Positions 1-38,182 of a stretch of 38,182 nt of DNA are shown here, in pieces. The position numbers were made by a program, and so were the translations under genes. The DNA is taken from assembly GCA_903955385.1 (NCBI GenBank), contig CAJBNH010000147.1, positions 1-38,182 of the forward strand, in the 5' to 3' direction. Every line of letters begins with the position of its first letter. The stretch's first letter is position 1. The DNA comes from an uncultured Myxococcales bacterium (lineage in GTDB: Bacteria; Myxococcota_A; UBA9042). Below the pieces are notes generated by a model, which did no database searches, had not been told where the DNA came from, and was given only the letters and a program-made list of their open reading frames with translations.

Positions 1-80
1 TCGCTCTGGGTCAAGGGGGGATGGCGGGCGTCTGGCGGTGGCGACCGGATGGCTCCGTTTACTCGGCGATCACCCCAAGT

Positions 81-277
81 TCACCCCGCCTCAACCCGCA
101 ACCGACACCCAACGCCGGCCTCAGTGGTCAAATGCCGCGGCCGGGCTGGATCCACCTCGCGCTTCTGCCGCAAGTGCGCCATATCCACCCGCAGGTGATG
201 CGGGTGCTCGACCGCATTGGCCCCCCCAACCTCACACAACAACTGGCGATGCGTCACGACCCGGTCGGTATTCTTCA
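81..277 (-). pseudogene. KdpE C-terminal remnant
   Basis: The minus strand reads, without a stop, as the winged-helix DNA-binding end of an OmpR-family regulator. The segments VVTHRQLL, NAVEH, HLRVDMAHLRQK, DPARPRH and TEAGVG follow in KdpE order up to a TGA. KdpE is the response regulator of the kdp potassium-transport operon. The receiver domain is absent, because the carbonic anhydrase stop lies only a few bases upstream. Several conserved positions are altered: VWGP reads VGGA, HYLR reads HHLR and VGYR reads VGCR. This is a decayed fragment, not a working gene. A GTG at its 5' edge could open a short ORF but I see no Shine-Dalgarno. Family assignment is by recall of KdpE sequences. Confidence 0.7.
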
Positions 278-283
278 CCCGGA

Positions 284-928
284 TCAAGTGACTGGTCCTG
301 ACACCACCTCCTGGAACTGGCGCGTCTCGGGCGCATAGGCGTGCAGCTCGCCCGTCGCCAAGTGGTAGAACCAGCCGTGCAGACGCAGGTCGCCCGCCGC
401 CAGCCGCCGTTGAATGCCCGGGTAGGTCGTGAGGTTCTCCAACCCAAAGAGCACGTTCTCTTCTTCGGCCGCGCGCTGCCGGGCGACGTCGTCCTTCAAG
501 TGCGCGTATTCCGTCAGCACGGTCTGGCGAACCGGCGCCGCGTGCTCCAGCCATCGCGCCAGATGTTGCGGTGCCGATGTCGGCGGCACCCCACCCATCA
601 AGGCGGACATGGCGCCGCACTGGCTGTGACCGCACACGACCACGTCCTGAACGCGCAGCACCTCGACCGCAAACTCGATCGCCGCCCCCGTCGAACTCGA
701 CGCGTCGTGCGCGGTGACCGGCGGCACGATGTTGCCGACGTTCTTGACCACGAACAGGTCGCCCGGCTGGCTGTGGGTCACGAGTTCGGCCAGCACGCGC
801 GAATCCGAACACGTGATGAACAGCGTGTGGGGGTCCTGCCCCTCGCGCGAAAGCCGTTGGAACAACGCACGATAACCACCGAACGACTCGGTGCGAAACC
901 GATGCACTCCGTCGATCAACTTCTGCAT
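284..928 (-). CDS. Beta-class carbonic anhydrase
   Basis: Predicted cytoplasmic zinc enzyme of 214 residues that interconverts CO2 and bicarbonate. The beta-class signature is complete: Cys40, the Asp42/Arg44 dyad in CSDSR, and His101 and Cys104 in CGHSQCGAM. The motif GDLFVVKNVGNIVP precedes the second zinc ligand pair. The length matches CynT/Can. I chose ATG 928 because AAGGA lies 8 bases upstream and the product then begins MQKLIDG, as in E. coli CynT. In-frame ATGs at 946 and 961 are alternatives. The gene stands alone, divergent from the lipoprotein gene at 1181, with the kdpE remnant directly downstream. No cyanase or transporter partner is visible, so a general bicarbonate-supply role is likelier than cyanate detoxification. 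Confidence 0.93.
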   Translation of the reverse strand: MQKLIDGVHRFRTESFGGYRALFQRLSREGQDPHTLFITCSDSRVLAELVTHSQPGDLFVVKNVGNIVPPVTAHDASSSTGAAIEFAVEVLRVQDVVVCGHSQCGAMSALMGGVPPTSAPQHLARWLEHAAPVRQTVLTEYAHLKDDVARQRAAEEENVLFGLENLTTYPGIQRRLAAGDLRLHGWFYHLATGELHAYAPETRQFQEVVSGPVT

Positions 929-1180
929 CGCTGGGTCCTTTGGCATCCCGCCAGGCGGCACGGCGCGGTGTGCCGCAGTTGCCTTTCACCGACATGCATG
1001 CAGGCTAGCGCACGCGAGGATTCGGCACGTACACAGACCTGCCAGCACCGCGACCTTGTGGGCAGATCCTCCCGGCGATGGCCTGGATACCACGGTAGAC
1101 CGGACGCATGGGTGATGGTCTCAACGCCTCGTTCGCCAGGACCCACGCGGCGCGTGACAGCACGGTCGCCCTCCTGCACG
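929..1180. other. Divergent intergenic region
   Basis: This 252-bp region between two divergent genes should hold both promoters. I could not find a convincing -35/-10 pair on either strand. It contains an ACATGCATGC motif at 992-1001 that resembles the palindrome before vapB but is not a full inverted repeat. Confidence 0.4.
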
Positions 1181-2251
1181 ATGCCCCGCATGTGCGCACC
1201 CCGCCTGACCTTGCTGTCGTCCCTGCTGCTCGTCGCAACCGCCTGCGCCGCCCCCACTGCGTTGCCCGCGAACGTCCACTCTACCCCTCCACCCGCGCAG
1301 GCCGCGATCCCCCTCGGGGGCGCCGTCGTCTTGCCTCGCGACCACGTGCTTGCCCGTCGGGCGCCGGGCGATCTGCGGGTGGTGTCGTACAACATCTGGC
1401 ACGACAGCATCTTCCAGGCCGGCTCGGACCGACAGCAGCGGTTCGTTCGCGTGGCCCGTGCGCTGGACGCCGACGTGTGGGCCCTGCAGGAAGTGCACGC
1501 CCGCCCCGAGGACGCCGAGCGCCTGTTCGACCGTCTGCTGCCCCTGCCGGCCGGCCGCCATTGGCACGCCCGCTATGCGGCGACCTGCCTGACCGTGAGC
1601 CGATACCCCATCCTGTCGCACCGTTACCGAACCCCGCACGCGGCCAAGATGGTTGGCCTTTCGCTGGTCGACCTGCCCGACGATCGCTACCGCCGCGACC
1701 TGTACGTGGTGCACGCCGGCTTTACCTGCTGTGGCGGGCCGGCCAACGACCCCGTACGCCAGCGCGAAGCCGATCAGGTCGCCGCGTGGCTGCGAGACGT
1801 CAAGGTGCCCGGTCAGCCGTGGACGCTGGCGGCCGGAACGCCCATCGTGGTGGCGGGTGACCTCAACATCATCGCAAGCCGCGCACCGGTGCGCACCCTG
1901 GTCGAGGGCGACATCCACGACGAGGCGACCTTCGGCCCCGACGCGGCGCCCGACTGGGACGGCACCGCACTCGCCGACCCCGAGCCTCGGCATCTGGCCC
2001 GCGGCAGCGAGACCTGGACGTGGCGCTCGGACGGATCGGGCTTTCCGCCCGGGCGGTTGGACTACGTGCTCTTCAGCGACAGCGTGCTGCAGGCGGTCCA
2101 TGCGTTCGTGCTCGACACCGTGGCGCTGACGGTCGACGAGCGACGCGACGCCGGCCTGCGCGACACGGACGTCGTGCTTGGCCCGGGCCGGTTGGGCGAA
2201 GGGTATCGGTGGGACCATCTGCCGGTGGTGGTCGACTTTCGCGAGCGGTAG
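1181..2251 (+). CDS. Endonuclease/exonuclease/phosphatase-fold lipoprotein
   Basis: The 356-residue product begins with a hydrophobic signal segment and a lipobox (VATAC, Cys22), so it is probably a lipoprotein outside the cytoplasm. From about residue 64 it carries the EEP (DNase I-like) fold: VVSYNIW with Asn71, ALQEVH with Glu104, AGDLN at 225-229, GRLDYVLF, and a terminal DHLPVVVDF. These give the metal-binding Asn/Glu and the catalytic Asp-His pair. The family includes nucleases, sphingomyelinases and sugar or lipid phosphodiesterases; the substrate cannot be told from sequence. A CC pair at 183-184 may be structural. ATG 1181 and ATG 1190 are both possible starts; neither has a good ribosome-binding site. 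It is transcribed away from the carbonic anhydrase gene and runs into the remnant at 2264. Confidence 0.82.
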   Translation: MPRMCAPRLTLLSSLLLVATACAAPTALPANVHSTPPPAQAAIPLGGAVVLPRDHVLARRAPGDLRVVSYNIWHDSIFQAGSDRQQRFVRVARALDADVWALQEVHARPEDAERLFDRLLPLPAGRHWHARYAATCLTVSRYPILSHRYRTPHAAKMVGLSLVDLPDDRYRRDLYVVHAGFTCCGGPANDPVRQREADQVAAWLRDVKVPGQPWTLAAGTPIVVAGDLNIIASRAPVRTLVEGDIHDEATFGPDAAPDWDGTALADPEPRHLARGSETWTWRSDGSGFPPGRLDYVLFSDSVLQAVHAFVLDTVALTVDERRDAGLRDTDVVLGPGRLGEGYRWDHLPVVVDFRER

Positions 2252-2263
2252 GCGGTCGGGCGG

Positions 2264-2420
2264 GTTGGCCGGGCCCTCGTCACCTTCCACAACGGCCGCC
2301 ATCAGGTGTCGGCCACGCTCAATTTCAACGATCGGGACGAGTTGGTCGACTTCACGTCAAACGACCGGCCGCAGCTGGCCGACGGCGTCTATCGCCCGTA
2401 TCGCTGGTCTACGCCCATCC
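2264..2420 (+). pseudogene. Possible DUF6920/DUF6544-type gene remnant
   Basis: The plus-strand reading gives VGRALVTFHNGRHQVSATL, then FNDRDELVDFTSNDR and YRWSTPIQRY, after which any similarity fades. I recognise this as the C-terminal part of a DUF6920/DUF6544-like protein, by pattern and without a database check. No start codon with a ribosome-binding site and no upstream body exists, because the preceding ORF ends at 2251. The fragment overlaps the 3' end of nhaA on the other strand; the last residues of NhaA are encoded antisense to it. Confidence 0.4.
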
Positions 2421-3788
2421 AGAGGTACCCGTTGCGCGACGGGCTGCGCCTGCCGACCCCCGCGCCCGCCAGAGCAAGCCCCATCCCACCACCCCTGCCA
2501 CGATGGACCCCATCAGGATCGCGACCTTGGCCTCGTCGATCCGCGCGGTCCCGGCGAAGCCCAGCTCGGCAATGAAGAGGGCCATGGTAAAGCCGATGCC
2601 GCCGAGCCAAGCCACAGCGTGGACTTCTCGCCAGGTGCTGCCGCGCGGCAACCCGGCGAAACCCAACCTGACGGCAATCCAGGCGAACAGGAAGATGCCA
2701 AGTGGTTTGCCGACGAGCAGGCCGAGCACCACGCCCAGACCCACGCGGCTCTCCCACGGGGCCGTTGCACCGTCGAGGGCAACGCCGGCATTGGCCAGGG
2801 CGAACAGCGGCATGACCCCGAACGACACCAGCCCATGCAGGGCCTGCTCGAGGCGCAATAGCGGTGCCTGCACGGCCTCGCTCGCGCTCTCCAGCGCGTG
2901 GATCGCCTCTTGCTGACCTTTGCTCGTCAGCACCTGCAGGTCGCCGGTCTCGGCGCGGTCGAACTCGTCGATCAGGTCTCGCGAGCGGGCCGAGAACTCC
3001 GCCGCGTCGATGCGGGTCCGCACCGGGATGGTGAACGCGAGCAGGACACCCGCCAGGGTCGCATGGAGGCCAGATGCGTGGACGGCGCCCCACAACACCA
3101 AGCCGAGCACGAGATACGGCCCCAGGTGCCGGACCCGCAGCCGATTCAGGACCACGAGTCCCGCCAGGGTCGATGCCAGCCACGCGAGCGCCTGCAGGTC
3201 CAGGCTGCCCGAGTAGAACAGGGCGATGACGCCGACGCTGCCCATGTCGTCGACGATGGCAAGGGCGGCCAGAAACACCTTGAGACCAAGCGGCACGCGC
3301 GGACCGGCCAACTGCAGGATGCCGAGCGCAAAGGCGATGTCGGTGGCCATCGGGATCGCCCAACCGCGCGCGCCGGGCGTGCCCGCGTTGACGAGGGCGT
3401 AGAGCGCGGCGGGGACGATCATCCCGCCCAGTGCTGCCGCGATCGGCAGAGCTGCCTGGCGAGGCGTGGACAACTCGCCCACCAGCAGTTCGCGCTTGAT
3501 CTCGAGCCCCACGAGCAGGAAGAAGACGGCCATCAGCCCGTCGTTGATCCAGTGGTGCAGCGTGAGCGTCAGCGGTCCATCCGACCAGCCGAGCGACAGC
3601 GGCAGCTTCCAGAGATGGAAGTAGCTTTCCTGCCAGGGAGAATTCGCCCAAGCCAACCCGAAGGCCGCGCACAGCACCAGCACCACGCCGCCGAGAGATC
3701 CGGCTTCATAGAACTGTTGGAACGGGCGAAGGGCTCTCAGCAGGCCAAGAGGCTGCGGCTTGGGGGATGGGGTGCGGTGCGGGTTCAT
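2409..3788 (-). CDS. nhaA: Na+/H+ antiporter NhaA
   Basis: Inner-membrane secondary transporter that exports Na+ in exchange for protons and so serves salt and alkaline pH tolerance. The 459-residue protein shows the NhaA core: MATDIAFALG with Asp150 (E. coli Asp133), AIVDDMG with Asp180/Asp181 (Asp163/164, the ion-binding pair) and VGKPLGI with Lys361 (Lys300). About a dozen hydrophobic helices can be followed. It is longer than the E. coli protein (388 residues) because of N- and C-terminal tails and a hydrophilic loop near 262-305. ATG 3788 was chosen because the homologous region starts soon after it. No Shine-Dalgarno is visible; a -10-like TAGACT sits so close that the transcript may be leaderless. 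The final 15 or so residues (after WRAR) look non-native. Confidence 0.93.
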   Translation of the reverse strand: MNPHRTPSPKPQPLGLLRALRPFQQFYEAGSLGGVVLVLCAAFGLAWANSPWQESYFHLWKLPLSLGWSDGPLTLTLHHWINDGLMAVFFLLVGLEIKRELLVGELSTPRQAALPIAAALGGMIVPAALYALVNAGTPGARGWAIPMATDIAFALGILQLAGPRVPLGLKVFLAALAIVDDMGSVGVIALFYSGSLDLQALAWLASTLAGLVVLNRLRVRHLGPYLVLGLVLWGAVHASGLHATLAGVLLAFTIPVRTRIDAAEFSARSRDLIDEFDRAETGDLQVLTSKGQQEAIHALESASEAVQAPLLRLEQALHGLVSFGVMPLFALANAGVALDGATAPWESRVGLGVVLGLLVGKPLGIFLFAWIAVRLGFAGLPRGSTWREVHAVAWLGGIGFTMALFIAELGFAGTARIDEAKVAILMGSIVAGVVGWGLLWRARGSAGAARRATGTSGWA

Positions 3789-3795
3789 CGATGGG

Positions 3796-3824
3796 AGTCT
3801 AGCCGGGAACGGCGGGCGCGGAAA
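3796..3824 (-). promoter_or_regulatory. Candidate nhaA promoter (leaderless)
   Basis: On the minus strand TTTCCG (3824-3819), a 17-bp spacer and TAGACT (3801-3796) form a weak -35 and a fair -10. The -10 ends 7 bases before the nhaA ATG, so the expected transcription start coincides with the A of the start codon. The lack of a Shine-Dalgarno agrees with this. Inference only. Confidence 0.35.
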
Positions 3825-3916
3825 CCGGACCCGATCGGCGGTCGCGAGGTGGCGCAGGCTGGCGGGGTGGCGGGGTGGGGCGTGTTCTTGTGGGGCATAC
3901 CCTGCCGAGGTAGCCC

Positions 3917-3935
3917 TTGACATGCACATGCATGT
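3917..3935 (+). promoter_or_regulatory. Candidate vapBC promoter/operator
   Basis: A consensus -35 hexamer TTGACA (3917-3922) abuts the perfect 10-bp palindrome ACATGCATGT (3926-3935), within a run of CATG repeats 17-35 bases before vapB. VapB proteins usually repress their own operon at such palindromes. I see no good -10 at the right distance, so promoter placement is uncertain. Confidence 0.4.
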
Positions 3936-3951
3936 CCATCACCTTGAGCAC

Positions 3952-4242
3952 ATGAGAACCACCGTCGAACTGAAGGATGAACACCGCTCGGCCCTGCTGG
4001 AACTCGCTGGCCGTCGCGGCCTGAAGGGCTTCTCGGACCTGGTCGGCGAGGCCATCGAGGTCTACCTGCAGAGCCAAGCGCGCATGAACGAAAGCTTGAA
4101 ACGCGCACTGCGGGCGCAAGGCTCGTTGAACGCACAGGAAGCGGACGACCTTTGCAGCGGCGTCGCTGAGGTGCGGGCGAACTGGCGCGGCGGTATGGCG
4201 ACGCTGGCCCCTTCCGCTGACGAACCCGAGGCATCCAAATGA
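3952..4242 (+). CDS. vapB: VapB-type antitoxin
   Basis: A 96-residue protein whose first 45 residues look like a ribbon-helix-helix DNA-binding fold: a short strand (RTTVEL) followed by two helices ending in GEAIEVYL. The remainder is charged and would wrap the toxin. It overlaps vapC by the four bases ATGA (4239-4242), the usual translational coupling for type II toxin-antitoxin pairs. The ORF stays open upstream, but ATG 3952 gives the canonical RHH N-terminus and lies downstream of the palindromic operator. The expected role is to neutralise the VapC RNase and autorepress the operon. The exact antitoxin subfamily is not certain. Confidence 0.8.
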   Translation: MRTTVELKDEHRSALLELAGRRGLKGFSDLVGEAIEVYLQSQARMNESLKRALRAQGSLNAQEADDLCSGVAEVRANWRGGMATLAPSADEPEASK

Positions 4243-4628
4243 TCGTCGCCGACACGGACGTGCTGATCGACTTTCTGCGCGGCGCCGAGCCCATGGCCGA
4301 GCGGATCGCCTTCGAGCTGAGCAAGGGCTTCGTCGCAACGACGGCCATCAATGCGTTCGAACTCGAGGCCGGCGCACACGGTCCGCGCCAGAAGCTGGCG
4401 GTCGACGACCTGCTGGGGGCGCTGCACATCTTTCCGCTGGGACGCACCGCCGCGCTTCGTGCGGGTGCGTTGCATCGCGACCTGGCCTCGCGTGGTCAGG
4501 GCATCGGCATGGCCGACAGCCTCATCGCGGCCATCTGCCTCGAAGAGAACGGCATGTTGCTCACGCGCAAGCGCAAGCATTTCGAGCGGGTCGCTGGGCT
4601 GAAGTTGTCATTGGGCTCGGTGGGATAG
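4239..4628 (+). CDS. vapC: VapC-type PIN-domain ribonuclease toxin
   Basis: This 129-residue PIN-domain protein fits a VapC toxin, a Mg2+-dependent endoribonuclease that usually cuts tRNA or rRNA. The acidic active-site residues are visible: Asp5 and Asp7 (ADTDVLID), Glu41 (NAFELEAG) and Asp93 (GMADSLIAA). The closing motif LLTRKRKHFERV is typical, except that the usual Asn/Asp after TR is Lys111. The length is normal. It is translated from the ATGA overlap with vapB and is probably expressed only with it. The next gene starts 87 bp downstream with its own ribosome-binding site and is functionally unrelated. Confidence 0.9.
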   Translation: MIVADTDVLIDFLRGAEPMAERIAFELSKGFVATTAINAFELEAGAHGPRQKLAVDDLLGALHIFPLGRTAALRAGALHRDLASRGQGIGMADSLIAAICLEENGMLLTRKRKHFERVAGLKLSLGSVG

Positions 4629-4715
4629 GTGGCGGGCAAGGGACTGGTTTCCACCTGAGCGGAGGCACAACGGCTTCTGCGTCGCCTCGCAGGTCCTCCC
4701 CCAAGGAACTCCCCC

Positions 4716-5498
4716 GTGACCCTGGACCAGCTCCTCATCGGTAACCACCGCTTCGTCCACCTGATCGGCGGCGGCGGCAAGACCACGCTGATGTACGCGC
4801 TGGCGGCGGCGCTGCGGAACCGCGGCCAAACGGTCCTCTCGACCACCACGACCCGCATCTACCGGCCGACGCCCGACCAGTCGCCTGCCGTCCTTCTGGG
4901 CGACCCGTCGCCCGATCTGCTGGCCGAAACCCTGCGCGTGCACGGGCACTTGACCCTGGCCGCCGGCGAAATCCCGCCGGTAGAACCCTCGAGTCGGATC
5001 AAGCTGCGGGGCCTCGCTCCCGACCACCTGGCGCGCCTGCACGACGCGCGGGTGGCCGACGTCATCGTGGTCGAGGCCGACGGCAGCGCGGGCCGGCCGA
5101 TCAAGGGCCACGCCGACTACGAACCGGCGCTGTGTCCGGATGCCGATGCCGTCGTGCTGGTCGTGGGGGTCGATGCGGTCGGGGCGGTGCTGGACGAGCG
5201 GTTGGTGCACCGTGCGCCGCGGATTGCCGACCTGCTGGGGCGGCCGCTGGGCAGCGTGCTGGGCATCGACGACGTGGTCGCCATCGTGCGCGACGGCTAT
5301 CTGGCGCGTGTTCCTGCGAACGTGTCGGTGTCTGCATTCCTGACGTGCGTGCGGCGCGAGCAACTGCCGACTGCCGAGGCGCTGGCGGCCGGCTTGGCCG
5401 CTGCCATCCCGCACTTGCGCCGCATCGCCATCGGCGACCTTTCCGGCGGGTCGGCTGGCGGTTGGAACCCCTGGCAGGCGGGACGTTTTTCGGGCTGA
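4716..5498 (+). CDS. yqeC: Selenium-dependent hydroxylase accessory protein YqeC
   Basis: A 260-residue cytoplasmic P-loop protein of the YqeC family, which is genomically tied to selenium-dependent molybdenum hydroxylases and thought to help mature their cofactor. The nucleotide-binding loop GGGGKTT occupies residues 18-24. The family signature VVEADGSAGRPIKGH lies near residues 122-136. GTG 4716 is the start, with AAGGA (4703-4707) 8 bases upstream. The client is plausibly the Mo hydroxylase at 15971-19678. The 3' end is odd: its last codons lie inside a 23-bp segment identical to the 3' end of that hydroxylase gene, so this C-terminus may have been altered by a rearrangement. Confidence 0.86.
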   Translation: MTLDQLLIGNHRFVHLIGGGGKTTLMYALAAALRNRGQTVLSTTTTRIYRPTPDQSPAVLLGDPSPDLLAETLRVHGHLTLAAGEIPPVEPSSRIKLRGLAPDHLARLHDARVADVIVVEADGSAGRPIKGHADYEPALCPDADAVVLVVGVDAVGAVLDERLVHRAPRIADLLGRPLGSVLGIDDVVAIVRDGYLARVPANVSVSAFLTCVRREQLPTAEALAAGLAAAIPHLRRIAIGDLSGGSAGGWNPWQAGRFSG

Positions 5499-5560
5499 AC
5501 GGCCACGACCGCATCCCTGCTGCCACCCCAACTCGAACCCCCGTCATCACCCCGCTGGCA
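5440..5560 (-). pseudogene. Remnant of a Mo-hydroxylase C-terminus
   Basis: The minus strand encodes MRSWPFSPKNVPPARGSNR, which aligns with MRSWPFSAEKVLRALGSIR, the last 19 residues of the fused Mo hydroxylase ending at 15971. Positions 5494-5516 are identical to 16010-16032 over 23 bp. The similarity at protein level continues past the exact match, which favours a diverged paralogue over a short repeat. There is no start or body upstream, and the reading runs on antisense to yqeC without a stop at the family end. The outer limits given are approximate. Confidence 0.5.
5494..5516 (+). repeat. 23-bp repeat, copy 1
   Basis: Identical, in the same orientation, to 16010-16032. It contains the yqeC stop codon (5496-5498). 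On the minus strand it encodes the MRSWPFS motif of molybdenum hydroxylases. Confidence 0.85.
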
Positions 5561-5649
5561 CGGTCTTCGGCCGCGGCCTGGCATTGGGCGCAAGACACCG
5601 GAATCGGAGGGATGTGAGCGACCGGCCGCCGTCCTGGACGACGCGTCCG

Positions 5650-6324
5650 CTAGCTTGGAGGAGGCGTCGGCACGATTGCGCCCAGCGCAGCCAGCCGCTC
5701 GACCAGTTCCAGACGAAACGCGTCGAGTTCGGCGCAGGCGGTCGGATCCAGCCCGGCCAGCGGTCCCAGCGTCGCGACCGGCAGTCCGCGCAGCACCCAA
5801 GCCAGGGTCAGCGGGGAGAAGCCGCCGTCCAGGCCGCCCGCGCGCCGCAAGGCGTCTTCCAGGTCCGCCCCCACCCGCAGCAGTTCGCGGGCGTCCTGCA
5901 GGTCGCGGACTTCGGAGCGGGACAGCAGCACACACAGCTTGTCGGCGAGCAGGTGCTGACGCGTCGGAATCCGCACCACGACAGAGCCAATCCGAACCGA
6001 CTGGATGTCGATGGGATCTGTCCCTGGGGCGCTGACGAGGTCCACGACAAGCACGTTGGCACCCTCGGTCACGCGCAACCGCACGAACGCCGGGCTCGAT
6101 TGCAGGATCTCCACTTCCAGCCCGGCGGCGCGCAAGGTCGCTTCGATGGCCCAGGGCAACTCGCCCAAGTTCTCGCGCGCGGGCCACAGCAGGTCGATGT
6201 CGCGGGTGGTCCGGTGCTCAGCGTAGGCTGCGAGCAATGCCCCGCCGCCGAACAGGATCCAGGGCGGCTGCACTTCCGCCAGCAGCTCGAGCACACGCAC
6301 CTGCAACGCATCCAACCTGGGCAT
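5650..6324 (-). CDS. AbiEii-like nucleotidyltransferase
   Basis: A 224-residue protein with the minimal nucleotidyltransferase signature: the GGG turn at 26-28 (WILFGGGALL), 14-16 residues later the DID pair (Asp42, Asp44), and an acidic residue in NVLVVDLVSAPG. This matches the AbiEii/DUF1814 group, which includes type IV toxins that modify tRNA or nucleotides as well as uncharacterised relatives. The helical C-terminal half (LLADKLCVLL, VRDLQDARELL) is typical. Its ATG overlaps the stop of the small upstream gene (TGATG), so the two are co-translated. A toxin-antitoxin or phage-defence role is likely but is inferred from family and arrangement. The stretch to yqeC (5499-5649) holds only a remnant. 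Confidence 0.72.
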   Translation of the reverse strand: MPRLDALQVRVLELLAEVQPPWILFGGGALLAAYAEHRTTRDIDLLWPARENLGELPWAIEATLRAAGLEVEILQSSPAFVRLRVTEGANVLVVDLVSAPGTDPIDIQSVRIGSVVVRIPTRQHLLADKLCVLLSRSEVRDLQDARELLRVGADLEDALRRAGGLDGGFSPLTLAWVLRGLPVATLGPLAGLDPTACAELDAFRLELVERLAALGAIVPTPPPS

Positions 6325-6626
6325 CAGACCACCCCCAACCGGCGCCAGGTCGCGAGCAGCCAGGTCCAGAAGTCCCGCGTCTGGCCGAGGTACGGCTCGG
6401 CCCACGGCCAGTCGCGGGCGATCTGGGCGGGCGAGGCGAGCATCAGAACGTCATCGGGCTTCGCCTGCCGCATCGCCTTGCCCAGCGCGTAGCCCCGCAC
6501 TTGGGGATCGGAGCTGGCGAGCTCGGCGACAAAGGCCTCAAGCGTCATGTCCACGTCCCAGAGGAAGTACGGCCTGCCTTGTCCGTCGACGAGCAACTCG
6601 GGGCGGGTCGGATTGAGAACGGACAT
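6324..6626 (-). CDS. Small partner protein of the nucleotidyltransferase
   Basis: A 100-residue soluble protein that I recognise as the short partner often found just upstream of AbiEii/DUF1814-like nucleotidyltransferases. Hallmarks are RPYFLWDVDMT at 19-29, RGYALGKAMRQAKPDDVL, and IARDWPWAEPYLGQTRDFWTW near the end. The stop codon overlaps the next start (TGATG, 6326-6322). By position it is the probable antitoxin. No helix-turn-helix was identified by eye. ATG 6626 was preferred to the longer reading from 6671, because conserved sequence begins with NPTRPELLVDGQGRPYF. No biochemical function is assigned. Confidence 0.65.
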   Translation of the reverse strand: MSVLNPTRPELLVDGQGRPYFLWDVDMTLEAFVAELASSDPQVRGYALGKAMRQAKPDDVLMLASPAQIARDWPWAEPYLGQTRDFWTWLLATWRRLGVV

Positions 6627-6815
6627 CGAGAACCTCGGTTGCGGCGCTGCCCGCCCGAGGATAGCGGCCAAGGGGGAGGATGCAAGGACCCGGCTTTCCC
6701 CGGCGACCGACGGCCCGGTCGCACGGAAGGTTGGAGGTTAGGCTCGCGTTGACCCTCGCGTCGAAGCCTTGCCCCCACACCAACCCGGGCGTAGCGTCAC
6801 CGCAGGAGGCCCCCC

Positions 6816-7552
6816 ATGACGCCCTCGCCCCCCCGCGAGTGCTCGTCCTGCTCTTCTGCGTGTCGGCCGCCTGCGGTTGCGATGCCGCCGACACCAACGA
6901 CGCCGCGAACCTGTCCGACGCGCTGGATGCCCTGCCCGCCACCGTACACGCCTGCACCGACTTCGACGTCACCGGCCTGACCAGCGCCAACGTCTCGGAC
7001 TACGTCGCGAAATACCAGGGCCAACCCTGCGTCGGACCTCTGGTCGGCGGCTCGGGCGGCCTCTTGCAAGAGTGCGGCTTCGGCGGCGACTTGCTGGTGT
7101 GCGGTCAGAGCGCGGGACCGAGGCTCTTCGGGTGCAGCTGCGTGGGTGCCCAACTGACGTGCGTCGATGGCCTGAAGGTCAGGGAAGGCCAAGAGAAGCT
7201 GTGCGCGGACGTCGTCGATGGCGGCGACTCGAGCGACGGCGACATCGCCATCGACACCGGCGCGGACACGGATTGCCACCACGACTGCATCGGCGGCGGG
7301 CATACGTGTGCGGACGGCATCGTCTCGACCCAGCAGAAGGTCGCGGTTCCGTGTGCCAATTGGACCGGCAAGTGCCAGATCGACGCCGATCGCGCGCCCG
7401 ACTACGTGTGCAAGGAGCGCGCCGATGTGGCCGGGCAAACGTCGAAGCAGTGCATCCGCAAGGTCGATGCGTGCCCGTGCAGCGCATCCGCCAAGCAGCA
7501 GGCGCTCTGGACAGCCTGTGCGGTGCTCGACGGCAATTGCGTCGGCGCGTAA
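6816..7552 (+). CDS. Secreted Cys-rich lipoprotein, frameshifted at start
   Basis: The long reading frame encodes a Cys-rich protein with an Asp/Gly linker (GGDSSDGDIAIDTGADTD) and many CxC or paired cysteines, typical of myxobacterial surface lipoproteins. The best start is ATG 6816, six bases after AGGAGG (6804-6809), but it is one base out of phase with the body. Adding one C to the seven-C run at 6828-6834 restores MTPSPPPRVLVLLFCVSAAC, a good lipoprotein signal ending in a lipobox. In the sequence as given, translation could begin only at GTG 6839 without a ribosome-binding site. Either the tract is miscalled or the gene is in an off state. No domain is recognised and function is unknown. 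It is about 245 residues when the frame is restored. Confidence 0.6.
6828..6834 (+). repeat. Poly-C tract in signal peptide
   Basis: Run of seven C bases 12 bases after the ATG at 6816. A tract of eight would bring the start codon, signal peptide and mature protein into one frame. Confidence 0.6.
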
Positions 7553-7650
7553 ATCACCCCCCGATCGCCGGCTCGGGCCGCAGACATGCCGCGATCAGGC
7601 AGCCGCCGCGTCGCCCGAACATCGGCAGTCTTCCAATAGAATCCAAGACC

Positions 7651-7679
7651 TTGCACAGCACAATCCGCGGGTGTAGCTT
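7651..7679 (+). promoter_or_regulatory. Candidate promoter of the chemosensory operon
   Basis: TTGCAC (7651-7656) and TAGCTT (7674-7679) are separated by 17 bp, about 45 bases before cheA. Both hexamers match the consensus only partly. This is the best pair I found in the 172-bp gap. Confidence 0.3.
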
Positions 7680-7724
7680 GCTCTCGCGCCGTCGGATTTC
7701 CCCCCTGGCGCCGCGAGGCTCGTG

Positions 7725-10025
7725 ATGGCGCCCAACAGTTCTGCGCTAGACGAATTCCTCGTCGAAGCCAAGGAACACCTCGATGCGATCGAGGAAGATC
7801 TGCTGGCAGCGGGCGTGGAAGGCGCAACGGCCACCGACGAGCAGGTCCGCCGGGTCTTTCGCGCGATTCATACCATCAAGGGCAATGCGGGCTTCTTCGG
7901 CTTCAAGCGCACGGCGACCCTCGCGCACGCCATGGAGACGCTGCTCGCCCTCGCGCGTGCCCACAAGGTCGTGCTGGGGCCCACGCACGTCGACGGCTTG
8001 CTGCACTGTGTGGACGTCCTCCGCGCGCTGCTCGACGACGCAGAGACCTCCGATGGACCTGACATCGCCGTGGCCATGGCGCGCGTCGCTGCGCTGGTCG
8101 AGAGGGGGGGAGCCCTAGCCGGTCCTCCGCCGCAGGTTCCCACCGCCCAGCCCGCGCCGCCCTTGCTTCCCCCGGATCGCACCGTGGCTCCCCCGGATCG
8201 CACCGCGGCTCCCCCGGAAGTCCCAGTGGCGCCTACAGAACCTCAGGACGACGACCTGAGCGCCCCTGCGGTGGATGCTTCGCCGGCTGCCCAGGGCTCT
8301 CTGCGCGTGCGGCTCGAACTGCTCGACCACCTGATGATGCTGGCGGGCGAGCTCGTGCTCGTGCGCAACCAACACCTGCAGCACGCGGACCCCAACAGCT
8401 TGACGGAGCGCGCCCTGTCGCAGCGGCTCGATGCCCTGACGATGGGGATCCAACAGACCGTCATGCAAACGCGCATGCAGCCAATCGGCAACCTCTTTGG
8501 CAAGTACGCACGCGTCGTGCACGACCTCGCGGCCAAGCTCGGCAAGTCCATCGCGCTCGAGATGACAGGTAGCCAGGTCGAACTCGACAAGACGATTCTC
8601 GAGCTGCTGACCGACCCGCTGACCCACGTCATCCGCAACAGCTGCGACCACGGCATCGAACCTGCGGAGCTGCGAAGGTCCGCGGGCAAACCCGACGTGG
8701 GCCGCATTACCTTGGCGGCTCGGCACGAGGGCAGCCAGATCGTGGTCGAGATCGCCGACGATGGCCGCGGGATCGACGTCCGCGCACTGCGCGACAAGGC
8801 CCTGAGCTCAGGCATGAAGACGTCGGCCGACCTGACGGGCATGAACCGCAATGAGCTGTTGTCGCTGGCTTTTCTTCCCGGTCTATCCTCGGCGGGCAGC
8901 GTCAGCGATGTCTCTGGGCGCGGCGTGGGCATGGACGTCGTGCGGACGGGAGTCGAGCGCCTGGGAGGCACGGTCGAGCTCAGGTCGCAACCCGGCCAGG
9001 GCACGGTTCTGGTGCTGAAGATGCCGCTGACGTTGGCCATCATCCCCTCGCTGGTCCTCGCGAGCGAAGGCCGACGATTCGCCATTCCCCAGGCCAACAT
9101 CGAAGAGCTGGTGCGACTGTACGACGCCGACGTGAACGATCGGATCGCGTGCGTGGGGGACCGGGAAGTCTGCCGGCTAAGGGGTCAACTCGTGCCCGTC
9201 GCCCATCTGGCGGAGGTGTTGCGGCGCCCCGTGCCCTTCGACGCCGCCACACAGGCCGAGATCACCAAGACCTCGAGTGCCGCGCGGCGCGAGTGCTGGC
9301 GCGCAGCCGAGGCCCGGCTCGCGAAGGGCGAGTCTTCCCAGTGCATGATCACGTTTGCGATCTTGAGGGTCGGGGCAACTCGCTTCGCCTTGGTCCTCGA
9401 CGACCTGCTGGGCATCCAAGAGATCGTCGTCAAGCCCATCCATCGTTGTCTCAAGCACGTGAGCATCTACGCCGGGGCAACCGTCCTGGGTGACGGTCAG
9501 GTGGCGCTCATCCTCGATGCGCTGGGCTTGGCCCGCCACGCGAGAGTGGAATTCGACGGCGAGCCGGCACGCGCCACGCCGCACGGCGGGCCCCCTCACG
9601 ACCACCGCGAGCACCTGTCTCTTCTGCTGTTTGCGTGCGGCGCCGACGAGCGGTTCGGGGTCGACCTGCGCCGTGTCAGGCGCATCGAGCAGATCGAGCG
9701 CCGGCAGATCGAGCGAGCCGCGGGCCAGGAGTACGTCACGATCGAAGGACGCATGACCCCCGTCGTGCGCCTGGATCGCGTGTTGTCGGTGTCGCCCACC
9801 CCAGACAGCGACACGATGTACCTGGTCCTGGTCCACCACGCGCCTGCGTTCGGCGTGCTCGTTTCCAGTGTCATCGACGCAGGCAGCTACGACCTGGTGC
9901 TCGATCGCGTGACCATGCCGATTCGCGGGGTGACGGCGTCGGCAGTGCAGGGCGGCCACATGACGCTGCTGCTCGACATCGACTACATCGGCCGGGCCAT
10001 CCCCGTCGAAAGAGGTGCTGCGTGA
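7725..10025 (+). CDS. cheA: Chemosensory histidine kinase CheA
   Basis: Cytoplasmic kinase of 766 residues that couples a receptor array to response regulators. Domains in order: Hpt (1-125; His49 in AIHTIKGNAGF is the phosphorylation site), a Pro-rich linker (130-190), dimerisation (192-255), HATPase (285-435, with RNSCDHGIE, DDGRGID and GRGVGMDVV), a first CheW-like domain (437-605) and a second (630-766). Two CheW-like modules are unusual; the classical enzyme has one. There is no receiver domain, unlike WspE. No clear CheY/CheB-binding P2 domain is seen between Hpt and dimerisation. ATG 7725 follows GAGG at 7 bases; GTG 7722 is possible. The stop overlaps cheW by four bases. Confidence 0.95.
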   Translation: MAPNSSALDEFLVEAKEHLDAIEEDLLAAGVEGATATDEQVRRVFRAIHTIKGNAGFFGFKRTATLAHAMETLLALARAHKVVLGPTHVDGLLHCVDVLRALLDDAETSDGPDIAVAMARVAALVERGGALAGPPPQVPTAQPAPPLLPPDRTVAPPDRTAAPPEVPVAPTEPQDDDLSAPAVDASPAAQGSLRVRLELLDHLMMLAGELVLVRNQHLQHADPNSLTERALSQRLDALTMGIQQTVMQTRMQPIGNLFGKYARVVHDLAAKLGKSIALEMTGSQVELDKTILELLTDPLTHVIRNSCDHGIEPAELRRSAGKPDVGRITLAARHEGSQIVVEIADDGRGIDVRALRDKALSSGMKTSADLTGMNRNELLSLAFLPGLSSAGSVSDVSGRGVGMDVVRTGVERLGGTVELRSQPGQGTVLVLKMPLTLAIIPSLVLASEGRRFAIPQANIEELVRLYDADVNDRIACVGDREVCRLRGQLVPVAHLAEVLRRPVPFDAATQAEITKTSSAARRECWRAAEARLAKGESSQCMITFAILRVGATRFALVLDDLLGIQEIVVKPIHRCLKHVSIYAGATVLGDGQVALILDALGLARHARVEFDGEPARATPHGGPPHDHREHLSLLLFACGADERFGVDLRRVRRIEQIERRQIERAAGQEYVTIEGRMTPVVRLDRVLSVSPTPDSDTMYLVLVHHAPAFGVLVSSVIDAGSYDLVLDRVTMPIRGVTASAVQGGHMTLLLDIDYIGRAIPVERGAA
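8169..8217 (+). repeat. 21-bp tandem repeat in the CheA linker
   Basis: Two near-identical 21-bp units plus a partial third encode PPDRTVA, PPDRTAA and PPE. They differ at one base. They lie in the flexible linker between Hpt and dimerisation domains and may vary in number between strains. Confidence 0.7.
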
Positions 10026-10552
10026 CCACCAGCGCACCCATCGGCCATGGCAAGGAAATGTGGATGCATCTCTTCACCTTTCGACTGGCCGGTCGCCTGT
10101 TCGGGGTCGATATCCACGACGTCAAAGAGGTGGTCCAGGACGTCGCGCTGACCCCGGTAAGCCACGCTCCGCCAGCCGTCAGCGGTCTCGTCGCCATTCG
10201 CGGACAGATTCACCTGATCGTCGATCTGCGCGTCATCTTCGGGTTCGACCAGGAGCCCCCCAGCAAGGACTCGCGCCTCGTGCTGTTCCGCGCTGCGGTC
10301 GATGAGCCGTTCGGGATCCTCGTGGATGCCACGGACGCGGTCAGGGTCATCGCGACCGCCGAAATCGTGGATCGTCGACGCCGGCAGGATCGTCCCCCAG
10401 CGGCCGTCGGAGATCGGCGACGCAGCGCGCCCGACATCGGGATCGGGGTCTGCCCCCTCGACGAAGGTCTCATCGTCATTCTCCATGCGCGCGGCATCCT
10501 TGGTGCCCTTGCGCGCGCGCCAGCCACCCGACCCGACCCTCACGGTTCGTGA
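10022..10552 (+). CDS. cheW: CheW-type scaffold protein
   Basis: A 176-residue adaptor that would link CheA to the receptor. The CheW fold is visible: FTFRLAGRLFGVDIHDVKEVV, then a loop, SGLVAIRGQIHLIVDLRVIFG, and FGILVDATDAVRVI. The segment around residues 119-143 (DRRRRQDRPPA and onward) is Arg-rich and less conserved, and the usual last strands are diverged. It starts at GTG 10022 inside the cheA stop (GTGA), so translation is coupled. The receptor gene follows after 12 bases. Confidence 0.9.
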   Translation: MTTSAPIGHGKEMWMHLFTFRLAGRLFGVDIHDVKEVVQDVALTPVSHAPPAVSGLVAIRGQIHLIVDLRVIFGFDQEPPSKDSRLVLFRAAVDEPFGILVDATDAVRVIATAEIVDRRRRQDRPPAAVGDRRRSAPDIGIGVCPLDEGLIVILHARGILGALARAPATRPDPHGS

Positions 10553-10564
10553 GAAGGACTTGCC

Positions 10565-12337
10565 ATGCTCGACAACATGAAGATGCGAACCAAGCTCACC
10601 CTCCCCTTTCTGGGCAGCGGTCTGATCGCGGCCGTGATGGCCGCAGCTGGCCTGTTCGCCATCCACCTGCTCAGCGATCAAATGCGCGACGTGGCCCACG
10701 TGCACCTTCCGGCGACCGAGATCCTGTACGACGTGCACGACGCCCAGACCGAAGTGCTGGGACATGAATACGCCATGCTTGCCGCGCAGCTGCCCTCGGA
10801 ACGGCGGCGGTCGCTGTACGGCGAATTCGAGCAGGCCAAGCGTCGCATCGAGGGGGCAAGAAAGCGCTACGAGGCACTTCCCTTGAGCAAGTCTGAGGCT
10901 GCGCAGTGGAGCCAGATCGCCGCGGCGCAGGGCAGGTGGTGGCAGGGGCACGAGGCATTCGTCGGGCTGATGCAGCAATGGGAACGCAACCCGACGGACG
11001 CCCTGATGATCCAGGCGGTGCGGCAGACGATGCATGTCAATGCCGCGGCGCTGCGCGACGCCCAAGGACCGCTGATGCGGGCGATCGAGGCCAACCGCGC
11101 CGCCATCTCCCGGGACGGGCATGACGTCGAGGCGGCTGCGAACCTGGCCGTGTGGGTGGTGGTGCTTTGCACGTGTTTCGGCTTCACGCTTGCGTTCGCG
11201 CTTGCCGTGGTCCTTGCACGAAGCGTGACCGTGCCTGTCGCAGCTGCGGTGACCGTTCTCGACCGTCTCGGCTCTGGCGACCTGACCCAGCGCCTTCAGC
11301 TCGATCGCAAGGACGAGTTGGGTGACATGGCCGCTGGACTCAACCGGCTCGCCGAAAGTCTGACCAAGGCCCTGGTCGAGGTTCAGGGCAACGCGGGGGG
11401 GCTGGCACAGGCCTCCGAGCAGATGTCGAGCGTCGCCAGCCAGCTGGCCGGCAATGCCGAAGAGACCAGCGCCCAGTCAAGCGCCGTGGCGGGCACGGTC
11501 GAGCAAATGAGCGGCAATATCAACAGCATGGCGTCGGGCGCCGAGCAAATGAGCGTCAATGCAGCAGCGGTCGCGTCCGCGTCTGAGCAGATGTCGCACA
11601 ACATCGACGCCGTGTCGGTCGCGATCGAAGAGATGTCGGTGTCGATCGGCGCGATCACCAAGAACGCGCAGGGAGCTCGCGCCGTATCGGGCGACGCCAA
11701 CGACATGGCCAAAGCGGCGACGCAAGCGATGAGTGACCTGGGACGAGGCGCCAAGGAGATCGGCAAGGTCACCGATGTCATCAAGCGCATTGCCGAGCGC
11801 ACCAACCTCCTGGCGCTCAACGCGACCATCGAGGCGGCGTCGGCAGGCGACGCTGGCAGGGGCTTCGCGGTGGTAGCGAACGAAATCAAGGAGTTGGCCA
11901 ACCAGAGCGCGTTGGCGGCCGGCGACATCGCCACACGCATCGAGGGGATGCAGGACCATACCGTGCAGGCCGTGTCCGTCATCTCGGAGGTCACCCAGAT
12001 CATTCGCAAGATCAGCGAAGGCGTGGCGGCCATCACCCACGCGGTCGAGCAGCAGACGCTCGCTGCGAACCACATCTCGGCCAACGTCGCGGAGGCGTCC
12101 AAGGGCGCACGCAGCATCGCAAGGTCGGTCGCCGAGGTGGCTACCGGGTCCACGGACATGTCGCGCAACGTCGGCGAGGCGGCCATCGGCACCCGAGACG
12201 TGGCCCGCAACATCGCCAATGTCAGCCTGGCCGCAGGGGATTCAACCCGCGCCGCCCAACAGGTGAACGCGGCTGCCCACGAACTGGCCCGAATGGCCAC
12301 GGCACTGCGAACCCTCGTCGCGCAGTTCAGAACCTAG
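10565..12337 (+). CDS. Methyl-accepting chemotaxis protein
   Basis: Membrane chemoreceptor of 590 residues. TM1 is near 12-35 and TM2 near 192-218; between them a mostly helical four-helix-bundle-like sensor of about 155 residues faces the periplasm. A HAMP domain (219-272) leads to a long coiled-coil signalling rod whose tip carries the universal ERTNLLALNATIEAA motif (411-425), where CheA and CheW bind. Repeated EEMS/SEQMS patterns suggest methylation sites for the CheR and CheB of this operon. It ends in AQFRT with no CheR-docking pentapeptide. AAGGA (10554-10558) precedes the ATG. The ligand is unknown. It is the only receptor here, which suits a dedicated pathway like WspA. Confidence 0.94.
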   Translation: MLDNMKMRTKLTLPFLGSGLIAAVMAAAGLFAIHLLSDQMRDVAHVHLPATEILYDVHDAQTEVLGHEYAMLAAQLPSERRRSLYGEFEQAKRRIEGARKRYEALPLSKSEAAQWSQIAAAQGRWWQGHEAFVGLMQQWERNPTDALMIQAVRQTMHVNAAALRDAQGPLMRAIEANRAAISRDGHDVEAAANLAVWVVVLCTCFGFTLAFALAVVLARSVTVPVAAAVTVLDRLGSGDLTQRLQLDRKDELGDMAAGLNRLAESLTKALVEVQGNAGGLAQASEQMSSVASQLAGNAEETSAQSSAVAGTVEQMSGNINSMASGAEQMSVNAAAVASASEQMSHNIDAVSVAIEEMSVSIGAITKNAQGARAVSGDANDMAKAATQAMSDLGRGAKEIGKVTDVIKRIAERTNLLALNATIEAASAGDAGRGFAVVANEIKELANQSALAAGDIATRIEGMQDHTVQAVSVISEVTQIIRKISEGVAAITHAVEQQTLAANHISANVAEASKGARSIARSVAEVATGSTDMSRNVGEAAIGTRDVARNIANVSLAAGDSTRAAQQVNAAAHELARMATALRTLVAQFRT

Positions 12338-12392
12338 CCGAATTCGACTCTCGTTCGCCGCGTGGTGCACCGCAGACTGCCCAAGGAACGCC

Positions 12393-13472
12393 ATGGACAT
12401 CCTGATCGTCGATGACTCATTGGTGTTTCGTCACGCCATCGCTGCCGCGCTGAATCGCGACCCGACCGTCCGCGTCGTGGGGTCCGTTCGCAACGGTCGA
12501 AAGGCCCTCGAGTTCCTGCAGCAACGTCACGTGGACCTGGTCACGCTCGACATGGAGATGCCCGAGATGGACGGGCTCGCCACGCTGGCCGAGATCCAGA
12601 AACTGAACGCCGGCAAGCCCAGAAGCGAGCGCATCGGCGTCGTCGTCGTGTCGACGCACACCCACGCAGGCGCTGCGATGACCCTGCGCGCCTTGGAGGC
12701 TGGCGCATTCGACTTCGTGGCCAAACCTGCGGGCGTCTCAGAAGAAGACGGCGTCGACTTGCTGCACCAGGCCCTTGCGCCGCGGGTCCTTTCCTTTGCC
12801 AGCGCGCGCGCCAGAGCGGGACTTGCCTCGCCCGCTGCGCCCGTCGGTGCTTCTTCACGTCTGCCGTCGGGGTTCTTCGCGTCGGGCACTGCCGACGACG
12901 TTGATGTGATCTGCATCGGCGTCTCCACCGGAGGGCCGCGGGCGCTGGCCGAGATGCTGCCAGCGCTGTGCAAGGTGACGAATCTACCGATCTTCCTGGT
13001 GCAGCACATGCCAGAGGGATTCACGGCTTCGCTCGCAGAGAGTCTGTCGCGGACCTGCCAAGCCCACGTGCGCGAGGCCGTAGATGGCGAATCCGTACAG
13101 CTCGCTACGGTGTATGTCGCGCCCGGGGGACGGCACCTGCTCATCGGTCGCGGCGCCGATGGCTTGGTCGTTCGCATCGCCGACACGCCGCCGGAGAACC
13201 GGTGCCGCCCGTCGGTCGACGTCCTGTTTCGCTCCGCGGCCTCGGTCTGCCAGGGTCGCGTGATCGCCATCGTGATGACCGGCATGGGCAACGACGGCGA
13301 GAAGAGCCTGCGGATGCTCAGACGCGAAGGCGCCCGCATCATCGCCCAGGACGAGGCGACGTCTGTCGTCTGGGGCATGCCGGGCAGCGCGGTGGCCACC
13401 GGTTGCGTCGACAAGGTCGCGGCGCTGATGGACATCCCGTCGGTCGTGGGCCGAATGCTGGGGCGGGGGTAG
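12393..13472 (+). CDS. cheB: Chemoreceptor methylesterase CheB
   Basis: A 359-residue two-domain enzyme that removes receptor methyl groups once phosphorylated. The receiver domain (1-120) has DD at 7-8, phospho-acceptor Asp53 in TLDMEMPEMDG and Lys111. After a variable linker, the esterase domain shows the Ser-His-Asp triad: Ser178 in GVSTGGP, His205 in QHMPEGF and Asp301 in GMGNDG. With the neighbouring CheR it provides adaptation for the receptor at 10565. AAGGAAC lies upstream of the ATG. The CheR gene starts 3 bases after its stop, and I see no internal promoter. Confidence 0.96.
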   Translation: MDILIVDDSLVFRHAIAAALNRDPTVRVVGSVRNGRKALEFLQQRHVDLVTLDMEMPEMDGLATLAEIQKLNAGKPRSERIGVVVVSTHTHAGAAMTLRALEAGAFDFVAKPAGVSEEDGVDLLHQALAPRVLSFASARARAGLASPAAPVGASSRLPSGFFASGTADDVDVICIGVSTGGPRALAEMLPALCKVTNLPIFLVQHMPEGFTASLAESLSRTCQAHVREAVDGESVQLATVYVAPGGRHLLIGRGADGLVVRIADTPPENRCRPSVDVLFRSAASVCQGRVIAIVMTGMGNDGEKSLRMLRREGARIIAQDEATSVVWGMPGSAVATGCVDKVAALMDIPSVVGRMLGRG

Positions 13473-13475
13473 CCC

Positions 13476-14366
13476 ATGAACCTCTCCCAAGACGAATTCC
13501 AGATACTGAGCAAGTACATCGGTCAGACCATTGGCACGCACCTCGGCGAGGACAAGGACTACCTGGTTCGTCAGCGCCTCGCGCCGGTCGTCACTGCCCT
13601 GGGGTTGTCCGGCTTCGGCGACCTCTGCACGGTCTTGTCTTCGTCGCCCTCTGTCCAGGTGCGCGATGCGGTCATCTCGGCCATCACCACGCAGGAGACC
13701 TCCTTCTTTCGCGACGGGCATCCCTTCGAGGCACTGCGGACCACCCTTCTGCCGTGGCTCGGGCAGATCGCAGGGGCGCGGCGGGCAGCTGAGCCGCGCC
13801 GTGTCGGCCCGTACGTGTCCATCCTGTCGGCGGGCGCATCGACGGGCCAGGAGGCCTACAGCATCGCGATGACCGCGGTGGACCACTGCTTGGCGAGCGG
13901 CGGCACGGGACTGCGCCCCGACGATCTGCGGGTGACGGCCATCGACGTGTCATCGTCTGCGCTCGAGCGCGGGCACTCCGGCGTGTACACGGCTGCCGAA
14001 GTGGCGCGCGGGGTCACCCCAGCGCAGCGGAATGCCCATTTCCGTGCGAGCGGCAGCCACTATGCGGTCCGTGACGACCTGCGGCGCATGGTCGAGTTTC
14101 GCCGCGTCAACCTGATAGAACGAGACTGGTCGCTGGGCCTGTTCGACATGGTCTGGTGCCGCAACGTATTGATCTACTTCGACATCGATACCAGGCGCCG
14201 GGTCATGCGACAATTGTGCGACGCGGTCGTCCCGGGAGGCTACCTGGTCGTTGGCGCCACCGAGAACGTCTACGGTCTTATCGAGGGCCCGGTGTCGGTG
14301 CACATGGGCGGGTCCATCGTCTACCGCGTGGGCGAGCGGCCTGAAGCGGACGGAGGCGTGCGATGA
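13476..14366 (+). CDS. cheR: Chemoreceptor methyltransferase CheR
   Basis: A 296-residue S-adenosylmethionine-dependent enzyme that methylates receptor glutamates. It has the N-terminal helical domain ending in TTQETSFFRD (71-80). The SAM-binding motif reads SAGASTGQEAYSIAM (118-132), with Ala and Gln where most CheR proteins have Cys and Glu. It also has AIDVSSSAL, and WCRNVLIYFD at 227-236. There is no TPR tail of the WspC kind. It overlaps the diguanylate cyclase gene by ATGA, so all six genes from cheA probably form one transcript. Confidence 0.95.
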   Translation: MNLSQDEFQILSKYIGQTIGTHLGEDKDYLVRQRLAPVVTALGLSGFGDLCTVLSSSPSVQVRDAVISAITTQETSFFRDGHPFEALRTTLLPWLGQIAGARRAAEPRRVGPYVSILSAGASTGQEAYSIAMTAVDHCLASGGTGLRPDDLRVTAIDVSSSALERGHSGVYTAAEVARGVTPAQRNAHFRASGSHYAVRDDLRRMVEFRRVNLIERDWSLGLFDMVWCRNVLIYFDIDTRRRVMRQLCDAVVPGGYLVVGATENVYGLIEGPVSVHMGGSIVYRVGERPEADGGVR

Positions 14367-15646
14367 CCCCCAGCGACGACGCGACGAAGCGGGTGCTGAT
14401 CGTCGAGAATTCGAAGTTTACGGCGCGCATGGTCAGCCGTGCTCTTGCCGAACGCTGCCACCGCGACTCGCTCGTGGCCGGCACTCTGGCCGAAGCTCGA
14501 CTCCTGTTGGCCGTGCACTCAGGTCAGCTGCTGGCGGCCATCGTCGGCCTCGAATTGCCCGACGCCTCGGGACCGGAGATCGTCGAACTGACCTTGGAAC
14601 ACGGTCTGCCGACCATCGTGCTGACGGCCAGTTGGGACGAGCCGACGCGAGAGCGTGTCTGGATGCACGACGTCTTCGACTACTACCTCAAGGATGAAGA
14701 GGGGTTGCGATCGGTATGCCGAGCGATCCAACGCCTGCCCGACAACCCTGGCATCAAGGTGCTGGTAGTCGATGATTCCGCCGTCTACCGCATGCTCGAG
14801 TCCCGCCTCTTGCGCACGCAAGGCTTCCAGGTGCTGCTCGCTCATGACGGAGCGGACGCGATGGCCGTCCTCGAGGCCCACCCCGACATCAGTCTGGTCG
14901 TCACGGACTACGAAATGCCCAACGTCGACGGCTTCGAGTTGGTGTCGCGCATCCGACGACGCTTCTCGCGCGAAGAGGTGGCGGTCATGGGGGTGTCGAG
15001 CTCGGGCACGACTGCGACGTCGGTGGGCTTCCTCAAGCACGGCGCCAATGACTTCTTGCCCAAGCCCTACCAGAAGGAGGAGTTCTACTGCCGCGTGTAC
15101 TCGTGCATCGACACCGTCACGGCCATGCGTGCCGTGCAGCGCGCGGCCTTCACCGACGCCTTGACCGGACTGCGCAATCGCTTGAATTTCTTTCGCCTTG
15201 CCCCCGAGGCGTTTTCCAGGGCTGCGGCAGAGGGTAGACCGATGGCCGTGGCCATGCTCGACATCGATTTCTTCAAGAAGGTCAACGACACCTACGGCCA
15301 CGCCGCGGGCGACGCAACCCTTCGCAGCGTCGCACGAATCGCCCGGCGCCACCTCGAGGGGCTCGGCCTCTTTGCCCGATTTGGCGGCGAGGAATTCTGC
15401 TTTCTCGGCACCGACCTGTCGCGAGATGCAGCTCAGGCGGCGTTCGAGGCTGTACGCGCCGAGGTCGAGGCGTCGGTGGTCGAGTTCGAAGGCAGGGCCA
15501 TTCGGGTGACGCTGAGCTCCGGCATAGCCCTGACTGCACGCCCTGGCCTCGACGCGACCTTGGGCGCGGCCGATGAACTGCTGTATGAGGCCAAGCACTC
15601 CGGGCGCAACCGTGTCGTGCTCGAGCCAGAACCGGCCGCATCGTAG
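14363..15646 (+). CDS. REC-REC-GGDEF diguanylate cyclase
   Basis: A 427-residue response regulator, the likely output of the operon. REC1 (10-125) is degenerate: Glu15-Asn16 replace the acidic pair and Gly62 stands where the phospho-Asp should be, though Thr88 and Lys110 remain. REC2 (131-250) is complete: Asp137/138, Asp182 in VTDYEMPNVDG and Lys234. The GGDEF domain (262-420) has the active motif GGEEF (341-345) and LDIDFFKKVND, so it should make cyclic-di-GMP. The position of the inhibitory RxxD site reads EGLG (332-335), suggesting no product feedback. The layout resembles PleD, but placement in a che operon resembles WspR. ATG 14363 overlaps the cheR stop. Confidence 0.93.
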   Translation: MTPSDDATKRVLIVENSKFTARMVSRALAERCHRDSLVAGTLAEARLLLAVHSGQLLAAIVGLELPDASGPEIVELTLEHGLPTIVLTASWDEPTRERVWMHDVFDYYLKDEEGLRSVCRAIQRLPDNPGIKVLVVDDSAVYRMLESRLLRTQGFQVLLAHDGADAMAVLEAHPDISLVVTDYEMPNVDGFELVSRIRRRFSREEVAVMGVSSSGTTATSVGFLKHGANDFLPKPYQKEEFYCRVYSCIDTVTAMRAVQRAAFTDALTGLRNRLNFFRLAPEAFSRAAAEGRPMAVAMLDIDFFKKVNDTYGHAAGDATLRSVARIARRHLEGLGLFARFGGEEFCFLGTDLSRDAAQAAFEAVRAEVEASVVEFEGRAIRVTLSSGIALTARPGLDATLGAADELLYEAKHSGRNRVVLEPEPAAS

Positions 15647-15655
15647 CCCGGGAGA

Positions 15656-15967
15656 GTGCCGAGCGGCCCGATGCGATCCGCTGGCGATCAAGGAGTGCCC
15701 GGGCCGCGGCAGGGTACGGAGGCTTGGAGTGGCGCCCGGGTGGCCTTGACCGCGGATGGCAAGAAAGGCCTCGTTGCGCCGGCACAAGTTGACGTAGGAC
15801 TGCGAGTGGTACCGCGCCCTGGCCAGCAACTCGACGGCCAGGTGCTCAGCGTCTCGCCGCAGACCCTGAGCCAGCGGATCGCTCGTGTGGAACGGGCCTT
15901 GAAGCAGGATCAGGAAGCGCAGGCTTGGATCCGGACGTTGCGGGAACTGCTAACTGGTAATACCTGA
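15656..15967 (+). pseudogene. Unidentified ORF fragment, possibly degenerate
   Basis: This fills the 324-bp gap between two real genes. The reading frame is open for 103 codons. Its last third looks coding (a predicted helix SQRIARVERALKQDQEAQAW followed by RTLRELLTGNT), while the first third does not. There is no ribosome-binding site at a sensible start. It might be the tail of a transposase or other lost gene; I cannot name it. It ends 3 bases before the stop codon of the convergent Mo hydroxylase. Confidence 0.3.
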
Positions 15968-15970
15968 CCC

Positions 15971-18844
15971 CTAGCGAATCGACCCCAAAGCCCGCAACAC
16001 CTTCTCCGCGCTGAACGGCCACGACCGCATCCACACCCCGACGGCGTCATGGATGGCCGAAGCGATGGCGGGCGCCGCCCCGTTGCAGGCGACCTCGGAG
16101 ATCGACTTGGTGCCGTAGGGGCCGTGCTCGTCGTGAATGTCGATCAATTCGGCAACAAACGTCTCGGGCACGTCCTCGATCATCGGCACCTTGTAATCCA
16201 GGAAGTTGGGATTCAGGCAGCGGCCGGTGTCGTCGTAGATCATCTCCTCCCACAGCGAGTGGCCGATGGTCTTCAACACGCCGCCGTAGATCTGCCCCAG
16301 CGCCAGCTCTGGATTCACGGGCGTGCCTGCATCTTGCAGTGCGAAGAACTTCTGCACCGTCACCTTGCCCGTGCGCGTATTGACCGCGACCTGCGCAAAG
16401 TGGGCGCCGTAGGGGATCGACGACTTGTCGGACGTGTAGTGCCCCATCGCGGTCAATTGGCCACAGCCGTCGCCCGCCTCCGAGAAGTGCGCGACCTCGG
16501 CGAATGTCACGGTCTTGCTCGGTCCCACGACCTTCGACGGGTAGACCACCTCGAGCGTGTCGCGCGCTTGCTTGGTCATTTGCGCCGCAGCGTCGAGGAT
16601 CCGCTCCCTGAGCGCATTCGCCGCGTTCAGCGCCGCGCCACCCGAGAAGTACGTGCCCTTGGACGCATAGGCGCCGCAGTCGAACGGCGTGATGTCGGTG
16701 TCGGCCGAGATGACGGCCACGTCCTTGAGCTCGCAGCACAGCGCCTCGGCCGCGAACTTGGAGGTCACGGTGTCGAGACCGGTGCCCAGGTCGGCGCCCC
16801 CCGACAGCAGCATGAAGGTGCCGTCGGACAACAGCTTGATCTCGGCGTTGGCCGAGTCGAGGCCGGGAAGGCCCGAACCCTGCTGGATAATCGCGAAACC
16901 CTTGCCGATCTTGACGTCGGGGTCGCCGCTTTCTTCGCGCTTGCCCCACGCGATGTGTTCAGCGCCGCGCTCCATCGCCGGTCCCAGACCGCAGCTGCCG
17001 GCGCGCTCTGCCTTGCCCTCGCGGCCCTCGCCCAGGCAGCGCAGGATCTCGAGCATCGCGCCTTCGCGCACGCGGTTCTTGTCGACCAGGGCGTAGTGGT
17101 CGACGCCCAGCTTCTCGGCCAGTTCGGCCATCGCCAATTGCAGCGCAAACGAGCCCTTGGGCGCGCCATAGCCCTGATAGGCACCGGTCGGGGCGATATT
17201 CGAGTAATACGTCGTGACGTTGAAGCCGATGTTGTCGCACAGGAACAGCGGCAGCGACTTCGAGCACGCGTTCATGGGCACCGTCAGGCAGTGCGACCCG
17301 TACGGACCGGTATTGGCCTGCAAGTCCATGTACATCGCGGTCAGGGTGCCGTCGCGCTTGGCGCCCAGCTTGACGCGGATCTTCATCACGTGGCGGGTGC
17401 GGCAGGCGATGAACTGCTCTTCGCGGGTAAAGCGCTGGTAGATCGACCGGCCGGTGATCCAGGTCAGGTACGCCGGCACTTCCTCCAGCACGATGTCCTG
17501 CTTGGCCCCGTAGCCACCGCCCACCCGCTCCTTGATCACGCGGATGTTGTTCTCGCTGGTGCCCAAAATGGCCGCGACGATGCGGCGCAGGTGGAAGGGC
17601 ACTTGCGTCGACGCGTGGATCACCAGCCGATCGCCGTCCATCTTGGTGTAGACGACGTGCGTCTCGGTCGAGGTGCTCTGGATCTGGCTGCTCTCGTACT
17701 CACGCTCGATCACGACGTCGGCGTCGCGGAAGCCCTGGTCGACGTCGCCGATGTGGCCATGCACCGACGCCGCGATGTTCTTGCGCGGGTTGGCGTGGAT
17801 CGGGAACTGGTAGATCACGCGGCCGTCGCGCGGGTCCGCCAAGCGGTTGTCCTCTTCCAGACCTTCCGGGGCGCCGACGACATACGCCAGGTGGCTGTTG
17901 TGGATCAGGGGCGCACCCGGGGCGGCGGCCTGCTCGATGGTCATCACCGGCGGCAGCACCTCATAGTCAACGACCAGCTTGGCCGCTGCCTCTTCGGCAG
18001 CCTCCCACGTCTCGGCGACGATGGCCGCGACCCGGTCGCCCACGTGCCGCACCTTTTCGCTGATCAGCTTGCGGTCATAGGGCGACGGCTCGGGAAAGCC
18101 TTGTCCCGCCTGATTGTAGTACACGTCGGGGCAATTCTTGTGCGTCAGGATGTAGACGACGCCGGGCACCTTCTCGGCCTCGGTCGTGTCGATCTGGCGA
18201 ATGTAGGCGTGGGCGTGCGGCGAGCGGACCATCTTCAGGATGCACGAGCCCGGCTCGACCATGTCCTCGACGTAGGCCTTGTCGCCGCGCACCAGCTTGG
18301 GGCCGTCGACCTTGCGGCGCTGCTTGCCAACCAGCCGCAGATCCTGGGCAAATTCCTGCACCTTGGGCGGCACGTAGTCCGGGTCCGCCAGACGGCGCGA
18401 GGCCGTCTCGACCGCCGTGTAGTACTGCTCGTAGCCGGTACAGCGGCAAAACACCCCCGACAGACCATCGCGCACTTCGGCCTTGGTCGGCGTGGGCGAC
18501 CGCGACAGCACGTCTTCGATCGCCATCACCATCGCGGGCGTGCAGTAGCCGCACTGCGACACGCCGGCATCGAGCAGCGACGCCTGCACGATCGACAGCG
18601 TGCGCTGCCGACGGTAGTGATCGACCGTGACGATCGAGTGGCCGTCCAGCTGCGCCGCCGACAACAGGCACGAATTGACCAGCTTGCCGTCGTAGTGGAT
18701 CGAACAAATGCCGCAGATGCCCTCGCCGTTGCAGCCGTCGCGCAACACAAGGGCGCCCTGTCGCCGCAGCACGGCGGTGGCGCGCTCGCCGGGTTCGACG
18801 TCAAGCTGGCGAGGAACGCCGTTGATTTGGACTCGGATCTTCAT
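15971..18844 (-). CDS. Molybdenum hydroxylase, fused 2Fe-2S/Mo subunit
   Basis: A 957-residue xanthine dehydrogenase-family protein in which the iron-sulfur and molybdopterin parts are one chain, as in E. coli XdhD and selenium-dependent hydroxylases. The N-terminal ferredoxin cluster uses Cys38, 44, 47 and 59; the second cluster uses Cys98, 101, 133 and 135 (SQCGYC, CRCTGY). The Mo domains follow from about residue 160, with GGGYGAKQD, TGAYQGYGAPKG and a terminal GTKSISEVACNGAAP that should carry the catalytic Glu. Likely substrates are purines or other N-heterocycles; the sequence does not decide. The ATG lies 3 bases after the FAD-subunit stop. YqeC at 4716 hints at a labile selenium atom in the cofactor. 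Confidence 0.9.
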   Translation of the reverse strand: MKIRVQINGVPRQLDVEPGERATAVLRRQGALVLRDGCNGEGICGICSIHYDGKLVNSCLLSAAQLDGHSIVTVDHYRRQRTLSIVQASLLDAGVSQCGYCTPAMVMAIEDVLSRSPTPTKAEVRDGLSGVFCRCTGYEQYYTAVETASRRLADPDYVPPKVQEFAQDLRLVGKQRRKVDGPKLVRGDKAYVEDMVEPGSCILKMVRSPHAHAYIRQIDTTEAEKVPGVVYILTHKNCPDVYYNQAGQGFPEPSPYDRKLISEKVRHVGDRVAAIVAETWEAAEEAAAKLVVDYEVLPPVMTIEQAAAPGAPLIHNSHLAYVVGAPEGLEEDNRLADPRDGRVIYQFPIHANPRKNIAASVHGHIGDVDQGFRDADVVIEREYESSQIQSTSTETHVVYTKMDGDRLVIHASTQVPFHLRRIVAAILGTSENNIRVIKERVGGGYGAKQDIVLEEVPAYLTWITGRSIYQRFTREEQFIACRTRHVMKIRVKLGAKRDGTLTAMYMDLQANTGPYGSHCLTVPMNACSKSLPLFLCDNIGFNVTTYYSNIAPTGAYQGYGAPKGSFALQLAMAELAEKLGVDHYALVDKNRVREGAMLEILRCLGEGREGKAERAGSCGLGPAMERGAEHIAWGKREESGDPDVKIGKGFAIIQQGSGLPGLDSANAEIKLLSDGTFMLLSGGADLGTGLDTVTSKFAAEALCCELKDVAVISADTDITPFDCGAYASKGTYFSGGAALNAANALRERILDAAAQMTKQARDTLEVVYPSKVVGPSKTVTFAEVAHFSEAGDGCGQLTAMGHYTSDKSSIPYGAHFAQVAVNTRTGKVTVQKFFALQDAGTPVNPELALGQIYGGVLKTIGHSLWEEMIYDDTGRCLNPNFLDYKVPMIEDVPETFVAELIDIHDEHGPYGTKSISEVACNGAAPAIASAIHDAVGVWMRSWPFSAEKVLRALGSIR
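16010..16032 (+). repeat. 23-bp repeat, copy 2
   Basis: Same 23 bases and orientation as 5494-5516. Here it lies inside the Mo hydroxylase gene and encodes MRSWPFS, 13-19 residues before its end, on the minus strand. Confidence 0.85.
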
Positions 18845-18847
18845 GGA

Positions 18848-19678
18848 TTACCCTTTCGCGTCGAGGGCTTCGCGCAGACCGTCACTGATCATGACCGCCG
18901 CGAGGTGTCGTTTGAACGCCGCGCTGCCCCGCAGGTCGTCGGCTGACTGGACCAGCTGGCGCACCAGATCGTCGACCTCGTCGCGCGAAGGCAGGGGTTG
19001 TCCGTGCAGCCGTTGTTCCAGCGCCGTCAGGCGGGTGGCGTGCGGCACGGCACCGTTGAGGGCGATGATCGGCTGCTCGATGCGCTGGGCGTTGCCGCCG
19101 CACGTCAGGCCGATGGCGACGATCGGCACGTCGATGGCGGTGCGGCAGTGCTTCTGGACGGCCCAGCGCCGCGACTGCCAGCCATTCGGGATGCGAAACG
19201 CGAGGATCAGCGCCTCGCGATCCTGATGCTCGAGGTAGTCGACCAGCGGCACGAAGCGCTGCCCGGCGGCATCGGCCAGCTCCACGCTGGCGTCCAGGGC
19301 CAGCAGCACGGGCGCCAGATTCGAGCACGAACCGTTGCTGGCGATGTTGCCGCCCACCGTGCCCATGTGCCGCACGCTGCGGCTGGAGAACTGGCTGGCC
19401 GCGGTCGCGAGCATCGGCGGCACGCCCGGGCGGTCCACCAGCTCTTGAATCGTCACGTTGGCGCCGATCGTGACGGCACCGTCGGCGGTCGTCACATCAC
19501 CCAGCGGCAGCCGGTCCAGCAGGATCGCCGTGACGAACTCGCCGACCGGTCGGCTGGGCCAAGTGATCGAATTGATTTCCGTTCCGCCGGCAAAGTAGAG
19601 GCTGGCCGGAGACGCCTGCCGCAACCGCACCGCCTCAGCGATGCTGGTCGGGTGATGGAACTCCTGAATCATCTTCAC
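18848..19678 (-). CDS. Molybdenum hydroxylase FAD-binding subunit
   Basis: A 276-residue cytoplasmic flavoprotein of the CO dehydrogenase/xanthine dehydrogenase FAD-subunit family, which passes electrons from the iron-sulfur clusters to an acceptor. Hallmarks are YFAGGTEIN (28-36), the FAD-binding loop VRHMGTVGGNIASNGSCSNLAPVLLALDA (about 102-130), and a C-terminal domain ending in FKRHLAAVMISDGL. The length is normal. Starts at GTG 19678 and ATG 19672 are both possible; GAGGTG sits at 19682-19677, so ATG 19672 is a serious alternative. It is the first gene of a two-gene operon, with the catalytic subunit 3 bases downstream. Confidence 0.9.
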   Translation of the reverse strand: MKMIQEFHHPTSIAEAVRLRQASPASLYFAGGTEINSITWPSRPVGEFVTAILLDRLPLGDVTTADGAVTIGANVTIQELVDRPGVPPMLATAASQFSSRSVRHMGTVGGNIASNGSCSNLAPVLLALDASVELADAAGQRFVPLVDYLEHQDREALILAFRIPNGWQSRRWAVQKHCRTAIDVPIVAIGLTCGGNAQRIEQPIIALNGAVPHATRLTALEQRLHGQPLPSRDEVDDLVRQLVQSADDLRGSAAFKRHLAAVMISDGLREALDAKG

Positions 19679-20035
19679 CTCACGCGGAAACGGGGGGAAC
19701 GCCGACCGACGGGGGAACGCGGTCCATCGCGAAGTGTAGGCTGGTCCCGGGTCAACGTGTCAACGGTGACGGCGTATCCAAGGGCCACGTCGGGCGAATT
19801 GGCCGGGGGACGGTGTTGCAGATGCCCGTGGACCGTCCGAAATCTCCGGAAGCTGCAAGGGTCGCACCCTGCGCGCGGGACCCACTGCCTTCGGACGCAA
19901 CCAGACACGTGGTGCGCGATGCCTCTCTGACTGGCTGCCGACTTTGACCCCGCGGGGCAAGCAGCGTAGACAGAGAAGAGGCCACCCGCTGCGCAGAGCG
20001 CGCTGCGGCCCCCCCCATCCAAACGAGGCCTCCCG
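19679..20035. other. Divergent intergenic region
   Basis: This 357-bp region separates the hydroxylase operon from the hypothetical gene at 20036. Apart from the minus-strand promoter at 19733-19763 and GAGG at 20025-20028 before the plus-strand gene, I see no gene or RNA in it. Confidence 0.5.
19733..19763 (-). promoter_or_regulatory. Candidate promoter of the Mo hydroxylase operon
   Basis: Perfect TTGACA (19763-19758) and TACACT (19738-19733) on the minus strand, with a long 19-bp spacer, about 55 bases before the FAD-subunit start. A second GTTGAC copy follows inside the spacer, which could bind a regulator. Confidence 0.4.
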
Positions 20036-20776
20036 ATGCTGCAGCAGAAGACCCAGCCCGCCCCGACCCAGCAGTCCAAGCCGACCGAGGCGCCCGGGTT
20101 GGGCAAGAAGCCCGACGCGCTGGGCCTCGCCACCAAGAACTATGTCGACGGCGCGGCTGCCGTGAAGCCCAAGCCCGCCGCTGACGGCAAGGCGCCAGAG
20201 AAGGACGGAGCCAAGAACGCACCGCCTGCAGTGGCCGATGGGCCGTTCGACCAGTTCATGCAGGTCCACGTGCGCGACTGGAAGTACTTTGACGGCGTCT
20301 GGGGCGTCTACAACCCCTCAGGCACCAAGTCGATCGCGCAGATGAACTCATTCGCCGACCTGTGCGGCGAGTACACTCGCAGGGGCGGCGACAAGACCGA
20401 ATTCACCAAGAAGTTCTACCTCTATCTGGGCAAGACTCCCAGCCAGTACGTCGCGGACCCGACATATGTCGAGACGGGCAAGGGCGAGGTGCAGAACAAC
20501 TCGCTTGTGGGTTACGAAAACGAGGTGTTGAACAAGCTCGACCGCCGCGAGTTCGAGATCTGGGCCCAATACAAGAAAGACCAGCTGACGCCGGCCCAGA
20601 GTGCGTTCATCGACAGGCACGTGATGAAGCCGGAGTACGTCAAAAACTACGGCATGACGGTCGACAAGTTCTTCCAACTGCTCGAATCGGGCTACTATCA
20701 CAAGGGGATCGGCACTGACCCTGCCCCGGTCCCCAACTCCGACGAGAAGAAGAAGAGCAAGAAGAAGTCCAAGTAG
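20036..20776 (+). CDS. Hypothetical protein with disordered, Lys-rich ends
   Basis: A 246-residue protein I do not recognise. The first 70 residues are rich in Pro, Lys, Gln and Ala and look disordered. Residues 70-230 look folded, with many aromatics (DWKYFDGVWGVYNPSG, FYLYLGKTPSQYV, FEIWAQYKKDQLT, KFFQLLESGYYHKG). The tail is DEKKKSKKKSK. There is no signal peptide, membrane helix or cysteine pattern; the only cysteine is in DLCGEY. GAGG stands 7 bases before ATG 20036. It is a single gene between divergent and convergent neighbours. Biased codon use and the good ribosome-binding site argue that it is real. No function assigned. Confidence 0.75.
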   Translation: MLQQKTQPAPTQQSKPTEAPGLGKKPDALGLATKNYVDGAAAVKPKPAADGKAPEKDGAKNAPPAVADGPFDQFMQVHVRDWKYFDGVWGVYNPSGTKSIAQMNSFADLCGEYTRRGGDKTEFTKKFYLYLGKTPSQYVADPTYVETGKGEVQNNSLVGYENEVLNKLDRREFEIWAQYKKDQLTPAQSAFIDRHVMKPEYVKNYGMTVDKFFQLLESGYYHKGIGTDPAPVPNSDEKKKSKKKSK

Positions 20777-20945
20777 CAGGGAGTGATTGGCAATGAGCCC
20801 GTTGCCGGGCAGCCCCCATGGCCGTTCGCCAACCCTTTTGCAGACCGCCTGGTCGCATCCGGGGCGTCTGTTGGCTTGCTGGATGTGCACGCGGGGCTGG
20901 CTTCTGCGTCACGGTCGGCCGGCCGTCACGCCGCTGCGCGCCCGC

Positions 20946-22883
20946 TCACTTGTACGTGTACTGCACCCAAACGCGAACCGACGATGCGGTCGGGTCGTCG
21001 TAAACGTTCCCCAGCGCGTCGGTGCCGGTGCAGCGATAGCCGTCCCAGTCGTTGTGGTAATCCCAAGCGACGTCTGCACCTTGGCCCACTTGTCCCACGT
21101 AATTGACGTCCGCGTAGGTGAAGCCGCGCGAGGCGCCAGAGGCTACGGTCGGGCTAAGCCAGTGCGTGGGGTTGGGGTTTGATTGGCCCGTGGCCCAGGT
21201 GAAGCTGAGACCAGCACCGTTGACGCTGAACGTGTTGGGACCGGACCCCGCGTCGGAGTCGCCGCACATCCCGATCTTCTGGATGACCAGCTGCTTGCCC
21301 ACCTTCGCTGGCAGGGTACCCAGCGTGACGGGGGGCGTCTGCGAGTTGAGACCGACCGCTGTGAACAAGAGGATCGGATTGGGGTTCGAGCAATCGTTCG
21401 GACAGCCGTCGTCCGCGACCGCGTTGCCGTCGTCGCAGAATTCACCGGTGTCCTTGATGGCGTCCCCACACTTCGGCTTGACGCACGTGGTCCTGCACTT
21501 GTCGGGCTGGTCGGCATTCTGTTGCCCGTTGTCGCACTGCTCCGGCAGCTCGACCAGACCGTTGCCGCAGTCTCGGAACATCACGGCCGTCCACTTGCCC
21601 CGGCAGACGAAGACGTCGTTGGACTTGGTGTTCAGGTAGGTGTAGCCCAAGTGCCCAGCATCACAGGCGAACGGGTCGGCCGCCGACAGTGGCAGCTGCA
21701 CACCGCCCTGCAGGACCATCACCCCCTTGGCCAGCGTCTTGCCGCTGGAGAGGGTCTCGACGGTCAGCGTGAAGGTCTTCAGCGCGCCGTCGTTGCCGTT
21801 GTTCAGGAACTTGCCGTCGACGACCGCAACGCGCCACTTTCCCTTGGGATTTTTGCCGATCCAAGTGCTCAGGTCGCCGCTGGCCGGCTTGGTCGGGCTG
21901 GGATAGCTGGTCTTCAGCACCGTACCGGAACCCGACTTGTCGTGCAGGACGTACTCCGTGTTCGTCGGGTCCCACAACAGAACGCGAACGGTGCTGATGT
22001 CGGAGTTCGCCACCTCGACAGAGGCGGTGATGGTGCGGGCGGTCCCCAAGTCTGGGACGTCAATTTCGCCCCCCGTGCCCACCGGGTTGTTGTCGGGGAT
22101 GCCGATGGGCGTGCCGGGCAACGCAAACACATCCTGAAATACGTTGGACAATTGATTGTTCGACACTTGCGACAGCCCGTCGGAGGGCAGCCCGACAACG
22201 GCGACGCAGTCGTAGGAGCCATCGGCCTTCAACCCCCTCACGACCAGCCCGGTGCCGCAACCGGCCCCCAGCGGTGGTGCCCCGGCGAGGTCACCAAACT
22301 GCCCCGTGGTCGCCACTTTGGCCAGCGACTCGGTCTTGGCGTACACGGCCAGTGAGGGCGTGCCGCTGAGGTCCGCGTAGTCGCCCGTCAGCGCGACGTC
22401 GGCCAGAGACGCCGTGGTGACGTACGCAGCCAGCGCCTGCGCGTCGAGCATCGCGGCCGTCACGCAGCCCGAGCAAGCCAGCGAATCGGCCGACGCTGCC
22501 CGCCACGCGAACGGCACTGCGTCCAACGCCCTGCGCGGTAGCTCGGGGTCCATGCCCACCTGCAGCCCCAGATGCGGCGTCGTCAGCTTGGCAAAGACAA
22601 CAGCGTCCACAGCCTTGATGCTGCCGAGGCGATGCATGAATCGGCCACCGATGAGATCGACGGCGAGCGAGGTCTCCGTCCAGGCCGGCACCGCACTGTT
22701 CGCCGCCTCATAAAGCGCGAACTTCACGACGTACTGGCCATCAGCGACAGGTCCGCCGCCGGTGGACGTCAGCACGCCTTCCACCACGGTCGTCATCGGC
22801 ACCGCACCCGACAAAGCCGGGGCACTCAGCGTCAGGGCCACCATCCAACCCATCAGAACTAGACGCGAGCTTGACTTCCACAT
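20946..22883 (-). CDS. Secreted P-domain surface protein with Cys-rich repeats
   Basis: A 645-residue exported protein. The signal peptide (1-26) ends ALSGA. Residues 30-240 form a repetitive Ala/Gly-rich region (DLSGTPSLAVYAKTESL, GQFGDLAGAPP) of the kind found before tail-fibre-like or collagen-like modules. Residues 255-378 form a proprotein convertase P domain (DVPDLGTARTITASVEV to KTFTLTVETL), a beta-sandwich often on secreted peptidases, yet no peptidase domain is present. Residues 438-500 are two CGNGxxExxEQCDNG/CGDAxxDxxEFCDDGN repeats. The last 145 residues are an unrecognised beta-rich domain. AGGAGG lies about 9 bases before ATG 22883. An outer-surface binding or adhesion role is inferred. 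Confidence 0.83.
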   Translation of the reverse strand: MWKSSSRLVLMGWMVALTLSAPALSGAVPMTTVVEGVLTSTGGGPVADGQYVVKFALYEAANSAVPAWTETSLAVDLIGGRFMHRLGSIKAVDAVVFAKLTTPHLGLQVGMDPELPRRALDAVPFAWRAASADSLACSGCVTAAMLDAQALAAYVTTASLADVALTGDYADLSGTPSLAVYAKTESLAKVATTGQFGDLAGAPPLGAGCGTGLVVRGLKADGSYDCVAVVGLPSDGLSQVSNNQLSNVFQDVFALPGTPIGIPDNNPVGTGGEIDVPDLGTARTITASVEVANSDISTVRVLLWDPTNTEYVLHDKSGSGTVLKTSYPSPTKPASGDLSTWIGKNPKGKWRVAVVDGKFLNNGNDGALKTFTLTVETLSSGKTLAKGVMVLQGGVQLPLSAADPFACDAGHLGYTYLNTKSNDVFVCRGKWTAVMFRDCGNGLVELPEQCDNGQQNADQPDKCRTTCVKPKCGDAIKDTGEFCDDGNAVADDGCPNDCSNPNPILLFTAVGLNSQTPPVTLGTLPAKVGKQLVIQKIGMCGDSDAGSGPNTFSVNGAGLSFTWATGQSNPNPTHWLSPTVASGASRGFTYADVNYVGQVGQGADVAWDYHNDWDGYRCTGTDALGNVYDDPTASSVRVWVQYTYK

Positions 22884-22929
22884 GAGCGGACCCTCCTGGC
22901 GACGAGCCTCACGGCGGACGCATCCGCAT

Positions 22930-22958
22930 CGTGTACCCATGTGCGCGGGCCGCGTCAA
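22930..22958 (-). promoter_or_regulatory. Candidate promoter of the P-domain gene
   Basis: TTGACG (22958-22953), a 17-bp spacer and TACACG (22935-22930) on the minus strand, leaving a leader of about 40 bases before ATG 22883. Confidence 0.4.
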
Positions 22959-23018
22959 CGGCAACGATGTCCCAAGTCACTTCTTGGGCGACGTAGCCGC
23001 ACGCCTGCCGTGGTCGGC

Positions 23019-23180
23019 TCAGGCACCTTCGGCAAACGCCTCGCATGCCGTCTGGATCGCCGTGCGGTTGTCGTATGCCCACTGCACCAGTCCCATCACC
23101 GGCACCAGCAGCGCCTGACCCGGCGGCTTCTGGCACCCCAACAACGACGGCATCCGTGCGGCCACGTGTCGACTTGCCAT
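23019..23180 (-). CDS. Possible 53-residue small protein
   Basis: A short ORF from ATG 23180 to TGA 23019, 37 bases after the cytochrome c gene on the same strand. The C-terminal half (ALLVPVMGLVQWAYDNRT, then AIQTACEAFAEG) looks like a genuine helical protein segment. No ribosome-binding site is visible, so it could instead be a decayed gene end. It would be the third member of the barrel/cytochrome operon. No family recognised. Confidence 0.3.
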   Translation of the reverse strand: MASRHVAARMPSLLGCQKPPGQALLVPVMGLVQWAYDNRTAIQTACEAFAEGA

Positions 23181-23217
23181 GTCGACAACGGCTGAGCGGT
23201 CCGGCGAGGCGGCGAGT

Positions 23218-23544
23218 CTACCGCGTCGCGCCGGTCGGTCGGTTCGCCGTCACCAGATAGCGCAGGACGGCCAGACTCTCTTCCTGACTCAGCCGTGCCT
23301 TGGGGGCCATCTCGCTGACATCGCTGCGCCATTGGTCCGGAGAGCGCCGCGCCGGAGGCACAAGCGCGTGACACCCACCACAGCGCGCCACGTACATCGA
23401 CCGCCCCTGCTCCAGCTGAGCTTGGGTTGCGTCCGGCCACAGCGTCTGGGCCAGCAACGCCGTGTCCGCCGTGACCGCCGGTAGCGCCCCCGTGCAGCCG
23501 GACAGCAGCGAACTCAGCAGGAATAGCGACAGCTTGTGGGTCAT
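23218..23544 (-). CDS. Cytochrome c lipoprotein, single haem
   Basis: A 108-residue lipoprotein (lipobox LLSGC, Cys17) with one haem-c site, CGGCH at Cys55, Cys58 and His59. Met near VSEMAPKARL is the likely sixth haem ligand. It fits a small class I cytochrome anchored to the inner or outer membrane, carrying electrons in the periplasm. It lies 36 bases after the barrel protein gene in the same direction. The pairing of a porin-like barrel with a haem lipoprotein recalls electron-transfer or redox-linked uptake systems, but no further multihaem partner is in the window. The physiological partner is unknown. Confidence 0.88.
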   Translation of the reverse strand: MTHKLSLFLLSSLLSGCTGALPAVTADTALLAQTLWPDATQAQLEQGRSMYVARCGGCHALVPPARRSPDQWRSDVSEMAPKARLSQEESLAVLRYLVTANRPTGATR

Positions 23545-23580
23545 GGCTTGGCTCCGCGGTCAGGTGGCACCGACAGGCCC

Positions 23581-24387
23581 CTACAGGTGGAGCCCAAGCA
23601 GAATCCTCGCTTGCACCCGCTCGAACTCGTCCAGGTCAAGTCCACGGCCGCTGGGAACCGCAGCGCCGTAGCCCAGCACCTGCGGCGTCACCGACAGCGC
23701 CACCCACCAGCCTTGCGTGGCATAGGAGACGACGGGACCCGCAAACACCGCCCCGTGTTGCAGCTTCAGGCCGGCGCCGTCGGCAGCGTCCTGCAAGACG
23801 TTGACGCTCATGGCTTCGAGTCCAAGGCTCATGTGCGGGGACAGGAACCAGCCAATGCCCGCCGTGGCCGCGACCTTGTGCTCGCTGTCGCCGCCGCCCA
23901 AGGCGTGCTCGAACTCGTACGCGCCGTTCACGACCATCCCCCAGTCGCCCACTCGCTTGTCGATCAGGACCTTGCCCTCGATCCCAAGCTCACCGGGGGC
24001 CAGCGTGCCCTCCACGTACAGCGCCGAGCCGACCGGATCCGCCACGGGGTCAGAGAGCTTGACCTTCCACTCCGACGACACGCCACCATGCTCCAGCGTC
24101 GCGTCGATCTTGCCGTCCGGGCCGCGCGTGCCCGACGCACTGAAGTTGAGGTACAGGGCCGACATCCACCGATCCGCCACACCGAACTCGAATTCGAGCC
24201 GGTTGTCGATGCGGCTGAAGTAGCGGTCGCGCCCCATGCGAAGGGTTGTCACGGGCTCGATCTCGACCGTGCCCGGGGGCAACACGGCGGTCTCGTGGGA
24301 GCGGGTGAAGTGACGCTCGTTGGCGACGGCCGGCAGGGCGACGGTCAGGCAAAGCAGGGCGGCGACGGCAAGGTAGCAACGGGACAT
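23581..24387 (-). CDS. Outer-membrane beta-barrel protein
   Basis: A 268-residue exported protein with a signal peptide cut near PAVANE. The mature part alternates hydrophobic and polar residues in strand-length blocks with Tyr/Trp/Phe girdles (WMSALYLNFSASG, GMVVNGAYEFEHALGG, GWWVALSVTPQVLGYG) and ends with a strand ARILLGLHL, as outer-membrane barrels do. I recognise no specific family; about 12 strands seem possible. It is the first gene of an operon with the cytochrome c lipoprotein and is preceded by a promoter containing a 17-bp palindrome (24444-24460), so it is likely repressed until an inducer is sensed. Confidence 0.72.
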   Translation of the reverse strand: MSRCYLAVAALLCLTVALPAVANERHFTRSHETAVLPPGTVEIEPVTTLRMGRDRYFSRIDNRLEFEFGVADRWMSALYLNFSASGTRGPDGKIDATLEHGGVSSEWKVKLSDPVADPVGSALYVEGTLAPGELGIEGKVLIDKRVGDWGMVVNGAYEFEHALGGGDSEHKVAATAGIGWFLSPHMSLGLEAMSVNVLQDAADGAGLKLQHGAVFAGPVVSYATQGWWVALSVTPQVLGYGAAVPSGRGLDLDEFERVQARILLGLHL

Positions 24388-24437
24388 GAAGACTCCAGAA
24401 GGCGATGCGCGGGCAGGCCGCGGCGGGTTGCGCGGCG

Positions 24438-24466
24438 ATGATAGTGAAAGTCACTTTCACAAACAA
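24438..24466 (-). promoter_or_regulatory. Promoter with embedded palindromic operator
   Basis: On the minus strand TTGTTT (24466-24461) and TATCAT (24443-24438) are separated by exactly 17 bp. The whole spacer (24460-24444) is an inverted repeat: GTGAAAGT and its complement ACTTTCAC around one central base. This is the classical layout for a repressor, TetR-like by size and symmetry, that blocks RNA polymerase. The start site would lie about 43 bases before the barrel gene ATG. No regulator gene is adjacent. Confidence 0.7.
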
Positions 24467-24628
24467 GCCCCATCGACACGGTGCCCGGCACAGGCCACTG
24501 CAACGCTCGGCAAGGACGCGTCACCCCTGCGATGGTTCGATGCGACGCTTGCCACCAGCCACACACGACTTGTCGCCCTGCCCTCCCACCCGGATACTCT
24601 CGGCCCTGCCCTGTGGAGGATCTGCGCG

Positions 24629-25156
24629 ATGGACCGACTTTCCGATCTTGCCCCCCGCTTCACGCTTGCCGAGCTGGTCGACCGCCTGGCTGACGGGAGT
24701 CCCCGTGACCGCGGGCTGGTGCAGCGGGTGTGCGAGTGTCTGGAGCTGTTCGCCGCCTTTCTGGAGCTCGAAGGGACGACCGCCCAGGGCTTGATCGACG
24801 TGGTGGCAACCCTGCAGGTGCGCGATGGCGTCAGCCTGCTGGTCACCGCCCGCCATCCCGACCTGCCGGGCGAGTGGACGTGGAAGGTCAAGGAGGGCGA
24901 CTTTCCTGACGTTTGGCTTCACCGCCACCCAGAGGCTGTGACCGAGGCGTGCTTGTTCTGCGTGCTCGACTTCGACGTGGCGGGGCGCAAGGTGCTGCTG
25001 CCGACGGGCGACCCGGGCACAGCGACGGCGCGTTCGATCGTGGGCGGCGTCGAGCACGTGCGGGTGCGGCTGACCGATGGCAGCGTGTACACATTTGCCA
25101 GCGCCGACGTGGTGTTTCTCGACGAGGCGGGCGATTCTCCCAAGCCCGCTTCGTGA
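24629..25156 (+). CDS. Hypothetical cytoplasmic protein
   Basis: A 175-residue protein of unknown function. The first 60 residues are helical (FTLAELVDRLADGS, VQRVCECLELFAAFLELEG); the rest looks beta-rich and ends HVRVRLTDGSVYTFASADVVFLDE. There is no signal peptide or membrane segment. GGAGGA lies 8 bases before ATG 24629; the longer upstream reading lacks such a site. It is divergent from the barrel operon and convergent with sohB, whose stop is 17 bases away. It has no clear helix-turn-helix, so I do not propose it as the regulator that binds 24444-24460. Confidence 0.7.
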   Translation: MDRLSDLAPRFTLAELVDRLADGSPRDRGLVQRVCECLELFAAFLELEGTTAQGLIDVVATLQVRDGVSLLVTARHPDLPGEWTWKVKEGDFPDVWLHRHPEAVTEACLFCVLDFDVAGRKVLLPTGDPGTATARSIVGGVEHVRVRLTDGSVYTFASADVVFLDEAGDSPKPAS

Positions 25157-25165
25157 CACGGGCTT
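25142..25165 (+). terminator. Weak terminator-like hairpin
   Basis: AAGCCCG (25142-25148) and CGGGCTT (25159-25165) form a 7-bp stem with a 10-base loop that includes the stop codon of the hypothetical gene. Only three T bases follow on the plus strand, so it is at best a weak terminator in a 16-bp convergent gap. Confidence 0.35.
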
Positions 25166-25172
25166 TGCTGAG

Positions 25173-26207
25173 CTAGAACAACCGCGTCTCTTGCGCCCGC
25201 TGCCACGCCTTGCCCGCCATCCGGTCTGCGGTGGCTGCCGCCAGGGCCGAGAGCCGCTGGCTCAGCGGAACCTTCGGCTGATAGCGGACTTCCAGCACAT
25301 CGGCTTGGTCCGCTGCGGTCAGCAGGTAGTCGTCGCTGGTCGACAGCCGGTCCACCAGCCCGAGCTCAAGCGCGCGACTGCCGTACCAGTGCTCGCCCGT
25401 CGCGACCCGCTCGATGTCCAGCGCCGGGCGGTGGCGCACGATGTGCTCCTTGAACAGCAGGTGGGCCTCGTCCAATTCCTCTTGCAATTTGGCGCGTCCC
25501 TTGTCGTTGTTCTCGCCCAGCATCGTGACCGTGCGCTTGAATTCGCCGGCGGTGAAGAGCTCGACGTCGACGTCCTTGTTCTTCAGAAAGCGATGGAAAT
25601 TCGGGATCTGCGTCACGACGCCGATCGACCCCACCACGGCGAAAGGTGCCGCCACCACCACGTCTGCGACACACGCCATCATGTAGCCGCCACTGGCAGC
25701 CACCTTGTCGATCACCACCGTCAGCGGCACGCCGCGGTCGCGCACGCGCTGCAGCTGCGATGCGGCCAGACCGTAGGCGTAGACCAGCCCCCCCGCCGAC
25801 TCCAGACGCACCACCACCTCGTCCGCCGACGTCGCCACCGTCAGGACCGACGTGACCTCCTCGCGCAGACTGGCCACCGCCGCCGCCCGCAGGTCGCCGT
25901 GAAAATCCAGGACGAACACGCGCTTGCGGGTCGCTCCGGCCTTGGCGTCCTTGGCGAGGGCCTTGACCTCCGCCTTGTCGGCCTTGGCCAGCTTCTTGAC
26001 CTCGCCGCTGGGCAACAGCTCGCGCTTCATCGCCATCGCCATGTGCTTGAACTTCCGGTTCAACTTGCGGACGACCAGCTTGTCCTGCTGCGCGTCGCGC
26101 CCACGGCTGCCCAGCGTGAACAACCGCCCGAGCACGAACGAGATTGCCAGGACCACCGTCACCGTCTCAGCCAGGAACAGGCCGTACTCGCTAAAGAATG
26201 CCGTCAT
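25173..26207 (-). CDS. sohB: SohB-like membrane serine protease (S49)
   Basis: A 344-residue inner-membrane protease related to signal peptide peptidase SppA. One N-terminal helix (about 8-30) is followed by a basic coiled segment (40-95) and the S49 domain. Ser172 in KVAASGGYMMA is the nucleophile and Lys224 in TAGEFKRTVTMLGEN is the general base, giving the Ser-Lys dyad. The motif VGSIGVV (192-198) is characteristic. Its role is degradation of membrane or signal peptides. GGAGG lies 5 bases before ATG 26207. An extended -10 (TGC plus TACCTT at 26270-26265) may start its transcript. It stands alone between a convergent gene and a 560-bp gap. Confidence 0.92.
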   Translation of the reverse strand: MTAFFSEYGLFLAETVTVVLAISFVLGRLFTLGSRGRDAQQDKLVVRKLNRKFKHMAMAMKRELLPSGEVKKLAKADKAEVKALAKDAKAGATRKRVFVLDFHGDLRAAAVASLREEVTSVLTVATSADEVVVRLESAGGLVYAYGLAASQLQRVRDRGVPLTVVIDKVAASGGYMMACVADVVVAAPFAVVGSIGVVTQIPNFHRFLKNKDVDVELFTAGEFKRTVTMLGENNDKGRAKLQEELDEAHLLFKEHIVRHRPALDIERVATGEHWYGSRALELGLVDRLSTSDDYLLTAADQADVLEVRYQPKVPLSQRLSALAAATADRMAGKAWQRAQETRLF

Positions 26208-26386
26208 GCTGCCTCCCCATGCGCAAGCCCGGCGCCTGCTCCGACCGCGTCAGGTCGCGGCGCGAAGGTAGCATTCCTGCACGCTGCCGGGCAGGGGCAC
26301 GCGTTCCAGCGACCGCCTGCGTCGCCGCGGTCGGGAAAGCTCATCCAGAAAGGAAGGAAGTTGCCCTGGCGACCGCAGCGTCAAGC

Positions 26387-26404
26387 CCTGGACCTGTGTC
26401 CAGG
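26387..26404. repeat. Perfect hairpin, 7-bp arms
   Basis: CCTGGAC, four bases and GTCCAGG form a perfect stem-loop 19 bases after the stop of the short ORF at 26424. There is no T-run, so an intrinsic terminator is doubtful. It could be an element end or a protein site. Confidence 0.5.
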
Positions 26405-26423
26405 TGGGCGACCGGTGTCCGTT

Positions 26424-26597
26424 TCAGCTCTTCCCACTGGCGGTCTTGCGACCGGTGGGCATGAACGTCCGCGGCAATGCGACCAGCCTCCCAAGTTCGA
26501 AAAAGTGGTCCGGGGGCAAATTCCACGGCCACCAGGGCAAGAACGAGGCTGGCATAAAGGTCGGGGGCTTTCCAGCACAACCGTCGGGGCGTCCCAT
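26424..26597 (-). CDS. Possible 57-residue ORF of unknown nature
   Basis: The ORF from ATG 26597 to TGA 26424 is rich in Pro, Trp and Phe (PPTFMPASFLPWWPWNLPP) and ends in MPTGRKTASGKS. The motif TFMP occurs twice. Its ATG overlaps the stop of another short open frame (TGATG), an arrangement used for coupling. There is no known family, and it may be non-coding. Reported because the composition and coupling are hard to dismiss. Confidence 0.2.
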   Translation of the reverse strand: MGRPDGCAGKPPTFMPASFLPWWPWNLPPDHFFELGRLVALPRTFMPTGRKTASGKS

Positions 26598-26769
26598 CAC
26601 CCTAGGATATCGCTGACGATTTTTGAATTGTTCGGATCTCGCTCCATGGCCGTAAACCCGGCAAAATCACGACCTTGATCCGCAAGGCCGCGCGAGTATT
26701 CGGGTTCTTGACGCGGTTCAGCTACCCCTCCAACCGGCGACCCGACAGCCCGCAGGTCGCCTGCGAGGG

Positions 26770-28140
26770 TCAAGGCGCGGGGTCCAACACGTCGCCCCGC
26801 AGAGGTGCCCGCCCCTCGAACGAAAAGCCCAGCAGCTGCGCGGCGATGGGCGCGATGTCGGTCAGCGACAGACCCTTGGGACGCTGCCCCACCTTCACGC
26901 CCTGCCCCCACGCGACGAACAGGCCCAGCAGGTCGGCGTGGCGAGGCGGATACCCGTGCAGCCCCTTGGTGTTCGGCGTGCGGCGCGGGTCCTTGGGCAG
27001 CCACGGATACACGTCTGGCCTGGCGATCGCCAGCAGATCCGGCAGGTTGGGATGTGTCCCCGGCGCCGGCAGCCCCAACGCTTCGTAACCGTCGGGCAGC
27101 ACGACCTGCTCGACGTCCGGCGCCGCGCGCAACAGGTCCGCCACCTTCGGCACCAGGGCCTCGACCTGCTTGGGGTCGGTGACGTAGAACATCATCACGT
27201 GGCCGTTGTAGACGATCTCCAGCCCCTTGCGCTCGCGAGGCTTCAGCTTCTTCGCGAACAGGTGGCTTGGCGAAAAGCCCTTGCTGACCGGCAACATGCC
27301 GTGGTCCGACACCACCAGCACCGTCAGTTGCGACGTCAGCCCCTTGCGCTCATACGCCGCCAGCAGGTCGCCGACATAGCGGTCGATCAGCTCGAGGGCC
27401 CAGCGCGTCTCTGGCGTCCGCGGGCCATAGGTGTGGCCATAGGTGTCCAGCGACACGAAGTGGGTCAGCAGCAGCTCGGGCGCGTGGGCCTCGATCAGGT
27501 GCACGGACGTGTCGCGCACGAACGTGTCGAGCAGAAAAGCCTCTTCGTTGCCGTGCCTTCCAATGCGCGTGGCGGGCAGACCGGCGCTGCCCAGCTCTGT
27601 CAGCAACCCCGGCGACGACCCGCTGTCGAAGGTCCGCTGCGAGTAGACCTCTGGCAGGTTCCAATCCAGACCGCCCGCCCGCGACGTGTTCGGCCACAGC
27701 ACGGCGGCAGTGGTGTGCCCGGCGGCCTTGGCGCGCTCATACAACGTGGGGGCAAGGATGGCGTCGCCGTTGCCGCGCTGCCAGCTCTCGACCTCCTGCT
27801 TCAGCTCGCGGTCCCAGACGCGGTTGCCCAACACACCGTGAACGGCGGGCAGCTGACCGGTGGCGAGGCTGGCGTGCGCCACCCACGTCTGGCTGGGAAA
27901 CACCGACAGCAGCGGCCCCTGAACGCCCTGCTGAGCCAGCTTCCGCAGCAACGGCGCCTGGATATGGTCGCTGACGAATTCGTTGTAGGACACGCCGTCG
28001 ATGCTGACGACCAGCACGTAACGGCGAGGCGATGCAGGGGGTTGCGTTGTCTGGGCGTGCGTCGGCGTCGCTGCCGCAAGCGCGCCCACCGTCAGCCACA
28101 GCGCGACGAACCAGGTGCGAGCGGTCAGGACAAACGACAT
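26770..28140 (-). CDS. Secreted type I phosphodiesterase/nucleotide pyrophosphatase-like protein
   Basis: A 456-residue exported enzyme of the alkaline phosphatase superfamily. The signal peptide ends near THAQ (29-32). Metal and catalytic motifs in order: VVSIDGVSYNEF (Asp ligand), FPSQTWVAHASLATG, in which the Thr after SQ is the probable nucleophile, HFVSLDTYGHTYGP, VVSDHGMLPV, and a late TKGLHGYPPRHADL. These match type I phosphodiesterase/nucleotide pyrophosphatases (ENPP-like), which cut phosphodiester or pyrophosphate bonds of nucleotides or lipids in the periplasm. AGAGGT lies 6 bases before ATG 28140. It is divergent from another AlkP-superfamily gene at 28239. Confidence 0.88.
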   Translation of the reverse strand: MSFVLTARTWFVALWLTVGALAAATPTHAQTTQPPASPRRYVLVVSIDGVSYNEFVSDHIQAPLLRKLAQQGVQGPLLSVFPSQTWVAHASLATGQLPAVHGVLGNRVWDRELKQEVESWQRGNGDAILAPTLYERAKAAGHTTAAVLWPNTSRAGGLDWNLPEVYSQRTFDSGSSPGLLTELGSAGLPATRIGRHGNEEAFLLDTFVRDTSVHLIEAHAPELLLTHFVSLDTYGHTYGPRTPETRWALELIDRYVGDLLAAYERKGLTSQLTVLVVSDHGMLPVSKGFSPSHLFAKKLKPRERKGLEIVYNGHVMMFYVTDPKQVEALVPKVADLLRAAPDVEQVVLPDGYEALGLPAPGTHPNLPDLLAIARPDVYPWLPKDPRRTPNTKGLHGYPPRHADLLGLFVAWGQGVKVGQRPKGLSLTDIAPIAAQLLGFSFEGRAPLRGDVLDPAP

Positions 28141-28170
28141 GCAGGACCTCTGACAAGCCTCCTGCCCATC

Positions 28171-28200
28171 GTGACACAGCCCGGGCGCACGGGCTATCCT
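28171..28200 (+). promoter_or_regulatory. Candidate promoter of the membrane sulfatase-family gene
   Basis: GTGACA (28171-28176), an 18-bp spacer and TATCCT (28195-28200) lie 39 bases before ATG 28239. This is a good match for a housekeeping promoter in a 98-bp divergent gap. Confidence 0.4.
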
Positions 28201-28238
28201 GCGCTCTCGTTTCCGGCGTGCCGCCGCTTGATGCATTG

Positions 28239-30335
28239 ATGCCGTCTTCTGCCCAGCCCACACCGCCCGACCGCCTGCCCGTCGTGCCCGTCGCGCTGTT
28301 TGCCGCGTTGGTGGCGACGTCATGGGCCTATCGCGCCGATCTGCTTGCCCAGCTTGTGGATTTCGCCGCCGCGCCCGAGTCCGGCACGCCAGAGCCGGTG
28401 TTTCGCCTCGCCCTGCACCACGCCTGGGTCGACGTGGCGGTGGCGGCGACGCTGGCCCTGGCCGCGCTGCTGCTGGGGACGTTGGCGTTGCGCGCCCTGC
28501 CCGGTCCGCGTTGGCTGCTGAGGACGACAGGCGCGGTGCTTTGCGTGCCGTTTCTGCTGGCCTTTGGGATGGTGCACCAGACACACGTGCGGCTGCTGTT
28601 CTCGCTGCAGACGGGCCTGACGTCGTCGCTGCTGTGGGAGACGTTGCAGTCGGGCGAGGTCATGGGCGTGCTGCAGAACGCTGGTCCAGCCGACTTCGGC
28701 CCCGTGCTGGCGCCCACCGTGCTGTTCCTGATCTGCCTGTGGCTGTTGCGGAAAGTGCCGGACGCAGTGGTCGGGTTTGCAGGCGTGATGGCGGCGGGCG
28801 TGGTGGCGGTCTCGCTGCTGGTGCCGGCGCCCGGTGCCCACGGTCTGCCGGTCGAGACGGGGGAGTCGCCTGTCTGGTTCCTGTTCTCGGACTGGATCGA
28901 GCGAGGCGGCGATCTGGGGGCCAGCGACGAGCTGGCGGGGCTGCCGGGGACGGAACAGCTTGCGCCTGCTGGGGAATCTGGCACTGACGGACCGACCCCA
29001 CCGGCCTCGCCCAAGACGTCGGGAGCGGTTGCGTCTGGACAACCGAGCGGCGCGGCCCCGGAGCCCCAGGTGCTCCGTTTGACTGACCCTCGCCTGGCGC
29101 GCCCGGGACCGGTCGCCCGCGATCTGCCGCCCAAGTCCTCAAAACCATGGAATATCGTCTGGGTGGTGCTGGAGTCGACCGGCACGCGCTACTTCGAGGG
29201 CAAGGCTCTGAAGAACGCCCCCCCGCCGATGCCGTACCTGAAAGGACTGGCAGACCAGGGCTGGTACCTGTCGCACCACCGGTCGCCGTCCAACTCCAGC
29301 GCCACCAGCATTTTTGCCCAATTCAGCGGCCTGTATCCCAGCCCCACCCTGCGCATGTTCTCGACCAGCAAGGACAATTACGTCCCGACGCTGTTCGGCT
29401 TCCTGGGCACCAGCTACGACAGCTTTCTCGTCACGCCGGGCAAGCTGACCTATTTCTTTCCCCGCGACTTTCTGGCGCACGGCGGTCTGCGCGAGCTGTG
29501 GGGCTTTGACGAGGTGCCGGTGACCAGGAATCCGGGCGGCGAGGGGCTGTCGAAGGACGAGACCGAGGTCGTCGGCTTCTTCCTGCAGCGCCTGCACAAG
29601 GCCAAGCCGCCGTTCGCCGCCGTCTACTACACCTACGCGCCGCACTGGAAGTACACGAATTACGGGCCAAAGTACGACAGGTACAAGGACCCACGCATGA
29701 TCGGCGACTACCACGACAACCTGTGGATGATCGACCAGCAGATCCAGCGCATGGTTGAGCAGCTGCGGGCCGACGGGCTGCTGGACTCGACCATCCTGGT
29801 GTTCGTCGGCGACCACGGCGAGGCCTTCGGCCAGCACGAGCGCAATTGGGCGCACGCGCGTGGCAGCTTCGAGGAGAACTTCCAGACCCCCGCGATCCTG
29901 TGGCAACCCAAGCTGTTTCCGCCCAAGGTCGAGACGCGTGAGACCAGCCACGTCGACCTGCTGCCCACGCTGCTGGACGCGCTGCACCTGCCCTACGACG
30001 ACCAGCTGTTGCAGGGCGAGTCACTGTTTCAGAGGGTGTTTCGCCGCACGGTGCAGTTCCACTGGGGCAACGAGGGCATGATCACCGCGCGGACGGAAGC
30101 GGGCGTGAAGGTGCAGGTGTCGATCACGGAGAAGCGCTGTCAGGTGTTCGACCTCGGCAAGGACCCAGAGGAAAAGCGCAAGCTCGGCTGCCAGAATCAG
30201 GGCCCGTGGGTGCAGGTGATTCGCGACTACGTGCAGTTCCAGAAGGCGGTGCTGCCGGCGTACAGCGAGGCAACGCGGCAGGGTCGGCCGTTTCAGGGCA
30301 AGCGCCACGCGGTGGTCGCTCCGGTTGTGCCGTAG
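28239..30335 (+). CDS. Membrane sulfatase/LtaS-like AlkP-superfamily protein
   Basis: A 698-residue inner-membrane protein with five N-terminal helices (about 14-30, 66-84, 97-113, 155-171, 177-195), a Pro/Gly/Ala linker (225-300) and a periplasmic AlkP-superfamily domain. The domain starts at WNIVWVVLESTG (Glu312, metal ligand). By alignment with LtaS from the downstream LYP motif, the nucleophile position falls on Ser354 (SNSSATS) where LtaS has Thr; this is inference. FVGDHGEAFGQHE carries the later metal ligands. There is no C/SxPxR sulfatase maturation motif, so a phosphoglycerol or phosphoethanolamine transferase or hydrolase is likelier than a true sulfatase. No ribosome-binding site is obvious at ATG 28239. 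Confidence 0.83.
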   Translation: MPSSAQPTPPDRLPVVPVALFAALVATSWAYRADLLAQLVDFAAAPESGTPEPVFRLALHHAWVDVAVAATLALAALLLGTLALRALPGPRWLLRTTGAVLCVPFLLAFGMVHQTHVRLLFSLQTGLTSSLLWETLQSGEVMGVLQNAGPADFGPVLAPTVLFLICLWLLRKVPDAVVGFAGVMAAGVVAVSLLVPAPGAHGLPVETGESPVWFLFSDWIERGGDLGASDELAGLPGTEQLAPAGESGTDGPTPPASPKTSGAVASGQPSGAAPEPQVLRLTDPRLARPGPVARDLPPKSSKPWNIVWVVLESTGTRYFEGKALKNAPPPMPYLKGLADQGWYLSHHRSPSNSSATSIFAQFSGLYPSPTLRMFSTSKDNYVPTLFGFLGTSYDSFLVTPGKLTYFFPRDFLAHGGLRELWGFDEVPVTRNPGGEGLSKDETEVVGFFLQRLHKAKPPFAAVYYTYAPHWKYTNYGPKYDRYKDPRMIGDYHDNLWMIDQQIQRMVEQLRADGLLDSTILVFVGDHGEAFGQHERNWAHARGSFEENFQTPAILWQPKLFPPKVETRETSHVDLLPTLLDALHLPYDDQLLQGESLFQRVFRRTVQFHWGNEGMITARTEAGVKVQVSITEKRCQVFDLGKDPEEKRKLGCQNQGPWVQVIRDYVQFQKAVLPAYSEATRQGRPFQGKRHAVVAPVVP

Positions 30336-30357
30336 AAGCACGATTCGTCGACTTCTC

Positions 30358-30381
30358 CTACATGTCGAGATTTTCTACATG
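30358..30381 (+). promoter_or_regulatory. Candidate enhancer: CTACATG direct repeats
   Basis: CTACATG occurs at 30358-30364 and 30375-30381, 17 bp apart, each preceded by a TTCT or TTTT pyrimidine run, 84-107 bases before the sigma-54 promoter. This spacing suits an activator binding site, but that role is inferred. Confidence 0.35.
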
Positions 30382-30463
30382 CTCCGTGATTGGCGGGTTT
30401 CCGGCGGGCGCCCCAACTGACCGTACTTGCGGCTGTTTCCCGTCGCCGCAACCTCCCCTTGTT

Positions 30464-30480
30464 CTGGCACGCAAGTTGCT
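30464..30480 (+). promoter_or_regulatory. Sigma-54 (RpoN) promoter
   Basis: The sequence CTGGCACGCAAGTTGCT matches the sigma-54 consensus YTGGCACG-N4-TTGCW at every defined base. The invariant GG (30466-30467) and GC (30478-30479) are 10 bases apart. The expected start near 30491 leaves a leader of about 31 bases before the DUF3160 gene. Confidence 0.82.
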
Positions 30481-30521
30481 TCACCCTGCTGTGGGTCCCC
30501 TTGCCCCTGAGAGGTGTTGCC

Positions 30522-32801
30522 ATGTTCACCCGGACTTCCTGGCTCTTCCGCATCGCCCTGCTGCTTCCCGTTGCGCTGTTGGGCGCGTGCGGTTCGACCG
30601 ACGAGCAGCCGCCGTCCCACGTATCGGATGGCACCCAGACGGTGGCCACCAAGCCCAAGCCGACGGCCGAGTTTTCGCAGTTTCAGGCCGCGCTGAGCCC
30701 CGTGATCGACAAGTCACAGTCGATGACACGCGAGGAGTTTCTGGCCGCGCACGCTCAGGCCGATGCCGCCGTGCCGCTGAAGCTGACCTACGACCCGTTG
30801 CAGGCCAAGTACTTCGACGTGGTGGATGGGGCGCTGAAGCTGACGGCGGCAGAGAAGGCCAAGGTCGCCGAAAACGGCTTCGTCGTGTCCGAGCGGTTGA
30901 ACTACCCGACGATGGCCCAGGCGCTGGTCGACGTCTACGCCAAGGACATGCCGGTGCTGATCACGACCGACATGGTGCTGCAGGCGCTGCACGCCTCGTA
31001 CGACGACATCCTGCAGACGTTGGAGAAGACGGTGCTGATCGGCCTGATGACCGACGTGCTGGCCCAGTCGCACGTCGCTCTGGCCAAGGTCGACCCCGGC
31101 GCCGACCCGCTTGCTGCGGCTGCCAAGGTCGACGCGGACTTCTACCTGACGCTGGCCCGCACGCTGCTGGCCGGCCAGTCGGTGCCCAGCCTGACGGGCG
31201 CCGCGGTGGACGCCAAGGTTGCAGAATTCCTGGGGTTCGTCGCAGGGCTGCAGATGACGGACGTCGAACTGTTCGGCACCGTCCGCACCATGGACTTCAG
31301 CCAGTTCAAGCCCCGCGGACACTACGAGGGCGACCCGCTGCTGGAGCGGTACTTCCGCATGATGATGCTGTTGGGCCGCGCGGACTTGCGCTTCGTCGAG
31401 TTCGACGCGCAGAGCAACCAGTGGCTGTACCGGCCACGCCAGGTGATGGCGGCGATGTTGCTGAAACAGGCGATGGACGCGGGCAGCCAGGCGATGGCCA
31501 AGTGGACGCAAGCCAACGACGTGATCACGCTGATGGTGGGGCCGGTGGACTACATCGACTTCGCGGGCGTGGACAGGCTGGTGGCCGACCAGAAGTGGCA
31601 GAAGGCCTCGGACATCGCGACGCTGGACAAGGCCGCCCTCGAGGACATGATTGCTCGCCTGATCGCGGGGACTTACGGCTCGCAGAAGATCGCCAGTCAC
31701 TACCTCGAGACCAATCCACTGTCGTCCGAGCCCACGCCGCTGCCGCCGTCGTTCGCTTTCCTGGGTCAGCGGTTCGTGGTCGACTCGCACGTGTTCTCCA
31801 ACGTCGTGTACGACCGGGTGATCCACGATGGCGCCAAGGTCCAGCGCGTGCTGCCGGCGCCGCTGGACGCGTGGTTCGTGCTGGGCAACGACCAGGTGCT
31901 GCCGTTGCTGGCGCCTGAGTTCGACAAGCACCCGTACTGGGGCGCGCTGCACACGCTGCGCTGGCTGGTCGACAGCTACGAGCCGTCGTTCTGGCAGGAC
32001 AACCTGTACAACCTGTGGCTGCACTCGCTGCGCGCGCTGAATGCGCCCACCACGGCCGCCAAGTTCCCGCAGCCGATGCGGACTCCTGCGTGGCGCGACA
32101 AGACCGCCCGCACCCAGCTGGCGTCGTGGGCGCAGCTGCGGCACGACACGATCCTGTATGCCAAGCAAAGCTACACCGGCGGCGTGTCGTGCGAGCACCC
32201 GGACGGCTGGGTCGAGCCCTATCCCGAGTTCTTCGCGCGGCTGGAGACGTTTGCCGATGTCGGCGGCCAGGCGCTGGTCAACCTGCCGTTCACGGGAGAG
32301 CAGGCGTGGCTGAAGACAAGCCTTCAGAACTACTTTGCCAATTTCAAGCTGCGGATGGGCCAGCTGCGGGTGCTGGCAGAGCGTGAGCTGGCCGGCGACT
32401 CCTTCAGCGCGGACGAAGTCGGCTTCCTGACGACCGTCATCGTCGCGCAAATGGGCTGCGGCGCGCCGGTCTACTCGGGGTGGTACCCGACGCTGTTCTT
32501 CAACCCTGAGCGCGTGGCGGAGTTCAAGCCGACCATCGCGGACGTGCACACCAATCCCAACGCGGGCCCACTGCCGGGTCCGGACGTGCTGCACGTCGCC
32601 ACCAGCAGCGTGGACCTGATGGTGCTGGCGGCCGACACCTGCGACGGCGCAGAGACGTTTGTGGGACCGGTCTTCCGCTACCACGAGGTCGACGTGAAGG
32701 AGATCAAGCGGCTGTCGGACAAGGACTGGGAGGCGATGCTGAAGGACGGCACCGCACCTGCGCAGCCAAAGTGGACCGAGAGTTTCGTGGTGCCGAAGTA
32801 G
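30522..32801 (+). CDS. DUF3160 family lipoprotein
   Basis: A 759-residue lipoprotein (lipobox LLGAC, Cys23) followed by a short polar linker and a large globular domain that I recognise as DUF3160, known from bacterial surface proteins of unknown function. Family-like segments are NGFVVSERLNYPTMAQALVD and PVLITTDMVLQALHASYDDIL near residues 125-170, LPPSFAFLGQRFVVDSHVFSNVVY in the middle, and a long C-terminal part with DVHTNPNAGPLPGPDVLHVA and RYHEVD. GAGAGG precedes ATG 30522. The sigma-54 promoter suggests activation by an enhancer-binding protein, perhaps in development or surface growth. Its stop is 3 bases from that of the convergent gene. Confidence 0.82.
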   Translation: MFTRTSWLFRIALLLPVALLGACGSTDEQPPSHVSDGTQTVATKPKPTAEFSQFQAALSPVIDKSQSMTREEFLAAHAQADAAVPLKLTYDPLQAKYFDVVDGALKLTAAEKAKVAENGFVVSERLNYPTMAQALVDVYAKDMPVLITTDMVLQALHASYDDILQTLEKTVLIGLMTDVLAQSHVALAKVDPGADPLAAAAKVDADFYLTLARTLLAGQSVPSLTGAAVDAKVAEFLGFVAGLQMTDVELFGTVRTMDFSQFKPRGHYEGDPLLERYFRMMMLLGRADLRFVEFDAQSNQWLYRPRQVMAAMLLKQAMDAGSQAMAKWTQANDVITLMVGPVDYIDFAGVDRLVADQKWQKASDIATLDKAALEDMIARLIAGTYGSQKIASHYLETNPLSSEPTPLPPSFAFLGQRFVVDSHVFSNVVYDRVIHDGAKVQRVLPAPLDAWFVLGNDQVLPLLAPEFDKHPYWGALHTLRWLVDSYEPSFWQDNLYNLWLHSLRALNAPTTAAKFPQPMRTPAWRDKTARTQLASWAQLRHDTILYAKQSYTGGVSCEHPDGWVEPYPEFFARLETFADVGGQALVNLPFTGEQAWLKTSLQNYFANFKLRMGQLRVLAERELAGDSFSADEVGFLTTVIVAQMGCGAPVYSGWYPTLFFNPERVAEFKPTIADVHTNPNAGPLPGPDVLHVATSSVDLMVLAADTCDGAETFVGPVFRYHEVDVKEIKRLSDKDWEAMLKDGTAPAQPKWTESFVVPK

Positions 32802-32804
32802 CGG

Positions 32805-35800
32805 CTACTTCACCCAGAGCGAGACATTGTCCAAGCCAAAGCTCTCGTTCTTCGCGCCTTCGTCCAGACTGGCGCCGACCGTGAGGCTGATCGACCCGCC
32901 GCCATGGCCACCGGACCAGCCGATCGACCACTTCTCGTCCTTCCAGTCGTCGCCGCACTGGTCCTTGCCGTTCCAATACGCACCCTTCTGCGACCAGACC
33001 TGGTTGTTGTCGATGCGAACCCAGCCGGTCTCGCTGTCCCAGCTGTCGATGCGCAGGTAGTCGAGCCAGTAACGCGCCGCGCTGTGCGGGGGCGTGATGC
33101 CGACGGTGCGGGTGGCGGTTTCGCCCTTGCCCAAGTCGTCGTAACCACCCAAGATCTTGGAGAAGCCGCCACAACCGCCGACGTTGCCGTGGCTCCAGCC
33201 GGTTTTGTCGCCATTCTCGAAATCGTTGAAGAACAGCAGCGTCCACCCGCCGTTCTTCATGTCGCAGTAGTACTGCTGGTTGGGGCTGGGGCCTGAACCG
33301 TCGAAGTCGAGCCAGTAGTTGCCGTCGGTGGAGTCCCAGTACAGCTGCAACACCTCCAGACACGACACGGCCGGCACGCTCTGCGCGCTGCCCTTCTTGG
33401 CGCACATGTAGCCGTCGCCCACCGTCTGGTTCGCGCACTTGCAGCTGTAGCTGCCGGGCGTGTTGGTGCATTGGGCCAGCGGCGAGCAGGCGGACTGACC
33501 GGTCGCGCACTCGTCCACGTCGGTGCAAGTCTTGCCGTCGCCCACCCAGCCAGCCGCGCATGTGCACTCGTAGCCGCCGACGGAGTTCTTGCACGTGGCT
33601 TGCGCAGCGCACGCGCCGGGTTGGGCGCACTCGTCGATGTCGACGCACAGGCCACCCACGAGCTGGTGACCGGCCGGACAAGCCGTGCAGGTCACCGGAC
33701 CGCCGCCGTCCTGTGAGCAGATCTCACCGGCCAGACAGCCGCCCGCATTGACGGAGCACTTGTCCTCGTAGATCAGGAAGTCATCGACGAACCACCCGAT
33801 CGCCGCGCCGGGTGTCCCACAAGGTCCGGAGAAAGACAGGCGAATCTGCAGGAGCTGCCCCGCCCATGCCGTCGACGGGATGACCAGCGCCTGCCAGCCT
33901 CCCGGTGCTTTCAGGGTAGCCAGCTTGGCGAACTCACCCTTGCCTACCCGCACCAGCACGGCGGCCTCGGCAGTGGCCGACCACGTGCCCGCGACGTGCA
34001 TCCGCATCCGCATCGGGGTACCGGGCGCCAAACCCGTCGCGTCGATCCAGGGGGAGTCCGCGGTCGCCGAGATCGCGTTCTGACCCTCGCCGCACACCAG
34101 ATCCTGACCGTTGTTCACGTTCAGCGTGCACGCGCCGGACGGCGAGCCCGACAGCGCAGGCGTCTGGTCGAACTCCCACCGCACGGACTTCGGAGCCAGC
34201 TCGCCGCCGGACCGCTGCCAGTAGGCCAGCCCCCCCGAACCGCAAGAGAAGTCCTGAGCATACGGCAGAGGCACGACTCCGCACGTGGCGTCGGCCTTGG
34301 GCGTGAACACGCAGCCGGTCTCGCCCTTGCACGCGTCGTCGGTGCACAGGTAGCCGTCGTCGCAGAGGACTGGCAGGCCCTTGCAAGTGGAGCCCTCGCA
34401 GTGGTCCTGGGTGGTGCACGCGTCCCCGTCCAGACAAGCACCGGCGAGCGCGGTGTGCGTGCAGCCCTGGGTCTTGTCACACGCGTCGGCCGTGCACGAA
34501 TTCGCGTCGTCGCAAATCAGCGCCGTTTTCGAGGCGCAGGAACCGGCCAAGCACGACTCGTTGACGGTGCACGCCGAACCGTCGTTGCACGCCTTGCCCT
34601 CATTCTTGGCCGTGGGCTTGCAGTTGCCGTCGGCGGGGTCGCACTGGAAGCCCAAGCATGCGTCAGGCGCGGAAGGCTGGCAGTTGACCACGGATGAGGG
34701 GGAGATGTGGCACACCGGCGGAGTCACCGCCTTGTCGCAGAACAGGTTGCCGTTGCAGGCGTTGTCGTCGTTCTTCCCAGCGCAGTCGCCATCAGACTGA
34801 CACGTGCACACCGACTTGCCCGGCACGCACACGCCCGCACCGCACTGGTCGCCGACCGAGCAGGCGTCGCCGTCGTCGCAAGGGGCCTTGTTGGGCGTGA
34901 ACACGCAGCCACTGGCGGGATTGCACGAGTCGCCGGTACAGGGATTGCCGTCGTCGCAACCCAACGACTTCCCGACGCAATAGCCGCCCTTGCAGGTGTC
35001 GGCGTCGGTGCACTTCGAGCCGTCGTCACAGGCGTCGCTGGTCGGTTGGAACTCGCAGTGGCCGTCTGCGCACTTGTCGGCCGTGCACAAGTTCGCGTCG
35101 TCGCAGAGGAATAGGCCGTCCTGCTCGTCCGTGGCGCCGTCGCAGTCGTTGTCGGTGCCGTCACAGGCCTCAGGAGCAGGCATGGCACCGATACAGGCCG
35201 AGAGGCCCTGCGGACCACAGGTTCGCTTGCCGATGCAGCCCGACGTGCCAGGGCCTGCGCCCAACAGGCAAGCGGTCTGCAGACCCGCCTCTGCCGCGGA
35301 CGCGCTGCACGAGCACTGCCCCTTGTCCGGAACGCAGTACGACCCGACCCCGTGCTCGATGTTCTCGACCACACTGCAGGAATACCCGGTCGGACACTGA
35401 CTGGCGACCTTGCAAGCCGCGCCGCAGAAGGCCCCGTCGGCACCCGCGGGGTCACCCGAAGCCAGGCACGCCGCGCCGGGATTGGCAGGGGTCGAGCAGT
35501 CGGACGACGCCGAGCAAGGGTCACACAGCGTCGGGAACTTCGGGGCACAAAGAGGGCGTGGCGCAGGAGAATTCGACCCGTCGCCTGACACCGCCGCACA
35601 GACCTGGCCGTCGGGGCACGGGACGCCGCTGAGGCACGGGATCAGGCAGCGCTTGCCCTGCGCCGTCTTGCCGCAGCCGCTGTCGGTCGGGCAGTCGCCG
35701 TCGTCCTGACAGGGGCAGCCCACGTCGCCCGGACAAACTGGCCCAGGTGCGTCGGGCAACTCTGCGGAATCTTGAGCGGTGTCTTGCGCGATCTCCGAAT

Positions 35801-36008
35801 CAGCGTCCGACTCCCAGTCCGGCGGCAGGGTCGCGTCCTGCTCGGCATCAGAGGCAGTCGCATCGAGGGCGGGGGCAACGTCGCCGTCAGCGATGCCATC
35901 ACTCTCGACGATCGTCGGGTCGGCCAAGGGCGCGGCGTCGCCGCACGCCGCCACGCCGACCAGCAGGGCCGTAAAGGCTAATGCGATCAGTCGGTTCTGA
36001 CGCAACAT
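32805..36008 (-). CDS. Giant Cys-rich lipoprotein with EGF and fibrinogen-like domains
   Basis: A 1067-residue lipoprotein (VGVAAC, Cys22). After an Asp/Ala-rich linker (26-95) come Cys-rich modules with one MopE-like motif (CDGTDNDCDGATDEQDG). Next are at least ten repeats of about 35-45 residues of the form CDDGxxCTxxDxCxxGxC (to about 620), a beta-sandwich (about 625-780), and two calcium-type EGF domains (DIDECAQPGAC and DVDECATGQSAC). The C-terminus is fibrinogen-related (SCLEVLQLYWDSTDGNYWLDFDG, QQYYCDMKNGGWTLLF, then a Trp-rich end). All cysteines would be oxidised outside the cell. An adhesin or prey/matrix-binding role is inferred. ATG 36008 gives the lipoprotein signal; the upstream extension does not. 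Confidence 0.86.
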   Translation of the reverse strand: MLRQNRLIALAFTALLVGVAACGDAAPLADPTIVESDGIADGDVAPALDATASDAEQDATLPPDWESDADSEIAQDTAQDSAELPDAPGPVCPGDVGCPCQDDGDCPTDSGCGKTAQGKRCLIPCLSGVPCPDGQVCAAVSGDGSNSPAPRPLCAPKFPTLCDPCSASSDCSTPANPGAACLASGDPAGADGAFCGAACKVASQCPTGYSCSVVENIEHGVGSYCVPDKGQCSCSASAAEAGLQTACLLGAGPGTSGCIGKRTCGPQGLSACIGAMPAPEACDGTDNDCDGATDEQDGLFLCDDANLCTADKCADGHCEFQPTSDACDDGSKCTDADTCKGGYCVGKSLGCDDGNPCTGDSCNPASGCVFTPNKAPCDDGDACSVGDQCGAGVCVPGKSVCTCQSDGDCAGKNDDNACNGNLFCDKAVTPPVCHISPSSVVNCQPSAPDACLGFQCDPADGNCKPTAKNEGKACNDGSACTVNESCLAGSCASKTALICDDANSCTADACDKTQGCTHTALAGACLDGDACTTQDHCEGSTCKGLPVLCDDGYLCTDDACKGETGCVFTPKADATCGVVPLPYAQDFSCGSGGLAYWQRSGGELAPKSVRWEFDQTPALSGSPSGACTLNVNNGQDLVCGEGQNAISATADSPWIDATGLAPGTPMRMRMHVAGTWSATAEAAVLVRVGKGEFAKLATLKAPGGWQALVIPSTAWAGQLLQIRLSFSGPCGTPGAAIGWFVDDFLIYEDKCSVNAGGCLAGEICSQDGGGPVTCTACPAGHQLVGGLCVDIDECAQPGACAAQATCKNSVGGYECTCAAGWVGDGKTCTDVDECATGQSACSPLAQCTNTPGSYSCKCANQTVGDGYMCAKKGSAQSVPAVSCLEVLQLYWDSTDGNYWLDFDGSGPSPNQQYYCDMKNGGWTLLFFNDFENGDKTGWSHGNVGGCGGFSKILGGYDDLGKGETATRTVGITPPHSAARYWLDYLRIDSWDSETGWVRIDNNQVWSQKGAYWNGKDQCGDDWKDEKWSIGWSGGHGGGSISLTVGASLDEGAKNESFGLDNVSLWVK

Positions 36009-36136
36009 GGACGGGTCTGCCCGGAACGCCGAACAACGGCGTGCGATGGTAGTTTGCCGGAAGTCCGAGCGGGAAGCACGCGGCGAACGCCATGCACACA
36101 CTCCCTCTCGATTTGACTCCTCTCAAGCGGCCGACT

Positions 36137-36739
36137 TCAGCAATCAGGTACGTCACCGGTCAGTGTGAGGCCGACGGCGTCCACCAGCAAGCGGTGTTCC
36201 TCAGCACGCACTCGAGCCGTCAGGTCGGGTAGCGACTCGCCGGAATGCAGCGCGACCTCGCACACCGCGACCACCGGTCCCGCGTCCACCTCAGCGACCA
36301 CGCGGTGCACCATGACCCCCGTGCGGTCGATCTCGCCCCGCTGAAACGCCGCCCACGCTCTGGCGATGGCGTTGGGGCCGGGAAAGGCTCCGGAAAGTGC
36401 GGGGTGCAGGTTGATCGTGCGCGAGCCAAACCGAGTCAGGAACGTCGGGCCCAACACCCGCATCCACCCCGCCAACACGATCAGGTCGGGCCGACAAGGT
36501 TCGAGCGCCGCGACCAACGCGCGCTCATGGGCGTCACGGTCGGCAAAGCCCACGTGCGGCAAAGCTACGGTCGGAATCCCGGCCAGACGCGCCCGCGACA
36601 GGCCGCCGGCATCGGTCCGACTCGACACCACCACGACGACCTGCGCCGACAGCGCGCCTGACGCGCAGGCATCGATCAGGGCCTGCAGGTTCGAGCCTGC
36701 CCCTGAGATGAGGACCGCCACGCGAGAGCGAGTGTCCAC
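36137..36739 (-). CDS. purN: Phosphoribosylglycinamide formyltransferase PurN
   Basis: A cytoplasmic enzyme of purine synthesis that transfers a formyl group from 10-formyltetrahydrofolate to GAR. The 200-residue reading from GTG 36739 begins VDTRSRVAVLISGAGSNLQ, as PurN should. Catalytic residues are Asn110 and His112 (TINLHPAL) and Asp152 (VDAGPVV); the FPGPNAIARAW loop is typical. An alternative TTG start at 36763 would overlap the upstream stop by four bases (TTGA), which would favour coupling. The choice between them is open. It lies downstream of the CoA-binding protein gene in the same direction; no other pur gene is in view. Confidence 0.9.
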   Translation of the reverse strand: MDTRSRVAVLISGAGSNLQALIDACASGALSAQVVVVVSSRTDAGGLSRARLAGIPTVALPHVGFADRDAHERALVAALEPCRPDLIVLAGWMRVLGPTFLTRFGSRTINLHPALSGAFPGPNAIARAWAAFQRGEIDRTGVMVHRVVAEVDAGPVVAVCEVALHSGESLPDLTARVRAEEHRLLVDAVGLTLTGDVPDC

Positions 36740-36759
36740 AGCGGCAGCCGCAACGGACT

Positions 36760-37197
36760 TCAATCCACCCGCCCCACGCCCATGTTGCGGTGGTCCGCCA
36801 GCATGCAGCGGTCTTGCACCACCTCGATGCCGCGCCCTTGCAGCGTCTGGGCCACGTCGTCGTTGCGCACGCCCAGCTGCAGCCACACCGTCTTGGGCAG
36901 CGGCTGCATCGCCAGAAGGTCGTCCAGATGCTGCGGGACGAGATCGCCGCGGCGGAACACATCGACGACGTCCACGGACTCCCGCAGCTCGGCCAAGGTG
37001 GCGTGCACCGGCTGACCCAGCAGCGTCTGCCCCGCCATGGCCGGGTTGATGGGCAGGACGCGATAGCCTTGGGCCACCAGATACTCGGGGACATAGAAGG
37101 CCGGGCGCGCCTCGTCGTGGTGGGCGCCCAGCACAGCGATCGTGCGGGCTTCGGCCAGCAGGGACCGCAAACGATCTTGGGTTGGATTGGCAAACAT
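36760..37197 (-). CDS. CoA-binding domain protein (YccU-like)
   Basis: A 145-residue Rossmann-fold protein of the small CoA_binding family. Signature parts are TIAVLGAHHDEARPAFYVPEYL, GYRVLPINP, VDVVDVFRR, KTVWLQLGVRNDDVA and a terminal VVQDRCMLADHRN containing the conserved Cys. Family members bind CoA and occur widely; their exact task is unclear. ATG 37197 has GGAGGT 6-7 bases upstream. Probably co-transcribed with purN, whose start overlaps or closely follows its stop. Confidence 0.88.
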   Translation of the reverse strand: MFANPTQDRLRSLLAEARTIAVLGAHHDEARPAFYVPEYLVAQGYRVLPINPAMAGQTLLGQPVHATLAELRESVDVVDVFRRGDLVPQHLDDLLAMQPLPKTVWLQLGVRNDDVAQTLQGRGIEVVQDRCMLADHRNMGVGRVD

Positions 37198-37292
37198 GGG
37201 ATGACCTCCGGGGATTCGCGAGCCTAGCGCACGCCGCCGACCGTTGCGAGTCCGGAAAGTACAAGGGGTGCACCGATGCAAGCGACTGCGCC

Positions 37293-37321
37293 TTGTCCCG
37301 CCCCTTAGGGTCCGGTACTCT
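37293..37321 (+). promoter_or_regulatory. Candidate promoter of the MopE-repeat gene
   Basis: TTGTCC (37293-37298), a 17-bp spacer and TACTCT (37316-37321) lie 40 bases before ATG 37362. Partial consensus matches with ideal spacing. Confidence 0.35.
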
Positions 37322-37361
37322 GTTGGGTTCGGGCGCCTTCTGCCGCCCGTGGAGTCCGGTG

Positions 37362-38182
37362 ATGGCTTCTCGCCTCCTCCCCCTGCTAGGCCTGCTTGCG
37401 CTGCTGGCGGCGTGCTCGACGACGTCGACCTCGCCCGGCGTCAGCTACTGGAATCCGGACGGCACCTCGGTCGATGTCAAGGACACCAAGGGCGACGGCA
37501 TCAAGTCGGACGGCGTCGATCCCGGTGACAGCGCGACACCCAGCGACGTCGAGGACGACGGCGTGCTCTCCGACGCCACCGAAGAGATCATCGGAGACCC
37601 GTCACTGAACGAGGACCATGACCAGGACGGCTTCACGCCTGCCCAGGGTGACTGCGACGACGGCAACCCCAAGGTGAACCCGAAGGCCAAAGAGTCGTGC
37701 AACCTGCTCGACGACGACTGCAACGGCCAGACCGACGACCGCGACAACGACGGCGACGGCTTCTCGTCCTGCCCGGGACCGTTTGTCGACTGCGACGACG
37801 GCAACAAGACGGTGTTTCCGGGCGCCAAGCCCGACTGCTCGACCGGACTGGACCACGACTGCGACGGCAAGACCGATGCCGAGCAGGATGACGATGCCGA
37901 CGGTGTCTTTGCCTGCAACGACTGCGACGACAAGGACCCGGCGGTCTATCCCGGCGCACAGACCCAGTGCAGCGGCACCAAGGACTATGACTGCGACGGC
38001 GTTCTGGATGCGCTGTTCGACGGCGACAGTGACGGCGTTCCGGGCTGCAAGGACTGCAACGACGGCGACCCGGCGATCCACCAAGGCGCATTCGAGGTGT
38101 GCAACCAGATCGACGACGACTGCAACGCCATCACCGACGACAAGGACGACGACGGCGACGGTTGGAGCGGATGCTCGGACGA
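37362..38182 (+). CDS. MopE-repeat lipoprotein, truncated by window end
   Basis: An open frame from ATG 37362 runs off the right edge (273 codons visible). GGAG stands 7 bases before the start. The product has a lipoprotein signal (LLAAC, Cys18), an Asp/Gly-rich linker (about 30-85), and then tandem putative metal-binding repeats of about 35-40 residues built on DCDDGNPxxxPGAxExCNxxDDDCNGxxDD with DNDGDGF spacers. About five repeats are visible. This is the MopE-like repeat (named after a copper-binding Methylococcus protein), common in myxobacterial surface proteins. The Asp-rich loops probably bind calcium. What lies beyond the window is unknown. Confidence 0.85.
   Translation, partial: MASRLLPLLGLLALLAACSTTSTSPGVSYWNPDGTSVDVKDTKGDGIKSDGVDPGDSATPSDVEDDGVLSDATEEIIGDPSLNEDHDQDGFTPAQGDCDDGNPKVNPKAKESCNLLDDDCNGQTDDRDNDGDGFSSCPGPFVDCDDGNKTVFPGAKPDCSTGLDHDCDGKTDAEQDDDADGVFACNDCDDKDPAVYPGAQTQCSGTKDYDCDGVLDALFDGDSDGVPGCKDCNDGDPAIHQGAFEVCNQIDDDCNAITDDKDDDGDGWSGCSD

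Follow-up and report, generated by a model that had tools for sequence, protein, structure and literature searches.

To which chemosensory lineage does a che operon belong when its last gene encodes a diguanylate cyclase, and what does such an operon control? A 2022 review assigned every chemosensory system that modulates c-di-GMP to class ACF or class TFP (PMC8846402). The window analysed here is a whole stretch of 38,182 nucleotides from an uncultured Myxococcales bacterium. It carries six consecutive genes on the + strand (7722-15646) that an initial annotation described as Wsp-like and possibly as a distinct class. We propose, with a probability of about 0.72, that they encode an F5-lineage array that was inherited with its receptor and has traded a CheY-type output for a diguanylate cyclase of REC-REC-GGDEF architecture. 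The six genes are as follows.

7722 (GTG start) or alternatively 7725 (ATG start) to 10025, + strand: cheA, the kinase gene (Pfam Hpt 7.8e-16, HATPase 2.9e-15, CheW 1.4e-29)
10022 to 10552, + strand: cheW, the coupling protein gene, with a GTG start that overlaps the cheA stop by 4 bp (Pfam CheW 1.2e-19)
10565 to 12337, + strand: the sole receptor gene of the operon, encoding a periplasmic sensor, HAMP and signalling domain (Pfam 4HB_MCP_1-HAMP-MCPsignal)
12393 to 13472, + strand: cheB, encoding a receiver and a methylesterase (Pfam CheB_methylest 1.2e-61, REC 1.2e-23; NCBIfam NF001965 above cut-off)
13476 to 14366, + strand: cheR, encoding CheR_N-CheR with no TPR domain (Pfam CheR 5.4e-43)
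14363 to 15646, + strand: the cyclase gene, encoding REC1-REC2-GGDEF and overlapping the cheR stop by 4 bp (Pfam GGDEF 8.9e-36, two REC domains)

The spacing between consecutive genes is -4, 12, 55, 3 and -4 bp, with the overlaps at cheA/cheW and at cheR/cyclase, of which the latter reads ATGA. Such short or negative gaps make a single transcription unit likely. All domains of the six proteins exceed the Pfam cut-off, and no CheY and no motility gene lies between 7722 and 15646. Coordinates, gaps and Pfam thus confirm the description of six tightly packed genes that lack both, and Pfam agrees that there is a single cheW and that the cyclase has two receivers. GC content (0.65-0.67) and GC3 (0.76-0.84) are uniform over all six genes, so there is no sign that the cyclase gene is a very recent insert. 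Molybdenum hydroxylase genes face the operon on the - strand (15971-19675). They encode a MoCo-binding large subunit with a [2Fe-2S] domain and an FAD subunit, and have no evident link to it.

The CheA protein comprises an Hpt domain (P1, with His50), P3 (H-kinase_dim), HATPase_c, a CheW domain (P5) and a second CheW domain, without P2 and without a receiver. Its phospho-His and its N, G1 and G2 boxes are all retained in the alignment. HMMER lists three CheW stretches, of which the first two are one domain interrupted by an insertion of about 50 amino acids. A CheW domain split in this manner is a pitfall described for other CheAs (PMC10782961). Once the split domain is counted as one, the two CheW-like domains and the missing receiver of the initial annotation are correct. 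A duplicated CheW domain in CheA, the gene order AW...BR and 38H receptors are hallmarks of class F5 (PMC10782961, PMC10746217), and two CheW domains are found in 99% of F5 CheAs (PMC10782961). The operon has the two CheW domains and the order A-W...B-R. The 38H cognate receptor is absent, its place being taken by a 46H one.

The class of the operon was assigned from such features together with a tree, in place of the Wuichet-Zhulin class models. The tree was built from 48 CheA cores over 435 columns. An F5 clade of 39 rows (support 99/98) includes the CheA of the operon and divides into two halves. The canonical half (97/96) holds Azospirillum, other Alphaproteobacteria, Actinobacteria, Cyanobacteria and others. 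The sister half (97/91) contains the operon CheA, grouped with those of Candidatus Fibrimonas and Pirellula (100/97). Placing the operon CheA with the canonical half alone was rejected by the AU test (p 0.024). Independently of the tree, core proteins were compared by their best phmmer bit scores against the sister group, canonical F5 and ACF. These were 612, 472 and 228 for CheA, 279, 264 and 158 for CheB, 170, 175 and 69 for CheR, and 345, 200 and 105 for the receptor. Each of the five core proteins has its best match among F5-lineage clusters, most of them scoring about twice as high there as against Wsp/ACF. CheW is too short and diverged to discriminate between groups, Fibrimonas excepted. 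Fibrimonas is the top match for CheA, CheW and receptor alike. Because CheA, CheB, CheR and the receptor all favour the F5 lineage and three proteins find their best match in one organism, the core is taken as one inherited set. The Fibrimonas locus itself (L109:3240-8105) encodes these closest relatives of CheA, CheW and the 46H receptor, with no cheB, cheR or response regulator within the 14.6 kb read.

Receptor length was counted in residues between the end of HAMP and the tip of the hairpin, calibrated on Tar (127, 36H), Actinobacterial F5 receptors (134, 38H) and Wsp-type receptors (N arm of L161, 141, 40H). The operon receptor has 162 residues in its N arm and 161 in its C arm. At 23 heptads per arm it is of the 46H class, and the Fibrimonas receptor has the identical arm value. 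Canonical F5 receptors mostly have 133 residues in the C arm (133/134 per arm). Elsewhere in the sister half, receptor C arms measure 147, 175 and 189 residues, corresponding to 42H, 50H and 54H; the N arm was checked in the 50H receptors only. The longest of these, 54H by its C arm, is a tandem-HAMP_2 receptor in an F5-sister cluster of the same phylum (L054:360-10476, - strand). The hairpin tip of the operon receptor (window 11816-11872) reads EAASAGD, with Ser in place of the usual Arg (EAARAGE in Tar and Tsr). The same Ser is found in four members of the F5-sister clade (L046, L050, L054 and L109). The suggestion that the operon forms a distinct class therefore holds in part: its CheA belongs to a group that is sister to canonical F5, and the receptors measured in that group are 42H-54H and not 38H. 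On sequence grounds the operon can best be treated as an F5-lineage variant whose receptor length class has changed and whose output is a cyclase.

The position of the cyclase gene follows a pattern of the sister half. The usual place of CheY in canonical F5 clusters is ahead of cheB, after cheW or the receptor gene. The sister half has 14 other clusters whose flank is readable, and 9 of them (L047, L049, L050, L051, L064, L080, L085, L095 and L118) have a response regulator directly 3' of cheR, in the form of a plain response regulator, a HEAT-REC protein or a hybrid kinase (kinase-REC). In the operon under study the cyclase occupies this slot. No REC-GGDEF gene was found there in about 85 other F5-lineage loci, several of which end at contig edges. 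Three candidates for further cases were rejected: L054 has a GGDEF-EAL gene without a receiver about 1 kb downstream of cheR, and L139 and L135 fall just outside the F5 clade. The actinomycetotal L139 (7269-15112) is a che cluster with CheY plus a REC-GGDEF gene after cheR. A Polynucleobacter F5-lineage cluster (L132:7099-14967) has a receiver joined to a class III adenylate/guanylate cyclase after cheR, an apparent swap of output to cAMP or cGMP. HEAT-repeat-REC proteins adjoin cheR in two F5-sister clusters (L085:5693-7384 and L069:14932-16593). Both clusters lie in the same CheA subclade as the operon. Their HEAT-REC proteins resemble the HEAT-repeat output reported for Myxococcus, and the clusters may be linked to Che7 of that genus. 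It is about an even call whether the sister group of F5 constitutes a third chemosensory lineage controlling c-di-GMP. Such a lineage would have unusually long receptors, 42H-54H where measured, and a slot after cheR that accepts exchangeable outputs: a plain receiver, HEAT-REC, a hybrid kinase or, in this operon, a cyclase. In this case at least, the host would be a non-swimmer.

The two receivers of the cyclase are in different states. In alignments REC1 has Gly62 instead of the phosphorylatable Asp and Asn16 in the acidic pocket, and is a pseudo-receiver. REC2 has Asp137, Asp138, Asp182, Ser212 and Lys234, and thus keeps its phosphorylatable residue, Asp182. The active-site GGEEF (341-345) is intact, and the RxxD I-site is missing, with Glu332 and Gly335 at its positions. 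At full length the protein is 33-38% identical to a REC-REC-GGDEF family of Pseudoalteromonas, Photobacterium, Aeromonas, Shinella and Allorhizobium. It scores 207 of 600 bits against the CbrR model and 191 of 474 bits against the PleD model, both below cut-off, and so shares their architecture but is not the same orthologue. Its nearest solved relative is the double receiver 3luf. A single-sequence AlphaFold model was uninformative (mean pLDDT 36). REC1 is far closer to the REC-REC-GGDEF family than to any response regulator of che clusters, and REC2 is up to 47% identical to that family versus 21-38% to response regulators of che clusters. Since both receivers match the family better, the cyclase was most likely recruited whole from it rather than built on an old CheY. 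No full-length orthologue was found among 71 related genomes, where matches cover REC2-GGDEF only.

The host genome (5.3 Mb, 95.6% complete) encodes two receptors and two CheAs in total, eight GGDEF genes and three PilZ proteins. Flagellar FlhA was not found in it, and nothing exceeded the curated cut-off for PilT. The second che cluster (L152:2-9106 on contig C108, - strand) has the order CheW-MCP-CheR.TPR-CheW-CheA.REC-CheB-RR, which is near that of Wsp. Its last gene, cut by the contig end, encodes REC-PAS-PAS with no GGDEF, so in this host it would be the F5-type array, and not the Wsp-ordered cluster, that carries the che-linked c-di-GMP output. The other receptor of the host has a C arm of about 142 residues, near 40H, and with lengths of 46H and about 40H the two arrays should not mix. 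The operon is absent from 21 genomes of the same family, and no close twin of it was found. An F5-type CheA occurs in 0 of these 21 genomes at the cut-offs used and in only two of the remaining class genomes searched. Vertical inheritance within the host family was rejected on this basis. The operon is sporadic, in a pattern that transfer and repeated loss would explain alike.

An alternative reading is that the true output is a CheY or a hybrid protein encoded elsewhere in the genome, and that the cyclase is a neighbour served by another kinase. The host has many receiver proteins (32 matches), the cheR-cyclase pair was not found in relatives, and the cyclase family is stand-alone in other genomes, for example in Pseudoalteromonas. 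We nevertheless regard this as unlikely. The cyclase is joined to cheR by a 4-bp translational overlap and sits in the usual response regulator slot of the sister clade, and with only eight GGDEF genes in 5.3 Mb a chance adjacency to che genes is improbable. The host receivers closest to the sister-clade response regulator lie in open frames of at least 213 amino acids, and the third best of them is the cyclase's own REC2. No stand-alone CheY is evident in the host among frames measured from stop to stop, a measure that can hide a small CheY, and there is neither FlhA nor PilT as a CheY target. The initial annotation had named placement in a flagellar class with a partner CheY elsewhere as the outcome that would speak against it. 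The lineage is indeed of flagellar type, but the host has no detectable flagella or twitching pili and no evident CheY partner.

A second alternative is that the operon is a true Wsp (ACF-class) relative that was rearranged, with loss of the receiver from CheA and of the TPR domain from CheR. It has the same functional parts, and its 4HB receptor resembles that of WspA (PMC8846402). The GGDEF domain of the cyclase is 40% identical to the WspR type. Grouping of the operon CheA with Wsp, whose branch is long, was also not rejected by the AU test (p 0.104), so the lineage call does not rest on the tree alone. Against this, the operon CheA lies within the F5 clade (99/98), with the Wsp CheAs outside it. 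Scores of CheA, CheB, CheR and the receptor are about two- to threefold lower against Wsp/ACF clusters than against F5-lineage ones. The second CheW domain, the AW...BR order and the 46H receptor also argue against kinship. Four Wsp features, namely a CheA receiver, a CheR TPR domain, a 40H receptor and the Wsp gene order, are missing, and the host already has its separate Wsp-ordered cluster with CheR-TPR and CheA-REC. We consider this alternative highly unlikely. The term Wsp-like is apt as an analogy of function and fails as a statement of kinship. Least probable of all is control of the cyclase by CheA through titration or pseudo-receiver binding without phosphorylation, or a role of REC2 as a phosphate sink: chemosensory systems are known to include phosphate sinks and receivers that act unphosphorylated, and REC1 lacks its Asp, but the acidic pocket of REC2 (Asp182, Ser212, Lys234) is complete and the GGEEF is intact.

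Under the F5-lineage reading, a periplasmic or membrane signal would be sensed by the 4HB receptor, which would act through the CheW protein and both CheW domains of CheA to control autophosphorylation of the kinase at His50. The phosphate would pass from CheA-P to Asp182 of REC2 and to CheB. PleD dimerises and becomes active when one of its receivers is phosphorylated. Phosphorylation of the receiver would similarly favour dimerisation, bringing the GGEEF sites together to make c-di-GMP, and the Asp-less REC1 may serve as a docking domain. Without a primary I-site, output would be curbed by dephosphorylation and by CheB/CheR adaptation, not by product binding. The c-di-GMP may then act on effectors such as the three PilZ proteins and direct a non-motility behaviour (matrix, attachment or development). 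The operon would thus probably turn an outside signal into a lifestyle switch, not into movement. The earlier proposal that receptor signalling controls c-di-GMP, with phosphotransfer as its predicted step, is supported by the genes present, their arrangement as an operon, the intact residues for catalysis and phosphotransfer and the absence of FlhA and PilT.

If this reading is true, an array of the F5 lineage whose output is a diguanylate cyclase would be an exception to the ACF/TFP-only rule (PMC8846402). Coupling of arrays to c-di-GMP would then have evolved again, via a response regulator swap on an otherwise intact array. Because CheA has no receiver and the cluster has no CheY, the path comprises a single receptor, a single kinase and a single apparent output. 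This would make the operon a clean minimal model of how an array controls c-di-GMP and of what a second CheW domain does in CheA.

Among known systems, those of class F5 (Azospirillum brasilense, Rhodospirillum centenum, Actinobacteria) share with the operon the duplicated CheW domain, the A-W-...-B-R order, the CheA lineage and the insertion that splits a CheW domain (PMC10782961). The operon differs from them in having no CheY, no flagellum, no CheA receiver, a 46H instead of a 38H receptor and a diguanylate cyclase output. Wsp (WspA-F and WspR; ACF) likewise has a receptor-CheA-CheB-CheR array, a 4HB receptor and a REC-GGDEF output with no CheY, but is of another lineage. It has two cheW genes where the operon has one, a WspE with one CheW domain and a C-terminal receiver where the operon CheA has two CheW domains and no receiver, and a WspC with TPR where CheR has none. 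The cyclase of the operon has two receivers, unlike that of Wsp, the receptor is 46H and not 40H, and the gene order is A-W-MCP-B-R-cyclase and not MCP-W-R-W-A-B-DGC. The closest precedent in idea is chemosensory cluster 2 of Halomonas titanicae, which belongs with Wsp and also has a single dedicated receptor and a two-receiver cyclase within the che cluster (PMC5907407). That cluster has a CheA receiver, CheR-TPR, CheY, a 40H receptor and an extra Hpt on the cyclase, all of which the operon lacks, and both of its cyclase receivers are phosphorylatable, whereas only REC2 is so here. Cyclases of the CbrR (Campylobacter), PleD and 3luf type share the REC-REC-GGDEF domain order. The Pseudoalteromonas member is stand-alone, whereas the present cyclase lies in a che operon and has a REC1 without Asp. 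Compared with PleD the receiver roles are swapped, REC2 beside the GGDEF domain being the phosphorylatable one. Myxococcus Che7-type clusters also have a non-motility response regulator adjoining cheR, with a HEAT-repeat output and not a cyclase. Judged from its sequence, the operon would work like Wsp by analogy and is not a member of Wsp.

Follow-up and report, generated by a model that had tools for sequence, protein, structure and literature searches.

The question raised by this locus is which regulator reads a palindrome that sits inside a promoter, and what the genes behind this promoter may do for the cell. The window, that is, the whole stretch of 38,182 nucleotides that was analysed, comes from an uncultured Myxococcales bacterium. 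Its plus strand reads ATGATA GTGAAAGTCACTTTCAC AAACAA at positions 24438–24466, which corresponds to TTGTTT-GTGAAAGTGACTTTCAC-TATCAT on the minus strand (24466–24438). The hexamers TTGTTT (24461–24466) and TATCAT (24438–24443) are the likely −35 and −10 elements, and a perfect 17-bp palindrome (8-1-8; 24444–24460, minus strand), a putative Fur box by sequence and comparison, fills the spacer between them exactly. The ATG of the barrel gene follows 65 nt downstream of the palindrome centre. Letters and coordinates agree exactly with a preliminary description of this DNA, which had read the palindrome as the operator of a dimeric repressor. On its own, the palindrome is unremarkable: the window contains two perfect 8-1-8 palindromes as compared to a mean of 1.3 in base-shuffled windows, and we rejected the significance of the palindrome by itself. 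The case therefore depends on comparison between loci. The intergenic region that holds the candidate Fur-box promoter is shared with a divergent ORF of 175 residues on the plus strand (24629–25156).

The first gene of the operon (23581–24387, minus strand) codes for a protein of 268 residues with an N-terminal signal-like stretch, which we predict to be an outer-membrane β-barrel. The AlphaFold2 model of this protein contains 12 strands (mean pLDDT 94.1), and the nearest folds identified by Foldseek/VIA are FapF (5o65, Z 22.4) and the COG4313 channel (4rl8, Z 22.0). As far as the model goes, this likeness is one of fold only and is uninformative on iron. DUF6662 (PF20367), a Pfam family without assigned function, is matched by 31 of the 46 aligned barrel homologues with E values down to 6e-38. 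The window barrel itself (E 0.0038, 17.2 bits) does not reach the curated Pfam cut-off of 27, so that its relation to DUF6662 holds at the superfamily level only, as a divergent member. An NCBIfam scan of the 46 barrels returned no useful name. Glutamates 42, 65, 67, 126, 137 and 191 are invariant in all 46 sequences and would suit a cation-binding lumen. Some same-family genomes without an orthologue (L128–L133, L135) have a distant barrel paralogue with an RRPF-W-W motif and no Fur-box-like site.

The second gene (23218–23544, minus strand) lies 36 nt past the barrel stop codon and codes for a lipoprotein of 108 residues with a lipobox cysteine (Cys17). With a single CxxCH haem motif on what is predicted to be an exported protein, this product is by sequence a putative monohaem c-type cytochrome. 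The lipobox C17, the haem motif C55xxC58-H59, Trp72 and Met79 are invariant in 25 aligned members. All matches of the lipoprotein to Pfam cytochrome families fall below cut-off, and its structure model finds no match at E 0.001 and resembles DHC weakly (E 0.6). The preliminary description had considered an ORF of 53 residues (23019–23180) as a possible third member of the operon. We rejected this candidate, which is not conserved in the other 75 loci (tblastn, nothing below E 0.3). The window also codes for an exported protein of 672 residues with P_proprotein and DUF4215 domains (20946–22964), which belongs to a repeated secreted family, since L038, and perhaps also L042, from this genome contain similar genes.

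For comparison between loci, barrel homologues were collected by a search that found the barrel in 17 of 52 genomes, the source genome among the 52, and by a profile of 17 rows that found it in 73 of the 377 genomes of the phylum. The profile list comprises 90 places, from which we counted the best 64 (E up to 2e-28, window included). Another 13 weaker places beyond these 64 yielded 12 that were scored apart and one fragment that was dropped (L127); a further 13 of the 90 were left out. In all ten loci of the same family, the 17-mer is immediately adjoined by TTGNNN on its 5' side and by a TA-rich −10 element on its 3' side, the latter being exactly TATCAT in six loci including our own, so that the operator in a promoter spacer, as first described, is a layout kept throughout the family. 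The sites of the nine same-family relatives include TGAAAATCATTTTCA, TGAAAGTCACTTTCA and TGAAAATGATATTCA. At offset 0 the same-family hexamers match TTGACA at 4.9/6 and TATAAT at 4.5/6 positions on average, with lower values in neighbouring registers and a weaker −10 match outside the family (2.5/6, 41 loci), but because an extended Fur box likewise has TTGATA and TATCAT as its outer arms, conservation of the promoter hexamers and conservation of the operator are not wholly separable in these numbers.

The ten same-family sites were combined into a symmetrised matrix, which detects, at a threshold of 15 bits, an upstream site in 41 of 53 held-out barrel homologues (L077 was left out of site scoring, its upstream DNA being too short). 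The same threshold is exceeded in 0.25% of 5,891 random windows from the same loci and in 4 of 447 windows upstream of other genes. These four include one site before feoA and two windows that share one site before the gene for a di-haem oxidoreductase (DHOR). The 12 held-out loci without a site above 15 bits are L030, L031, L033, L034, L088, L089, L090, L091, L094, L099, L107 and L122; by eye, L030 and L033 contain weaker or classical-type Fur boxes, and some other low scorers show none. Two of the 12 weaker barrel places scored apart have a site above threshold. Loss of the palindrome upstream of orthologues had been named beforehand as the observation that would speak against an operator; the comparison instead documents both the box and its conservation.

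The identity of the regulator is suggested by a second promoter. In the source genome the feoAB promoter carries the same motif (C24:58716–58739), and a sequence model of the box based on 20 sites matches the window promoter and the feoAB promoter only. The palindrome pattern with up to two mismatches occurs at one place in this genome of 5.3 Mb, and the consensus TGAAAATNATTTTCA, also with up to two mismatches, has the window site as its sole match. At this stringency the draft assembly shows no second copy of the operator, before a TetR gene or elsewhere. A degenerate pattern with up to three mismatches occurs at 158 places as compared to 50 for a reversed-pattern control. Inspection of nine of the best of these loci revealed a convincing promoter site at feoAB only, and the rest are mostly intragenic.

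The sharing of the box with feo also emerges from comparison. Among the loci from a FeoB search of 22 genomes (G076 and G101, for which no barrel was shown, among them), the ten-site matrix exceeds 15 bits upstream in 15 of the 18 that were scored, and in nine out of ten within the same family. These sites immediately precede the feo operon, some 310–420 nt ahead of the sequence for the FeoB P-loop. Scores below 15 bits were obtained for L157, L165 and L175, the last of which codes for another GTPase and not for FeoB. Loci L170, L171, L173, L176 and L177 yielded no P-loop motif and were left unscored, and L178–L184 are also outside this count. As a separate observation, a Fur-box-like site lies upstream of a gene that resembles the manganese exporter MntP (L088:3854–4435).

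The source genome, which is 95.6% complete, contains a single gene of the Fur family (PF01475), located 1.4 kb from the feoAB promoter. Compared with solved structures, the encoded protein is nearest to Fur (2e-32), followed by PerR (2e-21) and Zur (1e-18). On this reading the preliminary description was right to propose a dimeric repressor that would act on the barrel promoter from elsewhere. Finally, the delta-proteobacterial Fur box has been deduced from feoAB promoters as the 17-bp palindrome WTGAAAATNATTTTCAW, according to the available part of the source (PMC545781). The window site GTGAAAGTGACTTTCAC differs from this consensus at 4 of 16 specified positions, and in the same part of that paper the site upstream of G. 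sulfurreducens feoB1, cTGAAAgTGATTTTCAc, shows departures of the same kind (PMC545781). Based on the conservation of the box, its sharing with feoAB, the lone Fur-like gene and the match to the published 17-bp box, we take Fur as the regulator. The operator is very probably a 17-bp Fur box of the kind known from delta-proteobacteria, by which Fur would control the barrel–cytochrome operon; Fur binding and repression themselves are what we infer from these sequences.

Two other kinds of regulator can be weighed against Fur. Perfect palindromes placed within promoter spacers are common among the operators of TetR-family and other one-component repressors, and a protein of this kind, with an unspecified inducer, was the original proposal for this site. 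We rejected it as extremely improbable, given that the box is common to feoAB, conserved across families and matches the published 17-bp Fur box; since feoAB has this Fur box as well and the genome contains a single Fur-family gene, a TetR-family regulator is not needed. The boxes of Fur-family regulators are alike one another, and the similar site at the presumed MntP-like gene near L088 would also suit Zur, Mur or PerR as the reader of this operator, in which case the module would serve zinc, manganese or the peroxide response. We consider this very improbable, because the lone PF01475 protein in a genome of such completeness is Fur-like and because feoAB has the same box in nine of ten same-family genomes.

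Having arrived at Fur as the probable regulator, we turn to the question as to what the controlled genes may do. A short haem-c lipoprotein gene stands straight after the barrel gene in 40 of the 64 loci (cytochrome partners were assigned in part with an HMM and in part by eye from CxxCH and a lipobox), in agreement with the barrel and haem-c lipoprotein originally assigned to this operon. An exported FMN-binding protein is present instead of the cytochrome in 11 loci, accompanied by ApbE in nine and by a small membrane protein containing the motif HFHLF in ten, with the limitation that the HMMs for these three proteins were seeded from loci later matched, so that the seed loci match by construction. 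No locus has both carriers, and 13 of the 64 have neither, L098 and L122 of these being near a contig end. The gene pairing and the alternation of carriers are thus apparent from comparison. A site above 15 bits was detected in 11 of 11 FMN loci and in 29 of 39 testable cytochrome loci. In nine of these 11 loci, the FMN gene points away from the barrel gene, which places the site between both genes. The small membrane protein (about 166 residues with HFHLF...H histidines; L097, L100, L101, L104, L111, L112, L115–L117, L119) matches no Pfam family and is possibly a b-type cytochrome without a name.

The neighbourhoods of several loci add to this picture. At L093:2539–6217 (genome G257), feoA, feoB, barrel and cytochrome genes follow each other in one direction, and feoA and the barrel gene are each preceded by a Fur-box-like site. 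The barrel–cytochrome pair is kept in the Bacteroidota MAG contigs L148–L150, which lie outside the 64 and in which a Fur-box-like site of the Myxococcota type was not found; in L149 the pair is followed by a TonB receptor gene. In L099 and L032 a DHOR gene lies within 3 kb of the barrel homologue. The source genome also contains FMN_bind genes on C163 and C20.

To our knowledge, the route of Fe2+ across the outer membrane of Gram-negative bacteria and the place of assimilatory Fe3+ reduction are open questions. The simplest account of this operon is that it serves to acquire iron and includes a redox step at the outer membrane, as suggested by the one-electron carriers, the link to FeoB and the expression expected when iron is scarce. 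A role in iron acquisition is likely, and we favour, with somewhat less assurance, the reading as a whole, namely a Fur-repressed envelope module in which barrel and cytochrome acquire iron. Assimilatory ferric reduction as the mechanism is tentative and falls somewhat short of an even chance. When Fe2+ is plentiful, a Fur dimer would occupy the 17-bp palindrome between the −35 and −10 elements and keep the operon off. When iron is short, Fur would leave and the operon would be expressed along with feoAB. The 12-stranded barrel may then let iron, or a complex of it, pass through the outer membrane. The cytochrome, a monohaem c-type protein with a lipid anchor, may transfer electrons one at a time at the membrane, and its simplest role would be to make iron ferrous or keep it so for FeoB. 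In a subset of the relatives, the FMN-binding protein would replace the cytochrome as carrier, usually together with ApbE and the small His-containing membrane protein.

At its most general, and more tentatively still, the operon may represent an iron-repressed outer-membrane redox-uptake module, previously without a name and widespread in Myxococcota, with the gene pair also in Bacteroidota. A 12-stranded barrel of the DUF6662 type and an interchangeable single-electron carrier, either a monohaem lipoprotein or a flavinylated protein with ApbE, would support assimilatory iron reduction at the outer membrane, upstream of FeoB. The parts of this model that we infer are where and in which direction electrons flow (reduction versus oxidation), from which donor they come and what the substrate is. 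Such a redox-uptake step would bear out the earlier guess that these genes form an inducible system for redox reactions or uptake in the periplasm. The model would give the uncharacterised DUF6662 barrel superfamily a testable role in iron supply that is tied to FeoB, and it describes one barrel type that is paired with a haem carrier in some loci and with a flavin carrier in others. As a Fur-controlled unit of two genes, the module is small enough for direct testing.

Alternatively, the barrel may be a porin under Fur control that admits siderophores or small iron complexes, with the cytochrome or the flavin protein reducing the ferric complex instead of free Fe3+ in order to free the iron. 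The available part of PMC8238504 interprets in this manner PepSY-like flavinylated clusters that are repressed by Fur and linked to TonB receptors, and the TonB receptor gene adjoining the pair in L149 is consistent with this possibility, but such a receptor was seen in only one of the loci looked at. We consider this function rather unlikely. Control by Fur could also go along with no uptake at all. The cytochrome would then take electrons from Fe2+ or excess reductant in iron oxidation or detoxification, as a two-protein counterpart of Cyc2, or, under iron starvation, it would counter peroxide in the periplasm. The Fe2+ oxidase Cyc2 indeed combines a monohaem cytochrome and an outer-membrane barrel (PMC8406198, available part), and genes for DHOR, a putative peroxidase, lie near two barrel homologues. 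Repression by Fur, by which the genes would be on when iron is scarce, suits acquisition better than energy oxidation or detoxification, however, and so does the linkage to feoAB and to a TonB receptor. Cyc2 is moreover one fused chain with 16 strands, as opposed to two chains and 12 strands here. We regard a function without uptake as quite unlikely and prefer iron acquisition by a barrel and an electron carrier.

This iron-acquisition module can be compared with several known systems. The delta-proteobacterial Fur box and regulon described in PMC545781 (Genome Biol 2004) resemble our site in the 17-bp palindrome, the TGAAA arms and the position before feoAB. The Fur targets predicted in the available part of that paper include hypothetical porins and, near feoAB, the cytochrome c gene genX, which is reminiscent of our operon. 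However, these porins from Geobacter and Desulfuromonas are likened to the PF07396 and OprB families, genX is said to be without orthologues, and a pair of barrel and haem-c lipoprotein was not found described in this part of the text. The fused cytochrome-porin Cyc2 resembles our pair in its make-up from a monohaem c cytochrome and an outer-membrane barrel. Our pair consists of separate genes for a 12-stranded barrel and a lipoprotein cytochrome behind a candidate Fur box, in contrast to the single chain with 16 strands that characterises Cyc2 in the available part of PMC8406198. Searches of the literature on the Fur box and regulon, Myxococc-, FeoB, flavinylation and the box consensus found no paper naming the barrel–cytochrome pair in the parts of the sources available, and a literature search found none containing the name DUF6662. 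The available part of PMC8238504 describes how flavin and haem carriers replace one another and interprets Fur-repressed flavinylated systems as iron reductases. Our FMN loci have an FMN-binding protein, ApbE, a small membrane protein with conserved histidines and the interchange of flavin and cytochrome in common with the PepSY-like, P19-associated systems (PMC8238504) and with the DUF4405/FezC cytochromes (PMC10979944). They differ from these systems in that their membrane protein has no Pfam match and in that a barrel partner was not found described in the available parts of either source. The operator adds a further example to a known class of sites, and the barrel with interchangeable carriers is the less ordinary part of this system.
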